A DNA stretch of 43,468 nt, taken from a virus. The DNA lies in the IMG/VR virus record IMGVR_UViG_3300025666_000015, positions 1 through 43,468 of that record. One strand, written 5' to 3'. Made by a program: the position numbers and the translations under genes. Shown piece after piece: positions 1 to 43,468 of the stretch. Numbering within the stretch: the stretch's first letter is position 1; every line of letters begins with the position of its first letter. The notes below the pieces were generated by a model. That model was given only the letters and a program-made list of their open reading frames with translations, was not told the DNA's origin and searched no databases.

Positions 1-27
1 CCTGCTCTACCGCTGAGCTACTTCGCA
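1..27 (-). tRNA. tRNA gene, 5' portion only (cut by window edge)
   Basis: Read on the minus strand from position 27, the sequence has the 5' half of a tRNA: a 7-nt acceptor strand (TGCGAAG), T8-A9, a D-stem GCTC paired with GAGC around an AGCGGTA loop, and the first bases of the anticodon stem. The anticodon and 3' half lie outside the window, so the amino acid cannot be named. The gene reads in the same direction as the small gene at 37-270. Confidence 0.8.
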
Positions 28-36
28 AAAAAAAAT

Positions 37-270
37 TTAAAAACAAACAACAAAACCTAAACCATTATTCAGAAGCCCCAAAACATTGAAGTCAATCCAT
101 TCTTCAGCTTCAAGCTGTGTCCATTCGTTTTGTTTCATAAAAAGATCGAGCATTAAGTCGTAGCCGTAAATCAGCAAACCATCTTGGCTATATCCCATAA
201 TTGCTTCGTCTAGGCCATCAAGTATAATGGCTTCGTCATCAAGTAGGTGTCGTATTTCTTCAATTATCAT
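37..270 (-). CDS. small conserved phage protein, function unknown (77 aa)
   Basis: A 77-residue acidic protein with no signal peptide or membrane segment. Its core, DGLDEAIMG around residues 18-26, then a YGYD segment and a QLEAEEWIDFNVLG stretch, resembles small phage proteins of unknown function with the pattern (D)G(L/F)DEA(I/L)(I/M)G...YDY...EEAxE(Y/H)xxFN. That resemblance is from memory and carries no functional assignment. The ATG at 270 is preceded by a host-like promoter (TTGACA, 16 nt, TATTTT) whose -10 lies exactly 7 nt from the ATG, which suggests a leaderless transcript. There is no clear Shine-Dalgarno sequence. It lies between a tRNA and a terminator and may be expressed early. 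Confidence 0.75.
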   Translation of the reverse strand: MIIEEIRHLLDDEAIILDGLDEAIMGYSQDGLLIYGYDLMLDLFMKQNEWTQLEAEEWIDFNVLGLLNNGLGFVVCF

Positions 271-277
271 TTAAAGG

Positions 278-305
278 AAAATACGCGCAAAAATACAATT
301 GTCAA
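278..305 (-). promoter_or_regulatory. sigma70-like promoter for the 37-270 gene
   Basis: On the minus strand TTGACA (305-300) is followed after 16 nt by TATTTT (283-278) and, 7 nt later, by the ATG at 270. The -35 is a perfect consensus and the -10 matches 4 of 6. The predicted start site falls at or next to the initiation codon, so the mRNA would have essentially no leader. Confidence 0.6.
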
Positions 306-306
306 C

Positions 307-343
307 AAAAAAGCCCCGAAAATCCGCTAAAGAAATTCGGGGC
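307..343 (-). terminator. intrinsic terminator, minus strand
   Basis: Perfect 8-bp stem GCCCCGAA (313-320) and TTCGGGGC (336-343) with a 15-nt loop. On the minus strand it is followed by six T (312-307), and there is no comparable T-run on the plus side. It therefore ends leftward transcription before the promoter of the 37-270 gene, although no protein gene is seen to its right on that strand. Confidence 0.7.
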
Positions 344-397
344 AAAGTTTTGAACGACCGTATAATAATAACCTTACGCGTTTAAGCTATAGGGCGA
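307..397 (-). ncRNA. candidate small RNA between a promoter-like motif and a terminator
   Basis: On the minus strand a TAGTGTAA motif (411-404), the same octamer that precedes many phage genes here, points left. No ATG or usable ORF follows it at the usual distance, and an intrinsic terminator ends at about 307. A transcript of roughly 90 nt would result, with the 8-bp terminator stem at its 3' end. This is inferred only from the arrangement; no known RNA family was recognised. Confidence 0.25.
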
Positions 398-403
398 TAT
401 GTG

Positions 404-411
404 TTACACTA
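404..411 (-). promoter_or_regulatory. TAGTGTAA motif, minus strand
   Basis: Plus-strand TTACACTA is the reverse complement of the recurrent late-type octamer. It points away from the gene at 478 and toward the terminator at 307-343, with no start codon 8-10 nt downstream. It lies 50 nt from the plus-directed copy at 462-469, giving a divergent pair. Confidence 0.4.
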
Positions 412-461
412 AAAATTTTAAAAAGCGAAAAAAAATAAAAGAAATCACTATATATCTAAAA

Positions 462-469
462 AAGTGTAA
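462..469 (+). promoter_or_regulatory. AAGTGTAA motif before the 478 gene
   Basis: AAGTGTAA lies exactly 8 nt upstream of the ATG at 478. Read as a -10 hexamer (TGTAAA, 465-470), 7 nt remain before the ATG, as expected for a leaderless transcript. No -35 consensus is seen in the A-rich upstream sequence and there is no Shine-Dalgarno sequence. Confidence 0.6.
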
Positions 470-477
470 AATAATCC

Positions 478-1272
478 ATGTTCTCAGCCTCGCAGGATAC
501 GTCGGTAATTATACAGAATACAAAGCTCAGCGGTATAGCGGATATATCTTTTTCGTCGTCAATAGATGAGGGGACTGAGGTTTTGTTATCTAACAGAGGC
601 ATTAATAGAAGAGTTAATAAAGCCCAAACCATACAATGTAAAATTTCTAAAAATTACATAAACCAAGACATTTTTCAAGACTTGACGGGTTTGCTTAATT
701 TATCTGGCCAATTCGTTTATGGTGGTGAGGCTTTAAATTTCGACGGAGGAGTCATCTCAAATTATTCTATTTCGATAGCAACCCAAAGTTCTCCGAAAAT
801 ATCTGTAACTATGAAAATATATGGAGAACTAACTCCGACACAAGTTCTTTTGACACCCACAGCGAGCGGAGATTACGAAAACAAATATTTAGATAATAAT
901 GCTTACTCCTTAATTGTAGATGGGAAAGTCTCACCCATAACAGATTTTAATTATTCCGTTGATTTTGACGTCAAGCCAACCTATGAAATAGACAGCATCA
1001 AGTCTTCGACTTTAAAGTTCTTTCAACCAGAAACTCACTCGTCTTCTGCGAAAATGAAAATGTCCGAACAAGAATTCGAACAAATGAGCGGTTTGGCATT
1101 AAACCCATCATTTAATAGAAATATATCATTTTCAATTTCAGATACAGGAGGCAACGTTCTGAATACCTACTCGGTTCCCAACGCATCCCTTAGTTCTCAA
1201 GAAATAAGTATAGGCGCTGGCGACTTTATTGACTTATCTGTGGCTTATAAGGGTTATTCCTTTGATGCCTAA
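478..1272 (+). CDS. tail-tube-like structural protein, paralog of the next gene
   Basis: This 264-residue protein is beta-strand-rich. Its first 125 residues are clearly paralogous to the next gene: both have (S)IIL-x-LxG(I/V)(A/T)(D/N)(I/V)SF near the start, then an INQD(I/L)IQDLTG-like segment, NLSGQF(V/I)YG, (A/I)(L/I)NFD and I(Y/F)G(E/D)LTPT. The short strands with an early ISFSSS-type element resemble the tail-tube-like proteins at 20874-22034 and 33400-34449, but that link is weaker. A structural role at the tail or its tip is inferred from this. The start at 478 is fixed by the AAGTGTAA motif 8 nt upstream. The gene ends just before another copy of the motif, so the two paralogs may be transcribed separately. 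Confidence 0.7.
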   Translation: MFSASQDTSVIIQNTKLSGIADISFSSSIDEGTEVLLSNRGINRRVNKAQTIQCKISKNYINQDIFQDLTGLLNLSGQFVYGGEALNFDGGVISNYSISIATQSSPKISVTMKIYGELTPTQVLLTPTASGDYENKYLDNNAYSLIVDGKVSPITDFNYSVDFDVKPTYEIDSIKSSTLKFFQPETHSSSAKMKMSEQEFEQMSGLALNPSFNRNISFSISDTGGNVLNTYSVPNASLSSQEISIGAGDFIDLSVAYKGYSFDA

Positions 1273-1278
1273 GTGTAA
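1271..1278 (+). promoter_or_regulatory. AAGTGTAA motif before the 1287 gene
   Basis: AAGTGTAA begins within the TAA stop codon of the upstream gene and ends exactly 8 nt before the ATG at 1287. The whole intergenic gap consists of this motif and its spacer. Confidence 0.6.
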
Positions 1279-1286
1279 ACCATAAT

Positions 1287-2756
1287 ATGGTAAACGGTTC
1301 AGAGGAAAGTTATATAATTTTAGAAGACTACTTGCTAACTGGGGTTACCAATGTGTCCTTTAAAAATTCGGTAGAAGAAGAAGTTGGTCTTTTATTGGAT
1401 AACGCTGGTTTATATAGAAAATCTAGGAAACCAAACACCGCAAGCTGTGAAATATCTTCAAATTATTTGGGGCCTGATTTAATTCAAGACCTTACTGGGT
1501 TTACTAATTTATCGGGGCAGTTTATTTATGGAGAAAATGCTATAAATTTTGACAACGCGGTAATCACAGAATATTCCATTAATGGTGGGGTAGGAAAGTC
1601 CTGTAAAACATCTTTTAATTTGGAGATATTTGGAGACCTAACACCAACGACCGAGTTAAGAAAAAATTCCGTTAAGGAATATTTTAAGCCAGAATTAGTG
1701 GAATCCATAAATCAGGATATAGTTTTGGATGATTTTAATTCTCCAATTGAGACTTTTAAATACTCTGTTAATTTTGAATTAGGTTATAAAAGTGAGTTGA
1801 GTGATAAAAATTACTCAAACGTAAAAATAATAACACCCATTAAACATAAACTCTCCGCAGGGTTAAAAATGATGGGTCAAGAATATAAGAATTTTTCTGG
1901 ATATGTACTCTCGGACAACCAGTTTTCGAGAGACGTAAGTTTATCCCTTTATGACAGGGTTTTGTTTGAAAATTTAACAGAGCTTCAGTATAATTACGAC
2001 AGATCTAAAGGCTCAACGCGCAGAATAAGTTTTGAACCCGAAAGGGCTTATTTTGATGAAATTCAAATGCCAAGCGCTGGACTAAAATCTCAAAATATAG
2101 GTTCATCCGCAGGAAGCTCGAATAAATTTTCTTTAAGTTACGAAGGTTATTCTGCAAACATACCAACGGGGAACCCAATTATCAAAGACGCTGTTCTCTA
2201 TAGTACCGATTACCCAGAAATTAAATATAATCACACAGAAACACCAAAAGAATTTGTGTTAAAGGATACGGGGGATATCTCAGGTCTCACTGTACAGTAT
2301 CTAAGAACATTTTATGACATATTTTTTTCGAAACCAACTGGTGTCTGTTTTGAGGATTTTGAAAGCTTTGACACTGGGCTTATGGATATTAAATACAATA
2401 ATATAATACCTGGAGTTAGAAATTTTTATGCCCAAAAAGACAACGTTTATTTTTACGAAGAAGATTATGAAGAACCAGGGTTGAATTTCTTAAAAGATCT
2501 AGATGCAGATTTTTACGAGACAAAAACAGATTACGAAAGCGGTTCTTTTGTAACCTATTATAAAAAACCCGACCTAGACAGCAAAATATCATCTATCGAT
2601 TTTGAGGTGGGTTTACCTGTTGTGGTTAGTAACAGCCTTAATATTACTATAGTAGATTTTGAAACCCCTATAGAAACATCAAGTTTTGAATCAACAAACA
2701 GCTCGGATATGCAAACCTTTGAGGGAGGTGTGTTAGTAGCAATAATAAATAGATAA
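1287..2756 (+). CDS. tail-tube-like structural protein with (D/N)FE-rich C-terminal extension
   Basis: A 489-residue paralog of the preceding protein: the first 300 or so residues follow the same order of strands (NVSF, DLIQDLTG, NLSGQFIYG, INFD, FGDLTPT). Residues from about 350 to the end are an added acidic, aromatic-rich tail with repeated FE elements (EDFESFD, DYEEPG, DFEVG, DFETPIE, SFEST, TFEGG). The same kind of element makes up the very long insert of the 34465-38271 protein, linking two distant genes. A virion surface role at the tail is inferred; the extension could bind a receptor or another tail part. The start is set by the AAGTGTAA motif 8 nt upstream. Four bases separate its stop from the next gene, suggesting co-transcription with the first of the five paralogs. 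Confidence 0.7.
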   Translation: MVNGSEESYIILEDYLLTGVTNVSFKNSVEEEVGLLLDNAGLYRKSRKPNTASCEISSNYLGPDLIQDLTGFTNLSGQFIYGENAINFDNAVITEYSINGGVGKSCKTSFNLEIFGDLTPTTELRKNSVKEYFKPELVESINQDIVLDDFNSPIETFKYSVNFELGYKSELSDKNYSNVKIITPIKHKLSAGLKMMGQEYKNFSGYVLSDNQFSRDVSLSLYDRVLFENLTELQYNYDRSKGSTRRISFEPERAYFDEIQMPSAGLKSQNIGSSAGSSNKFSLSYEGYSANIPTGNPIIKDAVLYSTDYPEIKYNHTETPKEFVLKDTGDISGLTVQYLRTFYDIFFSKPTGVCFEDFESFDTGLMDIKYNNIIPGVRNFYAQKDNVYFYEEDYEEPGLNFLKDLDADFYETKTDYESGSFVTYYKKPDLDSKISSIDFEVGLPVVVSNSLNITIVDFETPIETSSFESTNSSDMQTFEGGVLVAIINR

Positions 2757-2760
2757 AAAA

Positions 2761-3792
2761 ATGAACGGAACAATATACAACAAAAAAACAAAAGAAACCC
2801 CACAACAACAGACTGGAGATAATTGCCTGATTCTCGGACCTCGTACTTCATACCAAGCTCCTTTTTCTTTCGGCAATGACTGGGAAGTTATAAGGCTAGG
2901 CGTGATTTGGAGCTGCAGCTCAACAACTGGGCTAAATACAAACGATGATACTTTATACAACACACCAATTACAGATCCGACAAATGGGCAGGGGACGGTG
3001 ACATTCGAAAATGCTAATGAGAATCTCGATCAACCTAGAAACAACTCGTGGTATGGGGTTATCCAGAATAATGGTTTAAACACTTTTCCGAACCACAATG
3101 GAACTTCTCTTTTTATAGGTTACAGAGGGTATCAAATGAATTTTTCAAGTAACGAAACGGATGCTGAAGTTTTGCGGAAAGGCAACCATTTAGCTGGTGG
3201 GGGTCTTGGAGACGCTAGATTAGAATTCATAGAAAGAACCCGTGTTACCTTGCGCACACAAATACAAGACAGCAGTGCTTTGACTAGCCCACAGGTTTAC
3301 GGCCTTTATTCGAATAATGGTATTGGCCCTAAAATATATGGACTAAACAATACAAACCCTTCGGGCATAGACCCCAGTAAATCTGGGAATTTTGCTTCTT
3401 TTTGGGGCTTGCAAATTGAAAAAAAAGTTGTTAACGGGTTAAGTCCTAGCGGAAAATGGCAGTATAGTGCTGTCCCTTTTTATTATAACCCGTTATTTGA
3501 AAGCTTTGAAAATGGCGGTGGGAATCATCAATATTCGAGCGGTTGTAAGATAACTGATTGTGGTTCAAACTCTTTACTTAATATTCTTGATGGTAATGGT
3601 TTGCAGTCTGGGCTTTACCCAATCCCAAGATATAGATCTTCAGACAGAACCCCGTTCCAGTCATATTCTCGCAGTCAGGAGGATCTTGATCTTCTTAATG
3701 AAACTTATACGCCAAATGCTTTGTTTTTTTATAATTCGTTCACTGGTTTGAATATGAGAATACATTCTCACGCAGTCGTAAAAGTAAAATAA
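2761..3792 (+). CDS. appendage-like paralog 1 of 5, function unknown (343 aa)
   Basis: First of five tandem paralogs of 336-370 residues. Shared landmarks in order are an N-terminal IYNKK, TGD(N/K)CLILGPRT(S/A)Y(Q)(A/V)PF, a DW..(I/M)RLGVIWS...STTG block, a central NPSGIDPS...FASFWGL(Q/E), a C-terminal (F)FYN(S/G)F, and a terminus like (R)IHS(H/W)(A)(V)(V)(K)(V). Between these the sequence is variable. I do not recognise the family. Placement beside tail-tube-like genes, beta-rich composition and tandem diversification suggest tail fibre or receptor-binding proteins, which is inference. This copy is the most divergent at the block that reads IWSWTSTTG in most others (IWSCSSTTG here) and has no motif of its own upstream, so it is probably co-transcribed with the 1287 gene. 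Confidence 0.7.
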   Translation: MNGTIYNKKTKETPQQQTGDNCLILGPRTSYQAPFSFGNDWEVIRLGVIWSCSSTTGLNTNDDTLYNTPITDPTNGQGTVTFENANENLDQPRNNSWYGVIQNNGLNTFPNHNGTSLFIGYRGYQMNFSSNETDAEVLRKGNHLAGGGLGDARLEFIERTRVTLRTQIQDSSALTSPQVYGLYSNNGIGPKIYGLNNTNPSGIDPSKSGNFASFWGLQIEKKVVNGLSPSGKWQYSAVPFYYNPLFESFENGGGNHQYSSGCKITDCGSNSLLNILDGNGLQSGLYPIPRYRSSDRTPFQSYSRSQEDLDLLNETYTPNALFFYNSFTGLNMRIHSHAVVKVK

Positions 3793-3800
3793 AAGTGTAA
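3793..3800 (+). promoter_or_regulatory. AAGTGTAA motif before paralog 2
   Basis: AAGTGTAA ends exactly 8 nt before the ATG at 3809 and directly follows the stop codon of paralog 1. Its position between paralogs 1 and 2 indicates separate initiation within the tandem array. Confidence 0.6.
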
Positions 3801-3808
3801 CATAAATT

Positions 3809-4921
3809 ATGGATGGGGTCGTTTACGATAAAAAAATAAGTGATACAGTAGAACAAGGGACTGGGGATAAGTGTTTAGTATTAGAACCCTATACTTCTTA
3901 CGAAGCTCCGTTTACATGGGGTAGAGACTGGAATCAAATAAGATTGGGTGTAATCTGGAGTTGGACTTCGACCACTGGAGAGGACACAAGCGACGACACT
4001 AGATATAATACGCCAGTTACTCATTCAGGAAATGCTTCCGATACAATGGAATTTGATTATGGGGGTATTATACCAGAAACAAATTGTTTTTTTGGAATTT
4101 CTAAAAGTGGGCAAACTTCAACTGTCCCAGGTAATGTGGAGCGGTCTGGTTTTTTAGGTTGGAAGGGTCATATGGTTGAAATGTCCACGGGTTCGGGCGT
4201 TTATGATATACACAACAGTAATACTTTAGGCGTTAAAGAATACGACTCCTATGGCGTACGAAGAGTTAGACCAGAGCTTCATTGGATCAAGGGCAACAAA
4301 TGGAATAGTGTTAGCAGGATGGATTATGTAGGCGCCCACGCAAGATCCAGCTTCAATGACAAAGCAAATATAGCTCCTAGAATATATGCAGAGAAAAACC
4401 CAAATCCTTCTGGAATTAGTCCAGAAGGTGAAGAAAATTTTGCGTCATTTTGGGGTTTGGATGTAAAGAGGAGCGTTCACCCACCATATGAAAACAGGTA
4501 TAACGAATTTGAAGTTAAACCCCTGTATAAGAATGAAGCTTTAAATTATACTACTTTCGAACCTTACGGTAGAGGCGACTGGACCCCAATTTCAGGCGTC
4601 CCAGATGGGGGTAATTTCCAATACGCCAGTGGGTGTAGGATATCAAATCCCAGCGTAGAACAATTAACAAATATAATTAACGGTGCTGGGGTACAAAGCC
4701 GCCCCACTTACAGGAGTAATCTCGTGTCAATCTTGCGGGATGATGATAACTACCGCGTAGATACAACAGATTTCTCAACCTACCCGTTTGGTAAATACGA
4801 TATAAATGATCCGAATAACCCGTTCAGAGTTAACCATCAACCAGATTCTGTGTATTTTTATAATGGATTTGCAGATTTAAATGTCAGAATACACTCCTGG
4901 ATTGCAATTAGAATTTCATAA
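3809..4921 (+). CDS. appendage-like paralog 2 of 5, function unknown (370 aa)
   Basis: The longest of the five paralogs. It keeps the family landmarks: VYDKKISDT, TGDKCLVLEPYTSYEAPF, IRLGVIWSWTSTTG, NPNPSGISPEGEENFASFWGL and a C-terminus with VYFYNGFADLNVRIHSW. Its variable regions lie between the IWSWTSTTG block and the central FASFWGL block, and before the C-terminal strand. At the DNA level it shares a 35-nt identical run with paralog 3 (3946-3980 and 5058-5092) and a different 26-nt identical run with paralog 4 (4430-4455 and 6580-6605), a mosaic pattern that suggests recombination between copies. The start is supported by the AAGTGTAA motif 8 nt upstream. Its TAA stop overlaps the ATG of paralog 3 (TAATG), so translation of the two is probably coupled. 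Confidence 0.72.
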   Translation: MDGVVYDKKISDTVEQGTGDKCLVLEPYTSYEAPFTWGRDWNQIRLGVIWSWTSTTGEDTSDDTRYNTPVTHSGNASDTMEFDYGGIIPETNCFFGISKSGQTSTVPGNVERSGFLGWKGHMVEMSTGSGVYDIHNSNTLGVKEYDSYGVRRVRPELHWIKGNKWNSVSRMDYVGAHARSSFNDKANIAPRIYAEKNPNPSGISPEGEENFASFWGLDVKRSVHPPYENRYNEFEVKPLYKNEALNYTTFEPYGRGDWTPISGVPDGGNFQYASGCRISNPSVEQLTNIINGAGVQSRPTYRSNLVSILRDDDNYRVDTTDFSTYPFGKYDINDPNNPFRVNHQPDSVYFYNGFADLNVRIHSWIAIRIS

Positions 4922-5964
4922 TGGAAAATATTATTTACAATAAGAAAATCATCAATACATCAGATCAAGGGACTGGTGATAAGTCTTTTATATTAGGTCC
5001 ACGTACCGCTTACCAAGTGCCGTTTAATTTTGGCTCAGATTGGAATACAATGAGACTGGGTGTAATCTGGAGTTGGACTTCGACCACTGGAGGGAATGCA
5101 AGCGACGACACTCTTTACAATACACCGATTTCAGACTATACATTAAGTGGTACTGGCATTGTGAGGTATGACTCTGGGGGAGCTTCTGATTTTTCAAGTT
5201 CTTGGTTTGGTATTATGAGGGATAGTGGAAACAACCGACTACCTATGAATTCTGAATGTCCTGGATTCGTAGGTTGGAAAGGTAATAGAATAGATTTTTC
5301 AAACAGAGCTGAGGATTACTTTGGTGAAGATAGTCGTTACGGTAGAGATAAAGCGAACTGCTTACAAGCCAACAACGGCACATCCTACCAATCCCCACTT
5401 GTTTGGACGAGGAGCGGTTCAACATTAATAACAGATTGGGCAGAGCGGGCAGGCGCTGTTGGTTGGTTCCCTGGTAATAATGGCACAATACAGCCTATAG
5501 CCCCAAGAACATACGGATTAGCGAACCCTTTCTACGAAGCTTCAGGCTCGGGCATAGACCCGAGCGCGTCAGGAAATTATGCATCATTTTGGGGCTTGGA
5601 ATACAAATATAAGCGTTTTGAAAACGGCATCTATTCTAAAGATGAATATAAAGTGCAACCTTATTATTATAATGATTTTAATGGTAATAACTCAAGCGGG
5701 ACAGTTAATTGGCAATATTCTCCCGATAGCAGGATTACAAATCCAAGCAAAGAAAATTTAAGAGACATTGTGAATGGCAAATCTTTATCAAAATTTGTAT
5801 ACAACCGTGCAGATAAACAAAGGACACCTAATCTGAGTATACCCTACTCAGGCTCCGCTGATGAATTTAAAAGTGCCAACTTACCTAATTCTGTATTTTT
5901 TTACAATGGGTTTTTAGACCTTAACGTAAGGATACATTCTTGGACGGTTTTAAAAATAGATTAA
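4921..5964 (+). CDS. appendage-like paralog 3 of 5, function unknown (347 aa)
   Basis: Family landmarks are present: IYNKKIINT, TGDKSFILGPRTAYQVPF, MRLGVIWSWTSTTG, an APRTYGLANPFYEASGSGI segment, NYASFWGLE and a terminal VFFYNGFLDLNVRIHSW. The central block at 5500-5552 is almost identical in DNA to that of paralog 5 (7579-7631: a 31-nt exact run, one mismatch, then 21 identical bases), while the N-terminal block is nearly identical to paralog 2. This gene therefore looks like a recombinant of family members. It starts on the ATG that overlaps the stop of paralog 2 and has no promoter motif of its own. A structural, possibly receptor-binding role is inferred from context only. Confidence 0.72.
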   Translation: MENIIYNKKIINTSDQGTGDKSFILGPRTAYQVPFNFGSDWNTMRLGVIWSWTSTTGGNASDDTLYNTPISDYTLSGTGIVRYDSGGASDFSSSWFGIMRDSGNNRLPMNSECPGFVGWKGNRIDFSNRAEDYFGEDSRYGRDKANCLQANNGTSYQSPLVWTRSGSTLITDWAERAGAVGWFPGNNGTIQPIAPRTYGLANPFYEASGSGIDPSASGNYASFWGLEYKYKRFENGIYSKDEYKVQPYYYNDFNGNNSSGTVNWQYSPDSRITNPSKENLRDIVNGKSLSKFVYNRADKQRTPNLSIPYSGSADEFKSANLPNSVFFYNGFLDLNVRIHSWTVLKID

Positions 5965-5967
5965 AAA

Positions 5968-6978
5968 ATGCCAGCGATAATTTATGATAAAAAAACAGAA
6001 GAAACATTCGACCAAGGCACGGGTGATAAATGTTTCATACTAGAACCTAAAAAAGCTTATCAGGTCCCGTTTCCGTTTGCGACCTGGGATAGAATGAGGT
6101 TGGGTGTTATTTGGAGTTGGACCTCTACAACAGGCGATTCGGTGGATGCCGACGGCCAATATAATACGCCGATTTCAGACTATACAGATAGCACTGGAGT
6201 AGTACAAATTAACCCACGAGAAGAGTTTGATGATCACGCTGTGTTAAAGGAATATTCTTTTTTTGGAATATCTAAAAAACAGCCTGTCGCGCGCGGTAAT
6301 TTTAGTGATTTCGTAGGATGGAGGGGTAATGTATTGTATTTGTCTAACGTAACAAATGACACTTCTGGGGTCCTTAATAAATTAGGAGACACTGGCATAT
6401 CAAGTGATTTGAATTATAGTGGCATAAATATTAACCCAAGTAATTTTATTTGGTCTACTGGTCGCGAATCGGTAGTAGATAGTCAGGCTGTGTATACCGC
6501 CAACGGTTCTGTAGGCTCGATTGCTCCAAGGATATATGGATTAAAAAACCCTAACCCTTCTGGCATTAGTCCAGAGGGAGAAGAAAATTTTGCGTCATTT
6601 TGGGGCATCGAAGTAAATGTTGTAAACCGCTCCAACAAACACTCGTATGAGGTCCTGCCTTTATACTATAATGATTCAAGTCTTTTTTTGGAAGACGGTG
6701 TTACTGTTTTAAACGATCAGTATAACCCGAATTGTAAAATAAATAATTTAAGTAAAGAAAACATAAAAAAAATAGTTTATGGAGGCTTTCTCAAAAACGA
6801 GACTCCAACCGCGGTTGAAAATAAAATAAACCTTGATAACCCAGCGGCCCCAATTTATAATCCAGCAGTTAATTCTGAATTTAACCAAAACAATCTGCCA
6901 AATTCTTTGTTTTTATATAATGGGTTTGACGATATTAATATAAGAATTCACTCTTGGGTGGTCATATCAATCAAATAA
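5968..6978 (+). CDS. appendage-like paralog 4 of 5, function unknown (336 aa)
   Basis: The shortest paralog. It has IYDKKTEET, TGDKCFILEPKKAYQVPF, MRLGVIWSWTSTTG, NPNPSGISPEGEENFASFWGIE and the C-terminal LFLYNGFDDINIRIHSWVV. It differs from the others in the first variable segment (AREEFDDHAVLKEYSFFG-type region near residues 85-105) and has a short second variable region. It starts 3 nt after the stop of paralog 3 and is presumably translated from the same mRNA. Its central block is closest to paralog 2 rather than to its neighbours 3 and 5. Cellular role unknown; it is probably a virion component. Confidence 0.7.
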   Translation: MPAIIYDKKTEETFDQGTGDKCFILEPKKAYQVPFPFATWDRMRLGVIWSWTSTTGDSVDADGQYNTPISDYTDSTGVVQINPREEFDDHAVLKEYSFFGISKKQPVARGNFSDFVGWRGNVLYLSNVTNDTSGVLNKLGDTGISSDLNYSGININPSNFIWSTGRESVVDSQAVYTANGSVGSIAPRIYGLKNPNPSGISPEGEENFASFWGIEVNVVNRSNKHSYEVLPLYYNDSSLFLEDGVTVLNDQYNPNCKINNLSKENIKKIVYGGFLKNETPTAVENKINLDNPAAPIYNPAVNSEFNQNNLPNSLFLYNGFDDINIRIHSWVVISIK

Positions 6979-6985
6979 AGTGTAA
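6978..6985 (+). promoter_or_regulatory. AAGTGTAA motif before paralog 5
   Basis: AAGTGTAA starts on the last base of the paralog 4 stop codon and ends exactly 8 nt before the ATG at 6994. With the copy at 3793 this divides the tandem array into separately initiated units: 1, 2-3-4 and 5. Confidence 0.6.
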
Positions 6986-6993
6986 TAATTCAT

Positions 6994-8082
6994 ATGGCAG
7001 GGATTATTTATAATAAACAAATAGAGGATACATTATATCAAGGTACGGGCGAAAAATGTTTAGTTTTAGAACCTTATACAGCTTACCAGGTTCCATTTTC
7101 TTTTGGTAAGGATTGGACTAAAATTAGATTAGCCGCAATCTGGAGTTTTACCAGCACAACAGGGCTAAGCTCAAGTTCTGACGCTAAGTACAATACACCG
7201 ATAACAGACACAACAAACGGGACTGGTGTTATGAGATACGACGCTGGTGGTATCACAAATGTTTCTAATTCTTTTTTTGGGATTATGAGAGACAACGATG
7301 TTAAGAGTTTACCTTTTGATCCCGATTGTTCTGGATTCATCGGATGGCAGGGTAACGCTATAGATTTTAGCAATAGTACGGGGGTCGACGCCCAACGTTA
7401 TTTAAACAAACTATATTCAACTCAACCAATTCCAAACTCAAATTTCATTGAACCAGATGATGTCGGTGTTAATGGTAAACATAAATTAGTGTGGGTAACA
7501 GGTAGCGAAGAAATTTTGAGTGCCAGAGGCAGACAAGCGGATGCGATTCCTACAATCACCACAACTGCTGGCTATATTGCCCCAAGAACATACGGATTAG
7601 CGAACCCTTACTACGAAGCTTCAGGCTCGGGTATAGACCCCAACGCGTCAGGAGATTATGCGTCATTTTGGGGCTTAGAAATTACCAGAGCGGACCTGAA
7701 TGTTCTTGGAGCCAATCGTCCAGGTTATCGAGTAAATCCGTTTTTTTACGAATCGCCACCATTTGAACCAATAGCTAATAGACCCCGCAGAAACCATCAA
7801 TACGCTGCTGGTTGCAGAATTTCCGACGCCAGCACGGAAAACTTAAGAAACATCATTAATGGCAAGGACATAAGTAAAGAATCGCTCCGAATGGGGGATC
7901 CCAGTGACAGACAGGAAGATCTCCGTCTTTATAATGTAGACTTTGCGCTTGACAGCGAACCGAACAGGGTGCTAACGGAGGCTTTCATGGATAGTAGCCA
8001 ACCTGATTCTATATTTTTCTATAATGGGTTTTCGGATCTTTATATTAGAATTCACTCTTGGGCAGTACTTAGGATAGAGTAA
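6994..8082 (+). CDS. appendage-like paralog 5 of 5, function unknown (362 aa)
   Basis: The last member of the array: IYNKQIEDT, TGEKCLVLEPYTAYQVPF, IRLAAIWSFTSTTG (diverged from IWSWTSTTG), APRTYGLANPYYEASGSGI, DYASFWGLE and a terminal IFFYNGFSDLYIRIHSWAV. The central block is a near copy of the one in paralog 3, two genes upstream, whereas the N-terminal block is not, again showing mosaic exchange. The start is fixed by the AAGTGTAA motif 8 nt upstream. It is followed by a further motif and phoH, so it may be transcribed alone. The function is not recognised; a virion role is inferred from context and family diversification. Confidence 0.72.
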   Translation: MAGIIYNKQIEDTLYQGTGEKCLVLEPYTAYQVPFSFGKDWTKIRLAAIWSFTSTTGLSSSSDAKYNTPITDTTNGTGVMRYDAGGITNVSNSFFGIMRDNDVKSLPFDPDCSGFIGWQGNAIDFSNSTGVDAQRYLNKLYSTQPIPNSNFIEPDDVGVNGKHKLVWVTGSEEILSARGRQADAIPTITTTAGYIAPRTYGLANPYYEASGSGIDPNASGDYASFWGLEITRADLNVLGANRPGYRVNPFFYESPPFEPIANRPRRNHQYAAGCRISDASTENLRNIINGKDISKESLRMGDPSDRQEDLRLYNVDFALDSEPNRVLTEAFMDSSQPDSIFFYNGFSDLYIRIHSWAVLRIE

Positions 8083-8090
8083 AAGTGTAA
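8083..8090 (+). promoter_or_regulatory. AAGTGTAA motif before phoH
   Basis: AAGTGTAA directly follows the stop codon of paralog 5. The in-frame ATG of phoH is 10 nt downstream, slightly more than the usual 8; an out-of-frame ATG lies at 8097. Confidence 0.5.
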
Positions 8091-8100
8091 TATTATATGA

Positions 8101-8790
8101 ATGTCGAAACTAGAATTCAAACAATTGAGTCACAAGATTAGATTCAAGGAACGTAAATTTAAATTTACTCAAAACCAGGTTGATTTTTTAAAAACAGCTT
8201 TAGACCCAGAAACAAAATTAATGTTTTTGGCTGGACCTGCTGGAACCGCAAAAACCTACATGGCTGTGTATTCAGCCTTGCAGATGATGATGGACGCAGA
8301 CCTTGAAAAAGATATTCTGTACATCAGAAGTATAGCTGAAAGCTCTCAAAAGAGCCTTGGGTCGCTCCCTGGATCTATTGATGAGAAGTTCGGTGTGTTC
8401 GCTAGCCCATTTTACGACAAACTCGAAGAAATGGTCCAGCCTTCGGAAATCAAAATACTTAAAGAAAAAAATCTTTTTCAATGTATGCCTGTTAATTTTG
8501 TCAGAGGTTCTAATTGGAACGACACAATAGTTATTATAGACGAGGCTCAGAATTTTTGTTATAATGAGCTTATGACTGTCCTAACAAGAATAGGCGAAGA
8601 TTCTAAGATTATTATTTGTGGCGATATGATGCAAAGTGATATCCGCAATAGTGGATTTTCTAGTATCTTTGATGCTTTTGACGATCAAGAATCTAAGGAT
8701 AATGGAATTCATTGTACAAGATTTGGGGTAGAGGATATCAAGAGAAGTGAAATACTTAAATTTATTGTTTCTAAGTTAGAAAAAAATTAA
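8101..8790 (+). CDS. phoH: PhoH-like P-loop ATPase
   Basis: The 229-residue length fits phage PhoH proteins, which have only the ATPase domain. Walker A is GPAGTAKT (residues 45-52), Walker B is VIIDEAQN (144-151), and a GDMMQSD segment (174-180) matches the conserved GDxxQxD motif. PhoH-family proteins are cytoplasmic ATPases related to superfamily 1 helicases; their role in phages is unsettled, with RNA handling or phosphate stress usually suggested. It heads a block running through the zinc ribbon, sigma-like factor and terminase genes. The ATG at 8101 begins the conserved protein, and the AAGTGTAA motif ends 10 nt upstream. No Shine-Dalgarno sequence is visible. Confidence 0.93.
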   Translation: MSKLEFKQLSHKIRFKERKFKFTQNQVDFLKTALDPETKLMFLAGPAGTAKTYMAVYSALQMMMDADLEKDILYIRSIAESSQKSLGSLPGSIDEKFGVFASPFYDKLEEMVQPSEIKILKEKNLFQCMPVNFVRGSNWNDTIVIIDEAQNFCYNELMTVLTRIGEDSKIIICGDMMQSDIRNSGFSSIFDAFDDQESKDNGIHCTRFGVEDIKRSEILKFIVSKLEKN

Positions 8791-8825
8791 AATTTAAAAA
8801 ATTATGTTTTACTTTATAATGGAGT

Positions 8826-9140
8826 ATGACTAAATTTTGTTTTGATTGTGGAACTAAACTAGAATATAAATTCACCCCTCCCAATTTTTGTCCGAGTTGC
8901 GGCACTGCGATATCGGGGGAAAAAAAAGCTAAGACCGAAACCACTACCAAAAGTGTGGTAGCAAAATCTGTGGAAGATGCAGATGGTTATACTGACGCTA
9001 ATTTTATCCCCAATATCTCTAAGCTAGAATATGAGATTGAAGATTTTGGGGCAAGCTTTCAGCAAACCATAGGCTCTATCGGGGGAAATCAAAGCCCCAA
9101 GAGGCGACAAAAAACAGTTAGAGACATAAATGATCTATAA
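8826..9140 (+). CDS. small zinc-ribbon protein
   Basis: This 104-residue protein begins with a zinc ribbon: C5-x2-C8, then C22-x2-C25, each pair being C-x-x-C followed by G(T). The rest is polar and probably flexible, with a lysine- and threonine-rich linker (about 31-47) and an acidic segment. A TATAAT lies 5 nt upstream of the ATG with GGAG in between, so both a -10 element and a short Shine-Dalgarno sequence are present. Its stop overlaps the start of the sigma-like gene (TAATG), indicating translational coupling. Binding to nucleic acid or to RNA polymerase is possible given its neighbour, but this is inference. Confidence 0.75.
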   Translation: MTKFCFDCGTKLEYKFTPPNFCPSCGTAISGEKKAKTETTTKSVVAKSVEDADGYTDANFIPNISKLEYEIEDFGASFQQTIGSIGGNQSPKRRQKTVRDINDL

Positions 9141-9811
9141 TGTATTCTTTTGGAGAAAAAATTAAAGAAATCGAAGAAGCGTTAGAAAGAAAAAGATCAA
9201 AGTGGGATTTAGATGCTGTAGCTTATATAGATTATGATGATATTAAACAGATCATCATGACTCACATATATAAAAAATGGCATCTGTGGGATCAATCTAA
9301 ACCTGTTGAACCTTGGTTGAATAGGGTCGTCTCTAATCAATTTAAAAACTTACTAAGAAACTATTATGGAAATTTTGTTAGACCGTGCTTGAGGTGCAAG
9401 TTTAATAATGGTGGAGATGGTTGCGCCCAAAATAAAAGCGGCATTCAAGACAGCTCTTGTGAAGAGTATAAAGCGTGGTCTAAAAAAAAGAAAGCGGCAT
9501 ACGATATAAAATTAGCAGTCACAATGGAAAATCATATTTATGAGGTGGGAGAGCATCAAGATAATTTTTTAGACTTAGAGAAAGCTGCAACAAAACTCGC
9601 CAACGAAATGAGACCGCATTTAAGCGTTAGACATTTTAACGCTTTTAAGATGTTGTTTATTAATAACAATAGCGAAGAGGATGTGGCTAAATATCTAGGT
9701 TTTAAAACAAATGAACGAAAACGCTCTGCTGGGTATAAACAAATCAAAAATCTTAAGAAAATTTTTCAGGAAAAAGCTAGAGAAATAATAAAAGAAAAGG
9801 ATATTTTATGA
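9140..9811 (+). CDS. sigma70-family-like transcription factor with a cysteine cluster
   Basis: Residues 28-75 resemble sigma region 2: an acidic helix (AYIDYDDIKQIIMTHIYKKW), then PVEPWLNRVVSNQFKNLLR, which matches the FxxWLxRixxNxxxDxxR pattern of the core-binding and -10-recognition helices. Residues 160-208 (SEEDVAKYLGFKT followed by a basic helix) resemble a region 4 helix-turn-helix. Between them are four cysteines (C83, C86, C95, C107) that could bind zinc, which is unusual for a sigma factor. Phages of several groups encode such proteins for late transcription. This one lies beside the head genes and is a good candidate to recognise the GTGTAA elements of this window; that link is inference. 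Its start overlaps the upstream stop, and its end overlaps the next gene by 4 nt (ATGA). Confidence 0.65.
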   Translation: MYSFGEKIKEIEEALERKRSKWDLDAVAYIDYDDIKQIIMTHIYKKWHLWDQSKPVEPWLNRVVSNQFKNLLRNYYGNFVRPCLRCKFNNGGDGCAQNKSGIQDSSCEEYKAWSKKKKAAYDIKLAVTMENHIYEVGEHQDNFLDLEKAATKLANEMRPHLSVRHFNAFKMLFINNNSEEDVAKYLGFKTNERKRSAGYKQIKNLKKIFQEKAREIIKEKDIL

Positions 9812-10854
9812 TTCAATTGTCCGAAGATCAAAAAAACTTAATTTTAGAAAGTTTTAAAACTGACCCTAATATTATAAACATTACTAGAACCGTTTTTGCA
9901 GACGAAAATCTTGACGGACGCTCCAAGGAAGGCAGAACTGTCACGAAATTTCTAGCCAAAAATGGTTATAAAACCAAAACCACAAAACATGATAAGGCGA
10001 GCGATATAACCCTCACCAAAGAACAGTTATCTGAAATAGAAGAGTTTAAAAGAGATGGGATGAACACATCAGAGATCGCTGATATTGTTTTTAAAGAACC
10101 AGTAAAAAGACTTTCTAAGGAGTGGCGTGTTATTAATGAGTTGGTTAACCAAGAAAGAGAAGAAGAAAAAGAAAAAGGCCAAGATTCCTCTGGAAACTAT
10201 ATTGCACCACAAGCCATCTCCAGATTAATTAAAAAGATTAATGACTCAACTGGTGTCGGGTTGGAAGAGGGAAAGCTATCTAGGGCAGCACGCACTTGTT
10301 GTGATAAACTGCGGATAAATCTTAGTAACTCTAGATTTGTCGCTATTGTTAATAATTATATCAGCCCCAGAGACAAAGAGTTATTCGAGCAAGAATTTAT
10401 ACGACTTACTTGGGACAAGCCAGACCTAACTGCTGACGAACTTAATTTATATATGAATGTGGGCAAGGAAATTATTAACTTAGAGTTAATTACTGGTCAT
10501 TTGCAAAAATTAAACGAGATGTTTGAGGATGCTGGTCACCAAGATGAAATGACTGTCCGTTTAGCGGAAATTATCAAAGCCAAAAGTTCCGAATATCATC
10601 AATGCGAGACTCGTATCGAAAATCTAACAAAGAAGCTCCAGGGTGACCGTGGTACGCGTTTAGCAAACCAACAAAAGGACACAGCATCATTTCTATCTAT
10701 TGTCCAATTATTTCAAGAAGAAGAGGAAAGAAAAAATATGGTCAAGATAGCCGAAATGCAAAAACAAGTAATCAAAAAGGAAGCCAAACGTCTAGAGGGG
10801 ATGTCTGCGTGGAAAGCTAGAGTTTTGGGAATTGGTATCGAAGATGTCTTATAA
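9808..10854 (+). CDS. HTH DNA-binding protein, candidate small terminase subunit
   Basis: A 348-residue, largely helical, highly charged protein. The first 125 residues contain two helix-turn-helix-like repeats, each with an SxxQxxxI or TKEQLxEI helix, an INITRTVF or TSEIADIVF helix and an RS.EGR.V.K or RLSKEWRVI helix. The rest is long helices with probable coiled coil (about 200-340) ending in WKARVLGIG. It lies directly upstream of the nuclease and large terminase genes, where small terminase subunits usually are, and DNA-binding repeats plus an oligomerising helical part fit that role. It is longer than most small terminases, so the name is a proposal. An AAAAGGA sequence lies about 9 nt before the ATG. 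Confidence 0.6.
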   Translation: MIQLSEDQKNLILESFKTDPNIINITRTVFADENLDGRSKEGRTVTKFLAKNGYKTKTTKHDKASDITLTKEQLSEIEEFKRDGMNTSEIADIVFKEPVKRLSKEWRVINELVNQEREEEKEKGQDSSGNYIAPQAISRLIKKINDSTGVGLEEGKLSRAARTCCDKLRINLSNSRFVAIVNNYISPRDKELFEQEFIRLTWDKPDLTADELNLYMNVGKEIINLELITGHLQKLNEMFEDAGHQDEMTVRLAEIIKAKSSEYHQCETRIENLTKKLQGDRGTRLANQQKDTASFLSIVQLFQEEEERKNMVKIAEMQKQVIKKEAKRLEGMSAWKARVLGIGIEDVL

Positions 10855-11761
10855 ATGCAAGGAATGCGGATCAGAATTTACTTCTGAAAAATCCCTACAT
10901 GGTCACCTTAAAGCTCATAAAATTTATGTGGCAGATTATTATGTAAAACACTACCCGCGTTTCAACAAACTTAATGGTAACCCTCTACCGTTCAAGAAGA
11001 AGGAGGAGTATTTTGAGAATGATTTTATTAATAGATCTCAATTAGTTGCTTGGTGCAAAAAATCCGATCCTAAAGAAGTTAAAGAATATATAATTGAATT
11101 AGCCAAAAGGAGAATCAAACAAAAGAATTATAAAAATGCTCCGTTCCATCTTGAGCTTTTAAAAAGACAATTACCAGACCTGGATGTTTTTAAGGAGCAT
11201 TTTGGTACATATACAAAAGCTTGTGACGTGATGGGAGTTGAGCCAATATTTTATAAAGGCATGCCTAAAGAGTTTAAGGAAGATATTGATGTCGAAGTAT
11301 TAATCGATACTAGAGAGCAGCAGCCATTAGAATTTCCCAAATCCCAAATTTTAAAATTAGATTTTGGAGATTATACATTAGGTGGTAAGGATTTTTCTAA
11401 TACATTCGTAGATAGAAAGAGTTCTGGCGATTTTTTATCTACCTTTGGGGGGCAGGTTGATAGATTTAGAAAAGAAATGAAAAGATGCGTAGAGCTTGAT
11501 AGTTATATGTATATAGTTATAGAAAAACCAATAAAAACAATTGAAAAGGAAGCTATTTTTACAAAAGGTAGAAGAGCGCCAAAACTGAGTTGGGTATTCT
11601 CTAACATGATTTCAATACAACACGAGTTCGCTGGTAATTGTCAATTTATTTTTACTGACAACAGAATACATAGCGAAGAAATTATTCCGAAGCTTTTATA
11701 TTTAGGCGACAAACTTTGGGATGTAGATGTACAATATTTTTTAGATAAGGAGCAAATATGA
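10844..11761 (+). CDS. C2H2 zinc finger fused to ERCC4/XPF-type nuclease
   Basis: The 305-residue protein begins with a classical C2H2 finger, C5-x2-C8-x12-H21-x3-H25. Residues 150-290 form an ERCC4-type nuclease: IDTRE (154-158), GDYT (175-178) and VDRKS (189-193) give the D...GDY...(V)DRKS active-site signature of XPF/Mus81-family enzymes, which cut branched or flap DNA. The middle (about 40-140) is helical linker of unknown role. The chosen ATG at 10844 overlaps the upstream stop by 11 nt; a TTG at 10832 would add four residues but is less likely. The gene sits between the candidate small terminase and the large terminase, so trimming of branches or gaps in replicating DNA during packaging is a reasonable inference. 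Confidence 0.85.
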   Translation: MSYKCKECGSEFTSEKSLHGHLKAHKIYVADYYVKHYPRFNKLNGNPLPFKKKEEYFENDFINRSQLVAWCKKSDPKEVKEYIIELAKRRIKQKNYKNAPFHLELLKRQLPDLDVFKEHFGTYTKACDVMGVEPIFYKGMPKEFKEDIDVEVLIDTREQQPLEFPKSQILKLDFGDYTLGGKDFSNTFVDRKSSGDFLSTFGGQVDRFRKEMKRCVELDSYMYIVIEKPIKTIEKEAIFTKGRRAPKLSWVFSNMISIQHEFAGNCQFIFTDNRIHSEEIIPKLLYLGDKLWDVDVQYFLDKEQI

Positions 11762-13608
11762 GTTGGGATACAGGAAATCAAAAGCCATTAGATAGGGAAG
11801 ATATCAACAAAAAGATTTTAGATCTTGATGGCTACCTCGAAGATAACAAAGCCAAGTATTATTTGTATAAATTCTTAAGAGACAATGTCACATTCACAAC
11901 AGAGTTGTTGACTGGGGTTGAATTATTCCCTTTTCAACATATGGCTGTAAAGGCTATGATGGAGAATGATTACTTTTTGGGAGTATGGTCCCGAGGTATG
12001 TCTAAGTCCTTCTCTACGGGCATTTTCGCTTTACTGGACGCCATGCTAAACCAAGGAGTTCACATAGGTATTATTTCAAAGTCTTTTCGGCAATCAAAAA
12101 TGATTTTTCGCAAGATTGAAGATATATCTTTGGACAAAAAAGCAGAATTATTTAGGCAGTGTATTGGTAAGGTTAGTAAATCAAATGATGAGTGGTCTAT
12201 GCAGATAGGCAAAAGCAGAATTACAGCTTTACCACTTGGAGATGGTGAAAAACTTCGTGGTTTCCGTTTTCAAAGAATTATTGTAGACGAACTTTTGCTT
12301 ATGCCAGAAAAGGTTTTGAATGAAGTCATTATGCCTTTCTTGGCTGTTGTAGAAAACCCACAAGAAAGACAAAAAATTAGCGACGCAGAAGACGCTATGA
12401 TTGCCGCTGGTAAAATGACAGAGGAAGAGCGTACAGAGTGGCCTTCTAATAAAATGATAGGTCTTTCGTCAGCATCTTACAAGTTTGAATATTTATATAA
12501 AATGTATCAGGCTTATGAAAATATGATCTTTAATCCTGGTGCTAAAAACCAAGGCAGAAGATGTATTATGCAGTTTAGCTATGATTGCGCTCCCAAAGCT
12601 TTATATGATGAAAATCTTATAAGCCAAGCAAGAGGTACTATGAGTCAATCTCAAATTGATCGAGAATTTAATGCTCAATTCACGGATGACAGCGCTGGTT
12701 ATTTCAAGATAAGCAAGATGGCTGAATGTACTATTGAAGATGGGGAATCACCAGCGGTTGAGGTTGCAGGGGAAGCGGGCGCTGAATACATACTAGCATT
12801 TGACCCATCATGGTCCGAATCTGAAGCTTCTGATGATTTTGCTATGCAGGTTATTAAGTTAATACCAGAAGAAAAAAAAGGTGTTGTTGTGCATAGTTAT
12901 GCTCTACCTGGCACAAACCTAAAAAAGCACATGACTTACTTTAAGTATATTATTGACCATTTTAACGTAATTATGGTTGTGGGTGACTACAATGGTGGTG
13001 TTCAATTTATGAACTCTTGCAACGAAAGTGATTTATTTAAGAAAGATAAACTAGAAATAGGTATGTTCGATGCTGGTTTAGATAACCCACATGATTATGT
13101 AAAAGATCTAAAAGAAGCGAGGAGGGGTTACAACGTCTCAAATAAAACTATCTGTTACTTACGGAAACCAACTTCTGTTTGGATTAGAAATGGTAACGAA
13201 ATGTTGCAGACTGCTTTTGACAGAAAAAGACTTTATTTTGCAGCGACAGCTATGGATGACAATTATTCGATGCAGAGAGCTAAAAAAATACCAATAAAAG
13301 ATTTAAAATTTTCTAAATACGAAGACGAAAAGAATGCTGGCGCAAAAATGATTGAATTTATAGAACACCAGAAAGACATAATTGATTTAACAAAGGCTGA
13401 ATGTGCTTTGATTCAAGTTTCTAGTTCTAATGGTGGTACTCAAAGTTTTGATTTACCCAGCAACCTAAAAAGACAGAAGGGAGTGGATAGGCCAAGAAAG
13501 GATTCCTATTCCGCTCTGGTACTGGGCAACTGGGGAATGAATATTTATTATGACATGATGGATGTACCAGAAGAAAGTAATCAAGGCTTTACGCCTATGT
13601 TTATTTAA
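11758..13608 (+). CDS. terL: terminase large subunit
   Basis: A 616-residue motor that would translocate DNA into the prohead and cut it. ATPase domain: Walker A SRGMSKS (78-84), Walker B RIIVDE (173-178) with the catalytic E178, and a coupling motif GLSSAS (235-240). RNase H-like nuclease domain: D349 in ILAFDP, D410 in VVGDYNGG and D582 in DRPRKDS supply the expected acidic triad. The length and the order of motifs match T4 gp17-like large terminases. An AAGGAG Shine-Dalgarno sequence lies 5-6 nt before the ATG, one of the few strong ones in the window, and the start overlaps the nuclease stop (ATGA). Confidence 0.93.
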   Translation: MSWDTGNQKPLDREDINKKILDLDGYLEDNKAKYYLYKFLRDNVTFTTELLTGVELFPFQHMAVKAMMENDYFLGVWSRGMSKSFSTGIFALLDAMLNQGVHIGIISKSFRQSKMIFRKIEDISLDKKAELFRQCIGKVSKSNDEWSMQIGKSRITALPLGDGEKLRGFRFQRIIVDELLLMPEKVLNEVIMPFLAVVENPQERQKISDAEDAMIAAGKMTEEERTEWPSNKMIGLSSASYKFEYLYKMYQAYENMIFNPGAKNQGRRCIMQFSYDCAPKALYDENLISQARGTMSQSQIDREFNAQFTDDSAGYFKISKMAECTIEDGESPAVEVAGEAGAEYILAFDPSWSESEASDDFAMQVIKLIPEEKKGVVVHSYALPGTNLKKHMTYFKYIIDHFNVIMVVGDYNGGVQFMNSCNESDLFKKDKLEIGMFDAGLDNPHDYVKDLKEARRGYNVSNKTICYLRKPTSVWIRNGNEMLQTAFDRKRLYFAATAMDDNYSMQRAKKIPIKDLKFSKYEDEKNAGAKMIEFIEHQKDIIDLTKAECALIQVSSSNGGTQSFDLPSNLKRQKGVDRPRKDSYSALVLGNWGMNIYYDMMDVPEESNQGFTPMFI

Positions 13609-13659
13609 AAAAGTTAAAAAAGTAACTTTTAAATTGTGTAAAGTAACTTATAATACATT
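13609..13659 (+). promoter_or_regulatory. regulatory gap before portal gene: GTGTAA motif, TATAAT and repeats
   Basis: This 51-nt gap holds TTGTGTAA (13634-13641), 18 nt before the portal ATG, and TATAAT (13649-13654), 5 nt before it. The octamer AGTAACTT occurs twice, at 13621-13628 and overlapping the motif at 13642-13649. An 8-nt inverted repeat, AAAAGTTA with TAACTTTT, precedes them without a T-run. No Shine-Dalgarno sequence is present. A promoter, possibly with an operator, is likely, but which element acts as the -10 is unclear. Confidence 0.5.
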
Positions 13660-15612
13660 ATGCCTAAAAGAAAATACACAAAAAAGTCCGAGTATTGGAA
13701 TAATTTTAAAAGGGTTGCCCCAGAAGCTCAAAAACCTCAAGAAGTTATCGAACCTATGACAGCAGGCGCGGCATATCATGTTTCCCAGGGGTCGTACAGT
13801 CGATCTGGTTCTGTGAGTAACCTCTCATCGTCTTCCACAAGCACAAGAATAAATAGATCTTCTGTTACGGCCCCTATTAACAAGTTTAGTCAAATTAGAG
13901 CTGGAATGTTGCCTTATGAAATGGCTTCTGATGGGGTCAATGTAAGAGACGCTATCGAACTTTGCCAAAAGGCTTACGCTAATGTGCCTATTTTTAGAAA
14001 TACTATAGACATGATGTCAGAGTTTGCTAATGCAGAACTTTATTTAGAGGGCGGCAATTCAACTTCTAGAAAATTTTTCGAAAAGCTTCTTGATAGGATT
14101 AAAATTTGGGATCTTAAAGATCAGTACTTTAGAGAGTATTATAGAAGTGGAAATATTTTCCTATACAGAGTAGACGGCAAATTCAGTATAGAAGATTATA
14201 AAAAGTTTTCCCAAACGGTTTCGGATGGACCTTCTTTGAATAAGTTTCCATTGAAATATGTTGTTTTAAATCCTTTTGAAATAGTAGCTAAACGTAGCAC
14301 TGTATTTAACACAAAAGATGGAGGTTACGCAAAAATACTTTCTGAGTTCGACATAGAAAGATTAGCTAGTCCTAAAAACGATTATGATAAGGCTGTGTTT
14401 GACGCCTTGGACCCAGAAGTTAAAAAACAAATCAAGGACGGTGCTTATTTTAAAGACGGACTTCAAATAAATTTAAAAAACGAAAAAATGTCGTATAGTT
14501 TTTATAAAAAACAAGATTACGAGCCATTCGCTATCCCGTTCGGTTACCCAGTTCTTGAAGACATTAATGCGAAGATGGAAATGAAGAAGATGGACCAAGC
14601 TATCATGAGGACAGTTGAGAACGTAATTCTTATGATCACAATGGGAGCGGAGCCAGACAAAGGAGGTATTAATCCCAACAATGTAAAGGCTATGCAAACC
14701 CTTTTCCAAAACGAATCTGTTGGCCGTGTTCTAGTTTCTGACTACACGACAAAAGCAGATTTTGTTATTCCAGATATCAATAAAGTAGTCGGTCCTGGTA
14801 AGTATGAAGTTATTAACCAGGACATCAAAGACGGTCTACAGAATATAGCACTGAATGACGATAAGTATAATGGCGCTGAAATGAAGACTCGTGTCTTTTT
14901 GGATAGACTCAAGGAGGCTCGTGAGGCATTTATCCAAGACTTTTTGCAGCCAGAAATTCGCAGAATTGCTTTGGACTTGGGTTTTAGATCCTACCCGACT
15001 GTTAAGTTTAAAGATATTGATTTACGCGACGAAACTCAATTGATGAGAGTCGCTACAAGACTTATGGAGCTTGGTCTTATTACCGCAGAGCAAGGAATGG
15101 AACTTTTTCAAACTGGAAAATTTCCTTTGGCAGAAAACCTAGAAAAAGCTCAAGAAAAATTTGTAGAACAAAGAGAGAAGGGTTATTTCAACCCAATAGT
15201 TGGTGGAGTTCCTATGATTGACCCAGAAACTGGCGAAGAAGAACCAGAAAAAACCAACAAACCAACAAAAGGTATGTCTGGTCGCCCAGAAGGTTCTAAG
15301 GATCAATTTTCTAGAGAAAATATTCAAGGCACTATTTACGAAATAGAGGCATTGAATTCTATAGCTAAAGAAAAAATGCTAGAAAAACTAAACATAGAGT
15401 CTCTCGACGAAAACCAAGAAAAAATGATAAGCCAATTATGTGAATCTGTTATCTGCGCATCAGAAAAAGAAAATTGGACAGAAACCGTTACTTCTTGTGT
15501 AAACGATTTTAGTGAAATCGAAAAACTAGGCTCACTGGAAGGTGTTCTTAGTATTTCAGAAGCACACAGATTAGAGATTTACCCTTCAGCAATTTTACAC
15601 CATTCAAAATGA
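13660..15612 (+). CDS. portal protein
   Basis: The 650-residue length and the position directly after the large terminase and before the protease fit a portal, the dodecameric ring at the head vertex through which DNA passes. The body has portal-like features: an N-terminal polar leader, DAIELCQKAYANVPIFRNTIDMMSEFAN (about 105-131, typical of the first clip/stem helix), an FREYYRSGNIFLYR segment, an EPDKGG segment, and VFLDRLKEAREAFIQDFLQPEIRRIA near residues 415-445. The C-terminal 130 residues are acidic and helical, with a GRPEGSKDQFS linker. The final codons overlap the next gene by 4 nt. It is preceded by a GTGTAA motif and a TATAAT but no ribosome-binding site. Confidence 0.85.
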   Translation: MPKRKYTKKSEYWNNFKRVAPEAQKPQEVIEPMTAGAAYHVSQGSYSRSGSVSNLSSSSTSTRINRSSVTAPINKFSQIRAGMLPYEMASDGVNVRDAIELCQKAYANVPIFRNTIDMMSEFANAELYLEGGNSTSRKFFEKLLDRIKIWDLKDQYFREYYRSGNIFLYRVDGKFSIEDYKKFSQTVSDGPSLNKFPLKYVVLNPFEIVAKRSTVFNTKDGGYAKILSEFDIERLASPKNDYDKAVFDALDPEVKKQIKDGAYFKDGLQINLKNEKMSYSFYKKQDYEPFAIPFGYPVLEDINAKMEMKKMDQAIMRTVENVILMITMGAEPDKGGINPNNVKAMQTLFQNESVGRVLVSDYTTKADFVIPDINKVVGPGKYEVINQDIKDGLQNIALNDDKYNGAEMKTRVFLDRLKEAREAFIQDFLQPEIRRIALDLGFRSYPTVKFKDIDLRDETQLMRVATRLMELGLITAEQGMELFQTGKFPLAENLEKAQEKFVEQREKGYFNPIVGGVPMIDPETGEEEPEKTNKPTKGMSGRPEGSKDQFSRENIQGTIYEIEALNSIAKEKMLEKLNIESLDENQEKMISQLCESVICASEKENWTETVTSCVNDFSEIEKLGSLEGVLSISEAHRLEIYPSAILHHSK

Positions 15613-15929
15613 AAAAAATTAAAAACCCACTCGTAGCGGATATAAAACGCTCTAACGGAGATATAGAAATCTCGATTGCTAAAAAATATAGCGAAAAAGA
15701 AGAAGCTATGTACAAATCATACATGAGTGTTTGTGCTATGGATGATAAAGCTCTGATTGATACGGCAGAAATGGGAGACAAAGAAACCTACGCAGCCTGC
15801 TCAATGCAGTACGACAAAATGAGAGCTATGATGAATGAAGTCGGTGAGGGTGGATTAACAGAAAAACAAAAACAACTCCCTGCAGCTTTACAAAAAGCAA
15901 TTCTTGAAAAAATGAAAAAGGATGCATAA
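15609..15929 (+). CDS. small protein between portal and protease genes, unknown (106 aa)
   Basis: A 106-residue soluble, charged and mostly helical protein. It starts with a short strand region (IKNPLVADIKRSNGDIEISIAKKY) and is then helical with many M, E and K. I do not recognise it. Its tight packing, with a 4-nt overlap with the portal gene upstream and an 8-nt overlap with the protease gene downstream, means it is almost certainly translated with them. A head-assembly accessory role is inferred from position alone. Confidence 0.7.
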   Translation: MKKIKNPLVADIKRSNGDIEISIAKKYSEKEEAMYKSYMSVCAMDDKALIDTAEMGDKETYAACSMQYDKMRAMMNEVGEGGLTEKQKQLPAALQKAILEKMKKDA

Positions 15930-17487
15930 GTATACCACAACTTTTGAATTTGAGATTAAAGCCTGCGAAAATATAGCTGGCATCAATGTAAGCAAAGCTA
16001 ATATTGAAAATTTAAGATCTTTAATACCCACTTCTGTAGATTTAGAAAAAAATATAGACTTAATGGGTGTGGCGTTTAATGCTGCTGTTGTGAACGAGTT
16101 TAATAAAAATGGAGACGGCATCGACACCAAAACCGCAATCGAATCTGTACAACAATTCATTCATAAGCCAACCAATATAGAACACAACAAGAAGAAAGTT
16201 GTGGGGCATATTGTCAATGCTGGATTCAGCGATTATTCAGATAGCACTGTTTTAATTAATGTAGACGAAAATGAAAAAGACCCATTTAATATTGCTCTTG
16301 GAGCAGTCGTTTACAAAACCGTTGATAGAGAGTTTTTTGATATGCTTGAAAATAGCACTAACCCAAAAAACAGCATGTACAATACAATTTCTGCAAGTTG
16401 GGAAATTGGGTTTAGTGAATACAGCATTGCTATCGGTAGTAAGAATTTAAAGGACGCCGAAATAATTTCCGATCCAGAAAAGGTAAGCGAAATGAAGGGC
16501 ATGCTAAGAAGTTTCGGTGGTAAAGGAATGACTGAAGATGGTCGCCCAGTTTATCGCTTGATTACTGGTAATGTGTATCCACTTGGTATTGGTTTTACTA
16601 TGAAGCCAGCCGCAAATGTAAAAGGTCTTATTAGCAACGAATATGAAAAAGACAATAATATGGAAGAGGACGAGGAAAGCGAAAAAGAAGAGTCTATGTC
16701 CAACTCCAATCAAAGACAGGCTAAGCATTTGCAAAAAATATCTGACAAAATTTCACAAAATTTAAAAAATACTGTAAACAATACTAAAATCATGGACTTA
16801 GAAACACTCTTATCAGAATTAAAGGACTCTCTCGCAGAAAAGAAATTTTCTGAAGAAGCAGTCGCTGGCATGACTTCGACTTTTGCCGAAGCCATTAAAC
16901 AAAAAGATGACGAGTACCAAGCTTCCCTTGAGGCTGCGGAAAAAGAGAAGGCTGAAATCGCTGCTGCGAGAGAAGAGCTTCAAAATTCTGTAGAATCTAT
17001 CAAAGAGGAACTTAAGGTAGCTCAAGAGCGCATTGACGGTTTTGAATCAGAGAAGAGAGCTGAAGAAGCTGTTGCTCGTTTCAACGCACGTATGGAAGAA
17101 ATCGATTCTATTTACGATCTTGAAGAAAGTGATAGTTCTTTTATTGCTGAGAAGATTAAAGGTCTCGATGATACCGAAGAATCTTTCGCATCTTTCAAAG
17201 ATGAACTCGCTGTTTTTTGGGCTTCTAAAAATAAAGAAGCTAAAGCGAAGATCGAAGATGAAATCAAAGCTCGTGTTGAAGCAGAAATTGAAAAGCGTCT
17301 TACTACAGCAGAAGCCTCTGAAATCACTGAAGAAGTGGTTGCTGAAGAAGTTGATGTTGAGCAAGCTCTTGAAAATGCAGAAGCTACTGACACTGTTCTC
17401 CCTAACAATAACGAAGCTCAAGCTTCAAAAACAACTTTAAAGGAAAAGTTTGCTGCTGCGTTTAGCCGCGACAATATCCTTCGATAA
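15922..17487 (+). CDS. prohead protease fused to scaffold
   Basis: A 521-residue protein with two parts. Residues 1-240 look like a prohead protease: N(G)DGI (63-67) followed by IHKPTNIEHN with H88, a VVGHIVNAGF segment, and a YNTISASWEIGF segment with candidate serines at 157 and 159, consistent with the His and Ser of the herpes/HK97/T4 gp21-type assembly proteases. The exact catalytic residues are not certain. Residues 245-521 are highly charged, with a long coiled coil (about 310-390) and an acidic Glu/Ala-rich region, typical of a scaffold. An internal in-frame ATG (codon 291, 16792) is preceded by a 20-nt element that also precedes the tail-tube gene, suggesting that the scaffold is also made alone, as in lambda C/Nu3. 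The start overlaps the upstream stop. Confidence 0.8.
   Translation: MHKYTTTFEFEIKACENIAGINVSKANIENLRSLIPTSVDLEKNIDLMGVAFNAAVVNEFNKNGDGIDTKTAIESVQQFIHKPTNIEHNKKKVVGHIVNAGFSDYSDSTVLINVDENEKDPFNIALGAVVYKTVDREFFDMLENSTNPKNSMYNTISASWEIGFSEYSIAIGSKNLKDAEIISDPEKVSEMKGMLRSFGGKGMTEDGRPVYRLITGNVYPLGIGFTMKPAANVKGLISNEYEKDNNMEEDEESEKEESMSNSNQRQAKHLQKISDKISQNLKNTVNNTKIMDLETLLSELKDSLAEKKFSEEAVAGMTSTFAEAIKQKDDEYQASLEAAEKEKAEIAAAREELQNSVESIKEELKVAQERIDGFESEKRAEEAVARFNARMEEIDSIYDLEESDSSFIAEKIKGLDDTEESFASFKDELAVFWASKNKEAKAKIEDEIKARVEAEIEKRLTTAEASEITEEVVAEEVDVEQALENAEATDTVLPNNNEAQASKTTLKEKFAAAFSRDNILR
16771..16790 (+). promoter_or_regulatory. 20-nt element inside protease-scaffold gene, before internal ATG
   Basis: ACTGTAAACAATACTAAAAT occurs here one base before CATGG with an in-frame ATG at 16792. 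The identical 20 nt occurs on the minus strand at 22057-22038 directly before the tail-tube start. It contains TGTAAA, like the GTGTAA elements, and an A-rich TAAAAT. An internal promoter or translation enhancer for a free scaffold protein is inferred. Confidence 0.55.
16792..17487 (+). CDS. internal in-frame scaffold product (codons 291-521)
   Basis: An in-frame ATG at 16792 would give a 231-residue protein comprising only the scaffold part: the start MDLETLLSELKDSL, a long coiled coil (AEKEKAEIAAAREELQNS region and following), and an acidic tail ending in FSRDNILR. The support is the 20-nt element shared with the tail-tube gene that lies immediately upstream. Separate scaffolds nested in frame in protease genes are known in lambda (Nu3 within C) and other phages. 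Expression here is a prediction. Confidence 0.45.
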   Translation: MDLETLLSELKDSLAEKKFSEEAVAGMTSTFAEAIKQKDDEYQASLEAAEKEKAEIAAAREELQNSVESIKEELKVAQERIDGFESEKRAEEAVARFNARMEEIDSIYDLEESDSSFIAEKIKGLDDTEESFASFKDELAVFWASKNKEAKAKIEDEIKARVEAEIEKRLTTAEASEITEEVVAEEVDVEQALENAEATDTVLPNNNEAQASKTTLKEKFAAAFSRDNILR

Positions 17488-17510
17488 AAAATATTTAAAC
17501 TAAAAAAATT

Positions 17511-18128
17511 ATGGCATTAAGATTACTCCCATTCAGACAATATAACGAGCATGACGTAGTAAATATGTTTGCTCTTAACTCCGCTTCGGTTCTTGAGTCC
17601 ACCACTGGTGATGGCGCAGGTTCCAATGGCGTTTTTGTTAAAGTAACAAACGGAAATCTCGACCAAGATACCATCACTTATGGTAGTGATTCTTATCTTG
17701 GTAAGACAGATTATCCTTTCGTTGGCGGCGACATGTACCCAACTAATCCCCTTGAAGTTAGCCCAGCTGCTTCTGGTGAATTCCCTCTGGGACTCACTTT
17801 GAATCAAACAGCTAAGACTGATGAAAATGGAGAAAAACTCATTTATAACACAACCAAGAAAGAGGAGCTTCAAGCTATTCTTCCTGGGCAAAGTGTTCCT
17901 GTTGCAACTAAAGGTGTATTTACCTTGAGCGCAAACTCTGTCGCAGCTGGCGCTGCAGCATTCACTATCGGTGGCGGCTTTGAAGTTGCTGGCGACGGAA
18001 CAATCGGAGGAGTCGCTGCAGGATCTGCTTCTTCTCTCGGCCTGGTTCTCGGAACTGGTTCACGCGTCTCTCAAGGCGGACTCACTGATCAATTCGCTGG
18101 TGACTATGTAGTCGTCAAGCTGGGTTAA
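17511..18128 (+). CDS. head decoration-like protein upstream of major capsid
   Basis: A 205-residue protein rich in Gly, Ala, Ser and Thr with predicted beta structure and no membrane segment. It begins MALRLLPFRQYNEHDVVNMFAL, has a GDGAGSNGVFVKV segment, and ends in a glycine- and alanine-rich region with FAGDYVVVKLG. It lies between the scaffold and major capsid genes, the usual place for a capsid decoration or stabilising protein (as lambda gpD), and like the capsid gene it is unusually rich in C-ending codons, pointing to high expression. I do not recognise a specific family. No Shine-Dalgarno sequence is visible; the leader is A-rich. Confidence 0.7.
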   Translation: MALRLLPFRQYNEHDVVNMFALNSASVLESTTGDGAGSNGVFVKVTNGNLDQDTITYGSDSYLGKTDYPFVGGDMYPTNPLEVSPAASGEFPLGLTLNQTAKTDENGEKLIYNTTKKEELQAILPGQSVPVATKGVFTLSANSVAAGAAAFTIGGGFEVAGDGTIGGVAAGSASSLGLVLGTGSRVSQGGLTDQFAGDYVVVKLG

Positions 18129-18149
18129 TAAAAAAAAGAATTTAACAAT

Positions 18150-19247
18150 ATGAAAATTACTTTAAAAAACACTCCCGAACAAGTCGAACTCGTAAAAGCA
18201 ATGGCTTCTCGCAATCGCGATGTAGCCTATGAAGCACAAACTGCTCTTGCCGAATTCATTGGCCCTGTTCTCGCAGAAGTTATCAACAATGCTCCAGCAT
18301 TGTCTAACCTCTTCACCACTCTTCAGTATAATGCTGATGACAATCCTTCGATTCCATTGGATCTGTATTTCGATGTTTCTGACGAAGATTATGTTCAAGT
18401 ATATAGTCAAAGCCGTGCTGGTGGCCTTCCTACTTCGGAAGTTCTCCCAACATCTGCTGAACTCAAGATCGCTACTTATAGCCTTGATTCCGCAGTAAGC
18501 TTTGATCGCCGTTATGCTGCTAAGAGCCGCATGGACGTTGTCGCTAAGACAATGACTCGTGTTGCTCAAGAGATTCTTCTCAAGCAAAACACAATCTCTG
18601 CTAACGTTATCATGAAAGCTCTTGCTGAAGCAAACACAAATACCCTTCCTCACGTTATCGCAGCTCAAACAGCAGATCGTTTCACCTTGGCTGACCTCAA
18701 TGCTCTTTCGACTCGCTCGAAGAGAATTGTTACTTCCTTTGTTGGTGGTACTCCTGACGCTCGTCAAGGCCGTGGCATGACTGACATTATCGTTTCTCCT
18801 GAAATCGTTGAAGAGCTTCGTGCAATTGCTTACAATCCAATCAACACCAAGAACGCTGCTGGCACAACCGCAGCAGCAGGACAAGAAGTTCAAACTGCGA
18901 ACGTTATTGCTGAAGAAGCATACCGTGCTGCTGGCGCTCCTGAGTTCTATGGCATCAATGTTATTGAGCTTAATGAGTTTGGTACTGGTCAGAAGTTCAA
19001 TGCTATCTACGGCGCAGCCGCTGGTGGTGGTTTCAATCCTGCTTCGCAACAAATCGTTGTTGGTATCGACCGTAGCCGTGAGGCTCTTATCCGCCCTGTA
19101 GCTGTTGACAGCGAAAACGGTGGAGAGTTCAGCCTCATCGCTGACGATCAGTACAGCATCCGCCAAAACAAGATCGGTTACTTCGGTGGTCTTGAAGAAG
19201 GTCGTGTTGTTCTTGACAACCGCGCACTTGTTGGTGTGACTGTTTAA
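18150..19247 (+). CDS. major capsid protein (HK97-fold candidate)
   Basis: A 365-residue protein in the position expected for the major head protein: after protease-scaffold and decoration genes and before a strong terminator. Features consistent with the HK97 fold are an N-terminal helix (about 8-45), an early strand region with SEVLPTSAELKIATYSLDSAVSFDRRYA (a P-loop/E-loop-like region at 95-125), a long spine-like helix around MDVVAKTMTRVAQEILLKQN, a glycine- and alanine-rich middle, and a C-terminal YGAAAGGGFNPASQQIVVG...YSIRQNKIGYFGGLEEGRVVLDNRALVGV. Codon use is clearly shifted toward C-ending and G-ending codons compared with the AT-rich neighbours, as for a very highly translated gene. 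The leader is A-rich without a Shine-Dalgarno sequence. Confidence 0.82.
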   Translation: MKITLKNTPEQVELVKAMASRNRDVAYEAQTALAEFIGPVLAEVINNAPALSNLFTTLQYNADDNPSIPLDLYFDVSDEDYVQVYSQSRAGGLPTSEVLPTSAELKIATYSLDSAVSFDRRYAAKSRMDVVAKTMTRVAQEILLKQNTISANVIMKALAEANTNTLPHVIAAQTADRFTLADLNALSTRSKRIVTSFVGGTPDARQGRGMTDIIVSPEIVEELRAIAYNPINTKNAAGTTAAAGQEVQTANVIAEEAYRAAGAPEFYGINVIELNEFGTGQKFNAIYGAAAGGGFNPASQQIVVGIDRSREALIRPVAVDSENGGEFSLIADDQYSIRQNKIGYFGGLEEGRVVLDNRALVGVTV

Positions 19248-19270
19248 TTCAGATTAAATACTTAAAACTA

Positions 19271-19299
19271 AGCCGTCCCATTTGGGGCGGCTTTTTTTT
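19271..19299 (+). terminator. intrinsic terminator after major capsid gene
   Basis: A 9-bp stem, AGCCGTCCC (19271-19279) with GGGGCGGCT (19284-19292) including one G-T pair, has a 4-nt loop and is followed by eight T (19292-19299). It lies 24 nt after the capsid stop codon and would end the head transcript. Confidence 0.9.
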
Positions 19300-19305
19300 G
19301 TGTAA
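19298..19305 (+). promoter_or_regulatory. TTGTGTAA motif before the 19335 gene
   Basis: A GTGTAA element directly abuts the T-run of the capsid terminator, giving re-initiation right after termination. It lies 29 nt before the ATG at 19335, leaving a leader of about 20 nt rather than the usual leaderless spacing. Confidence 0.4.
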
Positions 19306-19334
19306 ATAGCTCGTTTCTGATTTAATATATTCTT

Positions 19335-19967
19335 ATGGAAGATCTATCAGAACAAATTAATGAAGAAGGACGGATGCATCATGAATTACTCGACGCTATC
19401 CCTGTAGACGAGCAAAAAACAAAAGAATACATGGAAAAAGTTAAAAAGCATATCGCTACCGCAGTTGAAAACGACGAACCTAGTAACGAACAAATGCAAA
19501 AAGACAGCGTTTTGGAGAGCTTGAAATATGCAGATGGCAAACAAAGGGATGAGATTGACCAAATCGAAGAAAAGGAAAAGCTTATGGGCGTTGATGTTAT
19601 TTCTCCATTTGGGACTGGTAACCCTAAAGTTTTTAAAAGAAAACTAAAGTCAATGAGCCACGTACAAAAAGCCACCCTTGCAGAAAAAACAGCGACAAGG
19701 GTTTTTGCGGATCAGCAAACCCAGGATGAAGCCTTAATTAAAGCATTTCATGAATGGAGAGGTGGTAATTGGGGATCTATTGGTACGCATACAGATGTTA
19801 AGGCTAAGGTTCTAGCCTCTGACTCTATTGAAGATTTTGAAGAAAAAGTAAAAAGAAAAACCCTTTCAGAGCTTCAGGAAATGGCGATGAAATTGGGTTT
19901 TACTCCTAGTTTTGATAGAACAAGGTTAATCTCCGCATTAAGGCAGGAGTATTTAAAGCGTGGTTAA
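19335..19967 (+). CDS. unknown protein with SAP/HeH-like C-terminal motif (210 aa)
   Basis: A 210-residue charged, helical protein. Residues 1-135 are acidic and lysine-rich, with DVISPFGTGNPKVFKRKL in the middle and HEWRGGNWGSIGTHTDVKAK toward the end. The last 45 residues, EEKVKRKTLSELQEMAMKLGFTP followed by DRTRLISALRQEY, form two short helices around LGFTPS, the look of a HeH/SAP/Rho-N DNA-binding fold. The same motif ends the next protein. It follows the capsid terminator, where head completion and neck genes are common, but no such family is recognised. Function unknown; nucleic acid binding is inferred. Confidence 0.7.
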   Translation: MEDLSEQINEEGRMHHELLDAIPVDEQKTKEYMEKVKKHIATAVENDEPSNEQMQKDSVLESLKYADGKQRDEIDQIEEKEKLMGVDVISPFGTGNPKVFKRKLKSMSHVQKATLAEKTATRVFADQQTQDEALIKAFHEWRGGNWGSIGTHTDVKAKVLASDSIEDFEEKVKRKTLSELQEMAMKLGFTPSFDRTRLISALRQEYLKRG

Positions 19968-19971
19968 TTTT

Positions 19972-19979
19972 TAGTGTAA
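19972..19979 (+). promoter_or_regulatory. TAGTGTAA motif before the 19988 gene
   Basis: TAGTGTAA ends exactly 8 nt before the ATG at 19988 and starts 5 nt after the previous stop codon. It has the same spacing as at the 478, 1287, 3809 and 6994 genes. Confidence 0.6.
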
Positions 19980-19987
19980 TATACTAT

Positions 19988-20302
19988 ATGAGCAATAAAA
20001 AACCAAAAAAATTCGACGATCTATCGTTTATTAACGGTAAGCAAGAATCTCTACAGAGAAAGCCTGCCACAGAAAAGAAAAAGGAGAAAAGGGTTAATAA
20101 CACAAGCAATCAGGAAAAAAAGCGCGCTTTATCTGAAGCTTTCGAGGGCGCAGAAACATTAAAAGAGTTTCATAAACTATTAAAAAGGAAAACTTTGTCA
20201 GATCTTCAATCAACCGCAGCTCAATTAGGTTTTGAGCCGAGTTCTGATAAAAATAGATTATATTCAGTGCTTCTCAAAGAATATCATAAACAATCATCAT
20301 GA
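19988..20302 (+). CDS. unknown small protein with SAP/HeH-like C-terminal motif (104 aa)
   Basis: A 104-residue basic protein. The first 50 residues are polar and lysine-rich (probably disordered), and the remainder reads SEAFEGAETLKEFHKLLKRKTLSDLQ, then LGFEPSSDKNRLYSVLLKEY. This C-terminal part matches the end of the preceding protein position by position (KRKTLS(D/E)LQ...LGF(E/T)PS.D(K/R)(N/T)RL...L..EY). Two adjacent genes ending in the same motif suggest domain duplication. The start has a TAGTGTAA motif 8 nt upstream; the stop overlaps the next start (ATGA). Function unknown. Confidence 0.72.
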   Translation: MSNKKPKKFDDLSFINGKQESLQRKPATEKKKEKRVNNTSNQEKKRALSEAFEGAETLKEFHKLLKRKTLSDLQSTAAQLGFEPSSDKNRLYSVLLKEYHKQSS

Positions 20303-20742
20303 GCCGAATAGAAGACTTAGCAACCTCCATATATGTCACTGAGTTTGATTCAACAGGCGTAACTATTGAAGCTGTTTCTGGTTGGCTCGATGCTAATTTG
20401 GGGCAATTAAATAATTTGTTATTTACGAATTTCTCTGGAGATAATGGTAATATATCTGGGTTTAACCTAGAAGAGCAGTCTATTTATAAGCAGATGTATC
20501 TTAATCATTATTATACCAAACAAACACGAAATGCTGTTCGTGGTATAGCTAATGACACAGATGGCAACATTCTTAGCGTCAGAGACGGCGATAACGCCAT
20601 TACATTTGTTAATAAGAACGAAGTGTCCAAAGTATACAAGAGTCTCGCTCAGGATGCTCGTAGTGAGCTACAAGACTTAGTTACTAATTACAACGGATAT
20701 CAATCTAGCCCAAGACAAGTTGGTGGGATTGAAGCTTCGTAA
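20299..20742 (+). CDS. unknown protein, candidate neck/head-completion component (147 aa)
   Basis: A 147-residue soluble protein starting MSRIEDLATSIYVTEFDSTGVTIEAVSGWLDANLGQLNNLL, then FNLEEQSIYKQMYLNHYYTKQTRNAVRG and a C-terminal helix with DARSELQDLVTNYNG. It is the last gene of the plus-strand block before a pair of terminators, overlapping the previous stop by 4 nt. The position after the capsid and before the tail genes suggests a neck component; no family is recognised with confidence. Confidence 0.65.
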   Translation: MSRIEDLATSIYVTEFDSTGVTIEAVSGWLDANLGQLNNLLFTNFSGDNGNISGFNLEEQSIYKQMYLNHYYTKQTRNAVRGIANDTDGNILSVRDGDNAITFVNKNEVSKVYKSLAQDARSELQDLVTNYNGYQSSPRQVGGIEAS

Positions 20743-20777
20743 AAGATAAATAATTTACCCCAGAGTTTATCTCTGAT

Positions 20778-20807
20778 AGCGTAACCTTAAACGGGTTACG
20801 CTTTTTT
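20778..20807 (+). terminator. intrinsic terminator, plus strand
   Basis: A 9-bp stem AGCGTAACC (20778-20786) with GGTTACGCT (20794-20802), a 7-nt loop and six T (20802-20807). It ends the plus-strand block that finishes at 20742. A second small inverted repeat, CAGAG with CTCTG, lies just upstream. Confidence 0.88.
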
Positions 20808-20814
20808 GTGCAAT

Positions 20815-20839
20815 AAAAAACCCCCTCGATTTGAGGGGG
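20815..20839 (-). terminator. intrinsic terminator for minus-strand tail operon
   Basis: A 7-bp stem CCCCCTC (20821-20827) with GAGGGGG (20833-20839) is followed on the minus strand by six T (20820-20815). It lies 35 nt beyond the tail-tube stop codon. On the plus strand a weaker T-rich run follows, so it may act both ways. It is back-to-back with the terminator at 20778. Confidence 0.85.
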
Positions 20840-20873
20840 CTTTGTTTTAATTATAAGTGTTTGTTTTTTAACC

Positions 20874-22034
20874 TTAAGGAGCTGGTGCAACGAAGTTGTA
20901 AGCGCCAAACGGATTAACGGTGTTTTTTCCAGATAGATAAATATTATTAACATTATCATCTGGTCCACCAACAGATAGGGAGAACGATAGATCAACAGTC
21001 TTATTTGGGCCGACGCTAGAACTAATCGATTCACTATCAAGCTTAAGATTGGTCATTCTAAATGATGACATCGGAGTGGAGGATGAGTCGAAGTCTCTAA
21101 ACGTGAATTCCAAAGAAGGAATAAATTCGTCAGTATCAATGATTTGGCTAATTGTGAAGTCTTGAGTTTCTGAAACAATAGCCGAAACAGATAGGGTAGG
21201 AGTAATTGGGAAATCAACAACACGAGCGAAAGCAAATCGGCTACCAAGTCTATCAATTGCGGTTCTACCTAGAGGAATCGACATTGAGATACTTTGAATG
21301 TGGGAACCACCATCGTTAGCCAAATCAACTATTGTGTCGCCATCGGCGTTAGCGAGAGATAATACCATATCTCCTGGGCGCAAGGCTGAAGGAGCTACAA
21401 CACCACTAGTGCCAGTACCTTGAGATGCTGGTGGTAAGACAACACCTAATATCTGTTCAGCCAATCGCGACCCATCTTCTGGGTCAATGCCTACTCCGTC
21501 GATTCCGCTAAATCCTTGCGCACCGCCAGTGACATTAGCAGTAGCATTCATATTAGTGCCTTCATAGGAGATGCTAACGGTTGGGATACTTCCGACAGAA
21601 GCTTCAAGACTATAGTCTGTCAAGAACGCATTACCAATACCTATAGTATTATAAGTATTATTTGTCGTGTTAAAGTTGGCGTCAAAACCTTCTGGAGCTG
21701 TCAGAATATAGAAATTTTGACCACTTGTTGAGGCAATTTGACCAGAAATGAAACCGACACTGTAGTCGGAATCATTGGCAAAACCAAGAGCCTGCTCATT
21801 GTAACCATCTCCGAGATAATAAGACGTGTCAAAAGACACGGTCGGAGACTCTAGGATAATAGCTTCAAGTCTAGCAAGCTGTCCGAATTGGTTAATGTCA
21901 GTTCTGCTGATATTAAATGAATAATTCGCGGATTGTACTCTGCGAAGTTGGGCGTGTTGGCCAGCGCCAGTAGAATTTACTGTTTGGCTTGCGAACAACG
22001 CGTCTGATTGATAAATAACTCTATTTTTGGCCAT
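20874..22034 (-). CDS. tail tube protein (major tail protein candidate)
   Basis: A 386-residue beta-rich protein with two similar halves, each with a strand pattern of the tail-tube type. The first half has NYSFNISRTDINQFGQLARLEAIILESPTVSFDTSYYLGDG...NFYILTAPEG...IGNAFLTDYSLEASVGSIPTVSISYEG. The second has HIQSISMSIPLGRTAIDRLGSRFAFARVVDFPITPTLSVSAIV. The proteins at 33400 and 34465 follow the same order (LQDLNFGF, FYF or FYLL, (I/F)GN(C/V), then SLDLNFQRKNIYSIGKKYPV), marking a paralog family. The tail tube is the hexameric tube around the tape measure. This copy is preferred as the major tube protein because of its richer C-ending codon use and the 20-nt element that it shares with the internal scaffold start. 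It is the last gene of a minus-strand operon ended by a strong terminator. Confidence 0.78.
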   Translation of the reverse strand: MAKNRVIYQSDALFASQTVNSTGAGQHAQLRRVQSANYSFNISRTDINQFGQLARLEAIILESPTVSFDTSYYLGDGYNEQALGFANDSDYSVGFISGQIASTSGQNFYILTAPEGFDANFNTTNNTYNTIGIGNAFLTDYSLEASVGSIPTVSISYEGTNMNATANVTGGAQGFSGIDGVGIDPEDGSRLAEQILGVVLPPASQGTGTSGVVAPSALRPGDMVLSLANADGDTIVDLANDGGSHIQSISMSIPLGRTAIDRLGSRFAFARVVDFPITPTLSVSAIVSETQDFTISQIIDTDEFIPSLEFTFRDFDSSSTPMSSFRMTNLKLDSESISSSVGPNKTVDLSFSLSVGGPDDNVNNIYLSGKNTVNPFGAYNFVAPAP

Positions 22035-22037
22035 GAT

Positions 22038-22057
22038 ATTTTAGTATTGTTTACAGT
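22038..22057 (-). promoter_or_regulatory. 20-nt element upstream of tail tube start
   Basis: On the minus strand ACTGTAAACAATACTAAAAT ends 3 nt before the ATG at 22034 and is identical to 16771-16790. It includes TGTAAA, 16 nt before the ATG, as in the GTGTAA elements. It may be a strong late promoter giving a short A-rich leader, or a translation enhancer. Confidence 0.55.
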
Positions 22058-22091
22058 TAAAAGTTTTAAATGTGAAATGTGAAGTGTGAAA

Positions 22092-22940
22092 TTAAGAACG
22101 AGGCATCCTAACTGTAGAGACGTCAAAGTCTATGAAACCAACTTGGACATCACCTGGAGAATTATTTTGCGCTCTTTCTGAGAATTTTGATACGGTTACA
22201 TCGTCGATGAAGTACTTATTACTACCATCATAAGAAGAAATTAAACCCGTGTAATTATAGTAATCGTTTTTTATGTCCCCGTATTCTGTTGTGGGATACA
22301 TTGAAAAAGGTATTTTTACAATAGCTTTCCTAGATGAATCTGCGAAAATTGATAATACACCATCTAATTGATAAGAATTTTCAGCCAGAACAACCGCTCT
22401 TATTGTCGTCTTGGTAAGATCTTCCCCACCGAATGCAAAACCTTCGTTTCTCATGTATTCGCAATTCAAGAAAATTGCTGGGACCACTTGATCATATGGA
22501 TCAATGGCTTCTGGGGTTTGTTGATATCTGCTATTTAACTCAAATTTATTTTCTAAAATTAAATCCTCTTCTGTTTCGTTGGTAAAGTACACGTTAAAGT
22601 CTTTAACCGCAAATTCCCCAGTTAAAACTTCATTACCAATTAAATTACCGCCAGTTTCTATAACCCTACCATTTTCAAAATCGAAAATCAAGTCATCTGT
22701 TCTGTCTAAGCCCACGAAAGACGTCGGAATGATTGGGTTTACTTCCCCAGTTATAGAGGAATCAGATACCCACTGTTTGTATGGGCTTGCAAAAACTTTA
22801 TAGGAGCTAGGGAGCCTGGAATCTTCAAAACTATATAATGTACCAGTCTTATTAGAATAAGCCTCTCCTTTTTGTAGCAAATGGTTATCAAACCAAAGCA
22901 AAAAACTGGTCATTAATTCGTGCTGGTATTGAGGTTTCAT
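22092..22940 (-). CDS. tail or neck protein, function unknown (282 aa)
   Basis: A 282-residue, mostly beta protein with no membrane segment. It starts MKPQYQHELMTSFLLWFDNHLLQKGEAYSN, which places an N-terminal amphipathic helix before strands such as VNPIIPTSFVGLDRTDDLIFDFENGRVIETGG and FAVKDFNVYFTNETEEDLILENKFE; the C-terminus is VGFIDFDVSTVRMPRS. I do not recognise the family. It lies between the 22937-23521 gene and the tail tube gene on the minus strand, a position typical of a tail terminator or completion protein. Its start overlaps the upstream gene end by 4 nt. Confidence 0.65.
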   Translation of the reverse strand: MKPQYQHELMTSFLLWFDNHLLQKGEAYSNKTGTLYSFEDSRLPSSYKVFASPYKQWVSDSSITGEVNPIIPTSFVGLDRTDDLIFDFENGRVIETGGNLIGNEVLTGEFAVKDFNVYFTNETEEDLILENKFELNSRYQQTPEAIDPYDQVVPAIFLNCEYMRNEGFAFGGEDLTKTTIRAVVLAENSYQLDGVLSIFADSSRKAIVKIPFSMYPTTEYGDIKNDYYNYTGLISSYDGSNKYFIDDVTVSKFSERAQNNSPGDVQVGFIDFDVSTVRMPRS

Positions 22941-23521
22941 ATTTTTATGTTTTTAAATTTTTTTCTATATTCTTTTAAAAATTGAGAAATATAAGTTGTA
23001 TTTTTAAACTTTACACCTTTTTTTCTAACTTGTTTTGCGGATTGAATACCAAGCCCAGATCTACTCGTATCCCTTTCTGTTTTTAAATAATAACCCAGTC
23101 CAGAAATTCCTGTTTCAATCCCTTTGACCCAACTCCTACCTGGTGACCAGGGCATAGGGGTGACATCAAAAATATCTTTAGCGTCTGGTATGTTTACGGC
23201 GAACTCAATCGAGTTGTTTGTAGTTCTGACAAATTCAAAATCAGTTTCGTATAGCAAGTCCTCTATGTCTCTTATTGGGTCAGAGCCTTTCTCAAAACCA
23301 ATAAACGAAAAAAGGTTTGTTATACCATTAAGTGTGCCGCTTATATTTCGGGCCGCTGTCCCGCCATTAATTTCAAGAGTAACTGGGTGATTCATGAAAT
23401 CCGCAATCATTTCATTTTTAATTTTTTGAAACGCTTTTTGAAATCTTTTTTGAACATTCAATTTAACCGCTGCTGGAGCCTTCCTTATTAATTCTGATTT
23501 TACTTTAGTGGAAAGAGACAT
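22937..23521 (-). CDS. neck/tail completion candidate (194 aa)
   Basis: A 194-residue basic protein: an N-terminal helical part (KSELIRKAPAAVKLNVQKRFQKAFQKIKNEMIADFMNHPVTLEINGG), then an ISGTLNGITNLFSFIGFEKGSDPI segment, PMPWSPGRSWVKGIETGISGLGYY, and a lysine-rich C-terminus. Position and size resemble head-tail joining proteins of the HK97 gp10 type, which often have an N-terminal helix and an HPVT-like segment; this is a resemblance, not a firm assignment. Its ATG overlaps the stop of the 23521-23976 gene by 1 nt (TAATG). Confidence 0.6.
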   Translation of the reverse strand: MSLSTKVKSELIRKAPAAVKLNVQKRFQKAFQKIKNEMIADFMNHPVTLEINGGTAARNISGTLNGITNLFSFIGFEKGSDPIRDIEDLLYETDFEFVRTTNNSIEFAVNIPDAKDIFDVTPMPWSPGRSWVKGIETGISGLGYYLKTERDTSRSGLGIQSAKQVRKKGVKFKNTTYISQFLKEYRKKFKNIKI

Positions 23522-23976
23522 TATTCTTCAATTGGGGATAGGTAAAAATGATAATACTGAGGCCCGAAGATGCCTGTTGGGTTTCCTTTGCTACTTATTG
23601 TATATTTTCTACCCTCAAACTCGCAGCGTTTTGCTTCTTTTAAGATTGTAAAGCCAGGAAGGTCTACAGTAATTCTTACCAAGCCATCTATATATTCAAT
23701 ACCCAATTGAGATGCTGAGGAGGTATTAAATACATCTTTGTCTGCATTAATATATTTTATTCTAGCATTTATTGTGTGGGAGATAACTGTTCTTTGTGTT
23801 GTACTCTCCCCGCCAGATGTCCTGCCATAAATTCCGTTAAACTGAGAGCTAGAAGCTATTAAAACTTTCTCCCCCTCTTCATAAACAGTAATATCTCTAG
23901 CGAATGTTTCGTGGATATCATCTATTATGTCTTTAATTGTATTTTTTTGCGATTCAGATATTAAAGAGGTGGGCAT
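23521..23976 (-). CDS. head-tail adaptor/closure candidate (151 aa)
   Basis: A 151-residue protein with an N-terminal helix (QKNTIKDIIDDIHETF), followed by strands: DITVYEEGEKVLIASSSQFNGIYGRTSGG and a compact C-terminal beta part ending GPQYYHFYLSPIEE. This helix-then-beta-barrel look is common in head-tail closure proteins, but no specific family is claimed. It is the first gene of the minus-strand tail operon: a TAGTGTAA motif on the minus strand (23992-23985) lies exactly 8 nt before its ATG, without a Shine-Dalgarno sequence. Confidence 0.62.
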   Translation of the reverse strand: MPTSLISESQKNTIKDIIDDIHETFARDITVYEEGEKVLIASSSQFNGIYGRTSGGESTTQRTVISHTINARIKYINADKDVFNTSSASQLGIEYIDGLVRITVDLPGFTILKEAKRCEFEGRKYTISSKGNPTGIFGPQYYHFYLSPIEE

Positions 23977-23984
23977 ATCTATTA

Positions 23985-24003
23985 TTACACTATTTTAGTG
24001 TAA
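23985..24003. promoter_or_regulatory. divergent TAGTGTAA pair forming a perfect palindrome
   Basis: TTACACTA-TTT-TAGTGTAA is a perfect inverted repeat (8 + 3 + 8) between divergent gene blocks. The minus copy (23992-23985) is 8 nt before the ATG at 23976. The plus copy (23996-24003) is 24 nt before the ATG at 24028, which has an AAGGA Shine-Dalgarno sequence instead. This fits a promoter element whose leader length varies. Confidence 0.7.
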
Positions 24004-24027
24004 TGTGTAGTAGGGATAAGGATTATT

Positions 24028-24318
24028 ATGATTGCAAAGGAGTTTTTAAATGATCGATCAGGTCATCATATTAGGTTTCTGTTTAAATCTTTTTTACAAG
24101 TTTTAGAGGAGATGCAAGCAGTTCACGAAATTAATTTTGAGAAGCTTTATGACAGCTTGCCAAAAGAAAACCATTCGTTAATCGAAATGGCTGATTATTT
24201 TGATGATGAATATTATGAAATTTATAGAAAAAGAGTTCTTGACATTGGAAATTCTGTTTTGCGAGATTATAATAGTGAGTTAGATAATCTAACGGTAGAA
24301 TTTAGGTTTAAAAATTAA
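24028..24318 (+). CDS. small protein heading tail operon, unknown (96 aa)
   Basis: A 96-residue acidic helical protein: IAKEFLNDRSGHHIRFLFKSFLQVLEEMQ, then FEKLYDSLPKENHSLIEMADYFDDEYYEIYRKRVLDIGNSVLRDYN, ending in a short strand (NLTVEFRFKN). No family was recognised. It is the first gene of the rightward tail operon, with AAGGA 6 nt before the ATG, one of the clear Shine-Dalgarno sequences here, as expected since the TAGTGTAA copy leaves a leader of about 16 nt. A tail-assembly role is inferred from position. Confidence 0.65.
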   Translation: MIAKEFLNDRSGHHIRFLFKSFLQVLEEMQAVHEINFEKLYDSLPKENHSLIEMADYFDDEYYEIYRKRVLDIGNSVLRDYNSELDNLTVEFRFKN

Positions 24319-24320
24319 TT

Positions 24321-25052
24321 ATGTCAAAAAAAAGCATTTACGAGTTTACGGAAACAAAGTCTGAAAAGCAGGCTATTGAAAAAAAGAGAAAAAATAAAAA
24401 CGGGGAAGAAGAGACTGTTATTTCAAACAAAACTGTCAAAGTGCCAGTTAAATTTGTTATAGAAAAACCTACCAGACGTATGGCTGATGATGCAGAAGTA
24501 TATTATTCTGTACAGTTAAGCAAGGCTATTAAAATGGGCATTGTCACAAAAGCTATGCTTGTGAAGAAATATGCAGATAATGGAGGGGCTTTATCAGACG
24601 ATGAATCTAAAGAGCTGCTTCAATCTTTGAAGAAGTTAAATGATATGGAGACCGAATTTCAGTTGATTAAGGCTCTTGATGACCCAAAAGAAAAAGATAA
24701 GGCAGACAAGTTAGAGTTAAAGATTAATTCTCTCAGAAGAGACTTGGTCAACCTAGAAACATCTTTGCAAACCGTTTATCAGCACACAGCAGACGCAAAA
24801 GCTGAGAGAGAAACTCTTTTGTGGTATGTTATTAATCTATCTAAGGTGGTTAATAAAGACGACGAAAACGAATCTTTTTTTAGTGGTGTTGATTTTGAAG
24901 AAAAGCTTGAGGATTTTTATGCTAAATATGAAGAAGAAGGTGGGTTTTACTATGACGCTGTCATTAAGTTATCTAAAATTATCGGTTACTGGTTTTTCTC
25001 GCAAGATGCTACCAGCGATGATATAGATAAGTTTTTGAAGCAGGATGGATAG
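24321..25052 (+). CDS. tail assembly chaperone candidate (243 aa)
   Basis: A 243-residue soluble protein. Residues 1-50 are a lysine-rich leader with a strand (VKVPVKFVIEKPTRR), residues 52-90 are ADDAEVYYSVQLSKAIKMGIVTKAMLVKKYAD, followed by long helices with a coiled coil (NDMETEFQLIKALDD...LETSLQTVYQ), and a C-terminal FFSGVDFEEKLEDFYAKYEEEGG. The two genes directly upstream of a tape measure are typically tail assembly chaperones, often joined by frameshift. Here the following gene starts at its own ATG and the frame relation is +1, with no slippery heptamer seen, so ordinary coupling is more likely. The assignment rests on position. Confidence 0.6.
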   Translation: MSKKSIYEFTETKSEKQAIEKKRKNKNGEEETVISNKTVKVPVKFVIEKPTRRMADDAEVYYSVQLSKAIKMGIVTKAMLVKKYADNGGALSDDESKELLQSLKKLNDMETEFQLIKALDDPKEKDKADKLELKINSLRRDLVNLETSLQTVYQHTADAKAERETLLWYVINLSKVVNKDDENESFFSGVDFEEKLEDFYAKYEEEGGFYYDAVIKLSKIIGYWFFSQDATSDDIDKFLKQDG

Positions 25053-26019
25053 TGATTTAGATTTAGATATAATATCTGAAATATTACAGGGGGTTTCTGT
25101 AATCAATAGTTCTTTTGGTCCTTTATACTTTAAGCATTTATTGCAACACGAGCAAAGGGATATTATATCAAAAACCTCTCTTCTACATGGGGAAGCTGTT
25201 TCTAAGGGTTTGCAAACCGAGGAGGAAGCGTTAGCTGACAGCATACACCAAGAAATGTGGACTCAAGAAGAGGAGGATTTGATAAAAAAATATGAATCAG
25301 AGGTTAAATCTTTAAATAATGTTTATTCTCAAATTGTGTTGCCATCGCAAAAGAAAAAGATGGTAAAAGAAATAGAAGACAAAAATGTTTTAATAAATAA
25401 TATGCGCTCGGATCGGTCTGGTATTTTGGGCTTAACCTGTGAAAAATATGTTAACAACGCTATACAAAAAATAATAGTCGAAAGCATGTTGTTTTACGAT
25501 AAAGAATATAAAAATCCAGTATTTGATAGTCTTTATATAAACGAACAAACCAAAGAGATACAGATGTATGTATTTCAGAAAGATTTCTTTTCAAAATTTC
25601 AAGATAAAAATATTTCAAAAGCGGTACTCAGCGGCCATTTTTCTTTATATCTTCCATTTTGCGAAGATGTAATAGGTGTATTTGGCCAACCCTTAAAAAA
25701 TTTAACCAACTTCCAATTGAAGTTGATATCTTATGCTAGGTATTTTTTGAGTATTTTTAAAAACTCTTCAGAGAAAATTCCAGAAAACGTAGCCAAAGAT
25801 CCAGATCTTTTAATTGGTTTTTATGAAAACCAACACGGTGATTCTAGAAAAGTTGATCATAGCGGCAGAGAGGGGGCCTCAACTTATTTTGGTGCAGACA
25901 AAGAAGATATAGAATTATTAAAGAAAAATGGCGAAACCGTTGTCGATTTATCGAAAGAAATAAAGAAAAAAGGCGGATCGCTGAATATGAAAGAAATGAT
26001 GGCTCTACACGGAAATTAA
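25045..26019 (+). CDS. second tail assembly chaperone candidate (324 aa)
   Basis: A 324-residue helical protein overlapping the previous gene by 8 nt. It has a leading helix (LDIISEILQGVSVINSSFGPLYFKHLLQHEQRD), a central charged helix pair (EEEDLIKKYESEVKSLNNVYSQIVLPSQKKKMVKEIEDKN), a short aromatic segment, NAIQKIIVESMLFYDKEYKNPVFD, and a C-terminal lysine/glutamate-rich end (SGREGASTYFGAD to MMALHGN). No family was recognised with certainty. Position just before the tape measure and translational coupling make a chaperone or tail initiator role likely but unproven. Confidence 0.6.
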   Translation: MDSDLDLDIISEILQGVSVINSSFGPLYFKHLLQHEQRDIISKTSLLHGEAVSKGLQTEEEALADSIHQEMWTQEEEDLIKKYESEVKSLNNVYSQIVLPSQKKKMVKEIEDKNVLINNMRSDRSGILGLTCEKYVNNAIQKIIVESMLFYDKEYKNPVFDSLYINEQTKEIQMYVFQKDFFSKFQDKNISKAVLSGHFSLYLPFCEDVIGVFGQPLKNLTNFQLKLISYARYFLSIFKNSSEKIPENVAKDPDLLIGFYENQHGDSRKVDHSGREGASTYFGADKEDIELLKKNGETVVDLSKEIKKKGGSLNMKEMMALHGN

Positions 26020-26025
26020 GTGTAA
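26018..26025 (+). promoter_or_regulatory. AAGTGTAA motif before tape measure gene
   Basis: AAGTGTAA overlaps the last bases of the previous stop codon and ends 9 nt before the ATG at 26035. No Shine-Dalgarno sequence is visible for this very long gene. Confidence 0.58.
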
Positions 26026-26034
26026 AACCATTAT

Positions 26035-29000
26035 ATGGCTAGGGAAAAAATAGGAATAGAATTTGATCCAGTAATCACCGCTAAGGTTGATGCTGCTTTG
26101 TCAAACATCAAATCCAAGGCTAAGCAAGTTGATTTTAGCGGTGGAGCAGCGTCACTTAATAAATTAACTAGACCGTTAGGTAAAATAACTGGCCAAGCTG
26201 ACGAATTTAGAAAGTCGTTAGAGGCGTCAAATGCGCGTGTCCTAGCTTTCGGTGCTTCTGTTGCTGTTATAAATAAATTATCTCAAGCTTTTGGCGCTCT
26301 CGTCTCAAATACGATCAAGGTCGAGGCTACTTTTGCAAAAATTAATACTATTCTTGGTGGCACTGAGAAGCAAATCAAACAATTTGGTTCTGGTATATTC
26401 GATGTAGCTAAAAATACTGGCACAGCTTTTGATCAAGTTGCTGAAGGCGCTCTAGAATTAGCTCGTCAAGGTTTAAGTGTTGAGCAATCACTAGAAAGAG
26501 TTTCTGTCGCTTTAAAATTAGTCCGTGTGGCTGGCATAGATTCTCAGAAAGCTGTTTCTGGAATAACCGCTGCGTTTAAGGGTTTTGAAGGTTCTGGCTT
26601 AACTGTAGCCCAAATTGGTGATAGACTTTCTCAAGTAGATACCAAGTTTGCTACATCCACCGAAAGTTTGATAGAAGGTTTGAAAAGATCTTCATCTTCA
26701 GCTAGAGCTGCTGGCGTTTCTTTTAATGAGTTACTTGCTATCGTAACAACTGTTGAAGAAAGAACTCAGAGAGGTGGAGCTGTTATTGGTAATGCTTTCA
26801 AGACCATTTTTACTAGAACCAAAAGAGCGGATGTTTTATCAACTTTCGACGAATTAGGTATAGCTGTTTTAGATTCGGAAAAAAAGATCCGCCCGTTTAT
26901 ACCACTAATGGAAGACTTAAAGAAAAAAGTCGAAGAGTTGGGTGGCGTAAAAAGTTTAGAAGGCTCTGCTATTTTAGAAAAAGTAGCTGGAGCTAGACAG
27001 ATAGAAAATTTACTTACTCTTTTCGAAGATTTAGGTAATGAAGGCAGCAAATTTACTCAAGTTTTAGAAGTAATAGGTGGCTCTGTTGGTAGTTTAGATG
27101 CGAAAAATGAAGCTTTAAATGTAACTTTAGAAGCTTTAATTAACAATGTAAAAATCTCTGCTCAAGAATTTTCTTCTATATTGGGGGATATTGGTTTTGC
27201 TGATGCAGCCAAAGACCTCTTAAGAACCGTTTCGGGTGCTATTGAAAAGATTTCAACTTTACTCCAAGGGGATTCTGTTGGATCTAAATTCGCTAAAGGT
27301 ATAGTTTCTGGCATCGGGGCTGTATTAACTGGTCCTGGTTTAGCTTTAGTCGGAGCTATATTTGTTAAATTATTTGTTGATTTAACGAAGTTTGGTGTGA
27401 CTTCTTTGAAATCTCTTTTAGGGGTAAACAAAGCGGCTCAACAACAAAGTATTTTACAAAAATCTATTCTTCAAACTCTTTTACAAAACGAAGATATACA
27501 AAGAAGAGTTTTATCTCTAAGTGGAGATAAAGCTGCTCAAGAATTAGCTTTATTAAAAATTTATAATCAGCAAGCAGCATCACTTGCAAGAGTTCAACAA
27601 GTAGCCGCCACGGTTACTCCAGCGCTATTTGGGGCTGGTTTAAGAGGTGGAGAATCTGGCGTTAGAAAGCCAGGCGGTAGAGCTGCTGATGGATATGTGA
27701 GTGCTGAATCTCGTGATGTTTCTCGCGGGGTGGGTGGTGCGCCATCTAGCTCTAAAGTCGTTTCAATTCCAAATTTTGCTTTTGGTGGCGGTAAGCGGGG
27801 AACGATGGTAGCTAATAGTAGCGAATATTTTGTACCAAATTATGCTGGTGGTGGGGATGCTATTTTTAATCGCAATATGGTTAGAACAATGGGTCTACCT
27901 TCTGGTGCTAAAAAAATAAATGCTGCTGGTGGTTTTATCCCGAATTTTGCTAAAAAACAACAAAAGTCCAACGGAAAGCCTCCTATATATAATTCAAAAT
28001 ATGCTATGGTTGTGCCGATTCCAGGCGGAAGTCCAAGGCAAACCGCCCTTGCTAAAAGTGGGCAGTCATACCAGTTTGATGTGTTTGGTTATTCAAAAAC
28101 CAATTTAAAATCAAAAAATCAAGATGAGCTTATAAAAGATGTAAAAGATTTTGGGATAAATTTGGCCACAAGGGAAGCTCTTACTATGACTAATGGCGAA
28201 CCAACCCCTGAATCAAAAACGAAATTGGGTAATGCTGGGTCCGTTTCTTCTTTGGCTGGAGTTATATTTGAGGCAGCTATAAGTTCTCTTTTAAAGTCTC
28301 CTGAATTTGATGGGGGGCAAACAGCAACGTTTGACTTTATAGGAGATAGAGCCATTGAAGATTTAAGTGGCTTGTTCCCATCTTTAACAGATCAAAAATT
28401 TGTAGAAGCTAAAATTGGTATCAGTCCAGATATCAATAAAAGTATGGCCAACAAAATAGAGAAGTTTAGTGGCGGCGGCAATAGAATATCAAAAGATGCT
28501 TCAGGAGAAATAAAAGCAGCAAAAGTTCGGGCTGGAGGAGTGTTTAGTGCAAGCGGCCAGAAAAAAGAATTTGGCCCTACAAAACGATCATCTAGGGGTT
28601 TTATCCCTAATTTTGCTGGAGATGGATTTTTAAATAAGACGGTTACTACCGCTCTTGAGGATGCTATATCAAGAGAAAAAGCCGCAGGACTTTCTGTTAA
28701 TCAAATAAGAATAAACCAAAGTGGCAAGCTTCGCAATTCAAGGAACCCACAAGGATTGGCCGTCACAAACACCAGAGACGAACCAACAGGAAGAATCCCT
28801 AGCGGTAGATCGGCTGGCGGTTTTATACCAAATTTTGCTTCACCAAACGATAGTCCTGAAAAAAGCCTAGAAAGAGTGGCTAAATCTGGAGATAAACTTA
28901 ATAAGTCTAATACAAACCAGCTGGGTACAATACTAGCGCTGCAAACCGTTTCTTATGGTTTGAGTAGTGCGTTTGGTACAATTACAAACGAATCTAGCGG

Positions 29001-32000
29001 TTTTGCAAGAAGACTATCTGATGCCGCTGACGCTACTCAGGTATTTATTACCGCACTAATATCACTACAAACAGTTGGATTACTTGGTGGCGACGCTAAA
29101 GCCGCATTTGCTAAAATAGCTAGCAGTCTTTTGGGTGTCGGAAGACTCAAAAGTGGAGCAAAAGCTTTGAAGGCTGGGTTTGGTGCAGGCAAGGCAGCAG
29201 CTGCGACAGGCGTAGGTAAAGGGGGCATAGATTTGGCGGCGGGTGTATTCTCTAAAAAAGCCACATCAACAGCAGGCGCAGGTGTTCTTAAAACTTTATT
29301 TAAAGTCGGTGCAGGTTTTTCTAGGTTTTTGCCAGTTATAGGACCTTTGATTTTAGGTTTTACAGCTCTTAATGGTTTGATTAAAGTCGCTACTGGTACA
29401 AGTGGTATTGGATTAATAACTAGTGCTTTTGGTAAATCAGCTAAAGCTGCGGAAAGAGAGGCGGCTGCTAGAGCAAAAAATACAACATTCCTAGAAAAAG
29501 CCGCTGCAGCTGGCGATATAGAAGAAAAACAAAAGCAAAAAGCAGCAGCGCAAAAACAAATTGATCGTGGCAGCACTAAATTAGAAAGGCTTAAAGAAAG
29601 GGAGACTTCTTTAAATGCGGTTCTTGGTAAAGGTAAATCAGGTCGCCTCACTGGCAAAGATTTGACTCAACAAAGGAGCGATGCTGGGTTGACAGTAGGG
29701 GAGAGTGCTAACACGAGACTTAGAGAAACACAAGAAGAAATAAGCCGCATCCAAGAAAGGTTGGATGTTCTTAATAAAGCAAAAATAGCTCTAGATATAG
29801 GGATAGATGCGTCTGTTCTGGGATCATATGATGCGGCAACTGATAAGGTTCTTTCTATCCGTGATCTTTTTAACGATATCAAATCTTCAGCTCAAGAATC
29901 TTTTCTGAATTCAGAAGCTAACCAACAAGCAGATCAATTAGCGAATACATTTAGACAAGCGCTAACAACAAACCAAACACTTAAAACAGTTTTATCTCTT
30001 CAAAATGACGAGTTGAAGGCTCAGGCAGATTTTATAAATAACACACAAAAAAATCTCAACGACGTTAAAGATACAGTGTTAGACACAATAACAGGTCTTG
30101 ACGAACAAAACCAGATTGAAGCGGAGTTGGCGGCGAAATTCAAAGCAGCTTTAGAATCAGCGACAGATACACAGGGTATCCAAGAAGCTGTAAACCTCCT
30201 CAAAAAAGATGAAGTTGGTTTGGCTACTCAATTAACCGTCGAACTGGATAGCCAAATAGGGGGTTATCAAAGAGCTAATGTAGAGGCGGCAGCTCTACTT
30301 GCTGCAGAAGAAGAAAGGTTAAAAACCCAAAGAAACATAACTCTAGAGCAGTTAAAAAGACAGACCGTAGAAACCAAAGTGGAGGTTGATAGGGTTGTAG
30401 CAAAAAAACAAGGTAGAAATACTAGCGAGATATCTCAAATTACCTCCCAGGCTAAGCTGAATGATTTATTAAAAGAGAAGGATGATTTAATTTTAGAAGG
30501 AGTCATGCTTACTCTAAAGCAAAACAATCTTAATTCAAAGATATCTTCCGAGGCTAAGGCTTTGCTAGCAATAAATCAAGAGGGTTTAAAGGTTGTTGAA
30601 AATAAACTTTTTATTGCACAAACGAACTCTGATATTTTAAAAGGCGATGTTGCACTTAACGCAACTTTAGTAAGCCTACAATCAACCCAAACCGCTAATT
30701 CTAATATAAGAAATTTAGCAAACGCTAAAGCTAATGGTTTGTTAGACCAACAGATAGCAAATTCCGCCATACTGACATCGGCACAGTTGAGGACTCTGGA
30801 GCTTAAAAAGCAAGAATTATCATTCGGTGAACAACAAGCAGATATTGAAGACAAAAAGGAGGTTATAAGTCAAAAACTAGCGAGCGCCAACTTGACACAG
30901 ACGTCATTAACTAATGAGCAAATTAAAGCGCTGGAAGATCAATTGTCTGTGCTAGAAAACCAATCAGATGTGTTGGAAGTGAACCTCGAAACAGTGAGAA
31001 ACATAAAAAATGAAGCGGACAACGTCAATTTTACAAAAGGTTTAAATATTGGTCTCGCATCTCTAAAAGATAAGGTAGACAACTTTAAACTCGAACTAGG
31101 GACAGAGGTCCCATTAAAATTCTCAGAGAATTTAGGAACAGCATTAATTGATGCTGTAAGCGGGGCCAAAGATTTAGATGATGCTTTATCCGATGCTGGA
31201 AGAAATTTCTTAGGCTACATGAGGGATGCGTTTTTACAACAAGCAGCAGCTCAAGCTACCACGGGTTTATTTGATGGCGTGAAAAAAGTCAGTGGTGGAA
31301 TTAAAGATATTTTTGGTATCGGATCTCCCTCATCCACATCTACGCCAGCAAATGGAGTTTCAGGAGGAACGGAAGCTGCAAAATCAGGCGCAGAGGCTGG
31401 CGCAGAAGCACTTAAAGACGCAGCCTGTAAGAAGCCTTGCGGCACAAAAACAGATCCTCTTTATGTAGTTATGACCGCAGCCCCATCAGCTGCTGGTGCT
31501 ACAGCTGGGGGTGAGCGTGACCTTAATCAATTTAAAGTCGGAGGTGGAGAGAAAGTTCCAGTTGGCGCGGACGGCGAACCAACTACTGCGGGTGAAAATG
31601 GATTTTTCACCAATTTAAAAACTAAATTTACTAACGTCTTCTCCACTGTGAAAGGCAAACTGGGGGGTATTTTTGGTGCGTTGGGAGAGAAGATGGGCGG
31701 TATTTTTGGTGCGTTAAAAGATAAAATGGGGGGTATTTTTCAAAGTCTAATGGGAATGTTTAGTGGCGGCGGCGGCGGTGGCGGCGGCGGTCTCGGCGGC
31801 ATACTTAAAGCTGGACTTGGGATGGTGACGAGCTTTTTTTCACCAGGTGCTGGTTCGGCGATAAACGGCGCGGTTGGTGCTGCTCCAGCTGGGATGGCTT
31901 TCGCCGCTAATGGAGGGTTAATTGGTTATGCTGGTGGCGGTTCAGTCAGCCCCATTGCAAGGGGTGGCCCAATGTCATCAACCGATACTGTTCCAGCGAT

Positions 32001-32364
32001 GCTTACTCCAGGAGAATTTGTTGTTAAAAGATCCGCTGTAGAGCAATATGGGACAGAATTTTTATCTAGCTTGAATGATGGAGCGCTACCTATGAAAAGA
32101 TTCCAACAAGGTGGGGCTGTTTCATCTGTATCGCCAATTATTGGTGGGTCAGCTGGTGGCAGTAGCGTGAGTAACCAAGTTTCTAATAGTTCTGAATTTG
32201 TTTTTAATATAAAAGGAGATGGATCTAAATCTGAAGATGGATCTACCGATAATGGGACACCAGAATCACAAACAGAATTTGCGAACAAGGTTAGATCAGC
32301 TGTTACTACAGTTATCCAAGAAGAGTCTAGAACTGGCGGGACTTTAAGTTATTTATATAAATAA
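26035..32364 (+). CDS. tail tape measure protein with IPNFA repeats and nuclease-like domain
   Basis: At 2109 residues this is the longest gene here. Residues 1-400 form a TP901-type tape measure core (KIGIEFDPVITAKVDAAL, then ARVLAFGASVAVINKLSQAFGALVS, and a helical region with GAVIGNAFKTIFTRT). Hydrophobic segments near 420-460 and 1085-1110 may span membranes. The pentamer IPNFA recurs at 578, 635, 857 and 931, with a variant VPNYA at 600. Between 640 and 856 lies a domain with E746, D767 and E791-x-K793, the spacing of a PD-(D/E)XK nuclease. Long coiled coils (1170-1730) follow. Near the C-terminus are three 11-residue amphipathic repeats, a glycine run and the usual DTVPAMLTPGEFVVKRSAVEQYG ending. 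By the rule of about 0.15 nm per residue the tail would be near 300 nm, less if the inserted domain does not contribute. Confidence 0.92.
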   Translation: MAREKIGIEFDPVITAKVDAALSNIKSKAKQVDFSGGAASLNKLTRPLGKITGQADEFRKSLEASNARVLAFGASVAVINKLSQAFGALVSNTIKVEATFAKINTILGGTEKQIKQFGSGIFDVAKNTGTAFDQVAEGALELARQGLSVEQSLERVSVALKLVRVAGIDSQKAVSGITAAFKGFEGSGLTVAQIGDRLSQVDTKFATSTESLIEGLKRSSSSARAAGVSFNELLAIVTTVEERTQRGGAVIGNAFKTIFTRTKRADVLSTFDELGIAVLDSEKKIRPFIPLMEDLKKKVEELGGVKSLEGSAILEKVAGARQIENLLTLFEDLGNEGSKFTQVLEVIGGSVGSLDAKNEALNVTLEALINNVKISAQEFSSILGDIGFADAAKDLLRTVSGAIEKISTLLQGDSVGSKFAKGIVSGIGAVLTGPGLALVGAIFVKLFVDLTKFGVTSLKSLLGVNKAAQQQSILQKSILQTLLQNEDIQRRVLSLSGDKAAQELALLKIYNQQAASLARVQQVAATVTPALFGAGLRGGESGVRKPGGRAADGYVSAESRDVSRGVGGAPSSSKVVSIPNFAFGGGKRGTMVANSSEYFVPNYAGGGDAIFNRNMVRTMGLPSGAKKINAAGGFIPNFAKKQQKSNGKPPIYNSKYAMVVPIPGGSPRQTALAKSGQSYQFDVFGYSKTNLKSKNQDELIKDVKDFGINLATREALTMTNGEPTPESKTKLGNAGSVSSLAGVIFEAAISSLLKSPEFDGGQTATFDFIGDRAIEDLSGLFPSLTDQKFVEAKIGISPDINKSMANKIEKFSGGGNRISKDASGEIKAAKVRAGGVFSASGQKKEFGPTKRSSRGFIPNFAGDGFLNKTVTTALEDAISREKAAGLSVNQIRINQSGKLRNSRNPQGLAVTNTRDEPTGRIPSGRSAGGFIPNFASPNDSPEKSLERVAKSGDKLNKSNTNQLGTILALQTVSYGLSSAFGTITNESSGFARRLSDAADATQVFITALISLQTVGLLGGDAKAAFAKIASSLLGVGRLKSGAKALKAGFGAGKAAAATGVGKGGIDLAAGVFSKKATSTAGAGVLKTLFKVGAGFSRFLPVIGPLILGFTALNGLIKVATGTSGIGLITSAFGKSAKAAEREAAARAKNTTFLEKAAAAGDIEEKQKQKAAAQKQIDRGSTKLERLKERETSLNAVLGKGKSGRLTGKDLTQQRSDAGLTVGESANTRLRETQEEISRIQERLDVLNKAKIALDIGIDASVLGSYDAATDKVLSIRDLFNDIKSSAQESFLNSEANQQADQLANTFRQALTTNQTLKTVLSLQNDELKAQADFINNTQKNLNDVKDTVLDTITGLDEQNQIEAELAAKFKAALESATDTQGIQEAVNLLKKDEVGLATQLTVELDSQIGGYQRANVEAAALLAAEEERLKTQRNITLEQLKRQTVETKVEVDRVVAKKQGRNTSEISQITSQAKLNDLLKEKDDLILEGVMLTLKQNNLNSKISSEAKALLAINQEGLKVVENKLFIAQTNSDILKGDVALNATLVSLQSTQTANSNIRNLANAKANGLLDQQIANSAILTSAQLRTLELKKQELSFGEQQADIEDKKEVISQKLASANLTQTSLTNEQIKALEDQLSVLENQSDVLEVNLETVRNIKNEADNVNFTKGLNIGLASLKDKVDNFKLELGTEVPLKFSENLGTALIDAVSGAKDLDDALSDAGRNFLGYMRDAFLQQAAAQATTGLFDGVKKVSGGIKDIFGIGSPSSTSTPANGVSGGTEAAKSGAEAGAEALKDAACKKPCGTKTDPLYVVMTAAPSAAGATAGGERDLNQFKVGGGEKVPVGADGEPTTAGENGFFTNLKTKFTNVFSTVKGKLGGIFGALGEKMGGIFGALKDKMGGIFQSLMGMFSGGGGGGGGGLGGILKAGLGMVTSFFSPGAGSAINGAVGAAPAGMAFAANGGLIGYAGGGSVSPIARGGPMSSTDTVPAMLTPGEFVVKRSAVEQYGTEFLSSLNDGALPMKRFQQGGAVSSVSPIIGGSAGGSSVSNQVSNSSEFVFNIKGDGSKSEDGSTDNGTPESQTEFANKVRSAVTTVIQEESRTGGTLSYLYK
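31657..31755 (+). repeat. three tandem 33-nt repeats in tape measure gene
   Basis: Three 11-residue units (K(L/M)GGIF(G/Q)(A/S)L plus two residues) follow one another with near-identical DNA, each with a GGTATTTTT core. They are directly followed by a run of glycine codons (GGC/GGT). The units would form one amphipathic helix. Confidence 0.8.
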
Positions 32365-33410
32365 TGACAACAAAACTAGCAACATATAATAGGGATGACA
32401 ATGTAACAGGTGTTATTCAACCATATTCTTTTGTTCCTGAATACGGTTCGACCGTATCTTATGAAAATAGGGCAGATGTAATTGCGTTTGGAGACAACCA
32501 CTATAAAAGACTAACTAGAAATTTAAACAGAACCAAACAAAATTTTAATTTTAAATTCTCAAACAGAACAGAAGAAGAAGCTAGATCTGTTTTGAGTTTC
32601 TTAGAGAAGTCGGCATTAAATAGTGGTAATAAAATTTCATTCAATACATTAAATGATGATGGTGTGGAATTATCCTTTCCCACTGGAGATGTTTACAAAA
32701 ACATCTCTGGTTTGCTTATAGAAGATTATAATTTTAAACTTCATAATGGATTATTTGACATAGATTTAAAATTAATGAGAGATTCTTATTCTTCCTTTTT
32801 GGATTGGAGGACTTCATCTTATTTAAATACCGACGATGTTTATGATAATTGGAGTGCTGGAACCACCTATGAAAAATTTGATATACTTTATTATCCAGAG
32901 TATGATCCGCTTCCAGCTAATTCTAATGCTGTTAGACATTCTGATAGGGCTGAAAAATTTTACTACTGTGAGTCTGGGCATGTGGCCACCTCAAGCAACA
33001 AGCCAAACACAGAAGGTTCTCCTTGGACTAGAAAGTTTTTTTATGATTTGGATGACAATGTTTCTATTCAAACCAAACAATCAAAATTTATTCATAGGTT
33101 TAATGATTCTTTTTCTATATATGATAAAACGAACTACAATACTAATTTATTGCAAGGTTTAAATATATCTATGAAGGGAAGGTCTAATAAAGAAACAAAA
33201 TCCATAATTCATTTTATAGAAAAACACGAAAACTGGAGACCATTTCAATTAGAAATACCACAGTTATATACTAGAGATAAATTTTTCATTTGTACATCTT
33301 TAAATCACAAGTTTGTGTATAAAAACTGTAATGATTTAGAAATAAAAATAGACGAAATAATTAGATTTAAAACCGACACGTTGTTGGATAATTTTTCTTA
33401 TGCCAATTAA
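32364..33410 (+). CDS. gpM-like minor tail protein, two copies flanking a CBM-like module
   Basis: A 348-residue protein with three parts. Residues 20-140 resemble the lambda gpM-type minor tail family: R-x-D-x-x-x-FGDxxYKR, NLNRTKQNFNFKF, then an E(A)RS(V)LSFLEK helix and an ISFNT strand. Residues 160-228 have WSAGTTYEKFDILYY, FYYCESGHVAT and a W-T-R close, the W...Y..(G)D.V.Y...Y.......P...W pattern of CBM5/12 carbohydrate-binding modules. Residues 235-335 repeat the first domain (IHRFNDSFSI, NLLQGLNISMKGRSNKETKSIIHFIEK). gpM-like proteins act at the tail tip; the module could hold host surface glycan. The gene starts on the last base of the tape measure stop (TAATG). Confidence 0.75.
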   Translation: MTTKLATYNRDDNVTGVIQPYSFVPEYGSTVSYENRADVIAFGDNHYKRLTRNLNRTKQNFNFKFSNRTEEEARSVLSFLEKSALNSGNKISFNTLNDDGVELSFPTGDVYKNISGLLIEDYNFKLHNGLFDIDLKLMRDSYSSFLDWRTSSYLNTDDVYDNWSAGTTYEKFDILYYPEYDPLPANSNAVRHSDRAEKFYYCESGHVATSSNKPNTEGSPWTRKFFYDLDDNVSIQTKQSKFIHRFNDSFSIYDKTNYNTNLLQGLNISMKGRSNKETKSIIHFIEKHENWRPFQLEIPQLYTRDKFFICTSLNHKFVYKNCNDLEIKIDEIIRFKTDTLLDNFSYAN

Positions 33411-34449
33411 CGCAAACAGGCCAACAATTGCCCATGAAAATGCTATTTTATTAAAAAGCAGTGATAATGCTTATTTTAATGATTCTAATTCTGGTCAAAA
33501 TATTAATTTTATTCCATATCTACAGGATTTAAATTTTGGTTTTAGCACTGAAACTGAAGATATTTTCAGTGTGGGTGATACATACTACTCCAACCAAATA
33601 AGCAATAAAGAGCCAAAGGTTGATTTAAAGATAGATGTTATAGAAAATTTTGGTAATCTTTTTTCTGGTTTTTTTGGAGTAAATAACGTTAGGCAAAATA
33701 TAGACCAGGATTGTAATTTTTATTTTGTGTTGGGTAAAAATAAAATGTTTTCTACTTTCACTGATTCTGATGAGTTTATTGGTTTCGGTAACTGTTTTTT
33801 GGAAAAATTTTCACTCACCCAGGAGGCGGCTGGTCTTTTATCTTCTAGTTATTCTTATTCTTGTAGTAATATAATCGCTGAAGTGGGTGTCCAAGAGGGC
33901 CAATATTTAAAAATACAAAACCCAGCTATAGATTTAACTGGTAGTCAAGTCCAAGATTTATCATCTTATTTTTTAAATATTCAAGATTATGTAGACGCAG
34001 AACAAGGTTTAGAGAGTGGTATGATTCTGGGAAGAGATTCTTCTTTGGAAGTATCTGGCTATAAAAATCCAGATGTTCTTTTGTTGGATTTAAATGTAAT
34101 ACAAAATTTCTCTTTAGATTTAAACTTCCAAAGAAAAAACATTTACTCAATTGGTAAAAAATACCCAGTGGTTAAAAAAGCTATTTACCCATCTGAGGGT
34201 TCCCTTTCCATATCCTCCCTCCCGTCTAATATATCTGGGGGAAACTCGAATAAAACCCTGAAGGATTTCTTAGATTTAAACGATATTTATGATATAAAAA
34301 TAAATTTACCCAACAAGAGAAATGATAATTTTAATTTTCTTATAAGTGGGGCGAGAATTAGCTCTTTAAGAGATTCAATGTCTATATCTAAAAACCTTAG
34401 TTCGGATATAAGTTTCGACTTTGATGTATATAATTTTATAAAAATATAA
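33400..34449 (+). CDS. tail-tube-like minor protein (349 aa)
   Basis: A 349-residue beta-rich protein with the two-part architecture of the tail tube protein: NFIPYLQDLNFGFSTETEDIFSVGD, NFYFVLGKN, FIGFGNCFLEKFSLTQEAAG, then SLDLNFQRKNIYSIGKKYPVVKKAIYPSEGSLSISSL in the second part. It aligns segment by segment with the 34465 protein, which has a long insertion after NFYLL. Position downstream of the tape measure suggests a tail-tip tube relative, like a distal tail protein, not the main tube. It overlaps the preceding gene by 11 nt. Codon use is AT-rich, unlike the major tube candidate, in line with low copy number. Confidence 0.7.
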   Translation: MPINANRPTIAHENAILLKSSDNAYFNDSNSGQNINFIPYLQDLNFGFSTETEDIFSVGDTYYSNQISNKEPKVDLKIDVIENFGNLFSGFFGVNNVRQNIDQDCNFYFVLGKNKMFSTFTDSDEFIGFGNCFLEKFSLTQEAAGLLSSSYSYSCSNIIAEVGVQEGQYLKIQNPAIDLTGSQVQDLSSYFLNIQDYVDAEQGLESGMILGRDSSLEVSGYKNPDVLLLDLNVIQNFSLDLNFQRKNIYSIGKKYPVVKKAIYPSEGSLSISSLPSNISGGNSNKTLKDFLDLNDIYDIKINLPNKRNDNFNFLISGARISSLRDSMSISKNLSSDISFDFDVYNFIKI

Positions 34450-34464
34450 ACCGAATACAAAATT

Positions 34465-37400
34465 ATGAATTTAAATAATTTCGGCGTAAGTTTTGCAGAC
34501 ACATCTATATTTTACAGTGAAACTGAGCGCGATAGTGAGCTTAATTTTTTGCCGTTTATTCAGGACTTAGATTTTGGTTTTGAAGATTCCCCTACTGAGC
34601 GTGTGGGATCGATAGGATCAAAAAAAACGTCTATCACCAGCTCAAACGAGCTTCCAGAAATAAAATTTAAATTATCAACCACAGAAACCTTTAGTGGGTT
34701 AATTTCTGATTTTTTCGTAAATGGACAATTATCTCAAGACTTAAATAAAAGTAGAAATTTTTACTTGCTTCATGGTTACCACCCACCAAGAAGAGATTTC
34801 GTTCATGGGTGTGACGCTGCTGACGAGCCTGTCGAACTTATATATTCCACATCACCATCGACCTATGTTTCAAATTTTTTGGGTCAATTTTATGATGATG
34901 TTATTTCATACCCAGAAACTACTTATAGTGATATTGATTTTGGTGTTATTTGGCTTAGGGATATAAGCAGTAAAAGACCCCCAGAAGTTTCGGTTGTCGG
35001 GGAGCCTGAATATATAAAAAACCCTATAGACATATCATATGATATAAGTGGTGTTTATGAAGATTTTTATATAGAATATATAAAAGAAGAAATAAGTGAA
35101 TTTTCTTTTTTTAAGGATGCCAAAATATATAAAGAAGAGAATAGTGGTTTTTTGAGTTGTTTTATAGATAACCAGTCGCCACAAGAAGGTTATCTAGAAA
35201 TTATATCAGGTTATGGAGATGAAATTAATTTGGATTCAAAAATATACACAGAATCGCCTTCTGGATATAAGGGTATTATAATAAACGTCGGCCGCCCAGA
35301 ACAATCAGTAGAGGTGGATATATTAAACTCCCCAGCAGGCGACAACGAAGAAATTATAATTAAAATATATACAGAATTACCCTCTGGATATGATGCTTTG
35401 GTAATAAGTCCGCCGCGCCCAGAGCAAGAGGTAGAATTAAATATTATAAATGTCCCGCAAAGTTATAATACTCCAAGCACAAGAAATGTAGATACATGGA
35501 GCCTACCCCAAGAGGCTTTTACTTCAGATAGTAGTTTTTTTGTTAATTATTTATCCCAACCCAAAATAAAAAAGGTACGCGATCCTTTTTTTCTTGTTGA
35601 GTTTGTTGAACATGGTGCCGCAGAAACTTTTGTGCCATTAATTAAAATAAACTACCTTTATCCGAAAAATTTTTCATTATTTGAAAAGTCTCTTATTCCA
35701 AAACTTGGAATAGATTACCTTTTCGTAGAAAACAACACAGAACCTATTGAGGATATTTTTGTTGAAGGGTTTGAATTGGAGGGGCAGGCATACTCTAGTC
35801 TTAGTGATAATGTCAATCTTTTAATTGAAAATTTTGAGTCAATAGAGTTTATACAGGATATTTTACAAGACGAGCAAATTCATAGAATAAATTATGTTGG
35901 GACACATCCAACTTATATAGCAATGGAATCAACCCCTGTTTATGATTTTTTTATTAGTCATGGATATGACCCGTTTTTTCACTTTGAAGGATTTGATTTA
36001 ACTGGTCGAATAGAACCGTCTGAACCAACGTATGTCGCTCCTATTATGGATTTTAATGTGATAGATTTTGAATCAGAAAATGTTATTGAGTCGGGTATTT
36101 TGTCTGACCATAGTCTTTTTTGTGAGCATCAGGGTTTTGAAAATTTTGAGGAACTTATACTTAGTCATGGCCCAACCATTGATATACAAAACTTTGAAGA
36201 GGTAACTCAATACGACACTTTTAATGAAGAGTCTATTGTCACTAAATCAATTAAATTTATAATGTTTTGGAAAGATTATGTCCAGGGTTTTGAGGAATTT
36301 ACCACTGAACAAATAAGGAGCTGGGGTGTTAGATCTAATAAGAAAAGGGTTGACTATCAAAATTTTGAGTATGAAGAGTTTGAGGTTGCCAATGCCATGA
36401 GACCATACGTGCCATTAACAGATAGAAGTTTAAGTATTGGCCCTATATGTTTTTCAGACTTTGAATCAATAAACCACCACGTAGGTATTTTGGGGATATA
36501 TGACGAGTCCTTAAATGGGGTATCTATTGTCACTCAGTTTGTTAGGAATTTTCCATTCTGGAGGGATTATGTTGAGGATTTTGAAAACTCAAATACCGAA
36601 AAAATCAATCAACTAGGTGCTGGTTTTGGGTTGCAGAGGGTTGATTACCAGGATTTTCAATACGAAGAATTTAGGGTGGCTAATAGAATGACTCAATATG
36701 TGCCATTAACAGAAGAAAGTTTATATTTTATTCCTATTTCTTTTTCAGACTTTGAATCAATAAATCATTATGCTGGGGTAGTCGGAGAATATAAAGGCTC
36801 CGAAAGTAATCCAAACATTATTACCAAAATACCCTCCCCACTTATTGTCGGAAATTTTGAGTCGCCAGATGTTGTTAATACAATCGAAACCTGTCAATCA
36901 CAAAAACTTAATTATTTAAGTTGTCACGGCTTTGAATATGAAGAAGAATTTAATAAACCAAACCGAATGAGAGAATTTGTTCCTTTGCAAGATTCAAATG
37001 TTGTTAGATCTAGATCAACGGAATCTATAATTCAAAACTTTGAAGCGGTAGAACATTTTTATGGTGTAACTGGTAAATATTTAGACACCTTTAAATCAGC
37101 TTCTGTAACTGGCGAATATATCACTCAAATTCAGTATCAAAATTTTGAGGATTCATACAATGAAGATTTATTAAAAATTCCAAGAAATAATGAAATTGAA
37201 GTAATCGCTGACGTTTTTGATTTTGAGGGGCGTTCTAACTTTTTTGAGTATCCAATTGTAAATGAAGTTCGGGAGATGGGTTATTACAATTCATCTAACA
37301 ATTTCAATTTAATGATTGTCAATTTTGAGGCGGGAGAAGCTACGGTCCAAGAGTTTACAAAGATCAATGGATATAAAGAAATAGAGGCTAAAGAAACAGA

Positions 37401-38271
37401 TCAATTAGGTATTGAGGATTTTGAAGATATCAATTCATCTAAATGGTCTTATGAAGGATTTGAACATAAAGTGAAATATATATATAACGAAGAAGACTTT
37501 GAGTCTGAAGGTATTTTAAACATTTATAAAGAACCAGAAGAAGGGTATCGTGCGCCGCCGCCTTTACCTAGAAGAAAATATCTTAATAGTATTTGTTTCG
37601 GAAATGTTTATTTAGATTCTATAAAAATGAAACAATCTTACAATGGGGTAATGTCTAGTGAGTATTCTTATAAAGCGTTTAATATGTTAGCTCAAGAAAA
37701 CAAAAACATTAAGGTGTTGGGTAATTATTATAGTACTGGGTTGTCCCCTTCTTTAGATATACTTGGAGATCAAAAACCCGTTGGAAATTTTAGCATTGAA
37801 AGTCTTGATTCATATCAGCCAGAATTTGGAGATGTAAGTAGGTCTATTCCTGGTAGTAGAACCCACTTAATAATAAGTGGTGAAAATTCCAACCAATCGT
37901 TTTTGGTAAAACCAAATAATATCCAAGGTTTTGATCTTGATTTTGATTTAAATAGAGAAGTTATAAGATCGGTAAATAAAAAATTTCCAGTTGCCGCAGT
38001 CCCTGTTGGCCCACTTCTAGGTAAGCTTTCAATTGAAAATATATTTTCAGATTTAGAGTATGGTAATTCCTCTAATTTGTTTAAATCATTGGATGCGGGG
38101 GAAAATTATAATGTAATTATTAGCGGAAAAAGGTTTGATGATAGTGATTATCAGATAAACATTTCAAAGGCTCGGTTAAAATCAAAAAAATATAACGGCT
38201 CTATTTCTCAATATTTTAAAGAAAAAATGGATTTCACTTTCGGCATGAGTAATGTTAATTTAATTTTATAA
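34465..38271 (+). CDS. tail-tube-like protein with about 930-residue repeat insertion
   Basis: A 1268-residue protein. Residues 1-103 (NFLPFIQDLDFGFEDSPTERVGS ... NFYLLHGY) and from about 1036 to the end (YLNSICFGNVYLDSIKMKQS ... GFDLDFDLNREVIRSVNKKFPV ... ISKARLKSK) together match the 349-residue protein just upstream. The intervening part lies where that protein has a short loop, so it is an insertion. It contains two 41-residue repeats (YTE(S/L)PSGY...RPEQ.VE), then many (D/N)FE elements (NFESIE, DFESEN, GFENFEE, NFEEV, DFESINHH, DFEN and others), and three tandem units of 92-97 residues with FW(K/R)DYV, (V)DYQ(N/D)F, Y(V)PLT and SDFESINH. A surface role such as a fibre or receptor-binding arm at the tail tip is inferred. 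Confidence 0.75.
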   Translation: MNLNNFGVSFADTSIFYSETERDSELNFLPFIQDLDFGFEDSPTERVGSIGSKKTSITSSNELPEIKFKLSTTETFSGLISDFFVNGQLSQDLNKSRNFYLLHGYHPPRRDFVHGCDAADEPVELIYSTSPSTYVSNFLGQFYDDVISYPETTYSDIDFGVIWLRDISSKRPPEVSVVGEPEYIKNPIDISYDISGVYEDFYIEYIKEEISEFSFFKDAKIYKEENSGFLSCFIDNQSPQEGYLEIISGYGDEINLDSKIYTESPSGYKGIIINVGRPEQSVEVDILNSPAGDNEEIIIKIYTELPSGYDALVISPPRPEQEVELNIINVPQSYNTPSTRNVDTWSLPQEAFTSDSSFFVNYLSQPKIKKVRDPFFLVEFVEHGAAETFVPLIKINYLYPKNFSLFEKSLIPKLGIDYLFVENNTEPIEDIFVEGFELEGQAYSSLSDNVNLLIENFESIEFIQDILQDEQIHRINYVGTHPTYIAMESTPVYDFFISHGYDPFFHFEGFDLTGRIEPSEPTYVAPIMDFNVIDFESENVIESGILSDHSLFCEHQGFENFEELILSHGPTIDIQNFEEVTQYDTFNEESIVTKSIKFIMFWKDYVQGFEEFTTEQIRSWGVRSNKKRVDYQNFEYEEFEVANAMRPYVPLTDRSLSIGPICFSDFESINHHVGILGIYDESLNGVSIVTQFVRNFPFWRDYVEDFENSNTEKINQLGAGFGLQRVDYQDFQYEEFRVANRMTQYVPLTEESLYFIPISFSDFESINHYAGVVGEYKGSESNPNIITKIPSPLIVGNFESPDVVNTIETCQSQKLNYLSCHGFEYEEEFNKPNRMREFVPLQDSNVVRSRSTESIIQNFEAVEHFYGVTGKYLDTFKSASVTGEYITQIQYQNFEDSYNEDLLKIPRNNEIEVIADVFDFEGRSNFFEYPIVNEVREMGYYNSSNNFNLMIVNFEAGEATVQEFTKINGYKEIEAKETDQLGIEDFEDINSSKWSYEGFEHKVKYIYNEEDFESEGILNIYKEPEEGYRAPPPLPRRKYLNSICFGNVYLDSIKMKQSYNGVMSSEYSYKAFNMLAQENKNIKVLGNYYSTGLSPSLDILGDQKPVGNFSIESLDSYQPEFGDVSRSIPGSRTHLIISGENSNQSFLVKPNNIQGFDLDFDLNREVIRSVNKKFPVAAVPVGPLLGKLSIENIFSDLEYGNSSNLFKSLDAGENYNVIISGKRFDDSDYQINISKARLKSKKYNGSISQYFKEKMDFTFGMSNVNLIL
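35239..35484 (+). repeat. two tandem 41-codon repeats
   Basis: Two adjacent units begin KIYTE(S/L)PSGY and continue with RPEQ(S/E)VE(V/L); the K codons are at 35239 and 35362, exactly 123 nt apart. They belong to the inserted part of the 34465 gene. Confidence 0.7.
36256..37125 (+). repeat. three tandem protein repeats of 92-97 residues
   Basis: Units 1 and 2 are close copies: FW(K/R)DYV(Q/E), then (K/Q)RVDYQ(N/D)F(E/Q)YEEF, VAN(A/R)M, YVPLT, and SDFESINH; their tryptophan codons are at 36268 and 36559, 291 nt apart. Unit 3 is diverged (VGNFES, HGFEYEEEF, PNRMREFVPLQ, QNFEAVEHFYG) and about 5 residues shorter. They are encoded in the insertion of the 34465 gene. Confidence 0.75.
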
Positions 38272-38679
38272 TTCTATTTTAAGTCCTTTTTTTTCAGCAT
38301 TTTGTACGGCTTTTTGAAATTTTTCTTTTTGTTCTGTTGGGTGTAATTTCCCGTTTGTTTTTTGCTTATAATCGTTATAATATTTTTCTTTTACTGGGTC
38401 TCTGCCTCCGTTTTTTTGCGCTCTGATTTCTGAGGCTTCTGCCGCTCTATTTTGCAAGTCTCCATATGTGTCGTTTTTATTCACAGTTGAAGCAATAAAT
38501 GACTTAGAGTCAAAAGCATCCATTTTAGTATCAGATGATAGCCCAGGGTTGACATAAACACGCCTCCACAGCCCTTTCTGTGTGCCGCACTCGCCTTGGT
38601 ACTCGTGGACTTCACTCATTCCCTGAAGGACCTCTACAAGCTCTTCTGTTTCTTTGTTTTCGTATAAATATAATGGCAT
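38266..38679 (-). CDS. FmdB-like small protein lacking the zinc ribbon (137 aa)
   Basis: A 137-residue protein. The beginning, MPLYLYENKETEELVEVLQGMSEVHEY, follows the start of FmdB-type zinc-ribbon proteins (MPxYxYxCxxCG...ExxQxM) but the CxxC pair is replaced by ENKET and only one cysteine remains in GECGTQKG. The C-terminal half is charged and helical (EKYYNDYKQKTNG...EKFQKAVQNAEKKG). The role is unknown; related phage proteins are annotated as putative regulators. It converges on the long tail gene, overlapping it by 6 nt. TATAAT lies 5 nt before the ATG, inside the T-run of the upstream terminator. Confidence 0.6.
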   Translation of the reverse strand: MPLYLYENKETEELVEVLQGMSEVHEYQGECGTQKGLWRRVYVNPGLSSDTKMDAFDSKSFIASTVNKNDTYGDLQNRAAEASEIRAQKNGGRDPVKEKYYNDYKQKTNGKLHPTEQKEKFQKAVQNAEKKGLKIEL

Positions 38680-38689
38680 AACAAATTAT

Positions 38690-38719
38690 AAAAAAACCCC
38701 CGATCTTTTCAATCGGGGG
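38690..38719 (-). terminator. intrinsic terminator downstream of hsp20
   Basis: An 8-bp stem CCCCCGAT (38697-38704) with ATCGGGGG (38712-38719) and a 7-nt loop is followed on the minus strand by seven T (38696-38690). It lies a few bases after the hsp20 stop codon. Some readthrough or the TATAAT element next to it may serve the downstream FmdB-like gene. Confidence 0.85.
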
Positions 38720-38726
38720 CTTTGTT

Positions 38727-39092
38727 TTATTCTACGGAAATTTTAACTGCTTTTGAATTTTCAGATTTAGGAATTTTAATTTCTAAGATTCCATTTTTTA
38801 ATTTAGATGAAATTTTTGAAACGTTAATATAGTCAGGATCAATCCTCAATGAAATAACATTAACTGGTTCTCCTTTTTCATTATTAACAGAAGCCTTTAA
38901 AATACTCTTACGAACATATGCCGAAATTTCTTTGGCTTCGAATCCGACAATTACCTTTTTTACGAGATAAAAATCTGTTTCATCTTTAATTTCCATTGGT
39001 CCAACATAACCTTTTCCTTCTTTTTGAAAAGAGTTATCGCTTTGGCTTTCATAGAAAGCATTTTCAATTTGATTTAGTAAGTTTGTATACAT
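38727..39092 (-). CDS. small heat shock protein, Hsp20 family
   Basis: A 121-residue protein of the alpha-crystallin family, which binds unfolding proteins and prevents aggregation. After a variable N-terminal part (about 1-35), residues 40-118 follow the domain: FYLVKKVIVGFEAKEISAYVRKSILKASVNNE..., ending KISSKLKNGILEIKIPKSE with the conserved GxLxIxxPK pattern. The length is short but complete for a phage Hsp20. A near-consensus sigma70-like promoter lies directly upstream. The terminator that follows isolates it as a single-gene transcript. Similar genes occur in cyanophages and other marine phages, where they probably protect folding during infection. Confidence 0.88.
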   Translation of the reverse strand: MYTNLLNQIENAFYESQSDNSFQKEGKGYVGPMEIKDETDFYLVKKVIVGFEAKEISAYVRKSILKASVNNEKGEPVNVISLRIDPDYINVSKISSKLKNGILEIKIPKSENSKAVKISVE

Positions 39093-39095
39093 AGG

Positions 39096-39123
39096 ATTAT
39101 ACTCTTTGCATTCGCCGTGCCAA
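39096..39123 (-). promoter_or_regulatory. sigma70-like promoter for hsp20
   Basis: On the minus strand TTGGCA (39123-39118), a 16-nt spacer and a perfect TATAAT (39101-39096) lie in the gap between the glycosyltransferase and hsp20 genes. The -10 is only 3 nt from the annotated ATG at 39092, so transcription would begin inside the first codons unless a longer start is used. The next in-frame ATG is residue 33. Confidence 0.55.
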
Positions 39124-39125
39124 TA

Positions 39126-40214
39126 TTAACGCATCTCCTCAATCCCTTTAAGTAAGCGGTCTACAGAGCTACTGTATGAAAATTTTTCTTTTAATTTTTC
39201 TCCTTCTGTGTTAATTTGTCCCTTTTTCTGGGACGCTGTCTCCATAGCTTGTGCCACAATGTCGCTGTCCCAAGTGTAGATGTTGCCTTGATTAAATTCA
39301 GAACCTTCTTGAAAAAACTTACCATCGTAACAGGATTCTTTTCCTTTAGATTCCACAATAATAGAATTATTCTTTGAAGCCCAATCTTTATGAGATGTTT
39401 CATTTAAAACGATAGACCACTTACCTAGACAAGAAGCATTGAAACTTGGAAGATTCCAACCCTCAGCGCCACTAAGCCCAGTCAAATCGATATCAACAGC
39501 ATTAAGAAAATCATTAACCTCTGAATTTGTTTTTAAATATGGTAGAAAATTAATATTTGTATAGCGTTTTTCACCCAAACAATTAGATAGGGCGGCTTGC
39601 ATCTCTTCTTTTTTAAAGAAAGGATTTGTTACACAAACACTGAGTTGATATTTATTATTATTTCCGTATTTAGATAACCACAATTTAATAATCTTTTCTG
39701 TGTGTTTCCTTTTTTCAAATTTACCCATTAAACCAAAATGAATAATGTCGGGGTCTAAATATTGTTTATTGGTTTTAAAAAAATCCTCATCGAAACCAAC
39801 AGGAATAACATCGGTTTTTACTCCATGCTTTTTAAAAGATTCAGCTGCATAGTTGCTACTAAAATAAATCTTATCTTGAAAATTAGCCAAATTAATTTCT
39901 GCTTCGGTTGGTTCATTAAGTTCATAAAAAGTATATAGGGCTTGTTTTTGCCCAATCCTGGCTTGAGATCCGTTTAAGTGCCAAAGTTTAAAACAAGGGA
40001 TATCAGGTTTAATTTTTTGGTTTGCGTTTTGCACAGAGTCTTGCAACCAAGACCCGAACTCCTTATCAATTTTATTAAAAGATTGAAAATCTGGATTTCC
40101 ACCAATCGGAAACCACATCACATCAATACCCTTCCGCCATAGTTGGCGGAGGATATTATATGATACGTTTCCAAATGAAAGAGAGTTCATTGGAGTTTCT
40201 ACAATTAATTGCAT
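39126..40214 (-). CDS. GT-B glycosyltransferase (GT4-like)
   Basis: A 362-residue protein that looks like a family 4 glycosyltransferase using a nucleotide sugar. N-terminal domain: MQLIVETPMNSLSFGNVSYNILRQL with the S-FG-V-YNIL pattern after the first strand. Linker and second domain: VIPVGFDEDFF, FGLMGKFEKRKHTEKIIKLW (start of the donor-binding domain), then GAEGWNLPSFNASCLGKWSIVLN, the equivalent of the E-x7-E region with E replaced in the second position by the N of PSFNA. The second catalytic glutamate is therefore not obvious. Phage enzymes of this kind decorate DNA, virion proteins or host surface glycans. It is 3 nt from the SSB stop and is probably co-transcribed. Confidence 0.72.
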   Translation of the reverse strand: MQLIVETPMNSLSFGNVSYNILRQLWRKGIDVMWFPIGGNPDFQSFNKIDKEFGSWLQDSVQNANQKIKPDIPCFKLWHLNGSQARIGQKQALYTFYELNEPTEAEINLANFQDKIYFSSNYAAESFKKHGVKTDVIPVGFDEDFFKTNKQYLDPDIIHFGLMGKFEKRKHTEKIIKLWLSKYGNNNKYQLSVCVTNPFFKKEEMQAALSNCLGEKRYTNINFLPYLKTNSEVNDFLNAVDIDLTGLSGAEGWNLPSFNASCLGKWSIVLNETSHKDWASKNNSIIVESKGKESCYDGKFFQEGSEFNQGNIYTWDSDIVAQAMETASQKKGQINTEGEKLKEKFSYSSSVDRLLKGIEEMR

Positions 40215-40217
40215 TTT

Positions 40218-40595
40218 TTAGAATGGAATTTCTTCGTCTGTCCCAGGGTTTGAGTTAGATGGGGCTGGTGTAGATGTTTCTTGTTGTTTATCCCCCTTAC
40301 TTCCAAGGAATTGAACATTATCAGCCTTTACATAAAGCTTTGACTGCTTCTTGCCATCCTTTTCCCATGTGTCTTGAACCAATCGTCCGTCTACTAGAGC
40401 TTGTCGGCCCTTACTTAGATACTTTTGGCAAATTTCACCGAGCTTACCCCAAGCTTCCACATCTACATAAGATACCTTATCCTTAGAATAAGTATCGTTA
40501 ACTGCTACAACAAGACGGGTAACAGTTGTTTCCCCTGCTTGGCGTGATTCTGGATCTCTTGCGAGATTTCCTACTAGTACTGTTTTGCTATACAT
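40218..40595 (-). CDS. ssb: single-stranded DNA-binding protein (bacterial type)
   Basis: A 125-residue OB-fold SSB: MYSKTVLVGNLARDPESR opens the fold, VSYVDVEAWGKLGEICQKYLSKGRQALVDGRL forms the strand-helix-strand core, and KLYVKADNVQFLG closes it. After a flexible Ser/Pro-rich linker it ends DEEIPF, the acidic tip through which SSB binds replication and repair enzymes. The ATG at 40595 was chosen because it begins the conserved fold; an ATG at 40640 would add 15 residues. The gene overlaps the end of the sigma-like gene by 22 nt. Confidence 0.9.
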   Translation of the reverse strand: MYSKTVLVGNLARDPESRQAGETTVTRLVVAVNDTYSKDKVSYVDVEAWGKLGEICQKYLSKGRQALVDGRLVQDTWEKDGKKQSKLYVKADNVQFLGSKGDKQQETSTPAPSNSNPGTDEEIPF

Positions 40596-41146
40596 ATTTT
40601 TCTTATTTCTGTTAAATGTTTGTTGTGAATGTTTATACATCCTTGGATTGATAAGTCAAGCTTTTTCGCTATTTTTTTCCAAGGCGTTATTTTTGACCCA
40701 CTGTTATATCTCATATTAAATATTTTTCTGGCTCTTTTGTCTGCTATTTTATTAATAATAGAAATAATGTTTTTAATACTTTCTTTATTTTCTATTTCAT
40801 TTGAATCGGATGTTTGTAGAATTTTTTCATTTAAAATCTCTCCAATGTTGGATTGAGGAAATTTCATTTTTTTGTTATAGATATTTAAGCACTTCCATCT
40901 GGCTAGATTACCCACATAAGTGCTAAACTTTGTATTCTTATCTTCATTAAAGCTTATAGCGGCGTCGTAAATACAAAAGGATTTGTCCTGTATAATATCA
41001 TCTTTATTTATACCTTCAACTGAATCTGGAATATATCTATTAACCATTTCTATATAAATGCCAGAATGCCTATTGATTAATTCTTTAATTGAATCATCGT
41101 CCTTGTTGTTTTTTACTTTATTTATTAAATATAAATCTTCTTCCAT
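40574..41146 (-). CDS. second sigma70-family-like factor (190 aa)
   Basis: A 190-residue protein. Residues 5-95 resemble sigma region 2: a first helix DSIKELINRHSGIYIEMVNRY, an acidic DDIIQDKSFCIYDAAISFNEDKNTKFSTYVGNLARWKCLNIYNKK segment matching the DLxQexxlglxxaxxxFdxxkgxkFxTYaxxxirwxixxxxr pattern. Residues 135-185 (RKIFNMRYNSGSKITPWKKIAKKLDLSIQGCINIHNKHLTEIRKI) resemble the region 4 HTH. The ATG at 41146 is preferred; an upstream TTG at 41179 would add 11 residues. It lies among replication-type genes and may act in an earlier phase than the 9140 factor; both have region 2 and region 4-like parts. Its start overlaps the dNMP kinase end by 22 nt. Confidence 0.72.
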   Translation of the reverse strand: MEEDLYLINKVKNNKDDDSIKELINRHSGIYIEMVNRYIPDSVEGINKDDIIQDKSFCIYDAAISFNEDKNTKFSTYVGNLARWKCLNIYNKKMKFPQSNIGEILNEKILQTSDSNEIENKESIKNIISIINKIADKRARKIFNMRYNSGSKITPWKKIAKKLDLSIQGCINIHNKHLTEIRKICIAKQY

Positions 41147-41709
41147 TTTTCTTCGTGATTCTCCTTTATCATTTGCCAAATAATATCGGCGTGTGACCTA
41201 CATTCATCCATTAAATCTGGAGAGTAAAGCGGCCAAGTGTGGGTCAAATTAGAAGAAGATGAGACTAGTGGATCATTAATCGCCTCAATCTCATTTGGTG
41301 GCTTGTTGCCCTGCTTTGTGATATGAATAACTTGGCCACTATTATCTTGAATCAGTTTTACTTCAAAATCAAACCTAACATCAGAGATGATGGGAAATAT
41401 CTTATTGTCGTGCATGGCTTGTTCGATATTGTCGGCCACTTTAGAAAACCAAATATTCTGCCCGTATTTGGTTTTCATAGCTTCTCCATAAGCAACAAGA
41501 ATAGGTCTTATAATTTTTTTGTCTTCTGTATCTTCGGAGAAAGCAGAAATGCCAAATTCTTTATTTATAAAAGGATTTATTTTCTCCTTAAGGGAATCTG
41601 CAAGCGAAAAGATTTGGACATCAATTTGCCAATCCTCTTTGATTGTTTTCGCCAAATTAATAGCGAGGGTATCTTTACCAGATCTAGCTAGTCCTCCTAT
41701 TCCAATCAT
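41125..41709 (-). CDS. deoxynucleoside monophosphate kinase
   Basis: A 194-residue P-loop kinase: GLARSGKDT (6-14) is the Walker A loop with the GKD variant typical of phage dNMP kinases (T4 gp1 family). Further hallmarks are FSLADSLKEKINPFINKEFG (20s-50s), an RPILVAYGEAMKTKYGQNIWFSKVADNI segment matching the (R)xxLQxxGt-xxR-region, and IFPIISDVRFDFEVKLIQ, the strand leading to the substrate-binding DVRF. It phosphorylates dNMPs to dNDPs and fits the ribonucleotide reductase genes across the intergenic gap. It overlaps the gene upstream by 4 nt. Confidence 0.85.
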   Translation of the reverse strand: MIGIGGLARSGKDTLAINLAKTIKEDWQIDVQIFSLADSLKEKINPFINKEFGISAFSEDTEDKKIIRPILVAYGEAMKTKYGQNIWFSKVADNIEQAMHDNKIFPIISDVRFDFEVKLIQDNSGQVIHITKQGNKPPNEIEAINDPLVSSSSNLTHTWPLYSPDLMDECRSHADIIWQMIKENHEEKWKKIYI

Positions 41710-41996
41710 ATATTTAAATTTTTAATTATTTCTGATAATGAACGAGATTCTTTATGCATCCCAATGTCCGCGAATACTTTGTCTATTCTAATCAAAATAT
41801 CTGAATCTTCAAATTTTTCTTCAATCTTTTTTACCCTAATGCATGGAGAAACCTCCGCTTGATCTTCTAGAATATTAATTCCTTCTCTGATCGCTTCACT
41901 AGCCGCTTTATTTTCATCTTTAGCTTGAACGATGGTTGACCAACCAGCCGTTGTGCAAAAATAAAAATCCTTCTTAGAACTGTCTAATTTAATCAT
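41706..41996 (-). CDS. small conserved phage protein, unknown (96 aa)
   Basis: A 96-residue protein starting with strand KDFYFCTTAGWSTIVQAKDENKAASEAIREGINIL, then SPCIRVKKIEEKF and a final helix SRSLSEIIKNLNI. The FYFCTTAGWSTIVQA(K)(D) start followed by an A-helix resembles small proteins in cyanophage and other marine phage genomes; no function is known to me. It is the first gene of the leftward operon running to the SSB and glycosyltransferase genes. A weak TTGACT followed by a poor -10 lies upstream. The stop overlaps the start of the dNMP kinase gene (ATGA). Confidence 0.65.
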   Translation of the reverse strand: MIKLDSSKKDFYFCTTAGWSTIVQAKDENKAASEAIREGINILEDQAEVSPCIRVKKIEEKFEDSDILIRIDKVFADIGMHKESRSLSEIIKNLNI

Positions 41997-42031
41997 TAGA
42001 CTAACAACTTAACTGATATAAAAGAAAAGTC

Positions 42032-42049
42032 AAGCCAATTTTTTGGCTT
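42032..42049. terminator. small hairpin, possible terminator
   Basis: AAGCCAA (42032-42038) and TTGGCTT (42043-42049) form a 7-bp stem with a TTTT loop. On the minus strand the sequence after it is T-rich (GACTTTTCTTTT), but the stem is weak, so termination is uncertain. Confidence 0.35.
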
Positions 42050-42112
42050 ATTGTTTATATATATTTATTAATCTATTAAATATTTATTAATATATATTTT
42101 ATATATTATCTC

Positions 42113-42141
42113 CCCTTCCTCAGCGTTCCGCTTCGTAAGGG
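42113..42141. other. interrupted hairpin, possible structured RNA element
   Basis: CCCTT (42113-42117) pairs with AAGGG (42137-42141), and AGCG (42122-42125) with CGCT (42129-42132). The two stems are separated by a symmetric 4x4 internal loop (CCTC/TCGT) and closed by a TTC loop. It stands out as the only GC-rich stretch in the AT-rich gap. It has no T-run on the plus side, so it is not a typical terminator. Confidence 0.4.
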
Positions 42142-42216
42142 AAGAAAACTTATTATAATACGAAAAATCAGTAAGTCAAGTAAAAAAATTTATTTTTCAA
42201 AATTTGCTAAAAATAA

Positions 42217-42244
42217 TTGACATAGTGGCTCAATCGTGTAAATT
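42217..42244 (+). promoter_or_regulatory. sigma70-like promoter for nrdB overlapping a GTGTAA motif
   Basis: TTGACA (42217-42222), a 16-nt spacer and TAAATT (42239-42244) are followed after exactly 7 nt by the ATG at 42252, implying a leaderless mRNA. TCGTGTAA (42234-42241) overlaps the -10, so the late-type element may also act here at 10 nt spacing. Confidence 0.55.
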
Positions 42245-42251
42245 GATTCAT

Positions 42252-43223
42252 ATGTTATTTGAAGAACAAATCTCTAGAAAACCGAACCTCTATCCTTGGA
42301 CAGAGGAATTTGTAAACGCCATGCATAATGGATTTTGGACTGATAAGGAGTTTAACTTTCAGTCAGATGTCCAAGACTTTAAGATAAATATGAATGATCA
42401 AGAAAGGGAGATGGTTAAAAAAACACTTTCTGCCATTGGTCAAGTCGAAGTATCTGTAAAAAAGTTCTGGGCAAACCTAGGTGAACATCTACCACACCCA
42501 GGAATCACTGATCTTGGTTACGTTATGGCTAACATTGAGGTTATTCATAATAACGCCTATGAAAGACTTTTGAGCGTCCTCGGATTAGAAGATGCCTTTG
42601 AAGAAAACCTTAAACTCGATATCATTAAAGGAAGAGTTGATTACTTGAGAAAGTATCTCGACAAATGCTATAAAGACGAAAAGAAACAGTATGTATATTC
42701 TTTGATTTTGTTCACTCTGTTCGTGGAAAACGTTTCATTGTTTAGTCAATTTTATGTCATTAATTGGTTTAATCGATACGAAAACCTCCTAAAAGACACA
42801 GCTCAGCAAGTTGCATACACAAGCAAAGAAGAAGATATTCACGCAAAGGTAGGCACAAAAATAGTTAATGTTTTAAGGGAAGAATATCCAGAGATTTTTG
42901 ATGAAGACCTAATCTCTCGATTAAGAGAAGAGGCTGTTTGTGCTTTTGAAGCCGAGTCAAAAATTATTGATTGGATTATCGGAGATTATTCAAAAGAAAA
43001 CATCAGTGCAGATATTTTAAAAGAGTTTATTAAAAACAGACTCAACGAATCATTAAAACAAATTGGTGTGGATGAGGTTTTTGACGTTGACAAAGAAAAA
43101 ATAAACCTTACAATGTGGTTTGATGAAGATGTCTTGGGCAATTCCGCTACAGACTTTTTCTTTAAACGTCCAGTGGAATATTCCAAGAAGGACAAATCAT
43201 TTGACGAAAACGACTTATTCTAA
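42252..43223 (+). CDS. nrdB: ribonucleotide reductase class I beta subunit
   Basis: This 323-residue protein carries the metal-radical cofactor used to reduce ribonucleotides. Ligands and the radical site are visible: E66 (GQVEVSV), E96-x-x-H99 (NIEVIH), Y103 four residues after H99 as in the class I tyrosyl radical, E159 (LFVENVSLF), and E194-x-x-H197 (KEEDIHAKVG). The first ligand is Glu where E. coli NrdB has Asp84. The C-terminus (KKDKSFDENDLF) is acidic with a terminal Phe, as needed to dock on NrdA. The ATG at 42252 is preferred to an upstream TTG at 42204 because it begins the conserved protein and has a promoter 7 nt upstream. nrdA follows with a 1-nt overlap. Confidence 0.93.
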   Translation: MLFEEQISRKPNLYPWTEEFVNAMHNGFWTDKEFNFQSDVQDFKINMNDQEREMVKKTLSAIGQVEVSVKKFWANLGEHLPHPGITDLGYVMANIEVIHNNAYERLLSVLGLEDAFEENLKLDIIKGRVDYLRKYLDKCYKDEKKQYVYSLILFTLFVENVSLFSQFYVINWFNRYENLLKDTAQQVAYTSKEEDIHAKVGTKIVNVLREEYPEIFDEDLISRLREEAVCAFEAESKIIDWIIGDYSKENISADILKEFIKNRLNESLKQIGVDEVFDVDKEKINLTMWFDEDVLGNSATDFFFKRPVEYSKKDKSFDENDLF

Positions 43224-43468
43224 TGGAAAAATATTACTGGTTAAATAAAGATTCAAAAACTTTTCTCAAACGCGGTTACCTTCAAGGCGACCAAACACCA
43301 GAGGGAAGAATTAAAGAAATAGCGGGGGCTGCCCAAAAAACGCTAGGCATACCAGGTTTTGCTGATAAGTTTGAAGACTATATGTCGAGAGGTTGGTTTA
43401 GTTTGTCTAGCCCAATTTGGGCAAACTTTGGTTTAGAGCGTGGTCTTCCCATCTCTTGCTTTGGTTCA
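43223..43468 (+). CDS. nrdA: ribonucleotide reductase class I alpha subunit, N-terminal part (cut by window end)
   Basis: Only the first 82 codons are inside the window, and the frame stays open to the end. The start MEKYYWLNKDSKTFLKRGYLQGDQTPEGRIKEIAGAA leads straight into the catalytic chain, so an N-terminal ATP-cone (the overall activity regulator) is absent. The segment YMSRGWFSLSSPIWANFGLERGLPISC carries the SSPxxxN...G...SC pattern with the redox-active cysteine equivalent to C225 of E. coli. The ATG overlaps the stop of nrdB (TAATG), so the two are translationally coupled. Confidence 0.9.
   Translation, partial: MEKYYWLNKDSKTFLKRGYLQGDQTPEGRIKEIAGAAQKTLGIPGFADKFEDYMSRGWFSLSSPIWANFGLERGLPISCFGS

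What the first reader, a model, noticed from the sequence alone, without database searches (positions are those of the whole stretch)
27766..28839. PD-(D/E)XK-like domain in the tape measure delimited by IPNFA repeats
Five (I/V)PN(F/Y)A motifs lie at residues 578, 600, 635, 857 and 931. Between the third and fourth sits a 217-residue segment with E746, D767 and E791-x-K793, matching the PD-(D/E)XK nuclease motif spacing. The preceding and following segments are also bounded by IPNFA. Repeated identical pentamers at domain borders look like processing or sorting sites. The tape measure is ejected into the host with the genome, so an enzyme packed in this way could act on host DNA or defence at the moment of entry. 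Ejected enzymes such as lysozymes in tape measures are known; nuclease cargo with repeated border motifs is not, to my knowledge.
Basis: partly seen in the sequence, partly recalled or inferred. Interest (0 to 1): 0.85.

Follow-up and report, generated by a model that had tools for sequence, protein, structure and literature searches.

The report
Swappable nuclease cassette in tape measure
The ruler protein of this phage's tail carries a probable DNA-cutting enzyme set between copies of a short signature (GFIPNFA), and hundreds of uncultured phages use the same signature as the exact border at which whole enzyme cassettes are swapped in and out of that protein, which points to a modular store of enzymes delivered into bacteria at infection.

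Summary
The 2109-aa tape measure protein (26035-32364) has IPNFA at 578, 635, 857 and 931 and VPNYA at 600, and E746, D767, E791-x-K793 in between. Fold confirmation failed: the AlphaFold2 model (pLDDT 80) matched nothing, so membership is probable, not proven. The larger finding is the motif. 259 distinct ORFs from uncultured viral contigs carry two or more G[FY][IV]PN[FY][AS] copies. Homology between tape measures breaks at the motif, sometimes at nucleotide resolution: near-identical tape measures carry different cargo, or one cassette more or less. Other cassettes match GNAT, staphylococcal nuclease and HATPase profiles. Best reading: a motif-delimited cassette array of enzymes in the tape measure, probably delivered with the genome. 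No relative was found among isolated phages. Whether the motif is cut is untested.

The parts
26035..32364 (+). Tape measure protein gene, 2109 aa
   Evidence: PhageMin_Tail E 5e-26, PHROG tape-measure families to 1e-35
26374..26952 (+). PhageMin_Tail domain, residues 114-306 (conserved tape-measure N-terminal part)
27766..27780 (+). IPNFA copy 1 (residues 578-582), in the conserved anchor region before the cargo
27832..27846 (+). VPNYA copy 2 (residues 600-604), anchor region
27931..27951 (+). GFIPNFA copy 3 (residues 633-639), left border of the cargo; many other tape measures have their first motif at 620-650
27952..28602 (+). PD-(D/E)XK-like cargo domain (residues 640-856)
   Evidence: 181 homologous domains with invariant D and K; fold not confirmed
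28270..28272 (+). E746 (motif GxxFE): E 176, D 5 of 181
28333..28335 (+). D767: 181 of 181
28405..28413 (+). E791-A-K793, the (D/E)XK element: D 131, E 49, G 1; K 181 of 181
28453..28455 (+). K807, the later K/Q position: K 151, Q 29
28597..28617 (+). GFIPNFA copy 4 (residues 855-861), right border of the cargo
28618..28818 (+). Terminal module (residues 862-928) with the invariant pattern RE...NPxG..V.N..DE; where flanked by motifs on both sides it lies between the last two in 90 of 95 cases
   Evidence: no Pfam match
28819..28839 (+). GFIPNFA copy 5 (residues 929-935), end of the cargo region
28840..32361 (+). Post-cargo tape-measure region
   Evidence: no Pfam match for 28867-32361
31903..32052 (+). 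C-terminal GG-rich stretch (AANGGLIGYAGGG) followed by the common tape-measure GEFVVKR module; possible source of the GFIPNFA motif (inference)

Best explanation
This is a siphovirus-like tape measure protein whose region between the conserved N-terminal part (to about residue 570) and the long post-cargo part is a cassette array. An anchor motif at about 635 is followed by one or more exchangeable cargo domains, each closed by another A[AS]xG[FY][IV]PN[FY][AS] motif, and usually by one terminal module with an invariant RE...NPxG...N..DE pattern. The window's array holds one cargo, a domain with the complete PD-(D/E)XK signature, most likely a metal-dependent nuclease. Shown here: the motif is the domain border in hundreds of uncultured viral proteins; cassettes are swapped, gained and lost at it; the catalytic residues are under strong constraint. 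Inferred: the array travels inside the tail, enters the cell with or ahead of the genome as tape measures do, and the cargo acts there, because several other cargo types need cytoplasmic substrates (acetyl-CoA, ATP). The nuclease would then attack host or competitor nucleic acid or a defence component. The motif is selected at the protein level, either as a flexible or dockable joint that lets foreign domains be packed into the tape measure, or as a cut site that frees them.
For: Catalytic pattern in 181 domains; the most conserved columns of the alignment are K793, D767, G742 and E746. Couplings place the D767 strand antiparallel to the E791-K793 strand. Homology ends lie within 10 aa of a motif in 63% of 3971 cases, against 11% for uniform positions and 7% for slid motifs, with motifs masked before alignment. 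DNA breaks at the motif: L090/L290 have 95% and 99% aa identity outside and different cargo inside; at the left border 35/36, motif 21/21, then 10/42 nt identical; at the right border 12/36, 21/21, 42/42. L104/L320 differ by one whole cassette. Motif codons mostly follow the gene's own codon usage, so the constraint is on protein. Other cargo: GNAT, SNase (1.9e-9), HATPase. 73 of 106 near-complete tape measures carry the PD-(D/E)XK-like domain. T5 TMP is cut between its membrane stretch and its muralytic domain (PMC10038345).
Against: No Foldseek match to any PD-(D/E)XK structure, and the model puts a helix between the D and ExK strands with no clear first strand, which is not the textbook order. 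No Pfam, PHROG or PDB match names the domain. The coupling analysis is weak, with 157 effective sequences and conserved columns inflating scores. No protein evidence for ejection or cutting. No cultured relative was found.
Confidence: 0.6

Rival explanations
1. The domain is a structural or DNA-binding part of the tape measure, not an enzyme. The PD-(D/E)XK-like residues stabilise a fold or bind metal, and the motif is only a linker.
For: No fold match. Tape measures are structural, and many cassettes match no known enzyme.
Against: K and D invariant in 181 of 181, D/E alternation at 791 and K/Q at 807 are typical of an active site, while the rest of the domain falls to 13-28% identity for most members. 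Cassettes homologous to known enzymes sit in the same slots.
Confidence: 0.17
2. The nuclease serves the gene, not the infection: a homing-like PD-(D/E)XK enzyme that cuts the motif-coding DNA of rival phages and drives cassette exchange.
For: Cassettes swap exactly at the motif DNA. Homing nucleases sit in introns of the ICP1 tape measure gene (PMC10448857).
Against: Motif codons mostly follow background usage and differ by 2.5 of 21 nt between copies in one gene, which is poor for a cut site. 33 of 106 near-complete tape measures have no detected nuclease domain yet carry the motif. No intein signature: no HN before the motif, C/S/T after it in only 12%.
Confidence: 0.06
3. The motif is a processing site cut by a phage or host protease, or by the terminal RE/NPxG/DE module itself, so that the cargo is released as free enzymes. 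(This is a sub-reading of the best explanation, not exclusive with it.)
For: Nearly fixed heptapeptide at every border. T5 and lambda TMPs are cut during assembly (PMC10038345). Polyvalent proteins are thought to be split by their own peptidases (PMC5512222). The terminal module is present in 86 of 106 near-complete tape measures with invariant R, E, N, P and G.
Against: No protease was recognised in the window ORFs searched; no mass-spectrometry data. A dockable linker explains the same pattern.
Confidence: 0.35
4. The residue pattern and repeats are chance or compositional bias.
For: PD-(D/E)XK patterns are short and common.
Against: Shuffle test 5 against 0.0005; conservation in 181 homologues; 259 distinct multi-motif ORFs.
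Confidence: 0.01

Closest known systems
Polyvalent proteins of phages and conjugative elements (Iyer et al. 2017, PMC5512222)
   Same: One long virion-linked polypeptide that combines unrelated enzyme domains (nucleases, GNAT, ART, peptidoglycan enzymes) predicted to enter the host with DNA.
   Different: That paper's text does not mention tape measures and describes no border motif in the passages read; the carriers discussed are MuF, portal, N4 RNAP and relaxase-linked proteins. Here the carrier is the tape measure and a conserved heptapeptide marks every border.
Tme, tape-measure-related endonuclease effector of Streptomyces davawensis CIS (PMC11126660)
   Same: A tape-measure relative carrying a nuclease with shown activity.
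   Different: EndA-like DRGH nuclease at the C-terminus of a contractile injection system effector; single domain, no reported motif-delimited array.
Phage tape measures with muralytic domains (T5 pb2, TM4, SPbeta YomI)
   Same: Enzyme domain embedded in the tape measure; T5 pb2 is cut next to its enzyme domain (PMC10038345).
   Different: Those enzymes open the cell wall. Here the cargo includes nuclease, GNAT and ATPase types, in an interior slot; one relative, L067, also has a phage lysozyme further down.
PD-(D/E)XK nuclease superfamily
   Same: GxxFE...D...(D/E)xK...(K/Q) pattern.
   Different: No sequence or fold link to a known family found; a helix is predicted between D and ExK.
Protein mosaicism in phages (Smug et al. 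2023, PMC10684548)
   Same: Tape measures flagged as mosaic by sequence.
   Different: Those authors could not confirm genuine recent mosaicism in tape measures; here it is shown with borders at a defined motif.

Membership tests
PD-(D/E)XK nuclease superfamily | Conserved acidic D followed by (D/E)-x-K, with D/E interchange | tested here: met
   D767 181/181; 791 D131/E49/G1; K793 181/181
PD-(D/E)XK nuclease superfamily | Upstream helix glutamate and downstream K/Q often seen in Hjc/Mrr/exonuclease-type members | tested here: met
   E746 176E/5D; K807 151K/29Q
PD-(D/E)XK nuclease superfamily | alpha-beta-beta-beta-alpha-beta core fold | tested here: inconclusive
   AF2 pLDDT 80, no Foldseek match in PDB or BFVD; couplings suggest D strand antiparallel to ExK strand
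PD-(D/E)XK nuclease superfamily | Profile similarity to a known member family | tested here: inconclusive
   hhalign to UPF0102, Mrr, PDDEXK_1 below 1%, but UPF0102-PDDEXK_1 and Mrr-PDDEXK_1 also below 1%; no Pfam/PHROG match
PD-(D/E)XK nuclease superfamily | Metal-dependent nuclease activity | not testable with these tools
   Needs purified protein
Tape measure protein | Tape-measure profile match and longest gene of the tail region | tested here: met
   minor tail protein gene directly downstream
Polyvalent protein | Several unrelated enzyme domains in one virion-linked polypeptide | tested here: met
   Met for the family: cassettes with GNAT, SNase, HATPase and PD-(D/E)XK-like domains. The window's own copy has one recognised cargo.
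Polyvalent protein | Delivered into the host with the DNA | not testable with these tools
   Inferred from tape-measure biology
Intein or homing insert | Splice-site residues (C/S/T at the start, HN at the end of the insert) | tested here: not met
   No HN before any motif; C/S/T after the motif in 12%

The most novel reading that the evidence does not exclude
A widespread group of uncultured phages uses the tape measure as a programmable delivery rack: enzyme cassettes between GFIPNFA motifs are exchanged by recombination exactly at the motif, loaded into the tail, and freed at the motif when the phage ejects its genome, giving each phage a quickly replaceable set of anti-host or anti-defence enzymes that act before any phage gene is expressed. 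A PD-(D/E)XK-like nuclease is the commonest cargo found.
Probability: 0.35. Interest if true: 0.92.

Novelty: new variant of a known kind. Interest (0 to 1): 0.8.

Why it matters
It shows real cassette exchange inside tape measure genes, which an earlier survey could not confirm (PMC10684548), and gives a simple sequence tag for finding domains that phages probably deliver at the moment of entry. The unknown cassettes between GFIPNFA motifs are a ready list of candidate anti-defence or host-takeover enzymes, and the motif could be tested directly as a joint or cut site. It also bears on how folded enzymes fit in or leave a narrow tail tube.

Tried and rejected
Single-sequence AlphaFold2 of 640-856: pLDDT 33, useless. 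The second model with 51 homologues was better (pLDDT 80) but had no Foldseek match in PDB or BFVD. Profile search of PDB sequences gave only short lectin-like noise. A genome-contig scan of the motif gave mostly chance or unrelated single hits; two loci, L128 and L140, hold multi-motif proteins, so the motif is not a general bacterial one. The DNA-level site idea (recombinase site or homing target) is disfavoured by codon usage. Intein rejected. HAD, ADP-ribosyltransferase and kinase readings of some cassettes (DWDGT, LYRG, GSG motifs) were made by eye and were not confirmed by Pfam or PDB, so they are not claimed. Literature for the motif string itself: nothing relevant among the listed papers.

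Full report
OBSERVATION. The ORF at 26035-32364 (+) encodes 2109 aa and is a tape measure protein by Pfam PhageMin_Tail (residues 114-306, E 5e-26) and by several PHROG tape-measure families (to 1e-35). Five such motifs against 0.0005 expected in shuffles is not chance. The motif occurs nowhere else in the window.

THE MOTIF IS A FAMILY-WIDE BORDER. After removing duplicates there are 318 ORFs, 259 with two to eight copies. 217 of the 318 have a recognisable tape-measure N-terminal part; many of the rest begin inside the gene because the stored DNA starts there. The consensus is A[AS]xG[FY][IV]PN[FY][AS], with P and N required by the search pattern and G 98%, F at position 2 77%. Gaps between motifs run from 50 to 1249 aa. 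In 106 near-complete tape measures the first motif lies mostly at 530-560 or 610-650. In GTDB genome contigs a related pattern gave 27 hits, of which only L128 and L140 are multi-motif proteins.

CASSETTES ARE EXCHANGED AT THE MOTIF. When tape measures are compared pairwise, homology ends near a motif (median 6 aa against 65 for random positions). With motifs masked so that they cannot pull the alignment, 63% of 3971 ends lie within 10 aa of a motif, against 11% for uniform positions and 7% with motifs slid by 30-120 aa. These pairs are not independent. 79 swap-like pairs have all four borders within 25 aa of motifs. In L090 against L290 the flanks are 95% and 99% identical and the cassette between is different; at the left border DNA identity is 35/36 nt, motif 21/21, then 10/42; at the right border 12/36, 21/21, 42/42. 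L104 against L320 differ by one whole cassette between two direct copies of the motif. Over 49 left and 27 right junctions selected for an abrupt change, most breaks fall at the 3' end or the 5' end of the 21-nt motif respectively. Motif codons mostly follow each gene's own usage, with modest shifts at I, V and P, and copies in one gene differ by 2.5 of 21 nt, so the motif is kept for its protein sequence; it may still supply short homology for recombination.

THE PD-(D/E)XK-LIKE DOMAIN. The window's segment has close homologues (L017, L077, L016; 38-43% identity) and, by iterated profiles, 181 domains in 174 ORFs. Position by position: G742 180/181, E746 176 E and 5 D, D767 181/181, 791 D 131, E 49, G 1, K793 181/181, 807 K 151 and Q 29. 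K793, D767, G742 and E746 are the most conserved columns. Membership required only an overall profile score, so invariance of single residues was not forced, though the profile does favour them. Direct coupling analysis (157 effective sequences) gives its best strand pairing as antiparallel between the D767 strand and the E791-K793 strand (767-793, 768-792), as expected for a PD-(D/E)XK hairpin, but conserved columns inflate such scores. The domain lies between two motifs in 141 of 181 cases and has a motif inside it in 1. It is in 73 of 106 near-complete tape measures.

WHAT SPEAKS AGAINST CALLING IT SETTLED. AlphaFold2 with 51 homologues gave pLDDT 80 and pTM 0.71 with order three strands - three helices (E746 in the third) - strand (D767) - helix - strand (ExK) - helix (K807) - short strands. 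The helix between D and ExK is unusual, and Foldseek found no match. Profile-profile comparison with UPF0102, Mrr and PDDEXK_1 was negative, but UPF0102 and Mrr also fail to find PDDEXK_1, so this carries little weight. I put the nuclease assignment at about 0.75.

OTHER CARGO. Of 65 and 80 representative cassettes, Pfam recognises GNAT acetyltransferases (up to 3 members, best 2.6e-7), staphylococcal nuclease (two, 1.9e-9 and 2.7e-5), HATPase (3.7e-5) and weak P-loop matches; one more matches a PHROG endonuclease. Most are unknown. Enzymes that need acetyl-CoA or ATP would work only in the cytoplasm, which argues for delivery there (inference).

TERMINAL MODULE. Residues 862-928 of the window belong to a short module found 217 times in 213 ORFs, with R, E, N-P and a later N invariant where aligned; of 95 copies flanked by motifs on both sides, 90 lie between the last two. 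It has no Pfam match. It may be a fixed end-piece of the array; self-cleavage is a guess.

MECHANISM. Shown: motif-bordered, exchangeable cassettes in a tape measure; conserved catalytic pattern. Inferred from known biology: tape measures fill the tail tube and leave it ahead of the DNA; T5 pb2 is cut beside its enzyme domain (PMC10038345). Most likely the cargo enters the cell and acts at once. Whether the motif is a joint or a cut site is open (0.35 for cutting).

RELATION TO KNOWN WORK. The array works like the polyvalent proteins (PMC5512222), but on a carrier whose name does not occur in that paper. A nuclease on a tape-measure relative is known from the CIS effector Tme (PMC11126660). 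A survey of phage protein mosaicism suspected but could not confirm recent tape-measure shuffling (PMC10684548). No relative of the domain or of one short spacer module was found in 50,697 phage records; the tape measure itself matches isolates only in its N-terminal part at up to 29% identity.

VERDICT.

Noticed in passing
window 28618-28818; 217 copies in other loci: Short terminal module with invariant RE...NPxG..V.N..DE, usually once per tape measure between the last two motifs; no Pfam match. Could be an enzyme or an end-cap of the array.
   Followed up: partly
window 31903-32052: The tape-measure C-terminus has AANGGLIGYAGGG followed by the common GEFVVKR module; similar GG-rich stretches and GE[FY]V modules occur in relatives, and the GFIPNFA motif may descend from such a stretch.
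   Followed up: partly
L013, L034, L051, L086, L101, L118 and others: Several other 64-76 aa spacer families between motifs (e.g. ..RN.SQPTF.SAI.DHGG....YNSAEKVK.FPGM.QPAIMPP..), all ending in the motif, none with a Pfam match.
   Followed up: no
L067 4623-13244: Tape measure with PD-(D/E)XK-like domain, P-loop-like cassette, terminal module and a phage lysozyme (9e-19) further down in one 2874-aa ORF.
   Followed up: partly
window 10832-11761 and 42204-43223: ERCC4-type nuclease gene next to the large terminase, and a ribonucleotide reductase small subunit gene.
   Followed up: no
L130, L132, L136, L137, L139, L141, L146: Alicyclobacillus and related Bacillota carry a roughly 660-aa protein with a single, apparently unrelated GFIPNFA.
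   Followed up: no
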